This document shows, in pieces, positions 1-60,794 of a stretch of DNA of 60,794 nt. Numbering within the stretch: the stretch's first letter is position 1; every line of letters begins with the position of its first letter. A program made the translations under genes and the position numbers. Source of the stretch: Cochliopodium minus (lineage: Eukaryota > Discosea > Himatismenida > Cochliopodiidae); NCBI GenBank assembly GCA_024220525.1, contig JAMYWO010000110.1, forward strand, positions 51,280-112,073, given 5' to 3'. The notes under the pieces were generated by a model. It saw only the letters and a program-made list of their open reading frames with translations, did no database searches and was not told the origin of the DNA.

Positions 1-2151
1 AGTTATTTACTTTTATATTTTATCAGTTAAATAACAAAATAAATTATTAAAATAAAAAAAAATTTATTCAATTTTAATCTACTCTTTTCACAATTGTGAA
101 AATATTTGTCTAACAAAACTATACTTGATAATTAACAAAAATAACACTTTTCAAATCTATAAAATAACAAATGAATATATGATATTCAACACAAAAATAT
201 CACAGATAGAGCTCTAATATCATCAACAAAGCAAATATCATTACAAATAAAGGAAATGAAGATCAAAAATAATTCCTTCAATAAGAAAAAATCTGAAGAA
301 AGAAAGATCGGATAGGAGATGTAAAAAAGTAAAATGGTCTTAAGATGTTTGTATTGTTCCACCATATTGAGTGTAAGTATGCTTTCTGTCCCGAATGGAA
401 TAACATTCCTAAAAATATCAAAGCCAGGATCTCAACATGCAAAAGAAATACAAGGAATTAGAAGAGCAATCAAGATTTGGAACAGAAATTGCAATTGTAT
501 CAACAAAGACAACAATTATGTTAATATCCAAGAAGAAAATAAAATATTTTCTTGGATACATAATAAACATTATACAACAAGATCTTCAAATCAATTAATT
601 TCATTTTATAATTCAGTAATTTGTCAAATAAAAAAATTTATTTAATTATGCTGTTGAGCATTCATGTCTAAATATATTAATTTTAATTCCTGCATGACAA
701 TCAAAAAATACATTCAACTTATCTTTTTATATCTTTATTTAAGACAATTCACTGATTTGATGTGGATAGTTGCATCATTTAAAGCCTCAGTTCAACACAG
801 AAGATGGTTTGAAGGATTATACTATCAGGAAGATGAAGCTAGCATTCTCAGAGTTCCTTGGTTTCAAGATAGCAAACCTCATTAACTCAAAATGGCAAAG
901 ATATTGCTAATGTGCCTTCCCAAATCTCCCAAATCACTCTGATTATGTGAGAAATTTCTTTGAAGGAAGACAGCGTGTCTTATTATAGGAAGAAGTTTTC
1001 AAAAACTTGTACGACAAATTGTACTTGTCCAATATTCAATTCACTCTTTATACTAATGAAAGAAGCCTTCCCTCTGCATTATCGTTTGCTGGCTTGACAA
1101 AGGTCGATAATTTGGATTGTGTTTTGCCAAATCTTCGGTTTCCGTTCGTGGAATCTTCAGATTCTCAGGATATTTGAAAAAGATATCTTTTTTTTCCTAT
1201 ATCCTATTGATTTTTATCTACCCAACAAAAATGTTAATATTTGGTTGTGTTGATCATCTTCAATGTGTTCTATTATATAATAATAATAGATTTATTATTA
1301 TAATAAAATTTTTTTTAATATAAATTTTTTTTGTTGTGAATTGACGTCAAAATTAAAATTAATAATAATAAAAAATAATAATGAAATCTCATAATGTTTC
1401 TGCATATTATAAAATAAAAAAAAGAATAATATTTTGTAACTTTTCATGCAAAAAATGGTTGAAAATAAAGAAAATTCAATTGATTTCAATCTAATACAAA
1501 TTATAAGATAAATTTAAATTTTTTAATTTCAATAATTTTTTTTTTTCTTTTAGAATAAATTCCATCATATTGGTGCCAATTTATTGAAATGTCTGTCTCA
1601 ACAATGAAGGATGAAAGTCTGATTATTTCAAATAAAACCTTTAAAAAATAAAAAAATAAATAAAATTAAAAAAATTAAAATAAATGAAAAATTAAAAAAA
1701 ATCAAACCCAAGGAAGAAGATAAATCTAATTTTTTTATTTGAGAATATTTTCAATAAAATAAAAAGAGACTTACTCTTGTTCATTTTGGATTTGTAGATG
1801 AGATAAAAATTTTGGTTTGATTTTGAATTAGGAGGAACAAATGGTGATATTTTGTTAAAAGATTAAAAAAATTAAATAAAGAAAAATAAAAAAATAATTT
1901 TGAATTAACTACCTTCCATTTACCTTTAGATCTTTTAAAACAGGAAAAACAAAAATCATTGAAGCCTTATTAAAAAAATTTGAAAATGAATAACAAAAAG
2001 TCATTCACGTTGATCTCCTGTTGCTCCACTGAACAAGTGAATGGAACTAATTGGAAAAAATCAAAAAGAAAATTAAAAAGAAAGAGCAAAGACTTACTTG
2101 TCAAATGCCCACAAACATCCCTTTATTAAAAAAATTAATGTAAATGAAAAT

Positions 2152-2186
<35 letters not shown>

Positions 2187-2230
2187 AAATAAAAAAAAAA
2201 ATAAAAAATAAAAATAAAAAAATAAAAATA
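1..2230. repeat. left copy of the terminal direct repeat
   Basis: Base 1 aligns to base 58448, and the two copies stay collinear up to about base 2230 here and base 60794 at the other end. Non-coding as well as coding sequence matches. Most differences are single-base gains or losses, often in homopolymers, and they nearly always damage this copy: it is about 115 bases shorter and its reading frames are broken. That pattern is typical of unpolished long-read contig ends. A real decayed duplication is the alternative. Confidence 0.93.
171..1177 (+). pseudogene. broken copy of the zinc-ribbon/PAS-like gene found intact at 58629-59689
   Basis: The sequence is nearly the same as the intact gene near the right end, but many one-base indels destroy the frame. 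The ATG at 171 is followed almost at once by a stop. The CxxC zinc-ribbon region, the coiled-coil region, the intron and the PAS-like second exon can all be found in order but lie in different frames. The final stop matches the right copy. The gene may be an assembly-error version of one real gene rather than a biological pseudogene, because errors are also frequent in the flanking non-coding bases. Confidence 0.8.
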
Positions 2231-4343
2231 AAAAAATAAAATAAAAATAAATTAAAAAGCTTACTTGTTGTCTGGGTGGAGGCAATAAGTTATCAACATC
2301 TAAAAATTCTGATGAATCAGCTGTTGTTGTATTTCGAAAGAAAGTGTAAAAAAAAAGAAATAAATTAGTTTTTTTTTGTTATGAAAAAATAAATATCAGG
2401 AAAACAGAAATACCTTCTGGGTTTTTGTACTCCCAAAATTGCCACAAATTTTTTTTTCTAAAAAAGATTTTTAAAAAAAAACAAAAATTAAAAAATGATC
2501 ATCAATTAAAGAAATAAAATATTTAAAATAAAGAAATAAAAAAAAAAAATCATTCAATAAAAAAATTCAAAAAAAAATTCACAAAAAATAAAAAAATTCA
2601 AAAAAATTCAAAAAAATTCACAAAAAATAAAAAATGAAAAATGGAAAAAATAAAAAAATGACAAAAATAAAAAATTTTAAAAAAAAAAGATAAAATACAA
2701 ATTGTAGCGATAAAACTGAGAAGTATAAGAGAGAATGTAAATGTCGTCATTCAAACAACAAGTCTGGTGGAAAATGATGGCGGGAGGATAGTTGTTCGCC
2801 TTGACTTCTTCGCAGGTGAGTTTCTCCAGGTCAAATTTGTAGAAGTAGGGATTCCTTCTGTCAGGGAGAGAAGCTACGTATCTTTTTAGATTAATATAAA
2901 AATAAAATTGAATAAAAAAAAAAATTCACAATAAAATTATTTAAATATGAAAAATTCATAAAAAATAATTCAAGTAAATACTATTTTTATTAAACAAAAA
3001 AAAATTTTAGGTTCAAAAAAAATTTTCGAATTTCAAATAAAATGTATTATATTAAATGAAAAAAAAAATGGGAAGAAAAATAAAGAATTTTAAAAATAAA
3101 TAAAAAATTTGAAATAAAAAATTTGAAATAAAAAATAAAAAATAAATAATAAAAAATAAAAAAAAAATAAAAATAAAAAATATAAAAATAAAGAAATAGA
3201 GATAAAAGAATACGCTAAATTTCCATTAATAGCAAATGGACAACCAAAGATGAAGCCTTGGTTAAGGGACTCCGGATAAGTAATTTCCAGCTTCTCCCAG
3301 TTTTGCTTCTCCATGTCGAATCGCCAGAAATCCCTCAAATGGTTTTGGTTTGGTATTTCACTCCCTCCAAAAATGTATCTTTCAAAAAAAAATAAAAAAA
3401 TAAAATAATTAACAAAATAATTTAATAAATTCAAAAAAAAAATAAAAAATAAAAAACAATTTTCAATGAAAAAAATTTTTTTTACAGATAATGTTTGTAA
3501 GATCCATATGACATTGAAAGCCTGGCTGGAGGGAAACGATCTAAATACAATTTTTTCCATGTCTAAAATAAGTGTGTTAAAAAAAAAAAAAAAGATCAAA
3601 CCTTTGTTGTCATGTCATAACAATCAGTATCACTCATTCTATTGTTCAAAAAAAAATATTTTTTTTTTAAAAAAAAAATTTTATTTTTATTTTTACGAAT
3701 TTCCATTGTAATCTAAACCCCCAAAAAAAAATAATTTTTCACCAAAATATGCTCCTGCTCTTCCACTCATTGATAAAGGTAACTCGCCTTTGGCTTCTAG
3801 CAGAGTCCAACCTGAAAAAAAAATTCAATGGTTTAGTTTTTTTTTATTGTAAAACATAATGTTTCAACAAATTTGAAACAAAGATTTTATATTTTTAATT
3901 TTTTTTTTTCTTCTTTTTTTTTTTTTACTCTTTTTGATGTGATGATATTCATAAAGATCATTTTTTCTGCCTTGATTGGTCCTGCCTCCAAATACATATA
4001 TCTTTTCTCCCACTAGGATAGATTAATTAAAAAAAATAAAGTAATTAAAGAAAATAGAAGAAATAATCATGTTGAACCTTGGATATGTGTAGATGCAGTT
4101 CTCCCAGTGATCTATAAATGAAAATATAATTATTAGATTAGAAAAGGATGCAAAATATAATAAGGATATAAAGTATGGTATTATCATTATTGCAATTTTA
4201 ATAGACACCAAATGATATATTTCAGGATATAATAGAATAATGTATTTTTAGTGTTCATGTTGAATTACAAGATCCACATTATCCAATTTTTTCCAATTAT
4301 TTGCTTCAAAATCGTATAATTCACTCAAAGAATTAGGCTTCAT
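1550..4343 (-). CDS. kelch-repeat protein, multi-exon
   Basis: The start is the ATG at 4343 (MKPNSLSELYDFEANNWKKL). About a dozen short exons follow, with A/T-rich introns. Successive exons give kelch blades: GEKIYVFGGRTNQGRKNDLY near 3990, EKLFFFGGLDYNG near 3740, RYIFGGSEIP with LRDFWRFDMEKQNWEKL near 3380-3290, and a late blade (IHLFSGATGDQRE) near 2040. The FGG plus conserved aromatic and tryptophan pattern is that of a kelch beta-propeller, which usually binds a protein partner. No BTB, F-box or catalytic domain was seen. The last exons lie inside the terminal repeat, where this copy has frameshifts. In the right copy the same exons read cleanly to a stop at 60075-60077, which corresponds to 1550 here. 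Exon edges are approximate. Confidence 0.8.
2140..2262. repeat. A/T microsatellite inside a kelch-gene intron
   Basis: Irregular AAAAATA/AAAATA units fill the intron. The right terminal copy of this intron (60710-60794) runs to the end of the window in pure AAAAAAT-type units, so the array probably ended the contig. Similar arrays lie in introns at 3100-3190 and 48680-48770. Confidence 0.85.
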
Positions 4344-4454
4344 TTTTTTTTAAAAATTTAAGAATATTTTTCTTTTGTTCAAGAAACACAAAAAATGACG
4401 AAAGGTAAAACGAATAGGAAAGATAGTTAGCCCCTAAATCATGGGAGGGCTCAA

Positions 4455-6554
4455 TTAATGATCGATTTTGATGATGATTTTTCCCATAGATTTGTTTTCT
4501 TCCATGTACTCATGAGCGTTGCTAACTTGGTCGAAAGAAAAAGTTTTGTCGAGGATAGGCTTCAATTTGCCCTCTTCAAAGAAGTCGGAAGTTTTTTCGA
4601 AGAATTCTTGACAAAGTACAATCTTGAATGAAAAATAAAAATAAAAAAAAAATAAAAAAAAATAAAATAAAAATAATAAAAACAAATAGATTAATCTATT
4701 ACTTTGTAAAGCTTTTCTCTGTTTCTTAAGGTGGTTCCGAAGAGGTGGATACGTTTACGGAGGATGAGGGAAAGATCCAAATTATTGACGGTAGAACCTC
4801 CCAAGAGACCGTAGACGACAAGTCTTCCATCAATGGCCATAGAAGCAAGATCTCCATTAAAGTTAGAAGCACCAACACAGTCTATCAAAATGTCAACACC
4901 TTTTCCATCGGTGATGGTATTAACTTCCTTTACCCAGTCACTAGTTTTGTAGTTGATCTGGTAATCTGCACCTACTTTTTTGCACAAATTCATTTTCTCG
5001 GTGGAGGATGTGGTAACAATGACAGTGTTGTCGTACAACTTTGCAAGTTGAATAGCCGCAGTACCCTGGTAAAAACAAAAAAAAAAATTTTTAGTAATCC
5101 TCTTAAAGGAAAATCAATAAAGTATTCTTAAGTTTGTGTGATAAACATTAATAAAAATAAATAGTAATAATAAAATTACAATATTATAAAAAAATTAAAA
5201 TTAAAAATTAAAATATTAAGAAATAAATATTACTAATAAAATTACAATAAAAAAAAAAGCTAAAAATTAAGAATTTCTTACAACTCCACTGGCCCCAGCA
5301 TGAATCAAAATTGTTTGATTGTATTGAGTGACCCTTTCACGAAGACCACCATAAAAAAACAAAAGCTGATAAGCAGTGATGAAGGATTCAGGGATGGCAG
5401 CTGCCAACTCAAAGCTCATGTTATCGGGAATCTCCATTAGCATGTCCCCATGTACTACGCAATATTGGGCATAACCTCCCCCGAGAACCAACCCACACAC
5501 TCTGTCTCCCTTCTTCCAGAGATCCGAAAATTCGCTTCCCACTTCCTCGATAATCCCCGCTACTTCCACTCCTAGTGTTTCTGGAGCTCCCTCAGGTGGT
5601 TTGTAACTTCCTGTGAATTGATAAATATATAAAAAATTTGAGGTAAATAATGAATACTTTTATTGATATATATTAATATAAAGCATAAATATAATGAATC
5701 ATTTATTTTATATTAATTTCATTTAGTTACTGTTTTAAACAATAATTAATATTTCAATTTTATATTTTTGATATTTTGGGAATATTTGCTTAATATTAAA
5801 CTCAATCTTTTCCAATCAATTTTTACCATCTCTTTGATCACAATCGATACGATTTACCCCAGCAACCATAACCTTCACTAAAACCTCATCGGAACGAGGA
5901 GAAGGTTTATCCACTTCTCCAATACTCAACACGCTGGGGCCCCCATTTCTTTTTTTAACGATCGCCTTCATACGTCCTTCAGTCACAGAAGATGAGGAGG
6001 ATTCATTTCTGGAAGTATGTACAGAGATAGGTTTATCTTCGATTACTTCATCATCCTCTATGATCTCCCCATCATCTATTATCTCATCCTCCACTATTAT
6101 CACTTCTTCTTTTTTAGGCTCTACTTTTTTGATTGGAGTTTTTACAGGTATTGATGTTTTCAAGGGTGCTGTCTTTGTCACTGTTTTCAATGGCTTCTTT
6201 ATTTCTTCAGGAGGATCTTCCTTTCTTTGAGAATTTCTTGAAAATGATGTTGTGCTTTTTGGTGTAGGTGTTGGTCTTTGCACCTTCTCTTCATTTATTC
6301 CTTCTATTCCATGATCTGATGGGGCATGAAAGCATGTTTTACATTGATTTTTTTTGAATGCTGCAGCTACGAAATTATTACATGCAGGCCAATTTCCTAA
6401 TATTGAAATAATTCAATATGATTTTGATTTTCATATTTTTAAAAGGATTCTTGAACAAGAGAGGATATTTTTATATAATATTTTTTTTTGAAAGTATAAA
6501 TATCTATTCTTCAAAATACATACCCTCTTCAACACATTTTTTACATTCAGACAT
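4455..6554 (-). CDS. zinc-finger protein fused to a PIG3-type quinone oxidoreductase
   Basis: Five exons join in frame (6554-6524, 6396-5827, 5610-5282, 5065-4703, 4622-4455) into a 486-residue protein. Residues 1-45 contain CxxC, then C-x12-C-x2-C with a following His (SECKKC, WPACNNF, CKTCFHAPSDH), which is a likely zinc-binding module. A basic and acidic low-complexity linker follows to about residue 150. From MKAIVKKRNGGPSVLS onward the rest is a medium-chain dehydrogenase/reductase. It has the GROES-like half (VAGVNRIDCDQRDGK), the IHAGASGVGTAAIQLAK nucleotide-binding loop, and an ending (YMEENKSMGKIIIKID) very like human TP53I3/PIG3, an NADPH quinone oxidoreductase. Structural-zinc cysteines of alcohol dehydrogenases are absent, as in the QOR branch. 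The added zinc finger is unusual. Confidence 0.9.
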
Positions 6555-6648
6555 CTTATATTTGTTGGAGATTGATTTAAGCAAACTAAAAGATTTTTTT
6601 TTTATTTTAATTCAAAAATTATGAGAATTTGATCAAAGCAAAATAAAA

Positions 6649-6773
6649 CTAATTGATCTCGTTATCCTCCTCCTTATTTTCATTGTATTCTAATTGAATA
6701 CCAATCATTTTGTTAGTCCAATAAAATTTCCTCTCACAATTTTTTTTCTAAATTCAATCTTATCTTTAGCCAT
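6649..6773 (-). other. possible small ORF with a one-base frameshift
   Basis: An ATG at 6773 opens MAKDKIEFRKK, then the frame is lost in a run of A. Shifting by one base gives a tail (NCERKFYWTNKMIGIQLEYN and an acidic end) that stops at 6649. Together this would be a protein of about 41 residues. It could be a real micro-protein with a homopolymer error, or the two fragments may be chance. No family is recognised. Confidence 0.25.
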
Positions 6774-7092
6774 ATTTATTTGTAACATGAATTGCAATCA
6801 AGAAGCAAAATTTTAAAAAATATATTCAAAGTGAATTGGGAAATTTTAATTGAAAATAAAATTTATTTTTTATTGAAAATTATATTTTCAAGATCACCTT
6901 TGTCTTATGGATGGCCAAATAAGGTATATATGTATACCTTAATTATGCTCTTTAAATGATTTTTCTTTATTTTGATTAAATGAACAGAAAAAGAGAAAAT
7001 AAATAAAAAAAAATTTTGGCAATCCCCAGACCAAAACATATTCGAATATTTTTTCAAATTTGTGAATCAATCCCATCATTAATCCATTTAAA
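6774..7092. other. intergenic, divergent upstream region
   Basis: This stretch of about 320 A/T-rich bases lies between the possible small ORF (minus) and the basic protein gene (plus). Nothing else is seen in it. Confidence 0.5.
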
Positions 7093-9276
7093 ATGCAAAC
7101 AAAAAGCACTTTGAAGGAAAATTCGAACAAAAAAGGTCTCTTTGGATTTGGGAAGAAGAGCAAGAAGCAAACCAGTATGGAGGAAACAAAAACTAACAAT
7201 CCATTATTAGGTGTAAGACAAAATAAATAAAATTTTTGTATGATCTTCGTAATGATCGATTAATATAAGGAAAATATCAATAGGTTTATTAAAATTTCAA
7301 ACATTCAACTTTATTGAGAAAACAATTTAAAATAAATTTTTCTATATAGATAACATGTTATCAAAGCACCAAAATAATATTTTTAAAAATTATTTAATTG
7401 GAAGAATTATTGAAACATTCAAATAAAATAAACCTATTTAAAAAAGAACAAAATGAATGGGAAACCAAAGATAAAAGATAAAGAAAGGGAAAGGGAGAAA
7501 TCGCCAAAGAAATCATATTCGATGAGGGATTTGAAGAATGGACTAAACAACAACACCAAAGAAGAACCAAAAGAAAACATGCTCACGAATCCAATTCCAA
7601 GAAAATCTCCAAGCAACGAACAAAAGCAGGGACAAAAAGAGAATGTAAATGTATCGAGGTCGCTCGACAAGATGGCCAAGTTGGAGAGGTTCATGGTGAC
7701 ATCCCGAATGAGAAGATCAAGCGTGACCAAGATGAAAGCAACCACGATCGATCTTGGAGAGGGAGACAGGAAGAACAGGATGGAAGCAACACAAAGGTCT
7801 TTCAAAGAGAAGATTTCAATGGGGAAAAACTCTCCCAAGAACTTGTATTCAATCAACGAGATGACTTACGACGAAGAATACCAGGAAGACGAAGTGAAAG
7901 ACGAAATAACGTTCTCAAAATTTGCACTTCCATCTTTGCAATCCAAAGTGTCCTTTGAAAAGTTAAAGAAAATAGATAGAGAAAACGGGACTCTGCGTCC
8001 TCCTTCGTCAAGATCGAGAAGGTCGAAAACCAACAGGATGAGTTGTGACCTAGAGTTCACTAGCTACCATATCGACATCAACGATTTTTTGAGGGAACCC
8101 AAGCCTGTGCCTTGTGATGTTTTCTTCCCTCAGAGTGATAACTTGAAGAGGGGTTTGCTGGTGTCTAGCCTCAACAACATTTTCACACAAAAAAGAGAAC
8201 ACAAAAAAAGACTGGAGAAGAGTAGCGAAAGAGTGGGTAAAATAAAAAAAAACTTTCTTTTTTTTTTTAAAAAAATAATGAAGTTTAAAATATGAAAATT
8301 GTTGTTCTAAAATTTACAAAAAAAAAAAATTAAATTTTATTTTTACTTTTTTTTATTTAAATTTTTTTTAATTAATAAAACAATTTAATTTTATTTTTAC
8401 TTTCCAAACTTTTTTTTTTAATTTTGGTTTGAAAAATTTTTTTTAAACAAGAAAAAGAAATCCCGACAACAGAAAAGAAAGAACTGAGCTCCGGGGAGCT
8501 AACAACAAAGGAAAGCAAGGAGAGAGAAAGGGAGAAGCAGAGAAAGACCAACAAGCTGCCCAGCCGAACGCTCCCCAAACTACAACAAGACGCCGCCGAC
8601 CTCTCCAACCCACATCAAAGAAGAGACAAGCTCGTTTACCTCACCACCGTCATTTTCGAACAAGAAAGTCAAAAATTTCATTTTTCAAAAGCTTTTAAAG
8701 CTCTCGTAGCTCCTGATGTCGAGAAGTTGTTCAACATCAAGGGCAAGAAGGGCAAGTTCAAGGTTCCTCGGAAACTTGAGAGAGATTTACCCAATTTGTC
8801 CGAGAACAAGCCTGAGATCACTCGCCGTATAAAGTCAATCATTTCACGTATTGAGGAGGTAAAACATTTAAACTTTACCATTAGTTTTTATTCATTTATT
8901 TTTATAAATTTTTTTTTATTTTTATTTTTTATTTTTTTTTTATTTTTATTTTTTATTTTTTTTTTATTTTTTTTTTATTTTTTATTATATGTTTTTTGTT
9001 TTTTGTTTTTATTTTTTATTTTTTATTTTTTATTTTTTATTTTTTATTTTTTATTTTTTATTTTTTANGCTACATTGTGTTATAATATTCATGGTTATCA
9101 ATTGGGCGACAAATAGTATCAATTATTTTTACATTCTATTTTTAAGTTAAAATCTAAGTGATCCCACAACAGAGGATGAATTCATTGTAGATATTAATTT
9201 TAGAGGATCTCTTTCAAAACTAAGAATATTGGATACTGATGGAACTGAACAATTTACTGCAATGAGAGATCTTTAA
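7093..9276 (+). CDS. basic low-complexity protein with possible LURP/tubby-like C-terminus; spans an N
   Basis: Exons at 7093-7212, 7447-8236 and 8452-8858 join in frame. After a repeat-filled intron, exons 9069-9115 and 9159-9276 finish the gene, for 493 residues in all. Residues 1-300 are Lys/Ser/Arg-rich and probably disordered (MQTKSTLKENSNKKGLFGFG). A conserved-looking segment follows (KLVYLTTVIFEQESQKFHF, KGKKGKFKVPRKLERDLP). The last 55 residues (NIHGYQLGDKY, VDINFRGSLSKLRILDTDG) resemble the end of a LURP-one/tubby-like barrel, but only weakly. Joining across the N at 9068 depends on a splice acceptor there: exon 3 ends in phase 0, and reading N as G gives AG followed by an in-frame GCT codon. 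The first half could otherwise be a separate gene. The function is unknown. Confidence 0.6.
8890..9067. repeat. TTTTTTA-type intronic microsatellite ending at an assembly N
   Basis: The first part is irregular. It then becomes a near-perfect TTTTTTA array that stops at the single N at 9068. The array length is unreliable, and the N marks a place where the assembler could not decide a base or joined two pieces. Confidence 0.9.
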
Positions 9277-9733
9277 GGGGAAGCTTCATTGTCATTTAAA
9301 TATTGATATTTGCTATCTGAAACAACTGTCATTCAGAGATGATTTTCAAATCATCCATAATATCTCCCAAATCTCAATATCCAGACAGTTTTTTTTTATA
9401 TATTCTCAATTAAATACAGAATTATTCATTTATTATCATCCAAAACAGATAATGCAAGAATATCCCTTTTAAAATTTTGGAAACAATTTTGGAAAATAAA
9501 CAGGATATGAAATAATACATGTATTATTGCATAATCCCTTAATCCTTGCTTATATTCAATATAATATTTTAACATATTTAAAATTTAAAGGATATAATTG
9601 GATATTACAATTCCATAGATAAGAACCCTATCCAACATTTCAACATTTTTTTTTAATATTTTTTTTTTTATTTTTTTAAATGATGATGCACCAAAATAAA
9701 ACATTAGAATTCAAAAGATTGTTTTAGTCCATT
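9277..9733. other. intergenic, 457 bases, no gene seen
   Basis: This A/T-rich sequence separates a plus gene from a convergent minus gene. It holds stop-rich reading frames only and a T run near 9650. No RNA gene or repeat was recognised. Confidence 0.6.
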
Positions 9734-10036
9734 CTACACTTTATTCTTCACTTCTCCATCAACTAGTAAATTTTTCATTTCTTCATTTCTTTCCGATATT
9801 GTTTCTATTGATGTACCTAATTTTTTGATTTCTGTACCTAATTTCTTGGTTTCTACACTAATATCATGGATACATTTCATCACTAGAGTTAAATTCTTCA
9901 TTTGTTTCTCCAAAGTTGCTAATCTTTTATTTGTTGATTCATTCTCTTCTTTTTGTTTGGAGAAAAGTTTTTGAATATAATCAAATGGTTCTTTTAATTC
10001 TTCATTTTCTTTTGTGTAATTTTTTCTTTTGGACAT
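9734..10036 (-). CDS. short coiled-coil protein
   Basis: This is a single-exon frame of 100 residues (MSKRKNYTKENEELKEPFDY). It is charged, and the middle and end follow a heptad-like pattern of Leu/Ile/Met (KRLATLEKQMKNLTLVMK, KKLGTEIKKLGTSIETIS), so a coiled coil is expected. No domain family is recognised. Its start lies about 150 bases from the divergent ankyrin gene, so the two may share upstream control sequence. Confidence 0.6.
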   Translation of the reverse strand: MSKRKNYTKENEELKEPFDYIQKLFSKQKEENESTNKRLATLEKQMKNLTLVMKCIHDISVETKKLGTEIKKLGTSIETISERNEEMKNLLVDGEVKNKV

Positions 10037-10189
10037 TTGAATCGATTTTTTTTAATTTTCAGTTCACTAAATAAAAATATATGAGTTGCAGCCATAAAAT
10101 AAGACATTTCATTCTTAGGATATTAAGCAAAAAGAATCCATTTGACTTTATAACTTTTTAAAATTAGAAAGTTGGATAAATAAAAAAAA

Positions 10190-12080
10190 ATGGAAGAAAG
10201 ATTTCTTGAAAAGTTGAATGCAAAAGAGGGGACTTTAACCAGTTATGATTTTTTCCAAATTTGCAAATATCATCACAATTTGGATGAAATTTTAAAAAAT
10301 TTTGAAACAATTAATTACTCAATTTGGATTGATGAATTGCTCAACTTGGATGGGATGTTTCATGCTTGCAGCAATTTGAATATAAATGGAAAAGCAATTG
10401 AATATTTGACAAGAAAATTCAAATATAGAAAATTAGATAAAAAAGGGAGAACTTATTTACATTATGCATGCAACAATATAAACATCAAAGAGAGTAAGGA
10501 TTTTTTTTTTTCTTTTATATAATTCTCTGAATTTCAAATTCTCAGATATCATAAAGATTCTGATTGAAAAATACAGAGATTTTGATGTGAAAGAAAAATA
10601 CTTTGGAAAATTGGCTTTGCATTATTATTGCCAAAATAAAGGTATCAATTATCAAACTCTTAGTTTACTTGTTGGAGCATGTACTGACATAAATTCTCAA
10701 TCTGGTGAAGGAAAAACATTTTTACATTACTTGTGTGAAAACGAAAATGTAAACATTGAAATGATAAAATTATTGGTAGAAAAAAAAATTGATTTAAAAA
10801 TTGAATCTAATGGTGAAAACTGTTTACACTCTGCTTTAAAAAAAAAAAAAGTTGGAGTTGATATTTTAAAATATTTATGTGAAAAAGAAAACTTTTTTGG
10901 TCTTAAAAAAAAGTTTCAAATTACAAAGCCCTACATTTTATTTCTTCTTGAAAACGAAATAGATCATGAAAAATTAGATTTTTTGATTGAAAAGGGAGAA
11001 GACATAAATAATGCTTTTGAGCCTAATTTTAAAGAAAATGCACTTTATTATGCTTGTAACAATAAAAATGTTAGACTGGAAACTCTAAAATATCTTTTAG
11101 ACAAAAAATTAGACATAAACATTGTTGGCAGATTTGGTAATACTTGTTTAGATTTAATTTGTACAAATTCTAACGCTGATGCAACAATGTTTGTTCTAGA
11201 AAATATAAACAAAAAATTTTACAAAAAAAAAGACAATAAGAATGAAACTGTATTTCAAAAAATGTGTAAAACTGAAAACATCAATCATAAAACAATCAAA
11301 TTTATGGTAGATTTCTATGCTGAAAGAAGGGATTTTAAATCAATTTGTTCCAATTTTGAAACCGCTCTAACAAATAAAAATGTCACTCTAGAAATTATAA
11401 AAACATTTCTAAATTACAGAGTTTATGATTATCCAAAAAAGGTAGAACAATATTTTAATTTATATTGTCGTAATGAAGGATTTAGTGAGGAGATAGTTGA
11501 TTATTTTCTTCTCGAAATGAAAGTTGATATTAACAATGAGATAGAATATGAGACTCCTCTTTTTGTTGCGACAAGATTGGGTTATTTCTATGATAAGAAA
11601 AAAAAATTAAATATTCCTTTAATTAAATGTCTCGTTGAAAAAAAGGGAGACATTAATTATAGTACTAAAGGAGCCACTTGCTTTTCTCAATCTTGGATAG
11701 AAAATTTTGAATTAACAAAGTTTTTTATTGAACACAAAGCTAATCCTTTTCCAAACATTTTGAAAGTATGTGTAGATTCAAACAAAATTGATTTTACGAT
11801 ATTATTTCTCACTGTTTTCAAAAAGAACAATGATTCATTATTTGATTTAGATGTTATTGGAAAATCAAAAGATAATGATTCTTCTTTTATGGTTAGGCAG
11901 TTCTTGAATGAAAGTACAATTTGGTCCACTCATCAACATACCTATTTCTCCAAAGATTTTAACTTAAAAATTCTCGTTTTTTTAATTTGTCATAACTTAA
12001 ATTTTCCAAAATCAACAATCTTTAGATTACCAAGACCTCTTTTATATTATATTATCAAATTATCCTCTATTTTGAATTAA
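10190..12080 (+). CDS. ankyrin-repeat protein
   Basis: Two exons (10190-10493 and 10546-12080) join in phase to give 612 residues. Many degenerate ankyrin repeats are visible, each with a LHYAC-like helix and a DIN/DLK-type turn: KKGRTYLHYACNNINIKE, GEGKTFLHYLCENENVNIEM, NGENCLHSALKKKKVGVDIL, KENALYYACNNKNVRLETLK, FGNTCLDLICTNSNADATM. This gives an extended solenoid likely to bind protein partners. No signal peptide, membrane segment or enzymatic domain was seen. The gene converges on the Roco kinase gene, with only about 67 bases between the two stop codons. Confidence 0.85.
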
Positions 12081-12146
12081 AAAACGAAAATTGATTTTTT
12101 TTTTTTCTCATTAATTTAATTTCACAACATTATTTGAACATTTGAT

Positions 12147-15100
12147 CTACTTGAAATTGATTTGGTTGTTGTAGACATTTAATCTTAAAGAACATATATC
12201 ATCACAAATATTAGGCTGTTTAACTGGGATATCGATCACAAAATTCTTTACTTTGATGACTTGTTCAAAGAAGGAAATGCAAAACTCGATAGTGGGTCTC
12301 TTATCATACTCTAATAGAATCATTGTGGAAACAAAGTTTTTGATACTCTCTTCTATTTTGACAGAATATTTGTAGAAAAACTCAAAAGTCTTTCCTAAAG
12401 TTGTGAAAATGAAATTTTTTGAATAACTCTCAGTATTTTTTTTTTACCTAAAGAATAAATATCCGAAAATTTACTCCTAATCTTTTGGGGAGGCAGTTGT
12501 TCAGGAGCAGTATAGTATTTGCTGTTTGGCTCAGGAGATTCCAAATTTTGGTCTATGTAAACAGAACCACCAAAGTCGACAAAATAATAGTAATAAACAT
12601 CATTTATTTTTGCCAACATGATGTTTTCTTTAAAAAAGTTTAAAACCAATTATTTTTTAAAGAAATTTGAATAAAACTAACCTGGTTTTATATCTCTATG
12701 AAGAATATTTATTTCATGGAGTTTTTGTAGTTCTTTCAACAAAATCAAGCACATTCTGGTGAATTCCTCCTCAGAAAACTTGTCTCTGAAATTGACCATG
12801 GATCCTCCTTCTACCCATTCCATTATAATGTACTTTTTGTCCAAATTTCCTTTTAAAAAAAAAAAATAAAAATTTAAAACTGTATAAATTGAAATAGTTT
12901 AACTTGATGTATCATTGAGTACAGCAATCAATCTTGGAGTTGTCAAATTTTCACAATTTTTTTCTACTTCAATAAGCATGTTGATTTCGTCATTCCAAGC
13001 CTTCACATAGATATCCTCCTCAGTCAACCTTTCTTTAATTGCAACTATTTTACCTAAAAATAAAATAAACAATTTTACTACAAAAAAAAAAAATTTTAGT
13101 TTCCAACCTGTTTTGATGTGTTTGGCTTTAGATACTCTTCCTTGTCCTCCCTGTGCAACAACCTTTAAAATTGCGAATTGAGTCTCAATTAAGAAATCAA
13201 AAGAAGTGCAATTATCACATTCTTCCAGTTCCTTTAGTAAAATTTATTAAATTTAAAAATTAATTTTTAAATTGTTTTATTATTTTAACCTGATCCAAAG
13301 CCACAGACAAACCACAAAACGCACACAAGGCAATTTGTTTTTCGGAAGAAACGTTATTTCTCAAACTGGATTTCTTTGGAATAACTTCAAAGTTTTCTAT
13401 GGTGAAATGTCTCTCAGAGTTTCTGTTGAGAATCGATTAAAAATAAATGAAATTAAATAATAAGAAATTACGGAGTAGGTGTTTTTATTGATTTCTTGTT
13501 TCTTTGACAAGTCATTTTAATTTCGCGAGAGATGCTACTCACCATCCATTTATTCACAAAATCTAAAAAGGAAATAAAGTTTAAATAAAATTTTAAATAC
13601 AAAAACAAGTGATTAACCTTTAACAGATCCGTGTATTAATTTGAAAAATTCTTGGGGATCGGAATTCATCTTGATCTTGATCTGCATGATCTGCTTGTAC
13701 TTCTTCTCCGCATTTTTATTGGGACTGCTTTCCCCAAAATTGAAGAATTTAGTGGGTGTTTTAGGAGTTGTTTTCTCGTTATCGTTAATCTTCTTCTCGC
13801 TTATGGCGGATTTGTCAATTTCTGAAGTGTTTCTGGTATTGTTCATAACAGGAGAATAATCCTTTGTTATGGTTGGTTTTGAGTCAGTTCCAGACCTGAT
13901 AATTGACTTGGTTCCTGTTGATACCCTTTCTCTTACTTCTACATTGAGGTTGGGATTGTTATTATTTACAATTAAATTCTCAGTTGGTTTGTCTTCTACA
14001 TTTTCATTTTGCTCCTTCACTTTCATCTCTAGTTTCATTAATACAGAATTCTTGGGAACTGTCTGCCTATTATCGTCGGAAAAATCAAAGTGAAAAAGAA
14101 ACCCATCTATCCAATATGTTTCGTCCAACATCTTGTAGTTTTCTTCACTTCCTACACATGAATTTCTCATTTTCAAAAATAACATTTTCCACAAAGAAGA
14201 AGGCTAAAAAAAAAAAAGATTTTATTTTTAATGATTAAATAAATTTTGAATGTTACTTTGAAAGGAAGCTCGTATTCTATGACCCATTCGTTTTCTCTTT
14301 CTATGCTCTCCCATTTAATCCCTCTGATAGTCATGTCTATTGGTTTGAATGAAGGAAATAAAAGAGGAAGCAAATAATTTTGGTTTTTTGTTTCCACAGT
14401 TTGTCCGAACCTCAACTTTCCTCTTGGTAAGATGATATCAAATTTCACCTTTATTAAAATGTTGATTAAAATTAATAATCGTTATTGTTTTTTTAAAAAT
14501 GAATTTACGAGCATGTTTAAGAGGTAAATCTTTGTATCTTTTCTTTCTCTGTAGTCATCTCCAAGAATCTTGATTATGATGGATTGGACATCAATTTCTG
14601 TAACAACGTGAATAAATTGACATGGATCCTTGAATTGAAAACAGTTTTTGAGGATGCTTTTCTTATCTTCTGCGATCAGTTTTTGATAAACAGTTTGTAA
14701 ATTCAACATCATGCTATCAAAACTAATTTTGTCAATCAAAGACTTTTCCTTCTCACTGTCTTCAGAGAAAATCACTCTAAGCATTTTATCAGAACTTGCA
14801 GTTCCTTTCAGCTCCTTCACCAATCTTTCTACTAGCTCTTTACTTGTTTCTTTTTCAGGATCTTTTGAAGCAAAGAGCATAGACAACATTGATTTTTTTT
14901 TGGTGTTTGTATCATCGTGTTCCACAAGGACGTCTTCAAAGTAGGTACCTATTCTTGTTCTTCCAAAATCTAGAATGACTTTGAACACTTGGTTGAACCA
15001 TTGGGGATTGCAAATGACGATATTTTTGAGTGTTTCGTTGTTAAAATACACTACCACCCCCAGTTTGTGTAAATCTATCAAAAGTTCTTCAATTTCCAGT

Positions 15101-18100
15101 TCAGCTTCCTATTAATATTACATTAAATGAAAAGATTTATGAAGTTTATTTTTTTTTTACTCTTGCATCGATATCATTGTTTCCTAGCTCTCTTAAAATT
15201 GATTTGAGTTTATCAAGATCTATCAATGGGTTTTTCTCAACTGATGATTGAAGGTTTTTGGAACCTGTTATCTCAGTATCATCTGAAAAATTTGCCCAGA
15301 ATGATTTCTTCTTTGGTTTCACCTGTTTAACATCCTCCTTTTTTTGTTTTCCTTCAAAAGAAACTATTTATTTTTATTTTAAATAAATAAATAATCTTAC
15401 CAGAAAGCTTTTCCAACTCTTCAAACACAATCTTATGTTTTAACGTTGCAGCTACAGAGTGTTCAACACTGTCATATTCTTTTGCGAGGAGCTCGTACAA
15501 GCTTTGAATACCACTCTTTTCGAGGTTCAGCTCTCGGTTGTTGAGGGGATAAAAATAAAAATCTTCATTCAAACTTCTGTTAAGGGTATCATCTCTAAAA
15601 ATGTGAATCTTTAGTATGATCTGATTCTCCTCAATAACACGCTTTATCTCTTTATAAATAAACTTTAATAAAGATTTTATAAATTGGAAAAAAAATTACC
15701 TTGATTGATAAGTTTCAATCTCTCATTTAGTTTGTCCTTTTCGTAAAAATAATAGTTCTTCTCAAGAAGATCAAGTTTTGTCGCAACCAAAATAATACTT
15801 GCTTCAGATCCAACTAAAAAATATCATTTTTATTTATTTTTTTATTATTTTTCAATATTATTTATACCTTGTGTTTGAAGAAAATGTAGCCAGTATAAAA
15901 GTTTATTTTTAGTGACAAGCTGGTTTATTTCTTGAGAACAATCAAACAACAATAAATAGACGCATCCGCTCGAAAAGAAGAATGAATGAGCGACCTTATT
16001 GAAGAAACAAGATTAATTATATTTTATGAAAAAAAAGAAATTTAATTACATGATACTCTTCATGACCAGCAAAGTCCCACAGCGAAAAAAGCCTAATAAT
16101 TATAAAAGATGATAATGTTAAATTATTGGATATTAAAAAAAAATTAAACAAAAATGAATTGAAGTTACATCTTGTATTTGTCGTCCTTCCATCTATAAAC
16201 TTCAACCTTTTTAAAAAATACATTAAAAACCAAAAAAATAATTTCTAGTTTTTTTACTCCATGAGTCATATCCTCCTCTCTTTTTTCAGACTTGGACTCT
16301 TTGTGAGCAGTCTTGTTTTTATCTTTATCGGAAGTACCCATCAATCTTTTCTTCAAAGTTGTTTTCCCGACATTTTGACAACCAACTAGAAATAAATTAA
16401 ATAAACTAACCAAATAAATAAAGAAATATTAATACCAATCATTAGTCTTACACCCTCAAAAGTTCTTTTCCTTTGATCCTTCAATTCTTTTCCATTTTTG
16501 TCATATTCCACAAAATATTCTTTTTTGTCCTCTGATATAATGGCCTTTCCAATTCTCTTTCCATTTACGAAAACGCCTTTGTAAGATTTGTACTCGTTGT
16601 TTTTTTCATATTTAGCATAGCCCTTTCCGTTGGGACTCCCATTAGTAAAAGGACCCTCATATACCCAATCTACACCATCTTCATCTCTATAATTGCAAAC
16701 ACCAATTCCTATTAAAAATAAAAGATAATTGGATCTAAAAAATTATTTTTTAAATTTTTAGTTACCAGTCCATTCATGTCCTTGATTCCACTCTCCTTCC
16801 CAAAAAACTTTTTCTTCTTTGTAGATCTTTCCTTGCTCATGAGGTTTTTGCTTCTTGAGAATTCCAACATATTTCATTTTATTTTCATCTAAAAAGCAAG
16901 TACCTTTCCCATTTATCTCTTTTCCATGGCGCCATTCTCCCTCCCAAATTAATTCCTTACCATCAGCAGAGTATTTAGATCCCTTTCCATTAGGTTGAGC
17001 TTTTTCTATTGAACCAATGAATATCCATTCTTTTCTTTCTAAAAAAAAAATCATTAATAATAGAATTAAAAAATTTTTAATTATACCCCTATCTATCCAA
17101 GTGCACTTCCCGTTACCATTTAATTCTCTTCCATTATACCACTCTCCTTCCCAAACAAGAGTAATACCATCCTTCAAGAATTTTTTGCAGTTATTGTGAG
17201 GTGAGGAGTTTACTATTTCTCCATCATAAACGTACTCTTCTCCATCTATGTCCACTATTCTACAAACACCTTTCCCTGATATTTCTTTGCCTGAAACAAA
17301 CTCTCCTTCCCACATCAACTCTCCATTAGTTTTCGAAAGTTTCCCTTTACCACTCGGCAAAAAATATTGCAAGACACCATCATACAAAAAAACTCCTTTT
17401 TCTCCTCTGTCCCAAGTGAAAGATCCATTACCAGAATACTCTTTCCCCTTTTTCCATTCTCCTTCCCAAATAACTTTATTGTTACTATCCAACTTCTTGC
17501 CCTTTCCTTCATGTTTAGAACAATACAAGTCTCCTTCATAGAAAAATTGCTTATTCTCTTCCATGAAAGATATCTTCCCCTTTCCTGTTAATTCAACACC
17601 CTTCTCCCACGACCCCTCCCAAATAATAGTCTTCTTATCTTCTGAAGAGTATTTAATTCCATCCCCATGTGGAAAAGATTCGAGAATCTCTCCATCGTAA
17701 TAGAACTCTGAATTGTCAATATTCAAAACCATACATTTTCCGGAACCCGTCCATTCTTTCCCCTCTTTCCATTCTCCTTCCCAAACTACTTTTTTTTCTT
17801 TATTTAATAACATCCCTTTTCCATGTAATTTAGATTCTACAAGATCACCCACATAGATCATTTGTTCACCTTTCAAAAAAAAAAAATTAAAAATGAAAAA
17901 ATTTGAAAATATTTCTTTTTTACTTTTGTTTATTTCTCCATTTCCGGTCCACTCTTTTCCCCTTTTCCATTCTCCTTCCCAAACTACTTTCTTTCCACTC
18001 TTGTCCATTTTTTTACCGCTTCCATGAGGAACAGACTCCAAAATCTCTCCATTGTAAAGGAAATTCACATCTTTGCTTTCAATGTATCTGATTAACCCAT

Positions 18101-19947
18101 TTCCAGTCCATTCCCTCCCTTCGTTCCATTCTCCTTCCCATAATGTTTTTTGGGCTTGTATATCCATTTTCTTTCCTTTAGTATGAGGCTTTCCATTTTT
18201 CAGACCACCTTCATATACACAATCCTTTTTTTCATTATCAACCCAAAAACATCTCCCTTTACCTGAATACTCTTTTCCTTCTTTCCAGAAGCCCTCCCAA
18301 ATAACTTCATCTGAACCTTGCTTTACATACTTTCCATTAAAAGAAGAATCTTTTGAATCAAAATTATCTATGTTGATGTAACCATAACTGTTCGTTAATG
18401 TCCCATCTCCTTTAGGTTTTCCTTCAACCTAAATAAATTATAATGTTAAAAAAAAATATTATTATTTCTAAATAACTTGATAATTCTTACCAAATTACCA
18501 TGATATACCCAACTGAAAACTCTTGAATAGCCAACCCCCTTCCACTTTTTTCCATTCTTCCAATCTCCTTTCCATATGTTCTTTTTTTCTTTATCCAACA
18601 AGGTGCCATCTCCATGAGGCACACTCTCAAACAAGAAACCTTGGTAAATTGCTTCCTCTCCTTTTATTTCATCAAAGTACTCAATATCTCCGCACCCGTT
18701 CCACTCTTTGCCATCCTTCCACTCCCCTTCCCAATTTAATTCACCAGATACTTTACCCTTGCCATTTGGCAAAAAATTAATAATGCTTCCATCATATATT
18801 CTCAGATTTTTTCTTTTTAAATAAGAATAAAAAAGATGAAAGATATTGTGATTATATAAAGATAATTAGTTATTTATATCTTACCCAGATTTACTATCCA
18901 TCCATTCTATTCTACCATTTCCCTTGAATTCCTTTCCATTCTTCCATTCTCCCTCCCACACTGTTTTTCCATCTCGATCTATCTTCTTCCCCAATCCCTC
19001 GGGCTTGGATTTCGCAATCTTTCCTTCATACAGATGATCCAACCAATATTGGCAGTATCCTTCACCCATGAATTGAATTCCATCTTTCCAATCTCCCTTC
19101 CACAAAATTTGGGCATGGATATTACTAATTCCAAATTTACCCTATAATATTATAATATTCAAATTGTTTATTCCCTTTTTTAAAGGATATTAATTTATAA
19201 AGGATATTAATTTTTTATGTTGTCCATACATTTGGTGTTTTTTTATTGAAAACTTTCAAATCCCCTCCTTTTATCAACAGTAATTTAGTCAATTCGAATG
19301 GTGCTTTCTCATTATTGAAAGCTATCTCCAATGCTGTCTTATCATCTTTGCTCCTCAGATTGACATTTGCTCCAAAATTCAACAATTGATTAATTATATC
19401 GAATTCTATCTTTTCCTTCCCACAATAGACATGCAATAAAGATTGGCCTTGATCATTCAATTTATCTTGAAAAAAAAATTATATTTTTCGAAGCATAATG
19501 AAAATATTTTAGGATATATTGCATCTAAATACATATTATCCAACATATTTTTTTTTTACCTTTTTCACTTTCCTTCATTATGATCTCCAACAACTCTTTA
19601 TTCTTCACGATGGTTGGATTAATAATTGCATAATCTATGGGAGTATTTCCGAAACCATCTTTTATTTTGAGGTCTATTTTATTCTGAACAAAAAATTTCA
19701 ATAATTCCATCGATATGTTGGTATTTGAACATAGAAAATGAATGGCATTACGACCATATTTATTTTTTTGATTTATTGATACTCCCTTTTTGATTAGGGA
19801 TTTGATTATGTCTATATTTGGGCTATTCAAAGAACATGCGAAATGAAGAGTATCTATCCCCAAATCTTCCAATTCCATTTTATTTATGATATCCAAAGAT
19901 CTATTTACATCATTCTTTGATATAGAAACTCTTAAATTTGGATTCAT
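12147..19947 (-). CDS. ankyrin-MORN-Roc-COR-protein kinase (Roco/LRRK-like)
   Basis: The gene has about 20 exons and roughly 2,100 residues. Order from the ATG at 19947: ankyrin repeats (19947-19215); some 20 or more MORN units (19105-16500; repeats of WEGEWKNGKEWTGNG type); Roc GTPase with P-loop GCQNVGKTT (near 16370), switch WDFAGHEEY (near 16065) and guanine motif TKLD (near 15780); and COR (LHKLGVVVYFNN, NPQWFNQVFK, then YLLPLLFPSFKP near 14370). A disordered Asn/Ser/Thr stretch (14000-13620) and a CAFC...CDNC zinc-ribbon-like pair (13320-13220) come next. The kinase follows: glycine loop GGQGRVSKA, VAIK lysine, HRDIKP, DFGG, APEQLPP and SDIYSLG (13150-12450). All key kinase residues are present. 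Known Roco proteins usually carry leucine-rich repeats before Roc; here MORN repeats stand in that place. MORN repeats often bind membranes or scaffolds, which could place the kinase at a membrane. Exon edges are approximate. Confidence 0.92.
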
Positions 19948-20138
19948 TTTTTATTTTAATAAATTTTGAATTCAAATAATTAAATTTCAAATTGCAAAAT
20001 AAATAATTCTTTCAATTTCTTTGCAAAGGGAATCACTGATTCCTGCACATTCAAGCGATTAAATTTATTAAGAATGTTTTAAATTATTGAGCTCAATAAT
20101 TTAAATAAAAAAAAATTTAGATCGATAATTTAAGCCCA

Positions 20139-20784
20139 ATGGGGAATTTGTTGACAAATGAATTAAATGAATGTATATTCAATACAGTTTGGGATAGAAT
20201 AGATAAAGATAAAGATGGTAAAAATAAGGAGACAAAAAAAATCTATTATTTCATAGTGATGTTCAAAATTTTACAACAACTCAAATTTTGTTAGTAATTA
20301 ATTATTTCAACAAATATTGTATGCTGATCATATAGGATACATTTATCCCTCGAATTTTGATGAATTGCTAAAAATGCTAAAGTTGGAGTTGAATAAAAGC
20401 GAAATAACATTAAATGCCAGTGAAATGTGTGATAAATTGGGAGTGATAAAGAAAAACAGATTCTTAAAGAAACTTTTAGAAAAATGGGAAGGAAAAATAA
20501 GCACAGAATACAAAAAAATGAAGATGGAGATAATGGAGTTGGTGAAAGAGAGGGACAAATATAATTTTCAATTGGTAAAATTCAAAAACGAAAAACAAAA
20601 TGAAGAATATGGATTGTGCATCTATTACGGGGAGACTGAGTTTCAAGTGATGTACGATGGAGGAAGGATTGGTCATTTAATCTCAATTTCAAAAAGGTGT
20701 CAGATTTTTAAATCAGGAAAAATTTTGAAAGAAGAATACAGTGAGCAAGATAAAGTGATTTTTATAACTTTGTGTAAAAATTAA
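20139..20784 (+). CDS. small EF-hand-like protein
   Basis: Two exons (20139-20217 and 20336-20784) give 175 residues. The N-terminus MGNLLT fits an N-myristoylation signal. Directly after it lies an EF-hand-like loop (DKDKDGYIYPSNF) with Asn where the usual Glu/Asp stands at position 12. A charged helical middle follows (KKMKMEIMELVKERDKYN). The C-terminal part (YDGGRIGHLISISKR, FKSGKILKEEYSEQDK) has a look of a beta-grasp (ubiquitin-like) fold, but this is weak. The intron holds a fragment of a dispersed inverted repeat. It could be part of the same gene as the F-box frame 60 bases downstream, but the intron phases do not fit as the sequence stands. Confidence 0.65.
20258..20303. repeat. half copy of the MITE-like dispersed repeat
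   Basis: This stretch in the intron of the EF-hand gene matches the left arm and loop of the element at 30481-30572, with about three mismatches over 46 bases. Confidence 0.7.
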
Positions 20785-20844
20785 TCTCAGATATTCATAT
20801 TTTAACAGGTAAAGTTTAAAATTCCTAAAAATCATTTATTGGTT

Positions 20845-21471
20845 ATGGAAATGTCAAGAGATTACGAGGAAGAAGAATTTTCTCATCCAGAAAACTTGAT
20901 ATTAGTAGAAGAAAAGGATCTAAAAAGCAATTTTCCACTCAATTCTTTACCGAATACTGTGTGGCCTCACATTTTGGTTAATTTTAAAGTGAAAGAACTC
21001 ATTCACTTGTTGACTGTTTGCAAAAAGTGGAAAAGAGTTATTGATAGTGAAGTTCATTGGTAAGTTTATTTTTTGTTTTTTATTTTTTCATTTCTGAAAT
21101 CTTTAAAAAGGAAAATGAGATGTGAAAATGAGAGAATCACCAAACACAAAATTATGAACTGGAAAGAAACTTACACTCAAAATAGTTGGAAGATATTTAT
21201 TGATGAAGTAGACTACAACTACGTTACGCTAAATTCAACCAAGTTACTTATTCCTCCCTTTTATACTTTATACCAATTATGTGACCTTGCAAATAAATGC
21301 ATCAAAAGGTTTGCAGGAGCTAGAGTTCGTATCTCTTTGGATAGACTCTCTGCTCCACTTTACAAGAATACTTTCAAGTGGGACAGAGATAGTGCTAACG
21401 TATTGGAATCAGGACTAACTAACGGAGCTCATTTAACTTTTAGAACTCTCTCTAATAATTATTTTGATTGA
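20845..21471 (+). CDS. F-box protein with possible ubiquitin-like tail
   Basis: Two exons (20845-21059 and 21111-21471) give 191 residues. Residues 30-72 are a typical F-box (LNSLPNTVWPHILVNF, then LLTVCKKWKRVIDSEVHW), the module that docks on Skp1 in SCF ubiquitin ligases. The remainder is not a known substrate-binding repeat. Its end (VRISLDRLSAPLY, LESGLTNGAHLTFRTLS) resembles the last strands of a beta-grasp fold, and a similar ending occurs in the small gene at 29829. In-frame codons continue upstream of the ATG to about 20812 without a stop, so a longer protein joined to the preceding gene is possible. Confidence 0.75.
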
Positions 21472-22103
21472 AATAAATTTTTATAGAAAAAAAAAAAATG
21501 TTTGATAATAATAATAATATTAATATTTGGTTATAGGCTCATATTATAAAATAATATCTCAATTATACCATTTAGAATGATATCAGACACTCCATAGTTA
21601 CATTAAAAACTAGATTTGGGTACCAATTTGCAAACAATTTATAAGAAACTTGTTGTTGGCCTATAAAGATATTGGAACATAGATTGGAGAATTTATGGAA
21701 GAATTTATTTCAAACCTTTTTGCTATAATCCCATCTTTTGAATAATTTTCAATTGGAAATTTTAATCTCCTATGCTTCCATGTAATAATGCACCAATCCT
21801 TCAAGTTTATATTTCGATATATCCTTATAACTCCATCCCGAGTTTGATCAACAAGTAAGTTTGATTTTACCTTTCTTTATCTTCTTCTGTTTGGATATAT
21901 TTTGGAGGTGAATCACTTTTCATTTTTTATATTTTTTTGTTTTTTGATTATTTATTGACACAATATCATATTCTTTTCAATAAAAAGCAAAAAAAGAGTA
22001 TTCATATTTTGATCCAAATCACAAACTTTGATTGCTATTAAATCAATCTATTCAAATATAATTTTTTATTGAAGTATTATTTGTTTAGGAAATTAAATTG
22101 AAT
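21472..22103. other. intergenic, contains a duplicated dead 5' end of the Sel1 gene
   Basis: Apart from the duplicated stretch at about 21841-22003, this is A/T-rich sequence with no gene seen. Confidence 0.6.
21841..21923 (-). pseudogene. truncated duplicate of the Sel1-repeat gene start
   Basis: The ATG at 21923 opens the same first residues as the Sel1 gene at 23300 (MKSDSP, YIQTEEDKER), then an in-frame TAA replaces GAA at the next codon. Similarity goes on some nine codons beyond the stop and also upstream through about 80 bases of promoter (to 22003, matching 23300-23390). The rest of the gene is absent. It is a partial tandem duplication that has decayed. Confidence 0.85.
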
Positions 22104-23300
22104 TTATAAGATTGTGATCTTTGCTCCATTACCGAAAAGGATTAATCTCTTTTTGATTCTCTCTCTTTGTCTGATGTGGCAAAGAAACTTGATGACTTTG
22201 ATGGTAATCTCATATGAAAGAAAATACCCTTTTGTGACTTCACATTCATCCCTGTTCCTTGAAACCAAGAGAAGAGTTAGTAATTGTTTTTGCAAGATCT
22301 TATTCTTTTTGTACTTGAAATAAGAATGGTAGTTTCTTCTCCAGTTCACTCTTTTGGTTTCCAAGATTTTAGAAAACTCTTCAACCTCTCCTTCTTCTGG
22401 AGTTTTGTACTTTTTGATGTACTTGTAAAAGTAAAAAGCGCTCATTTGAGGATCATCTTTTTTGTCCAAGTAAAGACGAGAAAGAAATTTGTAAGCTTCT
22501 ATTCCTCCAAATTTGATGCTTTTGTGGTAGAGTTCGATGGCTGCGTTGATGTCCTGCTTGATATATTTTCCTTCTTCGTATAATAGACCAAGAATCTCGC
22601 ATGAATTTTCTGAATCCGAATTTATCCCTTGATGAAGAACTTCAACACTCTTTCTTACTTGATTACTATGGGTAAGATAGCAAAGAGAAAGCTTAGTGAT
22701 GGCTATATGGTCTCCCAAACTTGCTGCCTTTTCGAGAAGTTTGAATCCCTCTTCTATATCTTGCTTCAGAAGTATTCCTCTTATCAAAATCTCTCCCTTT
22801 GTTGCCATCGAGCGTAAACTTCCCGTTTTGATCGCCTTGTCTATCCATTGTGAAAACTTTTTTGGTTTCGAAGTATCTAAGTAGACACAGGAGAGATTAT
22901 CCATCGCCAAGATGTTTCCATATTCTGCCGCCTTTAAATAGAACTGGATTGATTTCGATATGTTCTTTTTGACACCTTGCCCAAAGTAAAAATGAATCCC
23001 AATCATCGCCATGATGTGTCCTGCCTCGATCCTATTTCCCAAGTTTATATCTTGATACAATTGCTTCAAAATCCCGAATGCTTTAACATCATCAATTTGG
23101 CAATTCCATCCTTTATAGTGGATGAGATATCTTGCAAGAAGGTATCCCTTTTCACTCAATTCATGTGCCATCTTCATCGCTTTTTGGGTATTTTGATTCA
23201 ATTTCATTCCAAAGGTGAGTTTGATTAACAAGTCAGTTTGATTTTCCCTTTCTTTATCTTCTTCTGTTTGGATATATTTTTGGGGTGAATCGCTTTTCAT
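22104..23300 (-). CDS. Sel1-repeat (TPR-like) protein
   Basis: A single exon encodes 398 residues. At least six Sel1-like repeats are visible, with the Ala-Gly-containing helix pairs: ISKSIQFYLKAAEYGNILA, IEEGFKLLEKAASLGDHIA, INAAIELYHKSIKFGGIEA, and LGLLYEEGKYIKQD between them. Sel1 proteins act as scaffolds, as in ER-associated degradation adaptors. This one has no signal peptide or membrane helix, so a soluble scaffold is more likely. The C-terminal 80 residues are basic and of no known family. Lack of introns in a gene this long is unusual for the window. Confidence 0.88.
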   Translation of the reverse strand: MKSDSPQKYIQTEEDKERENQTDLLIKLTFGMKLNQNTQKAMKMAHELSEKGYLLARYLIHYKGWNCQIDDVKAFGILKQLYQDINLGNRIEAGHIMAMIGIHFYFGQGVKKNISKSIQFYLKAAEYGNILAMDNLSCVYLDTSKPKKFSQWIDKAIKTGSLRSMATKGEILIRGILLKQDIEEGFKLLEKAASLGDHIAITKLSLCYLTHSNQVRKSVEVLHQGINSDSENSCEILGLLYEEGKYIKQDINAAIELYHKSIKFGGIEAYKFLSRLYLDKKDDPQMSAFYFYKYIKKYKTPEEGEVEEFSKILETKRVNWRRNYHSYFKYKKNKILQKQLLTLLLVSRNRDECEVTKGYFLSYEITIKVIKFLCHIRQRERIKKRLILFGNGAKITIL

Positions 23301-23914
23301 TTTTTTTTTTATATTTTTTTTGGTTTTTGATTATTTATTGACACAATATCATATTCTTTTCAAAAAAAAAAGAATTTTTATATTTTGATCCCATCACTTA
23401 AATTGTTTTGACAAAAATTTTTAAGGGATCCAATTTTGATGAATAAAATATATCTATCTACTTTAAAAATATTAAATTCTTTATATTCATATCAACACTC
23501 AACACTCTACAAATATTGATGTAAACAAATGTAGGTATGGTTAGTAGAGGATGGAAGGTGCAATTATAGTATAAATTTAGGTTTTGAAAGATCCTCCGGT
23601 GTATTTTACAAAGTTGTTTTGTTCGAGATTTTATGGATAACTTCATCTGACCACATTTGTTCAAGACGAAAAACATGTTACAACAAAAATTGAGAATTGC
23701 TCATGAAATGCAGAACCACCCAACAAAAAGAAAATAAGGATAGTTTAAATGTTGCAACAGTAACAAGATTTTGCCTTAAACTATAATGAAATGATATTTT
23801 AATTTTTTAAGAGTGATTAATGAATTGTAATTTCATAAAAATCTTGAAAAAATAAAAAGAAAAAGTGATATTAATGAATTCAGCAAAGAGTAAAATTAAT
23901 TATAAAACAAAAAT
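23301..23914. other. intergenic, about 610 bases, no gene supported
   Basis: The first 90 bases are the Sel1 gene's upstream region, duplicated at 21924-22003. A 72-codon frame on the minus strand (23458-23676) has no family likeness and is probably chance. Nothing else is seen. Confidence 0.5.
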
Positions 23915-25800
23915 TTATTCTTTGCAAACACCCTGAAATTTGTTCTTCTTTGCAACATAAGATTTGGTTTTGGTGTTACCTGATATTACATAATTGGATC
24001 CATCAGAACTAGAGATTTTTATATCACCCATATTGAGAGTTGCACCCCTATAATTGCGATCATTGGCGCAATTGGTGGTGAGATACATCTCTGATCCAAT
24101 ACCATATACACGATCAATTGTCTCAGTTGAAGGATGACCGTAACTATTGGAATTACCACAACTAAATAGAGTGACAATGGGTTTCAACATCCATAAGAGA
24201 TCATTGCTGGAGGAATGAGAAGATCCATGATGATTAGCCCTGTAGATATCAACTTCACCCACACGTGGAGCTGCAACCTTCTCGATATGATTGTAGGAAT
24301 ATCCGAATGAAGACAAAGCAGTCTCACCATCGAGATCACCAAAGGTGGCATAAGAAATATCCTTGTATTGAATTAATAAGCCTATTGAATAATCATTCTC
24401 ACTAGGAGGGATTGCATCATTTATGTGATTGTTTGCGATTGGCTCTCCATTGGGGAGATTGGCTCCTAATCCATCAGCAGTTACAATTGTCACCAAAGCT
24501 CCTTCATCAGGAGGGTTAATTTGGGTAGTGGAACATAATTTGGCGGTCTTTCTGATAGAATATACTTTCGTATTCTTTGGATTTGTAGCATAACAAAGCC
24601 TTGTGAATTGTAGAAGGTATAAATTTAATAGAAAGATTATATAAATTTATTTTGACAATTTATTATTCCTTGGATCAATTGATTCAAATTTTTAGAGGTT
24701 TTAATCATTGTTCTTACCAATTTGTTGCAGTCCCAGAAAATGTTCCAGCATATTTCCACTCAATCTCTGATTAAAAAAAATCATTTTAAGACGTTAAAAT
24801 AAACATTTTTCTTACCAGAAGAATCACATGATCCATCTTGATTCTTGTCAACCCATTTCCCTGCATCTCTATCTATCAATTGGCCAAATTTGAAATTATG
24901 CGTCTCTATAAGCGACCAAAAACCTCCATATTTTTCATAACCTAACAAATAGTAAGGTCAATTTGGAATTATATAATATGAGATTGAAAATGAATATATA
25001 AAATTTGGAGTATGGTGGTATGTTGATTATGTATAACGAAAAGATATACCCATATGATCAAGATGTAGATGAGTAATAACACCAACATCAATATTCTTAT
25101 GTCCCAATATACTTTGGACCTTGGTTGCGATTGCTGTTGCACCCTTTCCAGTGTTCCAATTGGATTCACTGTTATCGATAAAGATTGTATAACCCGATGG
25201 GAAAACAATTAATTGGGAATCACCTTGACCCACATCAAAGATATGTATCTCAAAGTTACTTGACTTCTTGTATGTATGCACCAGTTTAATATCTTGATCC
25301 TCTTGTTTGAACCATTCGGGCGATCCATCAGGAAATCTATAATAGCTTGAGGGAAGATTATCATAGGCGATGATATCCAAGTATTCTCTTCCTGATGGAT
25401 CTTGGAAGAGGATTGTGCAATTTTCATTGAAATATCCTATCGGAAAAACAATTTTTTTTTTTCTGTTTCCCTCCAAAACCGTTACTTGATCTATTTTGAA
25501 TGTGCTATCTTTATTTTCTGCTCTTGGCAACAAAGTGAAATAATATCCTGTGACACTCAACTTTAGATTTCTCGTGTTGTACAATTCAATGGACCCTGAT
25601 CCATCTTCATTCAATTCCACTTTATTCATCATTATATCTCCCATCTTTGCATACTCCATCTTTCTATCATCTCTTATCAAAGTAATTACAAGTATACTTG
25701 CCAACACTAAGATAACACCAAAACTTATTGCTATTGCAGCTGTATATCTATATTTTTGGATTCTGTTCTTATTATTTTGTATGAGAGGTGTTTCTTCCAT
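23915..25800 (-). CDS. membrane-anchored ComEC-type metallo-beta-lactamase-fold protein
   Basis: At least four exons, starting at the ATG at 25800. Residues 20-42 form a transmembrane helix (AAIAISFGVILVLASILVI) with a basic stretch before it, so type II topology with the enzyme outside the cytosol is likely. Next comes a segment resembling a lamin-tail domain (GSIELYNTRNLKLSVTGYYF). Then the MBL fold as in the soluble part of bacterial ComEC: FDVGQGDSQLIVFPSG, FIDNS, metal motif THLHLDHMG (near 25060), YATFGDLDGE, and ANHHGSSHSSS (near 24230). All expected histidines and aspartates are present. Substrate is unknown; ComEC relatives are thought to be nucleases or phosphodiesterases. Bacterial origin by transfer, followed by intron gain, is possible. 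Confidence 0.85.
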
Positions 25801-26210
25801 TTTTAACTCTTATTTTTTTTTAATTATGTGCAACATCTGGTATAATAAAATTAAAAATAAAAAAAATTAATGATGGACTACAATCCATCATGGCTGATTT
25901 ATAAAATTTCAACATTTGAATGGTTTTGGATGACATCTTTTAAATATTTCCAAAAAAAAAAATATAATATTTCTTCAAATAGAATATGAATTTCTTATAC
26001 ATTTTCTTCAATTTTAAATATTTAATAGGAGACTCTTTGAAAAAAAAATGTATACATTTAACTCCACATACTAGTAAACATAAATAAAAGTTTCGAGAAA
26101 AGCTAATAATAAGTTTGTTTGCAAAAAATTTGTGAAAAAATTAACTTTAAAGATTAATAAAGTACAAATTCCAGAATCATCATTCTCATGATTCCCAAAT
26201 TAAAATTTTT
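25801..26210. other. intergenic, 410 bases, no gene seen
   Basis: This is A/T-rich sequence upstream of the MBL gene start and downstream of the dioxygenase stop. The frames are full of stops. Confidence 0.55.
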
Positions 26211-27802
26211 TTAATTTTTGAGATGTCCCAGAACATCCTTTCTGTCCAAATAAATACCTCTCAAATATCTATTGACACCAGTGAAACCGGTTCTAGCATG
26301 CAACATTCTATGGTTGTCATAAAGTACAAAGTCACCCTTTTGCAAAGGGTAAGAGTAGCAGAACATGTGAGAGTAACAAATTTGCTCAAATAAGGAGAGA
26401 GCATTGTAAAAGGGTTTCATTAAATGGAAAGAAATTTTTAAAGGATCCATAGTGAAATAACTTACACGAACAGTCTCAATTTCTTCTCCTAATCGTCAAT
26501 AAAAATTAAGTTTTTTTTATTTATTTTGAATTAATTTAAATTTTACTATACCTTTCAATTTGAAGAGAGGAGACACATGGACTGACTCAAAATTTTTCTG
26601 TTTTCTGTGAAATACTATTGGAATAGTCGTTAGGAGGTGGTATTCTAATGGATGATAGATTTTCATGAATTTTCCGATTGCCCTTTTTTCAAGAATAAAA
26701 AATAATTTAAAAAAATAAATAAAAATTACTTTCCGTCAACAAGTTGAGAAATGCCTCCTCCACACTCTGATGGGCTTTTAAGAAAATTAGTAATTTAAGA
26801 TTTTTCAAAACAAAAAAATATGATTACCTTATACAATGCTTTTTAAAAAGAGATGAAGATCATTTAAATTTGTTAACAAAAAGTTACCAAAAGTTGTAAA
26901 GTTGGTGGATTTTCTAGTTTTAATTTTTAGTTAAAAAAAAAACGATAACTATATATTTTTTTTAACCCAAAAAACATTGATCTGTGTGTAACAACACTGG
27001 TGCATTTGTATAGCCTTTTGAATATAATTTATTTATTAATGAATAATTTATACAAAGAAATTTCATTCTCCGCACGTGATAAAATAAAAATTTAAATCCA
27101 CTCACCTAATTGATCGTTATTTTTGTTAGTGGTATTTTGTACTCTCAAATCTTCAATCAATCCAAAATGTGTCTCGACCAATTTACCCCCCAAAATATCT
27201 GTTGAGATCTTAATGGAATCTTCTGGAGTTGCAGGGCTTCCACGCACAACCAAAAGTCCATAATCTTCAAGAATCTGAGCCATCTTTGCCTTTTTGTTCA
27301 CATCTTTCCATTCCATTGTGCATTCTTTATCGAATTTGTATCTTGGCTTCAATAATCCCGTTTCGTTGATATGAGAAAGCTCTGCTGTTCCATAAATGTG
27401 ATTATATAGATAATCTGCTGTGTAAGATGATGCATCTGAATCGTTCCATTCTATATTCAATTCCTTGGAGTTGTGGGATAGTTTGTTAGGTGCAATATGT
27501 GGTGATATTGAAGACGGATTAATAGTTCTTTCTTTGGTGGTAGGATGAATGCTTTTGCTGCAATTGTGTCTTCAAATAAAAGAAGAAAAATTTAATTTAA
27601 CAGAAGAAATTTAAGTCACTCTCAGATAATGATTTATTTTCTTTTACCTGAGCCATATATTGTGGAAATCCCCTATTTTATTGTCATCAAATTTTATTCT
27701 TACAAAATCCTCAAACGAAAATGCAGATGAGATCGAAGAATAGAACAATTTGGATTTGGATTGAAATGCATTTTTTTTGAGCAAAGGAATTTTGACTTTC
27801 AT
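26211..27802 (-). CDS. trimethyllysine / gamma-butyrobetaine dioxygenase-like enzyme
   Basis: About seven exons. The N-terminus (MKVKIPLLKKNAFQSKSKLF) is basic and hydroxylated, like a mitochondrial presequence. A DUF971-type module follows (HNIWLRHNCSKSIHP, matching WLRDNC in the family). The Fe(II)/2-oxoglutarate dioxygenase core has LHTDQCF (HxD iron ligands, near 26985), SECGGGISQLVDG (near 26755), and the distal histidine with the 2-oxoglutarate arginine in NHRMLHARTGFTG and NRYLRGIYLD (near 26290). Family members hydroxylate trimethyllysine or gamma-butyrobetaine in carnitine synthesis. Which of the two this enzyme uses cannot be told. All catalytic residues are visible. Some small exons were placed by motif only. 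Confidence 0.9.
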
Positions 27803-27940
27803 ATAAAATTTAAGAAAATGATCAACAAATTTTTTTATTTTATTGGAAGAATAAAATTCGATTGATCAAGTTTTTGATTTGTAAAAAAAAAATAGAATTA
27901 ATAGAATCAGGTGCTTGCATCTTTTATCCAATCGTTAACT

Positions 27941-28318
27941 TCATCGATTCTTTTTCACAAAATAAACTTTAGTATTTGTTTTACTTCCACTCACTTCGAG
28001 TATGTATTTCAATTTACAACTTTGGAAAGAGAACTGAAAGATTATCATCATGACTCTATCTCCGAGATCCCTGCTTGTGTTCTCTTCCAAAAAGTTGAAA
28101 AACTGTTCGATTTCTTTGTGTTTGTTACTCGAACTAAAGAGCCTACGGTAATATATTTGTACTGATTCATCGAGAGAATCAATAATATTTTTTCCCCAAT
28201 TTTCTGTGATGTATTGAGTTGTGAGGATAAAATTTTTGAAACTATCCCCATAATAGTACATTCTATGATCAACTGAATTTTCCTCATGAATAAACCTTTT
28301 TGGGATAAAGGTAATCAT
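27941..28318 (-). CDS. unrecognised protein, 125 residues (may be the last exon of the next gene)
   Basis: The frame opens MITFIPKRFIHEENSVDHRM and ends in a basic tail (SKTNTKVYFVKKNR). It is rich in aromatic residues and Lys, with two likely helices (NIIDSLDESVQIYYRRLF, KEIEQFFNFLEENT). No family is recognised. It starts only about 30 bases after the stop of the minus-strand gene upstream. A single indel there could make both one gene. Confidence 0.4.
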   Translation of the reverse strand: MITFIPKRFIHEENSVDHRMYYYGDSFKNFILTTQYITENWGKNIIDSLDESVQIYYRRLFSSSNKHKEIEQFFNFLEENTSRDLGDRVMMIIFQFSFQSCKLKYILEVSGSKTNTKVYFVKKNR

Positions 28319-28347
28319 TAAAATATTAAAAAACTAAGGAATATAAC

Positions 28348-29164
28348 TTACTTTTTAATATAAAGGTCAACGAAGCATTTGGACTTGGTTTTTCCAAATG
28401 ATTTTACAATATTTTTTGTGTACTTAAACAAGCAATTGTGTTTGAATGTTTCGAAATAAGAAAGAATGTAAGGTACGACTGTTTTCCAAACTTCAAAAGA
28501 ATTTGAGTAACATCTAGAATGTTATCATTAGATTTGCTTGTGGGATAAAAGATACAAAATAGGCAAAACTTGATCATTTTCAATCAAAAATTTCCTTTGT
28601 TCGAAAAAAAAGTTAACAATTCATAACTTTTTTTAAAAAAAAATTCTTACAAGAGTTTGCCACCATATTTACCTTTCTCTTTGCGACAATATTTGATCAA
28701 TATCATCGCCTCATTGCTTGGAAGGAGCAGTTTAAGAATGAGGAAAAGAACAAACTTGGGGACCTTAATATTTGATCTTTTTAGGCACAATAAAAGGGAG
28801 AAAGCTATTTCTTTGCAAAAGAGAGGAGAGTGAGATATTTGGCGAGGGTCACAAACAAGGTTATTGGGGTCAGAAATGAAATTTTTAAAAGTTTTCTCAA
28901 AGTTGTTCTCTAATTATAGAAAAGGTTTTTGTTGAGGAAACTAAGACCACGTAATGAAGTTCTCTGTTTTTGATGTTGGAGTACAATTTTATGTGCGAAA
29001 TATCCATCTCTTGATAAAAGTTGAAATTTAGCAATAAAATATAAGTTAATTAATTTCTCTGCATATTTACCTGTACTATTTTGGATAGTTTTTATTTTTT
29101 TAGGTGAATTGTCATTACTATTATCCTCAGATTTTTTTGGAACTTTCATCTTCAAATCTGTCAT
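28348..29164 (-). CDS. unrecognised multi-exon protein
   Basis: The first exon from the ATG at 29164 is Lys/Ser/Asp-rich (MTDLKMKVPKKSEDNSNDN). Later exons encode hydrophobic helical stretches (FCKEIAFSLLLCLKRSN, KFVLFLILKLLLPSNEAM) and an aromatic, Lys-rich end (YILSYFETFKHNCLFKY) that stops at 28348. The junction near 28920 does not join cleanly in one frame, so there is either a very short intron or an indel. No known domain was seen. Treat the exon structure as provisional. Confidence 0.4.
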
Positions 29165-29828
29165 TTTTTTTTATTATTTTTTTATTTTCAACCATCTTAT
29201 TGTTTGTTTGGTTTTCTTTATTGCTATTTCTCAGGTCTTCTTCATTTCAATAAATTTAGTTTTTTTTTTTAATATTTAATTTTTATAATTTTTTTTCCAG
29301 ATATGGCGCAAAAGAATTCATAAAAAAAAAAATATTCTTGACCTGTCAAAATTGTTCAAAACAAACTACTTTGTGATTTTTGAAATATAAGATTTTTATT
29401 TTTGATTAATTAATAAATGAAGTTCCATTTTTTGCACTTTTTTAAAAGCTCAAAAGAAATGAATTTTTCATTCTCACTAAAGCCAGGCTTGAATCAAAAA
29501 AAAAAAAGAAAATATTTCAAAAATGTAAGCAATAAAAAAAATGAAAAAAGATCAAAAGACAAATTTACAAGATTGGCTCATTCATGTATTTATTTCAATT
29601 TTGAATATTCCTTCTTTTTCCGAAAAAATATTTTAATTTTATATGAGCATATAATTTGGAACAATTTTATAACTGGAAAATAAAGTACCATATAATTGAT
29701 CAATGAGATTCAAATTATTATCTTTGTATAAATGTTGATTAATATTTATAACCAATTATCGATCATTTTTACAAACAAATTTTCAATTAAAATTTGGATA
29801 GGTTTACGATCACCTTTTAAAAGAAAGA
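29165..29828. other. intergenic, about 660 bases
   Basis: A plus-strand frame of 88 codons at 29417-29683 is Lys/Phe-rich with no domain, and is more likely chance than a gene. Nothing else is seen. Confidence 0.5.
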
Positions 29829-30083
29829 ATGTATATTTACACTTTCAGCATTTCAATCAATCCACAGACATTAGTCTGTGATTTCATTGATCAAATCAAC
29901 TTGAGAAGTAACAGAGATGTTATCACCTTTCGGAATATTATACCTGTAACCAATCAAATGGTAGAGGGTCTTACACCTTGTACTTGGAACTTTCAAATCA
30001 ATCCAACTAATGCTAATTTACAACAGGTCGGGTTGTCGGATGGCTGTGGTGTTGTTGCTTTTTCGACATTTAATATGGATTGA
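29829..30083 (+). CDS. 84-residue protein, possibly beta-grasp (ubiquitin-like)
   Basis: An intron-free frame. It starts with a beta-strand pattern (MYIYTFSISINPQTLVCDF), and the end (LQQVGLSDGCGVVAFSTF) matches the usual last turn and strand of ubiquitin-like folds (L-x-x-x-G-I-x-D-G-x-x-I). There is no C-terminal di-glycine, so conjugation is not expected. The length suits a bare beta-grasp domain. Family membership is a guess from pattern. Confidence 0.55.
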   Translation: MYIYTFSISINPQTLVCDFIDQINLRSNRDVITFRNIIPVTNQMVEGLTPCTWNFQINPTNANLQQVGLSDGCGVVAFSTFNMD

Positions 30084-30230
30084 AAGAAAAATTTATTTTT
30101 GAAAACAAATTTCATAAACTAACTTCAATAAAAAGCTTAAGAAAATTTTAAATTACTTATTCATTTTATTAACTCATCTTTAAATTCTTTCAATGTAAAA
30201 ATATTTCAAGGGAAATAAAAAAAAAAAAAA

Positions 30231-31980
30231 ATGAATCAGAAAAGGTTCGACCTTCATTGGTTAAAAGTTACCAGTATAGGATTCGTAGCTGGCGCAACTG
30301 GTCAATTGGTAAATTTTATGATCAGCATTCAAGCAAATAAATAATAAATTCATAAAATATTCAAACAAGAGGATGGACAATTTCATATAATCAGAATAAA
30401 ATTGTCTGTTTCGAAATAAATATTTTAATTGGTTATTTTGAATGGGAAATTATTTCAAAAAATACATATAAACGGATAGAGATGTTCAAAATTTTACAAC
30501 AGTTTAAATTTTGTTAGCAATTAATTTATATCCGCTAACAAAGTTGTAAATTTTGGACATTTCCAATAAACGGATTATTATCATTTATTTGAATACTTCA
30601 ATTTAAAAATTCCAAAAATTATATTAAATTTGTATCCTAAAGACCATATACCCTCTCGATACAATAAAAACAAGACTTCAAAACCAAAATAAAACCATGC
30701 AATTGGTATACAGAAACAGCTATGACTGCTTCAGGAAAATAGTAAAGAAATTTTCTAAAAAAATTCCCCTTTGATATTCTCAACTAAATGTATTTAGGTC
30801 AAAGCTGAAGGAGTCTTATCATTGTACCGCGGAGTTATTAACGTAGCTCTTTTAACAAGGTAGATTCATTAGGTCAATTTTTTGTTTATTTATTCTTCTC
30901 TCAGCCCTGAAAAAGCATTGAAACTATTTGCAAATGATTTCATGAGAGAAAAACTCGCTGATCGAAATGGAAATCTTACATTGTTTGTAATATTGATTTT
31001 AATAAAATAGTACATTTTTATTAAACTTTAAAAGAGAGAAATATTTGCTGGGGGTACTGCAGGTTTTTGTCAGGTTAGTTATATTCTGATTAATTATTTT
31101 AATTAAAATTTCATTTTCTAGGTTGTGCTCACTTGTCCTATGGAACTAATAAAAATTCAAGTAACTTTAAAAATTTTTAAAAAAATCTTTGATTCATTCT
31201 TTTATAAGCTTCAAATGGTGACAGACACTCAAAAAAGATCTATTTTAAAAATCATACAAGATTTGGGTGGTTTCAAAAATATATATAGGTTTATAAATAT
31301 AATTTAATAGATTAATTAAATGATATGTTTTTTTTTTTTTATAAAAAAAGAGGAATAACAAGTACATGGCTCAGAGTAAACAATTTTTGTACATTAAATT
31401 CATATTTAATTATACTCATCTTTTGTAGGATATACCTTTTTCATTTATTTATTTTCCTATTTACCACAAAATAAAAATGTACTACTCTGAGAAAAACCCT
31501 GATAAGCAACAAAAACTTCCTTTGTTCAATCTCTTCGTAGCTTCTTTAACTGCAGGTAAGCGACTTATAACTTAAGTTTCATAATTTCTGAACAAAAATA
31601 ATTTAAGGATCTATTGCTGCTGGTCTTGTGACTCCATGTGATGTAATTTTGAATTATTAATAAAATTAGATCATAATTTTATTTGACTTTTATTCAAACA
31701 GGTTGTTAAAACTAGAATGCAAAGTAACAATGACAAAAAATATAGGGGAAATATCGATTGTATAGTCAAAACTTATCAACAAGAGGGCTTCAGGGCTTTC
31801 TTTAAGGGGCTTGGGATGAGACTATTAAGTAGAGCACCTCAATTTTGCATCACTATGATCTGTGAGTGTTTTTTTTTAAATAATCTTTATTTACCTATTT
31901 TTCTTTAACAAGGTTATGAGTCTCTTCAATCTCTCTTTTTGGGTGAAGTACAATCCAACCACCAAAAACTTAAAAAATAA
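30231..31980 (+). CDS. mitochondrial carrier, glutamate/aspartate-glutamate type (SLC25 family)
   Basis: About a dozen short exons. All three SLC25 signature repeats are seen: PLDTIKTRLQ (near 30655), PMELIKIQ (near 31140) and PCDVVKTRMQ (near 31640-31720). Each lies in its proper context: GVLSLYRGV, EIFAGGTAGFCQ, GITSTWLRDIPFSFIYFPIY, YQQEGFRAFFKGLGMRLL and CYESLQSLFLG. The RDIPFSFIYFP and FFKGLGMRLLSRAPQF segments are closest to glutamate carriers (SLC25A18/22) and the carrier half of citrin/aralar. No EF-hand extension is present, so a plain glutamate-type carrier of the inner mitochondrial membrane is likely. The first intron carries a MITE-like element. Confidence 0.9.
30481..30572. repeat. 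MITE-like inverted repeat in the first carrier intron
   Basis: Left arm GATGTTCAAAATTTTACAAC...TTGTTAGC and right arm GCTAACAA...GTTGTAAATTTTGGACAT are inverted copies around a short A/T loop. One arm recurs at 20258-20303 and an end at 57459-57474. All lie in introns or between genes. No target-site duplication could be fixed. Confidence 0.7.
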
Positions 31981-32272
31981 ACATCAATTTCTTTTTCTTA
32001 ATTATATTTTAATTCCTTGATCTTAACTTTTTCAACATAATGCTTATAATCCTCACACTTGAATGAAAAAGAAAATTGCAGGAAAATAAATTTTTTTTTC
32101 AATTTAAAGATTTTAAACTTTCCTTTTTACATCAAATGCTTGTGCATAATAAGCAAAAGATCGAAAATCTCAATGGATATTCCTATTTAAAAAATGAAAA
32201 AAATTAAATATAAAAATATAAAAAAAAAAATTTAACTCAAAAGAAGTTTGATAATTACAAAATAAATCCAAG

Positions 32273-35200
32273 ATGCTGAATCTTAAAATAGAGATTTCTG
32301 GGACTAAAAATCAAAAGATTATGAGATTTACAGGAAATATGTCAGTCTCTGAAGGTATATTCTCTAAATTTAAAAATTATTAAATTGATGAATAATTTGA
32401 AAAAGAAATACATGAAACATTCATATTCATTCCTTCCATTCTATTAATTTAATCATTAGAATAGATTAAATTAAAATTCATCATTAATTTTGATGTACCA
32501 TAATTTACCTTGCAAATAAAAAAAAATAGCATTAAAGGAAATTAGAGAAAAAACAGAGCAAGGAGGAATAGATCATGGATTATATCAACCAAAAAATGAA
32601 CTTGCAAATAGAGCAGGAAGATGGTTGGAAAATGATAAAACCTTCTTCTTCTATGGTATAAGAGATGGTGAAGAATTGAAATATGCAAAGAGACATCAAC
32701 AATTAAAAGTTAGATTGGTGGATGGAACTGTTAAAATAGTGATGACTGATGTCAGTCTCACTGTCCGTGAGGTTGTGGATAATATCGGCATTAATCTTCG
32801 TGTGAAAAATACCGAAGAGTATTCTTTGATAGACATGAAAACCAAGAAATGGTTGAATTCCAAAAAGGGATTAAGAGAACAAGGTGTTGATAGCAATGAA
32901 GATATTGTGGTATTTGCAAAAAAATATTTCATAACAGGTAAAAATATTATTTGATTATTTGGATCATTTAAAGTTTGATCTTTAATTTCAAAATAATCTT
33001 TATCTCATAACATGAGAAGACTTTAGAATTTTAAATTAAAAAATATTTTTTATTAAATCATAGATGAAGCTGTTGATAGTTCAGATCCTACTCAATTGCA
33101 TTTGATTTATTCACAATGCTTGAAATCTATTGTGTCCGGAAAATATCCATGCTCATTGGATGATGCATTGATGTTTGCAGCATTTCAAGCACAAATTGAA
33201 GAAGGAAATTATGATATCAAAAAGGAGAAGAACATGAATGTGGAACAATTCTTGCCCAAAAGCCATTTAAAAAAGGGGATAGAGAAATTGATAACCAAAA
33301 ACTGGGATCAGTTGGTTAATAGTGATATTCTCGAGCTCAAATTGAGATATGTGCAATTATGCAGATCACAAGAAACATATGGCGTTGCATTATTTCCCAT
33401 CAAAGAACAGAACAAAAAGGGAAAGTTGGATGATTTCTATTTGGGTCTTACAAAATCGCATATCCTGCATCTTGATCCTGTTACCAAAAAGATCATCGAT
33501 AAAACACCCATCCTTCAATTGAGAAAGTGGACACCTAACCCCAATCAAACCATCACCTTTGATTTTGGAGATAACAAGCTTGAGCCTTGGGTGATCAGAA
33601 CTCCTCAAGCAGACGAAATAGGACAATGGTTCAATGGATACTTCGATATTTTGCTTAGAAGAAGAAATCTTCAAGGAGAAAAAGAGAGAATAGATGACTT
33701 TACTCAATCAGAAACAGAAGATATTGGACCTGTTATTGAACAATCTAATATAGTCCCTACAACTGTACTTACTTTGGGAGGCTTCCAGCCAGAAATGTTT
33801 GGAAGTGATGATCAAATTGATGATGGTCAATTACCTCAACCTAACCAAGGATCTATTGATGGTCCTCTTCCCATTCAAGTTTCAGAAGAAATGGTTCCAA
33901 GAAAAAGAGGAACTGCCTTAACAAAAACAAATGGTAAATTATCACTTCAATTTTTTTAAACATTAATAAAAGTTATTTATAGGTATTCAACAACCTGAAC
34001 TTCCAAAGAAAGGTTTAGTTTTCACTGATATCACTACTACAAATCTAAAGTTGAATAAGCCAAAACAAATAGTTTCGAGAAGTGATCAGTCTGGTAACAA
34101 CATCCTTGCAGTTCCTTCACGTAACTTGCAAATAGTAAAAGTATCTGACGTCTCAAGTGCCCTCGATGCTATCCCAATTTTGTCACTACAATTTGAAGGA
34201 AAGCCAATGCCCAAGACTGAAATCCCGATCAGTTTGATTCGTGCAAGAGCTCTTCTTGAAGAAAAAACAAACTCATTAGCAAAGCGTGTACCTGATTTTT
34301 TTGAAGATCCTTTGGAAACTGATAGCAGAGAAGCAACCAATCAAAAAGTACAAGATCTTATGGGAGACTTAAACAATATTATTAATGCTGCGAGAGCATG
34401 TTCTTCACTGACCGATGACCTGAATCTTCTGGAAGGTATATTTAAAATAGAAAAAAAATTGTGATATAATCAAGCTTATTTCATTTTTAGCTGGAAAAAA
34501 CCTTGTAAAAACTGTTGAAGAAGTTTTGAAATGTAAATTTGAACAAATGAACGACCCAAAAAACGTTCAACTCAAAAATAAAATTAGAAAGGGAGTAAAA
34601 GCATTCAATATCGCAAGCTCTTACTTAATTGGTACATCTAGTAAAACTTTAGTAGATGTTCCCTCTGAAAAACTCGTTCAACAAGCTTCCCAAAAGTTTG
34701 CTACTCTCACTAAACAATTCGCCATTATGTCCGAGGACATCTCCAAACCATCTCAAAAAGCAAAAGTTTTCCAAACTGAATTAGCCGAGATGATCAACTT
34801 ATCAGAACAAATAGAAAATATTACAGATGTTGTTGCCCCACTATCTCATGTACCTGAGAAAAAGAAGCTTTTGACAGATAAATTGGCAGCCACAAAACTT
34901 CAAGGCAAAAAAATTTACGAAATGATCACTGTAGAGAACTTTCCTGAACAAAAAGTTGGTCAAATAAAGGAAGTTTTGGAAGCCTTGGAGTCTTCGTCAG
35001 TCCAAGTAGAACAAGCTCTCGAGTCATCCAGACTAAGAACAGTGGGAAATTCTCAAGATTTGGGAATTTCTTTCAAACACTTACAAGCAAACTGCGAAAA
35101 TATCATGAATGCAGTTGGAAACAAAGCAGAAATTGAAAAAGGAATTCAAAATATTCAACAAGATTTGTTAGATCTTATCACAAACTCCAAGAAAGCAGCA

Positions 35201-38200
35201 AACGATGGTTGTACCGATTTAAATCTTTTGGAAGCTGCTCAAAAACTTACAAAGGAGGTAGAAAAGGTATTGGCTTGTGCAAAGCCCGTTTTGGATAACC
35301 CCAAAAACATGAATGCTTTCAGAAACCTTTTGGGTAGCTGTTTAGGAGTTGTCAAAGTAACCAAAGAGTTTGTCAACGAAGGAAAGTGGGCTCCTTTTGA
35401 TGAAGTTGGAATACAAACAAAAGAAGCTCTTTCTGCTGTTATTGAACTTTCTACAGCAACTGGAGAGATCATTCACAAAGTAATATTTCATTTTTTAAAA
35501 TTATTTTCTATTATTTCTTCTTTTTAAAAAGGTTGGTGAAACACAAAAAGTGCAAGTGGGTAATCTCATCAAGTTTATGAATAAGATGACTCCTCTCCTA
35601 GCAAAACAAGTCACTGAATACTCCAAGAACTCAAGAAATTTCGAGAATCTCGACAAAATAGTCACAAATACTCGCCCTTTCATGAAATTTTTAAAGGAAT
35701 TAAACACTAAAACTCAACAAATCATCCCAGCCATCACAGATACTCCAACCAAAAACAAAGTAAATAAAATCAACGAAGACCTTCTTAATTCTATCAGGAA
35801 ATTAGATTTTGCTTTGTCACTTGTCGAAACTCCTATTGCAAAGGATATCCAAAAAGTCTTTCAAAAATTAGAATTGAGTGAAGCCAAATTTAGTTCCGTC
35901 ATCTTGTCTTCTCAAATTGGAACATTAGTACAAGTGGTACCAAGATCAAAATCCATTGAAATTTTGACTGAAGCAATCAAAAGTAACATTTATATTATAA
36001 ATTAAATAAAATTTAAATTATTTTTTTATATAAAAAAGAGGCCCAACCACTTGTTCTTGATGTTCAAAAGAGTGAACCAAACTCTGTCAGCAAATTGATA
36101 GACAATTTAGCTAGCAGTATTATTCAAGTCCAAAATGCTTCAGAAGTAAACTTTTTTTTTCATTTTGAACATTTTTCTAAACAAAATTTTATCAGTCTTT
36201 TGCATCTGCAACAAATAATCCAGAGAAGCAACGTAGAATTATCACTAAAATTTTATTTTTTAATTTGTTTAATTCTTTTTTTTTTTTTAGAAAATATTTT
36301 GATGATTAGTAAACAATTAATACCTGATTTGTCCGACATTATAAACGCTGCAAAATCAAAGGTAGAAAACAATTCCAAGGAGAATGACTTGAATCTTGTT
36401 GAAGCAGTGAACCATCTTAATGACACTTTAAAGAAATTGCTTTCTACTACCCAAAACGAAAAGTCCAACAATGAATGCGATCCTTACTTAGAGAAGATCC
36501 AAAAGAGTATCCAATTAATTAATCCAACTATCCAAAGCCCATCTAAACCATACAGCATCCAAGAATCCAATGAAATAAAAACAAAGCTAGTCAAATCTAT
36601 TGAACAAATTAACGAACTTTGTGATACTGCAATTTTGTATGCAAAGCAAGATCCCAAGGAACTTGTTAAAGTACTTGCAAATACACTTAAGGCAGTTGCT
36701 GGATTCGTTGATTCTGCTAACAAAACCATCCAAATTATTCCTGAGAAAGGTGGGAAAGAAAAGATGGCAAAAGCATGCCAAACATTCTTGACACAAGTCT
36801 ACGGCGTTTCTTCCAATGCAAAAAACGCAGAAAACGAACCTAAAGCTCAATATGAAATGTTGTTAGCTTATGGCTTGATCGAAAAATCTGGAAAGGAAGT
36901 ACTCAAATGTGTTGAAGGTTTTCTTTTTTTAAAAAAAAAATTTAAAAAACTAAATAAGTTTTTTTGAAATAAGATACATCACCAGGACTTCAAGAAATTG
37001 AACAAGCAAGATTATTGATCGAAAAAATTAAAACGATGAATCCATCTGGCAACAAAAAACAAAACTTGATGTCTTTGTTAAATGCATCAAAGATCTTGCA
37101 AAAATCATTGGATGATCTAGTTTTGTCTGTATCCAGAGAACCAGAAAAATTGGGAAGACTCACAATAGATGTTTCAAAGAATCTCGTGGGCTTGATGCAG
37201 GACGTCAAAGACTTTAATGAAGATCTTAACTTTTTTTCGGGAATAGACAAGATAAAGGATGCTGTCTACGAGATCGAAAAGGCGAAAAGCCCACAAGAGT
37301 GTGTTCCTCATGTCAAAGTAATTGCGCAATGTAGTTCAGACATCCTCAAGACAATGAAAAATTATACTTCTTTGGAAAGAGACAGTAACTTGAGAAGAAG
37401 CACCAATAATACTCAATTAATGGTCACCCCTTTGGTCTCCAGTCTTCTTAACACAACAAAAAATTCTACAAATAAAGGTAAAGAAGGGGTCAAGGACATC
37501 TTTAAGTCTGCACACAAGTTGATCGGTGCTATTGACAATTTGATCCAATCTTCCCCTAAAGCACACAATTTGGTTAAAATTGTAAATAATTCTGGTATAC
37601 TCATTCGTGACAGTATCTCTCTTGTGGGAAATATCGCTCAAGTAGTTAAAAAACCAAATGGTATTTATTTAAATCTTAATCTTTATAAAAGATTCTCATT
37701 ATTTTTTTTTTTTGCCTCAAGACATCATTCTATCCACCAAGATCGCAATATCTACAAGAGCGGTACAAGATGATGTTGATGATTTGGTAGAATCTTTTGT
37801 TGATTTGTCTGTTGGAAGAAAAGAAGTAATATTTTTAAAGATAATCTCTTTTTTAATCTTTTTTTTTTTTTCTCAAGGTTGAAAAAGCAATCAAAGCAGT
37901 CAACAACAGCATCAATGAAATAGATTGTTCGATCATTTCTTGCGAACTTGGGTTATTAGATGTTCCAAACGTAATCAATACATTAGAAGCTCAAGAGAAC
38001 ATGATTTCTGCAAACAAAGATCTCTTTGAAAAATTAAACAGTTTAAACAACGAAGGAAAACTTCTAAACGTATTCCAAATTGGACAAGTTGCAGGATTAA
38101 TCGAATCGTGTGTTGCACAAATTGAAAACTCATCAAAAGGTAAAATATGATTGAGTTTTGAAAGATTAATAAAATTTTAAACTTTTTTAGATTTGGCAGT

Positions 38201-40986
38201 TGTAACCTCGGACGAACAAGTCCAAAAAAAGAATTTTGAAAACTCAAAGTCAGTTTGTCAAAGCGTACAAGATGTTTTGAAGATTTCATTGAGTCTATGT
38301 GACAATCCTAACCAAGAATTGGCGACCAATTTGAATGATTCTATACAAAATTCACAAAAGAAAATCAATGAATTCAACGAAAGTTTGAAGACAACCATTC
38401 AAGGTCTCAAAAAATGTGATGAAGCAATAGAAAAGATCAAAAACTTGTTGAAATCAAAGTCTTTGTCACCTGTCCCATTCTCAAACTCTGGAAACTTTGT
38501 ACAATCACGTGATCAAGTGATCGAAAGTGCGAAAAAGTTTGCTCTCATCGTACTAAAGTTGTTTCACAATGCCAAAAAGAACCCAGAACTCATTTCCGAA
38601 CCTGCCTCTGAGCTTCCAGATCCATTGTCTCAATTGTTGAATGATGTATCTTCCGTCCTTGCTACCATTGAAGACACCCAACTCCAAAAGACAATACTTT
38701 CTTTTTGTGTCAACCTTGTTGAAGGTGCTGTTGGAATCATTCAATCTGCTAGGACTTTTGCCCAAGATCCAAGCAAGCAAAACAAGGTTCTTTTAAACTC
38801 AAGTTATAAAAAAATAACAAAGTCTCTTGGATCGGTTGTATCAAATGTAAATTTTCTTTCTATTTTGAAGATTCAAATTTAATTTTTTCAAAGATCAAAA
38901 ATTCATCAATTGGAGAAAAAGAATGCACAGAAGCTTCAAACGATATTGGGTAAATTTTCTAATATGATTTTTTTATAATACAAACAAACAAATTTTTTTT
39001 TAAAAGTCGTACACAAGGAGATCTTGGTAAAGATTTTGTAGTTTCTCTTTATTTCCTATTTTATTAAAATTACTTTTCAAGAATCTACCCTCATCTTTGC
39101 TGAAACCGGTTCACTTAGCTTTGGCATTGAAAGCGACTTGGCCATGATGAAAGAAGAGTTCGACAGCTTGAAAAACGAAATGAAAAAGGGAATCGTCGGT
39201 TTGGTCAACTCCAAAAACCAAAAGGATATGGGAAGTGCTGCGTTGCTTCTTTCTGCTAACATTTCAGATCTCTCTGTAATTTGTAAAACTATTGCATCTA
39301 TCATTGGTGACTATGAAGAACAGAAAAAAATCTTGACAGAAGGTATATCTTTTATTGATAAATGTTTCAAAATATAAAAAAAAATAAATTTGATTCATCT
39401 TTTGTACATTTTTCATTCTTTTTTTTTTTTCTAGCAAAAAAATTGGCTCTCCGTTCTCAACAACTTGTTTTGTCAGTAAAGAATAAACCCAACAACAACA
39501 AGCCAGAAACCCTCAACTTCCTTAAACAGCTCGAGGAGTTGTCCAAGACTCTCGACTTCTCCTGTCAAAAGTTCCTCACCACTGCAAACCTTATCGCAAG
39601 CTCCATAGAAGACATTGACAACGCAATGAACAGTTTTCCAAAACCTAACTTCCCTATTGAAACAGGAGCAACTGCATCCTCCACAGTGGACTGTTTCAAG
39701 TTGATCGCAAAGTGTATCAGTGACTTGATCTACGCAGTGGAAGTAGACTCTGTCTCATTTCTTACCGAAAATCTCAATGTTATTGTCAAATACAACAATC
39801 TTATGTTATCAACTGCAAAAGGTAACACAGATCAAAAATTTTCTTTTAAATTTTATTAAAATTTTAAAAATTAGGATTTCTCTCCACTATCAAAAACCCC
39901 CAAATCGTTAAGGATAACGAAAAGAGTATTTCTACTATTTGCCAATCCCTCATCCAATTCTTGGAAGTTCTCAAGACTATCACCCAAAAGAAGGAGGACT
40001 GGAAGAACGAAGATAAAATTACCCAATCCAACGAAAACGTTGCTGAGAAAATCTCTGCTGCCATCAAAACTCTTTCCAGTATTCCCGGACAAGAAAAACT
40101 TCAGTTGGAAGAAAATTCTTTGGGACAAAGCGTAATCAGCAACCTGAACTCTACTTTGTCCAAAATTCAACAATCAATATCATCTATGGCACCACCAGTA
40201 CAAGGCAACAACGTCTCCAACATTTTGTCACAAGCCTCCAAAACCATCTTGACTTCCACCGAAAGTCTCGTCAACGCTTCCATCCAAACCCAAAAAGAAT
40301 TACTAGAAAAAGCCAAAAACCCTAGATTCAATGTTTTCGCTAAAGGTAAAATATTGTTAATTATTTACCATTATCTTTATTGATCAATTATAAAATTTTT
40401 AATTCTTATTTTCATGAATCTTTTAAATTTTATTGGTGTTAAAGTTTTTTTTAATTTTCTTTTTGAATAAGATCCTGAATGGGCTCAAAGTTTGATTGAA
40501 GCCTCCCAAAACGTCTCTTCAAGCTCCATCGAGCTTGTCGACTCGCTCAACAAAGTTGCCAACGAAACCAACCCCCAGATCCTCGCAGATCTCATCGACG
40601 ACCTCATCTTCAAAGTGAAGAACGCATCCAACGACTCCCAACGCCTCGTCGTAGTCTCCAAATCTAAAACCGATCCCTCATCTGCTTTTGGTAAAAAACT
40701 AGCAAACTCCGGAAAGTCTGTTCACAATGCTACTACCTCTTTACTTAAAGCTGCCAAAGTTTCTTCTCAAAGGTTCAGAGAAGAAGCTCAGATTCTTTCA
40801 TTGAAACCTTTGCCTTTGAATGAAAGGTTGAAGGATACTGAGTCTGAGGTTTATTTGCAACTCGATATTGCCAAGTTGGAAAAGGAGTTGGAGAAGGAGA
40901 AGTCTCTCCAGAAGTTGATGCTCGAAAGAGCCAAAGAATTTGAGAAATCTGAAAATGTAATTCAAAATCTTAGAAGACAGAATTAA
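32273..40986 (+). CDS. talin
   Basis: A long gene of some 20 exons. The head is clear: F0 from the ATG at 32273 (MLNLKIEISGTKNQKIM), then F1 (RPL-like QLKVRLVDGTVKIVMTDVS), F2 (SGKYPCSLDDALMFAAFQAQ near 33140) and F3 PTB-like (YGVALFPIKEQNKKGKLDD near 33380; KTPILQLRKWTPNPNQTITF near 33510), ending in a linker of acidic and Pro residues. The rod (34000-40400) is a long row of Ala/Ser/Leu/Lys helices that repeat the talin pattern. The last exon (40470-40986) has the region corresponding to the I/LWEQ actin-binding bundle, and a final charged helix (KLEKELEKEKSLQKLMLER) like the talin dimerisation helix. Talin links membrane receptors to actin in cell-substrate adhesion. The I/LWEQ module is diverged. 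Confidence 0.93.
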
Positions 40987-41173
40987 AAAAAAAATTTAAT
41001 TTTATATTTTTTTTATTATTTATCTTAATTTTTTTTTTTTTTTTTAATAATGTTTAATTTTTTGAATTCAAATGATCAGATTGAGATAAAATAGTTTAGT
41101 TTTAGTCAAGGATATTCTCTGCTATCCTAGTTGATTTTACTTTTTGCATCTGTCAATATAATTATCTTTATTA

Positions 41174-44100
41174 TTATCTGAGTTGGTAATATCTTTGTTT
41201 TTTGCCAAAGATATAGTTATCAGATTGAGAATTATCCTCAGGATACTTATCAAAATAAATCTCTTTAGGAAAGAAATCGCCCTCGTAAGACTTCAAGCTC
41301 TCCTGCAACCTGACCAAGGTGAAAGGCAAGTTGGAGTGTGTGATGGTGGACAAAAATGAAGAAACGATGCTCTCTTCATTGACAAAAAGGTTCTTGATGA
41401 AATGAAACATAAAGTTGGCACCCTCAGAATCAGTGATGACCTTTTGTGTAGCGATGATGTAATCAACATTCCTATTTCTAGAAAAAGCACGAACAGCATT
41501 GATCTCACCAGTGGAACAAGCATTGAAAACAACACATTTAATATTGCTGTTGTTCTTGGTGTTGGTGAAACTGTAATCGGAATTGTTAGAGGCAAAGATA
41601 TCAAAGAGACTGGAGTAGGAGACGTATTGGTTGGAATCTCTCTTGTTGTCCAACATATAAAATCCATCAGGAGTTGCATGCCCCGCAAAATAGATCATCC
41701 AGTACTTGTTCTTGATGAGCCTCTCCTTAAACTCTTGCAAGGTGAAACAAAAGTCAATCTCTACAAACTTTCTCACACATTCGTTCTCCGAAAACTCTTT
41801 GATCTTGTTGTACTCAAACTCCTGATACCTCAAATGTTCTCTGCCCATGATGCTAGAGTCAATTCGAGAGTTGCAATTCAAATAGAGGATCTTTCTGTTA
41901 AAAGAGCGAAGTTTCTTTTGTTTTCCCTCCAAATTGGCAATGATGTCATCCCAAGCAAAACTGTTTGGAATCACCAAAGAAGCGTCCCATGGAAAGAAAT
42001 GCTTCTTGGGGTAAACTTTGTTGTAAATCTCTTCCAACCACTTCAAATAATTCTCCTCCCTGTTTTTCCACATCTTCTCAATATCAACCACCTTCGACTT
42101 TTCCTTACTCAACTTTTCTTCTCTGTGGTTGGCACCATTGCTTATCAAAATGCCGCAAATCTCTTCCACTTTTCTCTTGGCTTCTTCGTCGTTGGGTTTG
42201 AAATTTCTGCTAAACTTATAAACGTAGAAGATTGGAGAGTGGCCTTTAAAGTTCAACTGTGTCACTGCTGCACCTCTTTCTATCAACAACTTGACCAAAG
42301 ATACTCTGAATTTAGCACAGGCAATATGAAGAGGGGTATTTCCTTTGAGGAACAAAAAAATAATTTATAATAAAGAAGCTTTAATTATTGAAACTTATCA
42401 AAAAAGAAAAATTCAAACTTTTTTTTGAATATTATTTAATAATAAATTTGATTAATAAATTTATTTTAATTTAACTTACCAGACATAGGATCGATAGTAT
42501 TTACGTTGATATCTTCGTAGTTCAAAAGGATTCTTGCAATTTCGAAGAGATCCCTCATCAAAGCAGTCAACAACAAAGACCTGCCGCTCTCGATGGTGCT
42601 GTTTACACCAAAAGTGTTGATGCTCTGGAAGTACTTGAGGTAGTTGGGATCAAGTTGGTTGCAAGCTTTCAAAAGATTGGTTTCTTCCTTGACTCTTTGA
42701 TTAATGACACTAGAAATGTTTCTGTCTTCAAAGAAGAATCTCTGCACTGATTTCTCGAAATAGTAATCGATGGGCCTGCAGATCATCTTCATAGGAAATC
42801 TCGATCCGTTGTATGCTTTTTCAGTTTCGTAAAACGCCCTTTGGAGAGAACATCTTTCCTTGTTCAGTTTATCGAAAAAGCGTTCCAGAAAGAACTTTTT
42901 GTCCTCTTCGGAAATGGAAATCTCGTTGATGATCACAATTTCGGCACATTCATAAAGTTCTTTCGTTACCTTGGTGTCTAAAAGAAGATTGTTGGGAGAA
43001 GTCTTGTACTCTGATCTAGAACTCTTTTCATAGTTTCTACTTGGTTGGTAAGGTTGTTGAAAGAGGATGCAACATGTCAAAAACCCGACTTTGTCAGTGA
43101 TCAAGTCGAACATCATGCTAAAAGAGAGCTGGGTGGTTTGGTTCGTCTTGTTTTCATCTTCTATCACTATTTGGTTGTTGAGGACACTAAGAGAGGCGAT
43201 GAAGAGCCAAGGATGACAAGATTTGTCAATTCTTTCGAGAATATTCATGCTGTCTCTAAAGGAACAACTATAAGGCGAGGCATTGTAAAAAGAGATTGCT
43301 TTTTTGAATGGCATCTCTGAGAACTTCCTGAACAAAGTGACATACTCTATATTTTTGGAAGAAAACTTTCTCTTTTGAAAGTTGCAAAAGTAAGCAGCTC
43401 TCTTGAGAACTTTCTCTGGTCTGAAATTGAGATACACACCCTTTTGAAGAGAATCAGTCTTCTTCTTCTTGTTCAAGTACTCATTATCAATTGAAGAAAA
43501 ATTGTAAGTTTCTGTGATACTAATTCTGTTGTTAATGCTCAGATATTCCAACTTTTTGCAGGATTCGCGGATCGAATGCTCCTCGAATATCAAAGTGGAC
43601 AACATATCGAAAAAGAATGAGAAGGAGATCTTCATTTCAGTGTGATTGGTGATGATTTCCTCTACGACCCAAGGGGGGAAATACTTTGTTTCTTTCTTTG
43701 AACTGGGAATGTACTTCTTGAAGAAATCGATCGCACAAAGGTAGATGCACCCCAAACTTTGGGTTTGTTCTGGCAAAAGTTCATGACAAAAAGCATCTAA
43801 ACTCTTTTCTTTGTTTCCGAAAGTGAAGTACCCTCTATTGTTGACTTCTGAAGAAATGAAAATGATCCAAGGAACCAACTTGTTCTTTTCTTTCTCCCAT
43901 CTCTCAGCCTTGACGATCTCGAAGGTGATGTAGTTCTTTATTTCAGTGCCTTTGATCTTCTCGATAACTTTAGTGATCCACAAGTTGATCAATTTGGACT
44001 TGGTGGAAACTCCATGTGAATCTATGAAGATAACACTTTTGGTGGGTTTATCTTTTCTTGGCGAGTCTTTCTTCAGAAGATTGTAATCTTCAAATATCAC

Positions 44101-47079
44101 ATCAAAAAAATTTTGGAAAGATTTTTCCAACTCTTTATTCTCTTCCTTGATGATCTCTTTGATCTTCTCCAAATAAATTTTCTGATTTTCAGGGAGAAGA
44201 TTGATCATCTTTGCTACTTTGATCTCGTCGAACTGAAGTATCTCCTTGAAGAACTGAATGTCATCCTTCAGATAAAACTCTTTGAAAGAATGAACAAACA
44301 CTTTTGGCTCAATGATAGACATCTCAAGGAAAATGTTTTTGTATTTTGCGGTGAAAAGTTTTTCGAAAACAACCTTGTTGTTCAAGAACTGATCATCATG
44401 TCTCAAAGCTTTCTCCACCAAATTCTTCAAGATCGATTCTTTAACGTTGATATCAACAAAAAATTTCAAGATGTGCTTGTACTTTGAAGGATTCAAGCAA
44501 TCAAGCAAAGAAGAGACCACACCTATTTCTTTTTGAACAATCTTTTGATCCACGAGTACCTCTTTTTGAACAATCTTTTGATCCATAAGTTCCTCTTTTT
44601 GAATAATCTTTTGATCTACAAGTTCCTCTTTTTGCATCTCATCCTCTTGCTCTTCTTTTTTCTTACTCTCAGTAAGGTTTGGATTACACACGACCACTTT
44701 TTTTAAGAGAAAGGAGTTATTTTCTTTATTTGGCTTGAATCCCAACTTCATGAGCTTTGAGATGTTGTTGATGGATTTTATGTGATCCAAAGGCCTGAAC
44801 TCCTCCTCATCAATTTCATTGATCAAAACTCCATAGGAAACAAGATGATTTATCAATTTGATATCTTCTTTGATACAAGCCAGATGTAAACAGTTTTGTC
44901 CTACCGTGTTCTTGAGATTGAAATTGAGGTGTAATTTCTCAAAGGTATACAAGATATCATAGTTCATCTTCTTGTTCCTGAAGAGTTGAAAAAAGATAGG
45001 CTCACCTTTTAAGAATGAGGAAACACTGGCTCCTTTCTTGATCAACTCCAAAAGCAAATTTCTCTTGCAAAATTTCACTGCTTTTAAGAGTAGCTCGAGC
45101 ATTCTTTGACTTGATTTCTTATAGATTTTTTCAATCAAAAGAGAGATGATCTCCTTATTCTTGAATGTTAAGATTTTTGAATGATGGATGATATCATCTA
45201 CTTGCTGGTTGTTATCTTCGATCACACCAATGAAAAACTTGACAATTTCCAATCTTTCATGTTTGCAAGCTTCATAGAAAGAATCCTCCTCGACAGTGCC
45301 CAATTTGAAAGTCTTGTAGGTGTATCTGATTGCTTCAAGGCTGCTCTTTTGAGTAAGATAGTAAATCAAAGACTTTCCAAAAATATCTTTCTCTGTGGGG
45401 TTCTTGTTGAAAGATTCAAAATCCAAGAATTTAGAAGTATAGGGCTCCCAAGAGAAATAAGATTCAGTGTAGTTCTTTTCTTCTATCAAAAATTCTTTGA
45501 TCTCGTTCCTTTCCTCCATGAAGTCAGTAGAAACAACCGGTTCATACTCGAAACTGGTAGAACCGAACAAAGAGTGAATGTCGATCCCTAATTTATCTTT
45601 GATTCTTGCAATCATCGAACTGATCTTCTTGAGCATGGATCTATCAGATCTTTTTATAGCAAAAGACTTTTTTAACTCTAAAAGTTTCCTCACTATTCTC
45701 TTGTCGCTGTAAGTAGAGACTTTGAGGCAATGATCAATCACCGATTCATCTTGCTTCAGATCAAACAAATTAAAGAGCCTGTAATTCGAATCTCTACAGG
45801 CATCAATGAGTATTTGGCAACCAAAGTGTTCCAAATTCTTGATGATTTGCTGAAGTTCTTCCTTGTTCTCTTTGTGTCTGATCTCGTTCAAAAACAAGCA
45901 GACTTCATTTTTTCTTTCAAATATCTCCTTGGTGAACTGTTTTTTAAAGAGAGAGTTGAAGACCTCAAATAGTTTTTTGGGGTCTCCTCTAAGACGGTGG
46001 CACAAAAACAGGTCTACATTCGAAAAAGAGTGTTTCTCTTTGGAGAGCGTTTCTAGTGAATTAAACACCTCATAAGAATAGTAATAATCTAGGACATCCT
46101 CGTGAACAAACGAGTAGTTTTGACCCTTCAACTCCAATACGCCCAAATTTACGAGATGTTGTGCTATTTGCTCTGCAGAAAACTTGACTTTCCAGTGTTG
46201 AACGATTTCCTCAATCTCGTTGGCGAGGATGTTGTTCGTCTTTCCATTCTTGTACATTTTGGAGGAAATCTCTTTGAGCAACCTCCTTGAATACTTGTTC
46301 AACTCAAATTTGGCAGGATCTCCAAAGATGATCTTGAGGATTTTCTTGTACATCTCTCCCATCGTCATCTCTTCATTCGTCTCCAACATCTTGCACATCT
46401 GTGAGAGGTATAACGGGTTTTTGGCTAATACTGAGATATCCGGGTATTGGGATAAGAACTTATATAATTTTTGAGATAGATAAGAAAGATCTTTGAAGTA
46501 ATTGAAAATGAACTTTTCGATGTTTCTCAATCCGATCAGTTTCAGTCTTTTATGCAAAGAAGAAATTTGGGGTATAAGCGTTGAAGTAAAGATGAGAAGA
46601 TTTTCAATCTCTTTGTTGTTGATCTTTTCTATGATATCCTGAGCCTTCTCATGATTAAGTTTGTCAAAATCATCTATTGTAAACAGCACTTTATCTTTCG
46701 AAATCTCTTGAAAATTCATTTCCAAGCTATTATCAATCTCACTCGAATTATATTTCTTTTCAACATATTTGATTATATCAGTTTCCTCACTGTCAATGTA
46801 CTCATTTCCAACAGGGAAGACAATATCATATTCACCCTTCCAAATATTTCCGTTATTGTATGAATTTATGATCGAATTACAAAGTGTCGTCTTCCCAGAT
46901 CCATGCATTCCATTTATAATCAAAATATTCTGAGAAGGAAAATCATCTATCCTTATTTCTTTCTCCACATCCTCCAATTCTCTTACATCAAAATTATTCG
47001 TATCTATTCCATCTAATGATATCATTTTCAAAATTTTCTCATTAATAAAAAGATCTTCTTTCTTATTTTTCCCCATCAT
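41174..47079 (-). CDS. NLR-like protein: NACHT ATPase, ankyrin repeats, CHAT caspase-like protease
   Basis: Two exons (47079-42480 and 42342-41174) join in phase to give 1,922 residues. Residues 50-350 are a NACHT-type ATPase: P-loop GMHGSGKTT (57-65), Walker B VLFTIDDFDK (131-140), then LAKNPLYLSQMCKML, and YSFVHEDVLDYYYSYEVF as the late winged-helix signature. Ankyrin-like repeats occupy about 570-790. Near 840-880 is a perfect tandem 11-residue repeat. Residues of about 1020-1160 look like a CHAT fold that lost its catalytic pair (IIFISSEVNNRGYFTFG, LGCIYLCAIDFF). More ankyrin repeats follow (residues 1500-1570; GNTPLHIACAKF). The C-terminal CHAT domain has intact His (YFAGHATPDG, H1755) and Cys (FNACSTGE, C1809). 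The layout of sensor, ATPase and protease is that of immune or cell-death receptors. No function is shown. Confidence 0.9.
44527..44640. repeat. 33-base tandem repeat in coding sequence
   Basis: About three and a half copies of a 33-base unit encode KEELMDQKIVQ-type 11-residue repeats within the NLR-like gene. The copies differ at a few third positions only, so the array is young or kept uniform. The 11-residue period suits a coiled-coil spacer. Confidence 0.9.
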
Positions 47080-47272
47080 TCCTTAAAATTTATTATTATT
47101 TATCTCAAAAAATGAGAATCTATTTTTTTTTTTTCAGATGATTTTTTCAAATAAAAACCAAAAATTTTCAAAATACTATTGCCCAGCGATGAAATAACAA
47201 TTTCATGAAATTTAATTCTAAAGGCTATAAAAAAAAAAAATCAGTATTTAATTATTCCTTTTCATCAAAAAA

Positions 47273-48700
47273 TTAATTGATGCTTGTGTAAACTTCGCAT
47301 TCTTCTAAATGAGATTGTAATTGAATGGTAGAATCACATGGGAAATCGCAATATGGGCATATAATCAGTTTCATGGAACCAATGAGAGTGGCACGTGACA
47401 TCGAATTCCTCAAATTTCTTTCTTCCACCTCCTTCAAATTTTCCTCTTCTTCCTTTTTCTTCCTAATTTCCATTACCTTTGGTTTTGACAATCCTTTATT
47501 TGAAGAACACAATTAGATTGGAGAAATAATTTCGAATTAATTTTTTACCATGAGCAGCTGTTTAATGTGACATCGAATCATAACAAATCAAAATTAAATT
47601 ATCCTAAAATTTAAAATTTTTTCTTACATGCCCAATGATTCTCCATCTTCATTTGGGGAATAATTGCACCACAAATTTCACAAGTCTTCGACAAAGAAGA
47701 ACATTTGTTCTCGTGTTCGTTCTTGGATTTGAAGACAATATGGAGATTACACCTAGGATTTGAATATAAAGAAAAAATTAGTTTTTAATGTTATGATATT
47801 CTTTTTATTCTCAAATTCTATAAACTAAATTTTTATCCATTTTTTTTTTTATTGTATAAAATTAAATAAAAATATTTTACCATTTGCAAGGTACTTTTCT
47901 GAGAACACAATCAAACTTTTGATGAACTATCAGATCTTCTAATTGGTATTCTTGCTCACATTTGCACTTCATGTCTGTGTGATAAATGTCTTTGTGTTTT
48001 TCTAGCTCGTCAAATGGCATGCCGGGAAAGTTCTCGCATAGATCGCAATGGAAATGTTCATTCTGTTATAAATATAAGAAATTAAATGAATTATTTCATG
48101 AAAATAATTAATTTTTATTATTTATTTTTTTAATATTTATGAAAAATTTAATGTTATGAAATTTTATTTTTTTACTTTTTCGGTGACAAGTTTGCCTGAA
48201 AAAATATTAAATTAATGTTATAAAAAAAGAGATTTAAGAATTTTTACACTTAGGACAATGCCAATGATCATCTTTGAATTGTAACTTTAAAATAAAAAAT
48301 TATTAGTTGAGATTTAGTAGATATTTAAAAAAAAAAACAGAAACATCAAGTAAGGCCGGTTTAATTTACCTTCAAAATGATTCCGCAATCGCTACAACGC
48401 CAACTGTTTCTAGAACAAAAAACTTCGTGTCTGCTGAAAGAAAATTCAGGGACCCAATGTCTGCAAGTAGGACCTACATTAAGCAAAAAAAAAATGAAAA
48501 AAGAAAAAAGAAAAAAAAAAATACATTTGAGATTGTTTGGCTTCTCTTCCTCCTCTTCTTCTTTCTCTTCCTTTTCGGTAGGTTTGACCATGATGACTTC
48601 TGATACGTCCAACAACGAGAAAGTGATCTCAAACTCCGAGGATTTTTTGTAGCCTCTGACACTGACATAGTAAGTCACATCTTAAAAAAAATGAAAAAAT

Positions 48701-48733
<33 letters not shown>

Positions 48734-50974
48734 ATAAAAAAATAAAAAAATAAATAATAAAAATAAAGATACAAATAATAAAATTTTTTATTTGTACCAT
48801 TTCTTCTGTTAGGATCATCTGTTTCGATCAAAATTTCTTCTCCTCCTGTTTTGACTGCACTCCAAGCGTTGTCAACTGGGTCAGGTTTTTTGTTGGAATG
48901 AGAAATGTACAAGTCAGGGTCACCAGTCAATGCAACACAAACCACTTTTATCACCTTGTTTTTAGACTCTTTTGGAACCTTTTTAATTGAAAAAATAAAA
49001 AAATAATAATAATTAAATTAATAAAATAAATTATTTTACAAAAAATTTATAATATTGGTATAAAGATCCTTCGACTGTGCCCTTAATAGAATCTCCATCC
49101 TTCAAACTTTGAGGCTCTTCTTTATGGACAGAAGCCTCCTCAAAGTCTATTTTCAAAGTTTGTCCGATGATATTAACTAAAAAAAAAGTAAAATATAAAA
49201 AATTTAAAAAAAAATTTAAAACTTGAATTTCCCGGCTTTGTGTCTAAGACAGTAAAATCAAAAATAATTCCATTGAAAGTGAGGGTGATGATGTCGTCCA
49301 CAGAAAGGGAGGAATAGTTGTAACCAAACACAGAGGACAAAACTTCTACGGGATCTTCCAACTCGGAAAATTCGGGGTTGTGAGGGCGAAGTTTTACGTA
49401 CCTTGGTAATAAACAAAAAAAATCAAAAAACAATAAAAAATAAAATTAAAAAATTTGTATTTTTTTAAAAATATCTCACTCTCCTGGTGGTATCTGAACT
49501 AAACTGATATTCACCTTTTCTCCATCACTCAACAAAAGTCTGTTCATTATTCCATCAGGGATGTACACGGTGTCTTCAGGAGCGTTGAACTCGAGTACAC
49601 TAGCGATGGTGACTCTTTCTTGGTACTCTGAGTTTTCGATCGAAAAAAAAAAGGGACCCATATTACTATCTTGCATTATCTTCCATTAAAAAAATTGTTT
49701 TATAAAAACAATAAACATCAAATCGTAATTAAATAATTATTTTTTTTTTAAAATGAACACGAAGGAGATTAATAATTAAAAGTAGAAAAATAATATACTT
49801 TGTCTAGAATTTTTGGTGGCAATATAACTTGGTAAAAAAAAAAAATTAATGAAAATTTGTAAATAAATAATAACCAAAATTTTTTATTACTTTTGTTTCC
49901 TTTCTCTAGTGCATCCGAGATATTCTTCGAAATGATGTGAATGGAACCATATGCATTCAAAGTCCAAATATCTCCTTTGTCCTTGTTACCTTCTCTTTTG
50001 ATGGCTCTCACAGCAGTGTTGATGTCATACCTCTTCTGTTGCATTGTGTTCAAGTCTACGAACCTTTGCTCATCTACTTTCACAATTTTGTTATTCTTTG
50101 GATTGTTGTACTCTTCTTCAATCAGCTCACAAACATTAACATTATAAGAATTCCATCCATTGTCTCCCTTCCAAAACCTTCCATATAATTGTTATTTTAC
50201 AAAGTAATCAAGATTAGTAATACAAAATATATTTTCATTCTTTAAAATATATGAATTTTTAATTTCTTTTTTTGAAATTTCACCATTTTATCAATATTTG
50301 TTTCTCTTCTATCATTTGTGGTTCTATTTTTTGGACAATTCTTTGAGCTATACAGAATGGTCAAAATGAAAAATTAAATTGAGATTTATTCTATGAAAAT
50401 AAAAATCAATACGTCTTCTTATGAGAGGCTTTAATAAATTCCTGATTGATAATCTATGACGTGGAGGATTTTCATCATTCATAGTCGGACTATTGTTAAT
50501 AATTTCGTTATTGTTGGCAACATTGTTGTTATTCTCGATGTTTGGAATGTTATTGTGATCTATTTTGATTGATTGCATCATGGACACCGATAATGATACA
50601 TTTCCCTCTTTGATCGAATCTTCTATGGCTCCCAAGAAAAATTCCTTTGATTTCATCAGATCTAAACCCTCATGATTGGGATCAATATGGAGCAATACTT
50701 TTAATAATACATTAAATTTTAAGATTCAATACATAATATATCCTTTTATAACCAAATTTGTTGAGTTATAAAATTAAATAATCATATTACTTTCTTTGGC
50801 AACATTGATATTATATTGCAAACCCAAATTATAGCATAGACTCTTCAAAAATTTGATTTCATCTCCTTGTGGTATCTTATCATTTCCGTTGGAAAATTTG
50901 TTGAATAATTCGTGGAAATCTTTTGAAGTGATCCTCTTCTCTGATGAATAATATGTGAATAGTTTATTTCCCAT
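47273..50974 (-). CDS. WWE-UFD1-PPC-zinc-finger protein (ubiquitin/p97 pathway)
   Basis: About 15 exons from the ATG at 50974. The N-terminus MGNKLFTYYSS fits N-myristoylation, and an EF-hand-like helical segment follows. A WWE domain is assembled across an intron (ILIKWFWKGDNGWNSYNV, ELIEEEYNN, RFVDLNTMQQKRYDINTAV; near 50290-49980); WWE domains bind poly-ADP-ribose or ubiquitin-ligase partners. Then the UFD1 double-psi barrel follows: IILPPKILDK, VLEFNAPEDTVYIPDGIM, YVKLRPHNPEFSEL and DTKPG. After it come a PPC-like beta-sandwich (VVCVALTGDPDLYISHSN, YYVSVRGYKK) and TRAF-type zinc fingers (CPTCRHWVPEFSFSRHEVFC, WRCSDC, HCPKC, CDLC, CKCEQEY, CEICG, ICPYCDFPC). UFD1-PPC-zinc-finger order matches plant PRLI-interacting factor K. 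The WWE addition appears new. A link to p97/Cdc48 substrate handling is inferred. Confidence 0.88.
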
Positions 50975-51063
50975 TAAAAAGATCTGACCAATTTTTTTTC
51001 TTTTTATACTTTAAGAATGCGAATTAGATAAAAAATAATTTTGAATGTACAAAATAAAAAAAA

Positions 51064-52745
51064 ATGAATAGAAATAGTAAATTAGCATTTATTTTTTTCG
51101 CATTTTTGCTTCAATCACTTTTTATTTACTGGATGTTATTTTTGTCCGAAAGATACAATGATGAGATAGAAGAAAGGAAAAATTTTAATTTCCCCAAAAA
51201 AATATTTTTCACTTGGAAGGATTCATTGGATAATATCCCCAAAAAATCGAAATATAGAATCAATGTTGAAAAATGGAAAGGTGGGTTTTGTTTTTCTAAT
51301 AGGTTGTTTTTTTATTTTTTTTCTCAACAATTAAAAGAATTGAATCCTGATTTTGAAGTGAGATTGTTCAATGATCAAGAAATGCTCGAATATATTGAAA
51401 AAAATTTTCAATCAACACCATCCATCCTTGAAACATATAATAAAATACCAAAGGTAGTGATGAAATCTGATTTTTTCAGATATTTGATATTATATAACGA
51501 AGGAGGTGTATATTCAGATATTGATACACGTATTCTTTTTTTTTTTCAGTCCAATCTTCAAATTTAAAATAATTTTTTGTTTAAAGATCCAGTAGTCAAA
51601 GTAAAAGACTGGGTTAAAGGATTTGAAAAAGAGGAAATAGAATTGGTAGTTTCAATAGAATATGACAAAGTTGTATTGCTGGAATTGATAAATAAACATA
51701 ATCTTCAAACAACTTTCTTACCCAAATTTGCGCAATGGACGGTGATGTCGACTCAAAAAAATAAAATTTTGGAAAATATGGTGTTTGATTTAGTAAAATT
51801 ATATAGCTCAAATTCTTATGTTTGCAATGAAAATACATTGAATACGTATCAATGTGGAGGTCCTTTTTTTTGGTCAGGTATCTTTTTTTAAAAAAAAAAA
51901 TTAATTGGAAATTTAATGAAATTTGAAGAAATATACAAATCATCAATTTATATTTTGATCAGATGAGATTATGAAATCAATCAATATGGTGGTTGATGAA
52001 AAAGTTACTATCGATCAAATTGAAGAAAAAAAAACGGAACCCAATTTAGTTGGGAAAGTATTGATCCTTCCTTATGATAGATTTGGAAAAGATTTAACAA
52101 ATCACTCTTTATCAATACATCAACACAGAGGTTCTTGGGTCGACCTTTATTTTGAGTTTACTTCAAATTTACTAAAAAGAGAAAATATAACGAAAACTTT
52201 CAGAGATGGATTGGTTTATTTTCAAGAAGAACTTTATCAAGAAGTTATTGAGCAATATTCTTTGATAAATTCCTCTTTCCCAAATGATGAGCTTTATTAT
52301 TCTCTTTTTTTAAAAGGTACTTTTAAACATTTTATAAAAATTTTTTATAACTTCCATTACTACAGGAGTATCATTGATCAAATTAAAGGCATCAAATTAC
52401 GAAATAGAATCAACATTGATGAATTCATTCGTTGCTCACCCCCACAGAATTGAACCTCTCAAAGAACTTCTTATTTATTTCTACTATACAAAAAAAAATT
52501 GCCATAAAGTCGTGATGTTCGCTGAATTGGCCCTTCTCGTAAAAAATTCTGATAATTCTTTTGAATTTAAAGAAAACAGAAAATTTTCTAGTGATTTGCT
52601 TTGTAGTTGTGCACATGAAACGGGTTTTTATGACTTGGGTGAAAGAGGTTGTAAAATTGCTTTAAAAGAATCTCCAAATGACCAGAGACTCAAAAATAAT
52701 TTAGCTTTTTATCAATATTTGTTGAAACAAAACCCATCAAATTAA
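51064..52745 (+). CDS. OCH1-type glycosyltransferase with TPR-like C-terminus
   Basis: About five exons. Residues 8-27 are a signal anchor (LAFIFFAFLLQSLFIYWMLF), typical of type II Golgi glycosyltransferases. The catalytic part follows the OCH1/GT32 pattern: FPKKIFFTWKDSLDNIPKK, LNPDFEVRLFND, KVVMKSDFFRYLILYNEGG with the DxD motif YSDIDT (near 51520), FAQWTVMSTQKNKILE, CGGPFFWSDE and HQHRGSW. The C-terminal 150 residues (HPHRIEPLKELLIYFYY, FYDLGERGCKIALKE, NDQRLKNNLAFYQ) form a TPR-like region found with some glycosyltransferases. It probably transfers a hexose from a nucleotide sugar in the Golgi. The acceptor is unknown. Confidence 0.88.
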
Positions 52746-52872
52746 AATTTATTTATCTTTAATGGCAAACATACCTTCCTATTCTTTGCTATTCGGATTA
52801 CTAAATTTGAATTATTTATTTATGTTTCTTTGATGTTAAGAATGTCAAATATGAAAATCATTTTTAAGTGAA

Positions 52873-52901
52873 AAAATGACACTTTTTTTTAGTGTCATTT
52901 T
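52873..52901. repeat. perfect hairpin between two genes
   Basis: AAAATGACACT, seven T, then AGTGTCATTTT: an 11-base perfect stem just upstream of the cupredoxin-like gene and 130 bases after the glycosyltransferase stop. In eukaryotic DNA this may be a 3'-end or transposon remnant. Its role is unknown. Confidence 0.75.
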
Positions 52902-52924
52902 ATTATTCAAAATAAAAAAAAAAA

Positions 52925-53707
52925 ATGAAAGTGTTGAATTGTTTGATTTTAAAATTTATATTCTTTTCATTAATTTCATTCAGCAATTCAAGTGTTTTTA
53001 ATGTGACTGTTGGGCCAACTTCTACAACTAATATCTTTGTCCCAAATAGTATAAATTGCAGGGTGGGAGATATCATTATTTTTACTGCAAAATCAGGTAT
53101 GAAACTATCATTTGATTAATTGCTTAACATTCAAATTAAAAGAAAAAAGGTATTTCAGATCAACCCAAATATAAATTCAAAACTAAAATTTCTTTAATAG
53201 AACTGGTAAGTGAAATCGATTGAAAATTTGATTTAAATTAAAACTGTTGATAGTTGTTCAAACAAATGAAAGAGGGTAGAATACAAAATTTCAAATTTAT
53301 TAAATTTTTAAAAAATTATAAAAAATGTCAAATCACAAAGATCATGCGTCAAAAATGGAATATCTTCAGATTATCTGATAATAGATAAGCCTTTCAATTA
53401 TACAGTAACATATGGACCCACATTATACTTTTTTGATGCAATAAATTGCCCAAAAGGGATGAATTTTACTGCAAATGTGAGATCTATAGGCCAATCAAGA
53501 TTATCAACAGGAGGGATCTTAGGAATAATCTTTGCAATAGTATGTGTATTTTGCTTCATCATAGCGGCAATTATATTAACAGCATTATCTAGTTATCAGA
53601 AAAAGCAAGCACAACATGAAAAAGATTTCAAGAGGTTGGATGAATTGGAAACTTATATTAAAGTTGGACCAAACTTTGAATCGCAAATAAAAACGAATAA
53701 AAAATAA
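52925..53707 (+). CDS. membrane-anchored cupredoxin-like protein
   Basis: Several small exons, about 210 residues. A signal peptide opens the protein (MKVLNCLILKFIFFSLISFS). A plastocyanin-like beta fold follows (NIFVPNSINCRVGDIIIFTA), and its late part (YGPTLYFFDAINCPKGMNF, near 53430) keeps the C-x3-GM ligand loop of blue copper proteins. The usual first His ligand is not obvious, so copper binding is doubtful. One transmembrane helix (ILGIIFAIVCVFCFIIAAII) and a short charged tail end the chain. It resembles plant phytocyanins anchored at the cell surface. The redox or adhesion role is not known. Confidence 0.75.
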
Positions 53708-53799
53708 ACACAAACTGTGAAATAATTAAACAAATAACATTGAAAATTTTAATGCTTTTATGAAAGGGAAAATAATCACATGATAAATTCTTCTTTTTT

Positions 53800-54804
53800 T
53801 TATTTATTCAAATGAGATAAAAGTTCCTTCTCACCCCACATCTCCAAATCTCTCTTATTGGAGATCAAAACGTTCTTTACATCAGCATAACGTTGTTCAT
53901 CAAATTTGTTTCTTCTAATGAGTTTTTTCTTGGATCTATCCTTGAAGTATTGGAAAACATTGACATATTCAGGGTTCAATCTGGTGAGACCATACCAGAT
54001 GATACCGATGAAACCGTAGGTGAAAGATCCCATGTAAGTGATAGGTTCCATAATATCCCAATTCAATTCCCAAACTTTTTAATTAAAAGAAAATTTGAGT
54101 TAAATAAAAATTTTGGAAAGTGATTTGTCAATATGTATTTTTTATTGGATACTATTCACTCAATAGAAATTTTATTTTTCTTACATGTCAATCTTGTTAC
54201 CACAATAGCTTGTGCAGACATGTATGCGAATAAGGTCCATATGATGCGTTTGGATGATTTTTCAGCCTCAGCTTCAATGATATGATATTCTTTATCGAGT
54301 TTATTGAATTCTGTGACAATTTCTCCCAATTTACTTTTCTTCTCTGACAAAATGATTGCTTGTGTGTTTCCTGATGGATCCAAAACTCTATCAACAGCCT
54401 CTGTGATTGTTTTTGTGTCGATATAAACAAAATCAGTCTTTCCTTGCACCAAATGAATTATTTTTCCATTCTTTTCAAGGGTTTTGCTGGCTTCACTCGC
54501 TTCAAATCCATTTTTTTGGCAAATATCTGTGAATTCATTCCATGTCAATCTCAATTTATTTTGTCTATTCAATTCAGCCTCAACAGATGCAATATCTTTT
54601 ATAGTTCAAAAAATTATAAAAAAAAATAGATAAAACGTTGTAGCAAATTTAATGCTAACAATTTATAATTTATATTTATATTTTACTTGCAGGTTGAACA
54701 TAAAATCTTTGGAATTTCAAATCAGTAAAAGATGATTTTTTGAATTTTGGGAAAAAAGAATTTGTTTTGATGTTTTTAAAGTTAAATTTGCAAAATCTCT
54801 TCAT
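53800..54804 (-). CDS. MCU: mitochondrial calcium uniporter pore subunit
   Basis: Three exons (54804-54687, 54595-54185 and 54074-53800) give 267 residues. A mitochondrial presequence-like start (MKRFCKFNFKNIKTNSFFPK, ending near RFYVQ) is followed by a short N-terminal part and a coiled coil (EKKSKLGEIVTEFNKLDKEY). The first membrane helix (IIWTLFAYMSAQAIVVTRLT) leads directly into FWELNWDIMEPITY, which holds the DIME selectivity-filter motif of MCU, then the second helix (FTYGFIGIIWYGLTRLNPEY). A C-terminal coiled coil (RNKFDEQRYADVKNVLI) matches the family. The protein is smaller than animal MCU, because the N-terminal domain is short. It lies head to head with MICU1. Confidence 0.96.
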
Positions 54805-54886
54805 TTTTTTTTATAATATTATAAATTATGAAATATAAAAAAATAAAATTATTATATATTATTAACAACCTGCAAGTAAAATATAA
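54676..54886. repeat. 21-base inverted repeat flanking the first MCU exon
   Basis: Bases 54676-54696 and 54866-54886 are perfect reverse complements. One arm covers the MCU exon 1 donor site (plus-strand ...ACTTGCAGGTTG), the other lies in the MCU-MICU1 promoter region. A palindromic duplication or a control element are both possible. Confidence 0.85.
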
Positions 54887-54960
54887 TATATTTTAATCTT
54901 AAACACTAAAAATATAAATTAAAAAAAATTACTGTTCAAAAAAAAAACTATTTCTCATAG
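54805..54960. promoter_or_regulatory. probable shared promoter of MCU and MICU1
   Basis: These are about 155 A/T-rich bases between two divergent starts. One arm of the 21-base inverted repeat lies inside. No known binding site was recognised, and the sharing is inferred from position. Confidence 0.5.
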
Positions 54961-56744
54961 ATGGTTCTTATATTCTTTATTCATTTTATATTAATTCTCA
55001 TCTAAAAAAATACTAAATTTCTAATAGTTGAAAAATTTCAGCAAGATATTGAAGAAGAAAAACTTAAAAATAAATTACACAACAATTCAAAGGTAAATTA
55101 AAAATGAGAATGCATTCTTTTTTATATAACCAATATCAAAACCTAAATAAAGCAAATTGAAATTGAATAATTACGTCAAGGGATCACTATTTGCATGTAC
55201 ATTAGCTACAAGTGGATATTTGTCATATAAAACATTATTTGATACATCAATAATGGAGGAATCAAAAGAAATAAATTCTGATGAAAATAAAGTAACAAAA
55301 TTATCTTAAAATAAAGATATAATTAATCTTAATATGCCACCATTATGATAATATAAATAAAATTTATTATAACATTCTTTCTCATTATTCATGGCATATA
55401 GATTCTATCACAAAACCTCAGAAAAAAAGTATTTGGCAATTATGAAAATAAGATAAGGGAGACAAGTGCACCACAAAAAATATTCGACTATTTCGCATCA
55501 GTATGGTCTGATGAAGCAAAAGAATGGTTCATGACACCTGAAGATTTCATAAGATCCATCACACCATTCCACACTTATTCATCATCTCAAGGAATATGTA
55601 AGAATTCCATTTCACATTCAATGTTTATACTCTTATAAAAAGAAAATTTTTAAAATTATATTCAATTATGCAATCGATTCCTTCCAATTGAAATAGCATA
55701 TTCTTTAATTTATACTTTCTTTTGATCCTTAACACTTTTTCAATTGCAATAGCCGGAGGAAAGAGCACAAGAAAGATTGATACCAACAAAATGAAGAAAT
55801 TTTTGAATGAAATTGATTTGAACAATGATGGATTGATCTCCTACTCCGAATACATCTTCTTCATCACCTTGCTCACCATCCCCAGAGACATGGTGGAGAT
55901 CGCCTTCAAGATGTTCGACAAAGATGGAAACGGAGAAGTTGACTCAAAAGAGTTCACCGAAGTAATGAAGGTGATGAGAAAAATGAACAACGTGGCTTCT
56001 GCCTCCAGAGACGGTGGATCGCTTTCCCAAGTGAAAAAAAGAAGCATCGATATCGTTCCTTCTTTCTTTGGGAAAGATGGCAAAGGTACTTTGAAGCTCG
56101 AGAATTTTCAAGGTTTCATGGACAACCTTTTCTCCTCCATCCTTGTTTTGGAGTTCCACTTGTTGGATCCTAATGACACTGGCAAAATTTCTTACAAGGA
56201 TTTTGGAGCTTCTCTCTTATCCTTTGGCAACACTAACTTCATGGAAAAGTACTCTCAAAAGTTGGAAACTTTGCCTGACATAAGTCTCACCTTCCAAGGT
56301 AAAAAAACTCTTTTTTTTTCTTTAATGGAGTTTTTATGAACTATCTTTATTAAATTTTTTCTTTATTTTCTATATTTTACATATCTTTTGAAACATCACT
56401 TATTCGTTCACTTTTTTTGTTCAGAATTTAAAGATTTTCATTCTGTTGTCGAGAACATTGAGGTTATTGACCGTGTGGCAAAGTTGTTTCTCACTGCAGG
56501 AAAGGACTTTGGGAGAGAAGAGTTCAAAATTGCTTCCAAGGCTGCTTCAGGCGTCGATTTGACCAATCCTCAACTCGATCTCATCTTCCATCTCTTCGAC
56601 ATTGATGGTGATGGAAAGATTTCTTTCGAGGAGTGTCTCAAAGTTTTAAAAGGAAAAAAAAACAGAGGTTTGAATAAACCTAGAGATTTTGGTTTTACCA
56701 GATTCATTGAGTGTACCAAAAAGTGTTCTCAAAAAAACATTTAA
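54961..56744 (+). CDS. MICU1: mitochondrial calcium uptake protein, EF-hand gatekeeper of MCU
   Basis: Exons at about 55035-55095, 55153-55291, 55402-55597, 55753-56298 and 56425-56744. The Met codon at 54961 would be a one-codon first exon, so the start is uncertain. Diagnostic stretches are FMTPEDFVRSI-type [15 protein letters not shown] (near 55530), [17 protein letters not shown] (near 55840) and the end [17 protein letters not shown]. Three canonical EF-hand loops are seen ([36 protein letters not shown]) plus a weaker one ([12 protein letters not shown]). Animal MICU1 has two canonical loops, so calcium sensing may differ. Basic residues near the N-terminus ([12 protein letters not shown]) suit import, and a hydrophobic segment follows. 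The partner MCU lies divergently next to it. No EMRE-like gene was seen. Confidence 0.94.
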
Positions 56745-56925
56745 AAGAAAAATCAGAAATTGAATGAATAAAATTTTGGTTTTTAATTTTTTTTGTTGTA
56801 TTATTGATGAATATTTTTATTGAGGATATCATAAATCCAATCAATAGGTGAACCACCCAATAAAAAATGTTATATCTCAAGACGGTGTTCAATAGAATTT
56901 GCAAAAATAAAAAAAAAAATAGAAA

Positions 56926-57291
56926 ATGATTCAATTTAAAAAGAAGACCAAATTTTTCCTCCAAACCACCCAAATTAAAATAAACAAGATTTTCTTCCAT
57001 AATACTATCATAATGCATTATAATGATAAAAATATCAATCTGTATGATACAAAGACAAACATCTCAGGAATCATACATCATCAATATTCGAAGTATCTCT
57101 TCCAAAAGGGATTTAATAAAATAGCAAAGGAAGAAATAGAGAGGAGAAATTTGTTTGACACAAAAAAAATAGAATGGGAGAACGTGATAAAGGAAATAGA
57201 TATAGAGAAAGAAGAGATAATGTCAAGAAATATTCACATGATAAAAGATGAGAATTCAAAAGGCCATGTAAGTAGAAATATTTATAAATGA
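56926..57291 (+). CDS. small basic protein of unknown function
   Basis: An intron-free frame of 121 residues starts MIQFKKKTKFFLQTTQIKIN, which is basic and amphipathic, possibly a mitochondrial presequence. The rest is charged and helical (NKIAKEEIERRNLFDTKKIE, VIKEIDIEKEEIMSRNIH), with a His/Tyr-rich middle (GIIHHQYSKYLFQKGF). No family is recognised. Its length and coherent composition favour a real gene. Confidence 0.55.
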   Translation: MIQFKKKTKFFLQTTQIKINKIFFHNTIIMHYNDKNINLYDTKTNISGIIHHQYSKYLFQKGFNKIAKEEIERRNLFDTKKIEWENVIKEIDIEKEEIMSRNIHMIKDENSKGHVSRNIYK

Positions 57292-57458
57292 GACATATAT
57301 CTAATATTATTGAATTATCTCAAGTATTGTTGTAATAAAATTAAAAAAAAAAATGATTTTTCGTTATGAAAAGATATCAAAAAACTTAATTATAAATCTC
57401 AAAAATTTATCACTTTGTAGAGATATTAATTTATGACAAACAAATTTCAATGCTAAAG

Positions 57459-57474
57459 TAAAATTTTGAACATC
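57459..57474. repeat. end of a MITE-like repeat copy
   Basis: TAAAATTTTGAACATC is the exact reverse complement of the first 16 bases of the element at 30481. The rest of this copy is too diverged to bound. Confidence 0.5.
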
Positions 57475-57585
57475 TCTGCTATAAATCTAAAACTTTTTTA
57501 GATCAATATCACAATTTTTAAAAAAAAAAACTAAAAAATAGGACGAACTCCTTTTGATACTAAACTCAACATTTTTTAGCTTTTA

Positions 57586-58083
57586 ATGTCCTCACTCATT
57601 TACGCATGGTACAGGGTCCTCAACAAAAACACGGTGGAGCAGTCAAAGATTATGCATCTACTAAAGCACTGCACCAGTGAGCAAGTAAGCAGTTTAAGAG
57701 CCATGCTCAAGCCTGTCGAGATCGCCAAGAGTATCAAGCAGGATCCTTTGCCCATCCTTAAGAAAGAAATTGAGTTTTTTTCAGATGCTGTCTTAGGAGA
57801 TTCTTTTAAATTGGATTTCAAAGAAAGCAAAAACAATTATCTGTATATCAATGTCAACAAATGTTTTTTTCACACTTTTTTCATTGAAAATGATGTTTCT
57901 TTTTTGACCCAAGTTTTTTGTGCTGCTGACAACAAGATCTCTGAGATCACTGAATCTTCCAAGCATGGCATCGTTGCTTCCATTCCTGCTAGACTTTCTA
58001 CTAACCATAAGTTTTGTCAGTTTCGTTTTAATCGTAGGGAGTTCATTGAGAAGAATGATGGTGTTATTGATACTTTCATTTAA
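57586..58083 (+). CDS. ATC hydrolase-like protein (2-aminothiazoline-4-carboxylate hydrolase family)
   Basis: An intron-free frame of 165 residues. The C-terminal half follows the bacterial family pattern: KCFFHTFFIENDVSFLTQVFC, then AADNKISEI, a Gly, and KFCQFRFNRR, with three conserved cysteines in CFFH, VFCAAD and FCQF. The N-terminal helical part includes VLNKNTVEQSKIM and PVEIAKSIKQD. Family members open the thiazoline ring on the way to cysteine, but many relatives have no tested activity. Eukaryotic members are uncommon, and the lack of introns suggests possible bacterial transfer. An upstream exon is possible, because AG precedes the ATG closely. Confidence 0.75.
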   Translation: MSSLIYAWYRVLNKNTVEQSKIMHLLKHCTSEQVSSLRAMLKPVEIAKSIKQDPLPILKKEIEFFSDAVLGDSFKLDFKESKNNYLYINVNKCFFHTFFIENDVSFLTQVFCAADNKISEITESSKHGIVASIPARLSTNHKFCQFRFNRREFIEKNDGVIDTFI

Positions 58084-58447
58084 AAATTAAACAAATTATT
58101 AATATTCATCCTCCAACAAATTATAATGCATCTTAATACCTATTATACAATAGATGGAGTTGTAATCCAAGATATTATCTCTAATTTGAAATTATATCTT
58201 TCACTTTGGAATATGATTTTCTTTATTCAAGGAATTGTTTCCCAATTTTTATTTATTTTTGATATCTTGATCATTGTGAAGTGGTTAAAATATAAAAAAT
58301 AGTTTTATATTGAAATTTCATTACAATTCTTAATCAATAATTTTTTTTTTAAATTCAAATTTGTTGATTGACTGTAACATAGTATTTCAGTATTAACAAT
58401 TTTTGTCTTGATTTCTTATTTTAAAGATTTTGAAAAGAAAGGAACGA
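58084..58447. other. intergenic, 364 bases before the right repeat
   Basis: A/T-rich sequence. No gene, RNA or repeat was recognised. Confidence 0.55.
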
Positions 58448-58628
58448 AGTTATTTACTTTTTTATATTTTATCAGTTAAATAACAAAATAAATTATTAAA
58501 AATAAAAAAAAAATTTATTCAAATTTTTAATCTCTTTCTTTTCACAATTGTGAAAAATATTTTGTCTAACAAAACTATACTTGATAATTAGACAAAAAAT
58601 AACACTTTTCAAATCTATAAAATAACAA

Positions 58629-59689
58629 ATGAATATACTTGATATTCAACACAAAAATATCACAGATAGAGATGCTCCTAATATCATCAACAAAGCAAAT
58701 ATCATTACAAATAAAGGAAATGAAGATCAAAAAATAATTCCTTCAATAAGAAAAAGGAAATCGAAGAAAGAAAGATCGGATAGGGAATGCAAAAAAAGTA
58801 AAATGGTCTTAAGATGTTTGTATTGTTCCACCATATTGAGTGTAAAGTATGCTTTCTGTCCCGAATGCGGGAATGCTGTTCCTAAAAATATCAAAGCCGA
58901 GGATCTCAACTTTATGCAAAAGAAATACAAGGAATTAGAGAAGAGCAATCAAGATTTGGAACAGAAATTGCAATTGTATCAACAAAGACAACAATTATGC
59001 GCCAATATCCAAAGAGAGAAAGGTAAAATATTTTCTTGGATACATAAATAAACATTATGCAACAAGATCTTCAAATCAATTAATAATTCATTTATAATTC
59101 GGCCAATTTTGTCAAATAAAAAAAATTTATTTAATTATGCTGTTGAGCATTCATCATCTCTCAAATATATTAATTTTTAATTCCTGCATGACAATCAAAA
59201 AAATACATTCAACTTATCTTTTTATATCTTTATTTAGAACAATTCACTGATTTGATGTGGATAGTTGCATCGATACCAAAGCCTCAATTCAACACAGAGA
59301 AGATAGGTTTGAAGGATTATACTATCAGGAAGATAAGCCCAGCATTCTCAGAGTTCCTTGGTTTCCAAGATAGCAAACCCCTCATTAACTCCAAAATGGC
59401 AAAGATATTGCCTAATGTGCCTTCCCAAATCTCCCAAATCCACTCTGATTATGTAAGAGAAATTTCTTTGAAGGAAGACAGCGTGTCTTATTATAAGGAA
59501 GAAGTTTTCAAAAACTTGTACGACGAATTGTACTTGTCCAATATTCAATTCACTCTTTATACTAATGAAAAGAAGCCTTCCCTCTGCATTATCGTTTTAA
59601 CTGGCTTGACAAAGGTCGATAATTTGGATTGTGTTTTGCCAAATCTTCGGTTTCCGTTCGTGGAATCTTCAGATTCTCAGGATATTTGA
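58629..59689 (+). CDS. zinc-ribbon, coiled-coil, PAS-like protein
   Basis: Two exons (58629-59022 and 59238-59689) join in phase into 281 residues. The first 60 residues are basic (KRKSKKERSDRECKKSK), which might be a nuclear signal. Next is a zinc ribbon of four cysteines (CLYCSTILSV, FCPECGNAVPKN) and a coiled coil (QKKYKELEKSNQDLEQKLQL). The second exon reads as a PAS-like sensor domain (YTIRKISPAFSEFLGFQD, YDELYLSNIQFTLYTNEK). A zinc ribbon followed by a coiled coil and PAS suggests a DNA- or protein-binding regulator. No exact family is named. A broken copy lies at 171-1177. Confidence 0.75.
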
Positions 59690-60074
59690 AAAAGATATCT
59701 TTTTTTTCCTATATCCTATTGATTTTTATCTACCCAACAAAAATGTTAATATTTGGTTGTGTTGATCATCTTCAATGTGTTCTATTATATAATAATAATA
59801 GATTTATTATTATAATAAAATTTTTTTTAATATAAATTTTTTTTTTGTTGTGAATTGACGTCAAAAATTAAAATTAATAATAATAAAAATAATAATAATG
59901 AAATCTCATAATGTTTCTGCATATTATAAAATAAAAAAAGAATAATATTTTGTAACTTTTCATGCAAAAAATGGTTGAAAATTAAAGAAAATTCAATTGA
60001 TTTCAATCTAATACAAATTATAAGATAAATTTAAATTTTTTTTTAATTTCAATAATTTTTCTTTTTTTTCTTTT

Positions 60075-60794
60075 TTAGAATAAATTCCCATCATATTGGT
60101 GCCAATTTGTTGAAATGTCTGTCTCAACAATGAAGGATGAAAGTCTGATTATTTCAAATAAAACCCTTTAAAAAAAATAAAAAATAAATAAAAAATTAAA
60201 AAAAATTAAAATAAATGAAAAATTAAAAAAAAATCAAACCCCCAAGGAAGAGAAGATAAATCTAATTTTTTTATTTGAGAATATTTTCAATAAAAAATAA
60301 AAAGGGGAACTTACTCTTGTTCATTTTGGATTTGTAGATGAGATAAAAAATTTTGGTTTGATTTTTGAAGCTAGGAGGGAACAAATGGTGATATTTTGTC
60401 TAAAAGATTAAAAAAATTAAATAAAGAAAAAATAAAAAAAAAAAATAATTTTGAATTAACTACCTTCCATTTACCCTTTAGATCTTTTAAAACAGGAAAA
60501 ACCCAAAAATCATTGAAGCCTTATTAAAAAAAATTTGTAAAAAATTTTGTAATAACATAAAAAGAATATTCACGTTGATCTCCTGTTGCTCCACTGAACA
60601 AGTGAATGGAACTAATTGGAAAAATCAAAAAGAAAATTAAAAAAGAAAGAGCAAAGACTTACTTGTCAAATGCCCACAAACATCCCTTTATTAAAAAATT
60701 AATGTAAAATGAAAAATAAAATAAAAAATAAAAACAAAAAATAAAAAATAAAAAATAAAAAATAAAAAATAAAAAATAAAAAATAAAAAATAAA
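60075..60794 (-). CDS. 3' part of the kelch-protein gene, cut by the window end
   Basis: These are the last exons of the same gene as at 1550-4343. Here they read without frameshift: IHLFSGATGDQRE, NDFWVFPVLKDLKGKWK, KYHHLFPPSFKNQTKIF and finally TNWHQYDGNLF before the stop at 60075-60077. The 5' part lies past the window end, or at 2230-4343 if the contig is circular. Confidence 0.8.

Follow-up and report, generated by a model that had tools for sequence, protein, structure and literature searches.

One predicted chain of 1,922 residues, encoded in the genome of Cochliopodium minus, was found to join a NACHT domain, ankyrin repeats and a C-terminal CHAT-like protease domain. With a probability of roughly 0.55, we read it as a one-chain protist receptor of the STAND/NLR type that would combine sensor, switch and protease, and in which the C-terminal CHAT-like domain would be the executioner, activated by crowding. 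This reading is supported by the kinship of the gene with an expanded NACHT gene family in the same genome, most members of which carry an N-terminal caspase-like domain. Receptors of the NLR type are amply documented in animals, plants, fungi and bacteria; to our knowledge they are little described in other unicellular eukaryotes. The caspase-NACHT(-ankyrin) family is probably of more interest than the single gene from which the analysis started.

The window, i.e. the whole stretch of 60,794 nucleotides that was analysed, corresponds to positions 51280-112073 of contig C110, and the genome searched was that of the window itself (44.65 Mb, 598 contigs). The features of the gene and of its paralogue on contig C111 were as follows.

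41174..47079, minus strand: whole gene, two exons, product of 1,922 residues (splice and translation)
42480..47079, minus strand: exon 1, residues 1-1533 and one base of codon 1534 (splice and translation)
46567..46923, minus strand: NACHT domain, residues 53-171, with Walker A at 57-64 and Walker B at 133-140 (Pfam PF05729, E 2.7e-8)
44779..44934, minus strand: ankyrin repeats, best stretch, residues 716-767 (Pfam Ank_2, E 5.9e-10)
44528..44634, minus strand: 11-residue repeat, 3.2 copies (33 bp, 91% matches), within the coding sequence (Tandem Repeats Finder)
43531..44070, minus strand: P1, suspected degenerate CHAT-like domain 1, residues 1004-1183 (by eye)
42811..43332, minus strand: P2, suspected degenerate CHAT-like domain 2, residues 1250-1423 (by eye)
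42150..42618, minus strand: ankyrin repeats that flank the exon junction and are split by the intron, about residues 1488-1600 (in exon 2, Pfam Ank 1.3e-6; alignment with the C111 paralogue; limits by eye)
42343..42479, minus strand: intron, 137 bp, GT...AG, AT-rich (splice and translation)
41174..42342, minus strand: exon 2, with the remaining ankyrin repeats, the CHAT-like domain and the stop codon (splice and translation)
41330..41935, minus strand: CHAT-like protease domain, residues 1670-1871, with boundaries set for the purpose of alignment (Pfam CHAT E 5.5e-4; PDB 8tl0 E 0.021)
41678..41680, minus strand: presumed catalytic His1755, in FAGHAT (8tl0 alignment)
41516..41518, minus strand: presumed catalytic Cys1809, in NACSTG (8tl0 alignment)
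Contig C111, 126844-134391: paralogue comprising a caspase domain, a P-loop region, ankyrin repeats and a CHAT-like domain (L006, L008, L070, L071)

A preliminary description of this DNA had given the extent of the gene and the length of its product exactly, as the spliced translation of the minus strand confirmed, and had placed the residues His1755 and Cys1809 where they were found; the P-loop and Walker B motifs that it quoted lie at 57-64 (GMHGSGKT) and 133-140 (FTIDDFDK). The frame of exon 1 opens at 47082, immediately 5' of the start codon, and since it remains open for 1,538 codons at a GC content of about 35%, an origin by chance is excluded. The 11-residue tandem repeat is perhaps a fast-changing linker. 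Antisense to exon 2, a 322-residue open frame on the plus strand (41402-42370) matched no Pfam family over its cut-off and is probably a shadow frame.

The NACHT domain exceeded the Pfam cut-off (34.3 bits versus 26.7, E 2.7e-8), so that the proposal of a NACHT/STAND-type ATPase held against a profile search. Walker A was intact (GMHGSGKT) and Walker B acidic (FTIDDFDK). The latter reads DDFDK in the window gene and DGxDE in 12 of the 23 other rows of the NACHT alignment; likewise, the sensor motif is TST here and ends in RP in 12 of those 23 rows. These altered motifs leave room for a receptor that would bind ATP and hydrolyse it poorly. Ankyrin families were over their Pfam cut-offs in both exons, the repeats being located C-terminal to the NACHT domain. 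Comparison with known defence proteins by PADLOC returned only weak matches, to mad8 at the NACHT end (E 1.9e-5) and to PDC-M72A over ankyrin stretches (2.9e-4 and 1.9e-4), and the chains of NLRP9 and NLRP5 matched weakly as well (E 0.011 and 0.59). Prediction by AlphaFold2 without an alignment gave a pLDDT of 32.4 for 494 residues of exon 1 and of 35.5 for 388 residues of exon 2, values too low to inform on the fold.

The assignment of the C-terminal domain to the CHAT proteases is likely, although formally under threshold. Pfam CHAT (PF12770, cut-off 24) scored 18.8 bits against exon 2 (E 0.0012) and 19.9 bits against the 279-residue CHAT part (E 5.5e-4), for which it was the sole Pfam family reported at E values up to 1. 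Among the four PDB sequences found at E values up to 10, the first was 8tl0, a 'CHAT domain-containing protein' (E 0.021), and its alignment passes through His1755 and Cys1809, which are paired with its own His and Cys. A CHAT profile from Streptomyces gave -0.2 bits for the domain, a score reached by 1 of 200 shuffles; two of the five rows of this profile (L072 and L074) are the same gene, and one fetched match (L077) was omitted by a motif filter. The chain of NACHT, ankyrin repeats and CHAT protease announced in the preliminary description was therefore supported in all its parts, with the reservation that CHAT stays below the Pfam threshold and is backed by a best PDB match that is a CHAT protein. 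In the genome-wide Pfam CHAT search the window gene was not among the matches. The four matches obtained all lay on C49 and C312, none of them in a NACHT locus; they belong to two further CHAT genes (C312:22151-26136 and C49:69142-72524) in which NACHT was undetected and near which TPR-like frames were noted by eye.

Only about 50 residues precede the NACHT domain, and an effector at the N-terminus, as NLRs typically have, appears to be missing. A caspase profile built from the family described below recovered no caspase-like frame among the 1,311 window frames of at least 25 residues (best E 0.29), a search that very short or very divergent exons could escape. The immediate upstream neighbour, encoded on the same strand, carries UFD1 N-terminal subdomains (window positions 47276-49685, minus strand; Pfam E 1.5e-12 and 2.2e-13) and continues as frames judged zinc-finger-like by eye, the last of them ending near 47276, about 200 bp from the start codon of the receptor gene. 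The lack of a caspase-like frame and the presence of this UFD1/zinc-finger gene suggest that the N-terminal caspase is probably absent and not overlooked. Elsewhere in the window, a talin-like multi-exon gene occupies positions from about 33057 to 40986 on the plus strand (upstream limit by eye), with talin domains at 38181-38882, an I/LWEQ domain at 40471-40986 and a PDB match to talin-1 (2.9e-6); its frames 34451-35527 and 36017-36967 matched no family.

Searching the genome with the NACHT profile yielded at least 35 matches, at least 25 of them over the cut-off. With L049 and L052 counted as the one gene on C296 that they represent, these correspond to 24 distinct NACHT loci over the cut-off, including the window gene (L047). 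A caspase-like domain was present in or beside the NACHT frame in 19 of the 24 loci, as judged from the fetched flanks of about 1.5 kb, the two weakest of those counted being L045 (1.4e-4) and L051 (5.5e-12). Within the flanks of L043, L050, L053, L055 and the window gene, no caspase-like domain was found. In many loci Peptidase_C14 was recognised by Pfam itself, within or directly upstream of the NACHT frame; the family caspase profile, built from 10 loci already over the Pfam C14 cut-off, revealed further ones. Outside the 24 loci, a caspase-like domain was also detected in the weaker NACHT loci L056 and L057 and in the C111 paralogue. Over the whole genome the C14 profile gave 25 matches, 24 of which exceeded the cut-off, and 15 of these 24 fall in NACHT loci or in C111 when contigs and positions are compared. 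Pfam scans of 19 NACHT frames revealed ankyrin repeats in 11 of them (8 of 9 and 3 of 10), a lower bound, as several frames end at a locus edge or continue in another frame; 17 of the scanned frames are caspase loci, and all 11 ankyrin-bearing frames are among those 17. Locus L050 displays WD40 and pentapeptide repeats in place of ankyrin. Family contigs include C250, C13, C24, C108, C46, C86, C80, C300, C126 and C258, together with C118, C129, C105, C296, C461 and others (all within L031-L057).

The NACHT domain of the window gene can be aligned with those of the family, and the NACHT end of exon 1 matched C86, C108, C458 and C50 at E values from 2.7e-12 to 3.0e-6. In a NACHT tree of 21 rows both the window gene and the C111 paralogue were unplaced, each on a long branch; the tree omits L056, L058 and L059 (removed), L050, L051, L054 and L055 (no clean P-loop match), as well as L049/L052 and L060. 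An alignment of 22 caspase domains (19 loci, L056, L057 and C111), in which L048 and L057 resemble each other over the portions displayed and the fit of L045 is poor, showed both catalytic His and Cys in 14 domains. The remaining 8, C111 among them, have lost one or both residues. The family thus appears to contain potentially active proteases alongside inactive ones; within it, the window gene would be a member that has no caspase and whose CHAT pair is intact.

Apart from the C111 paralogue, no relative was found that shares the C-terminal half of the window gene. Its P-loop region had AAA_22 as best match (4.5e-4, below the Pfam cut-off) and is absent from the NACHT match list. The catalytic residues of both its proteases are lost: the caspase retains His and has Ala in the Cys column, and, in pairwise alignments, the CHAT-like domain has Ser aligned with His1755 and Asp with Cys1809. 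A reciprocal exchange, with a live caspase and a dead CHAT in C111 and the opposite in the window gene, was therefore discarded, the caspase Cys of C111 being lost as well. When the CHAT fragment of the window gene was the sole query against its own genome it matched nothing beyond itself, so the CHAT-like domain of C111 is known solely from the longer alignment. The loss of both CHAT catalytic residues in C111 indicates that the C-terminal half, as far as its sequences tell, is not uniformly selected for protease activity. Upstream of the paralogue, a frame appeared SAM-like by eye and had no Pfam match over the cut-off.

In animal inflammasome NLRs, NACHT is the switch and a caspase the final effector. 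For the one-chain receptor favoured here, the following series of events can be proposed. The ankyrin repeats would sense a ligand, the NACHT domain would switch by nucleotide exchange and oligomerise, and the resulting proximity would activate the C-terminal CHAT domain, which would take the place of the caspase that the window gene is without and would cut a cellular substrate, leading to defence or cell death. Dead-protease relatives, C111 among them, may take part in mixed oligomers as sensors, decoys or scaffolds. A self-contained immune or cell-death switch, as put forward in the preliminary description, is thus plausible. The gasdermin substrate suggested there was not recovered, the whole genome giving a single PF04598 match below the cut-off (E 0.216). 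This search was made in six frames, exon by exon, and divergent or intron-rich genes may escape it; either another substrate is to be assumed or a divergent gasdermin was missed.

Another possible explanation, unlikely in our view and yet deserving serious attention, is that the window gene belongs to the family as a divergent member, perhaps a decaying or a regulatory one, which retains the chain and would assist relatives with active caspases by serving as sensor, decoy or scaffold, and whose CHAT domain would bind and not cut. Its long branch, its altered Walker B and sensor motifs and the N-terminal caspase that was not found are consistent with such a role, as are the lost catalytic residues in 8 of the 22 family caspase domains and the fate of C111, which lacks its caspase Cys and both CHAT residues. 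However, the reading of 1,922 codons is unbroken, and both His1755 and Cys1809 persist in a CHAT-like motif context, which is unexpected for a dead domain.

Two stretches ahead of the C-terminal domain, P1 and P2, are suspected to be degenerate CHAT-like domains, in which no catalytic pair was seen by eye. The idea deserves attention by analogy with Csx29, in which a pseudo-caspase CHAT1 precedes an active CHAT2 (PMC10028731, in the passages cited here). Comparison with the C-terminal CHAT domain by hhalign gave E 0.035 over 28 columns for P1 and E 0.37 for P2, the latter no better than an ankyrin control (0.38). Local alignment to the same domain gave z values of 1.60 for P1 (68 of 1000 shuffles as high) and 1.55 for P2 (77 of 1000), and the two stretches aligned with each other at z 2.17. 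The strongest result was obtained with the C111 stretch at the place of P2, which reached z 4.32 against the window CHAT domain (0 of 1000 shuffles) and z 2.32 against the CHAT-like domain of C111 itself; in a tile control an unrelated tile (501-700) reached z 3.33. Window and C111 stretches are unlikely to be counterparts, since their alignments gave z -0.63 (P1) and z 0.62 (P2). Scores as high were found, for P1 and P2 respectively, in 22 and 43 of 200 shuffles with the Streptomyces-only CHAT profile, in 11 and 4 of 200 when the window CHAT domain was added to it, and in 25 and 31 of 200 with a two-row profile of the window and C111 CHAT domains. The C111 stretches did no better with these profiles (P1: no score, 102 or 179 of 200; P2: 53, 58 or 77 of 200).

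These suspected stretches bear on a second alternative, namely a separase-like or housekeeping protease with repeats and a CHAT domain, for which NACHT would be an ATPase switch devoid of any immune role. The two suspected degenerate domains upstream of an active one would fit it, as would the example of Csx29, a separase-like protein in which a pseudo-caspase is combined with an active caspase (PMC10028731, in the same passages). Such a function seems quite improbable: the degenerate domains are unproven, and so large a family, composed of caspase, NACHT and ankyrin parts, points to receptors. A wider scenario that builds on the receptor reading is put forward tentatively, and we regard it as doubtful when taken as a whole. 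According to it, this lineage evolved one-chain inflammasomes, i.e. some two dozen receptors of the caspase-NACHT(-ankyrin) type, among which live and dead proteases would coexist as in sensor/executor networks, and one branch shifted the executing role to a separase-like array of three CHAT domains at the C-terminus, two of them dead and one live. If true, this array would give the same switch a second protease output, independent of the first.

That two adjacent genes (NACHT-ankyrin and ankyrin-CHAT) were falsely joined by a predicted intron is very improbable: the junction was inferred from sequence alone, but the GT...AG splice signals keep the frame, and the 815-residue frame of the C111 paralogue, which aligned at 23% over 505 residues to the product of the spliced window gene (one-against-one blastp, 1e-37), crosses the position of the intron, which is absent there, in a single uninterrupted frame, with residues matched on either side of the exon junction (42480/42342). 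The concern that the exons might be separate genes was addressed with this paralogue in place of transcripts, and both exons very probably form one gene.

A family in which switch, sensor and caspase-type protease share one chain would offer a simple setting in which to study how NLRs control caspases. With its live and dead proteases, and with one branch in which the protease differs in both type and position, it would also bear on how often the coupling of NLRs to caspases evolved.

The suggestion that the gene might belong to an undescribed system could not be maintained, as CHAT-NLRs are known in fungi (PMC10197012) and caspase-NACHT fusions in bacteria (PMC3501461), at least in the passages cited; the window gene is a variant of NLR/CHAT proteins already in print. 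Nor does its layout quite correspond to that of animal and fungal NLRs, to which it had been likened: in those receptors the effector is described as N-terminal (PMC12881547; PMC9815663, passages cited), whereas here the protease is C-terminal. Among the titles and abstract openings listed from the open-licence PMC literature no description of a protist caspase-NACHT NLR family was encountered, which is weak evidence of absence. No relatives were confirmed in the collections of prokaryote and virus sequences (31 and 4 pattern stretches, respectively). According to the parts of the reports cited, NACHT-ankyrin combinations arose at least twice in eukaryotes (PMC3499355), and NACHT-LRR proteins, with neither Death nor CARD domains, were seen in choanoflagellates (PMC6040629).

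The comparisons that follow are likewise limited to the passages cited. Fungal NLRs and NLR-like proteins with a CHAT protease have been described, some of them clustered with gasdermins (PMC10197012; PMC12881547; PMC9815663). Like the window gene, they unite a NOD-type ATPase and CHAT in one chain, and ankyrin, TPR or WD40 repeats occur in that group. In contrast, their protease is N-terminal where its position is given and a gasdermin gene is often near, whereas the protease of the window gene follows the ankyrin repeats at the C-terminus and a gasdermin was not found. Prokaryotic metacaspase-NACHT proteins, the metacaspase-NACHT-WD40 proteins of bacteria among them (PMC3501461), resemble most relatives of the window gene in the fusion of a caspase-like protease to NACHT and repeats; they differ from the window gene in having WD40, pentapeptide or HEAT-like repeats and a C14 metacaspase, where it has ankyrin repeats and CHAT. 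One Trichodesmium protein, with NACHT, nine HEAT-like repeats and then a metacaspase (PMC3501461), follows the same order as the window gene and provides a precedent for a C-terminal protease. With Csx29/TPR-CHAT (Craspase) and separase the window gene shares a CHAT-type His-Cys protease behind a repeat scaffold (PMC10028731; PMC9729208). These proteins, however, have no NACHT domain, and Csx29 is activated by an RNA-guided complex; an upstream pseudo-caspase domain is present in Csx29, whereas upstream pseudo-domains are suspected in the window gene. Finally, animal NLRs recruit a separate caspase, directly or via an adaptor (PMC10197012), whereas the window gene carries its putative protease in the same chain.
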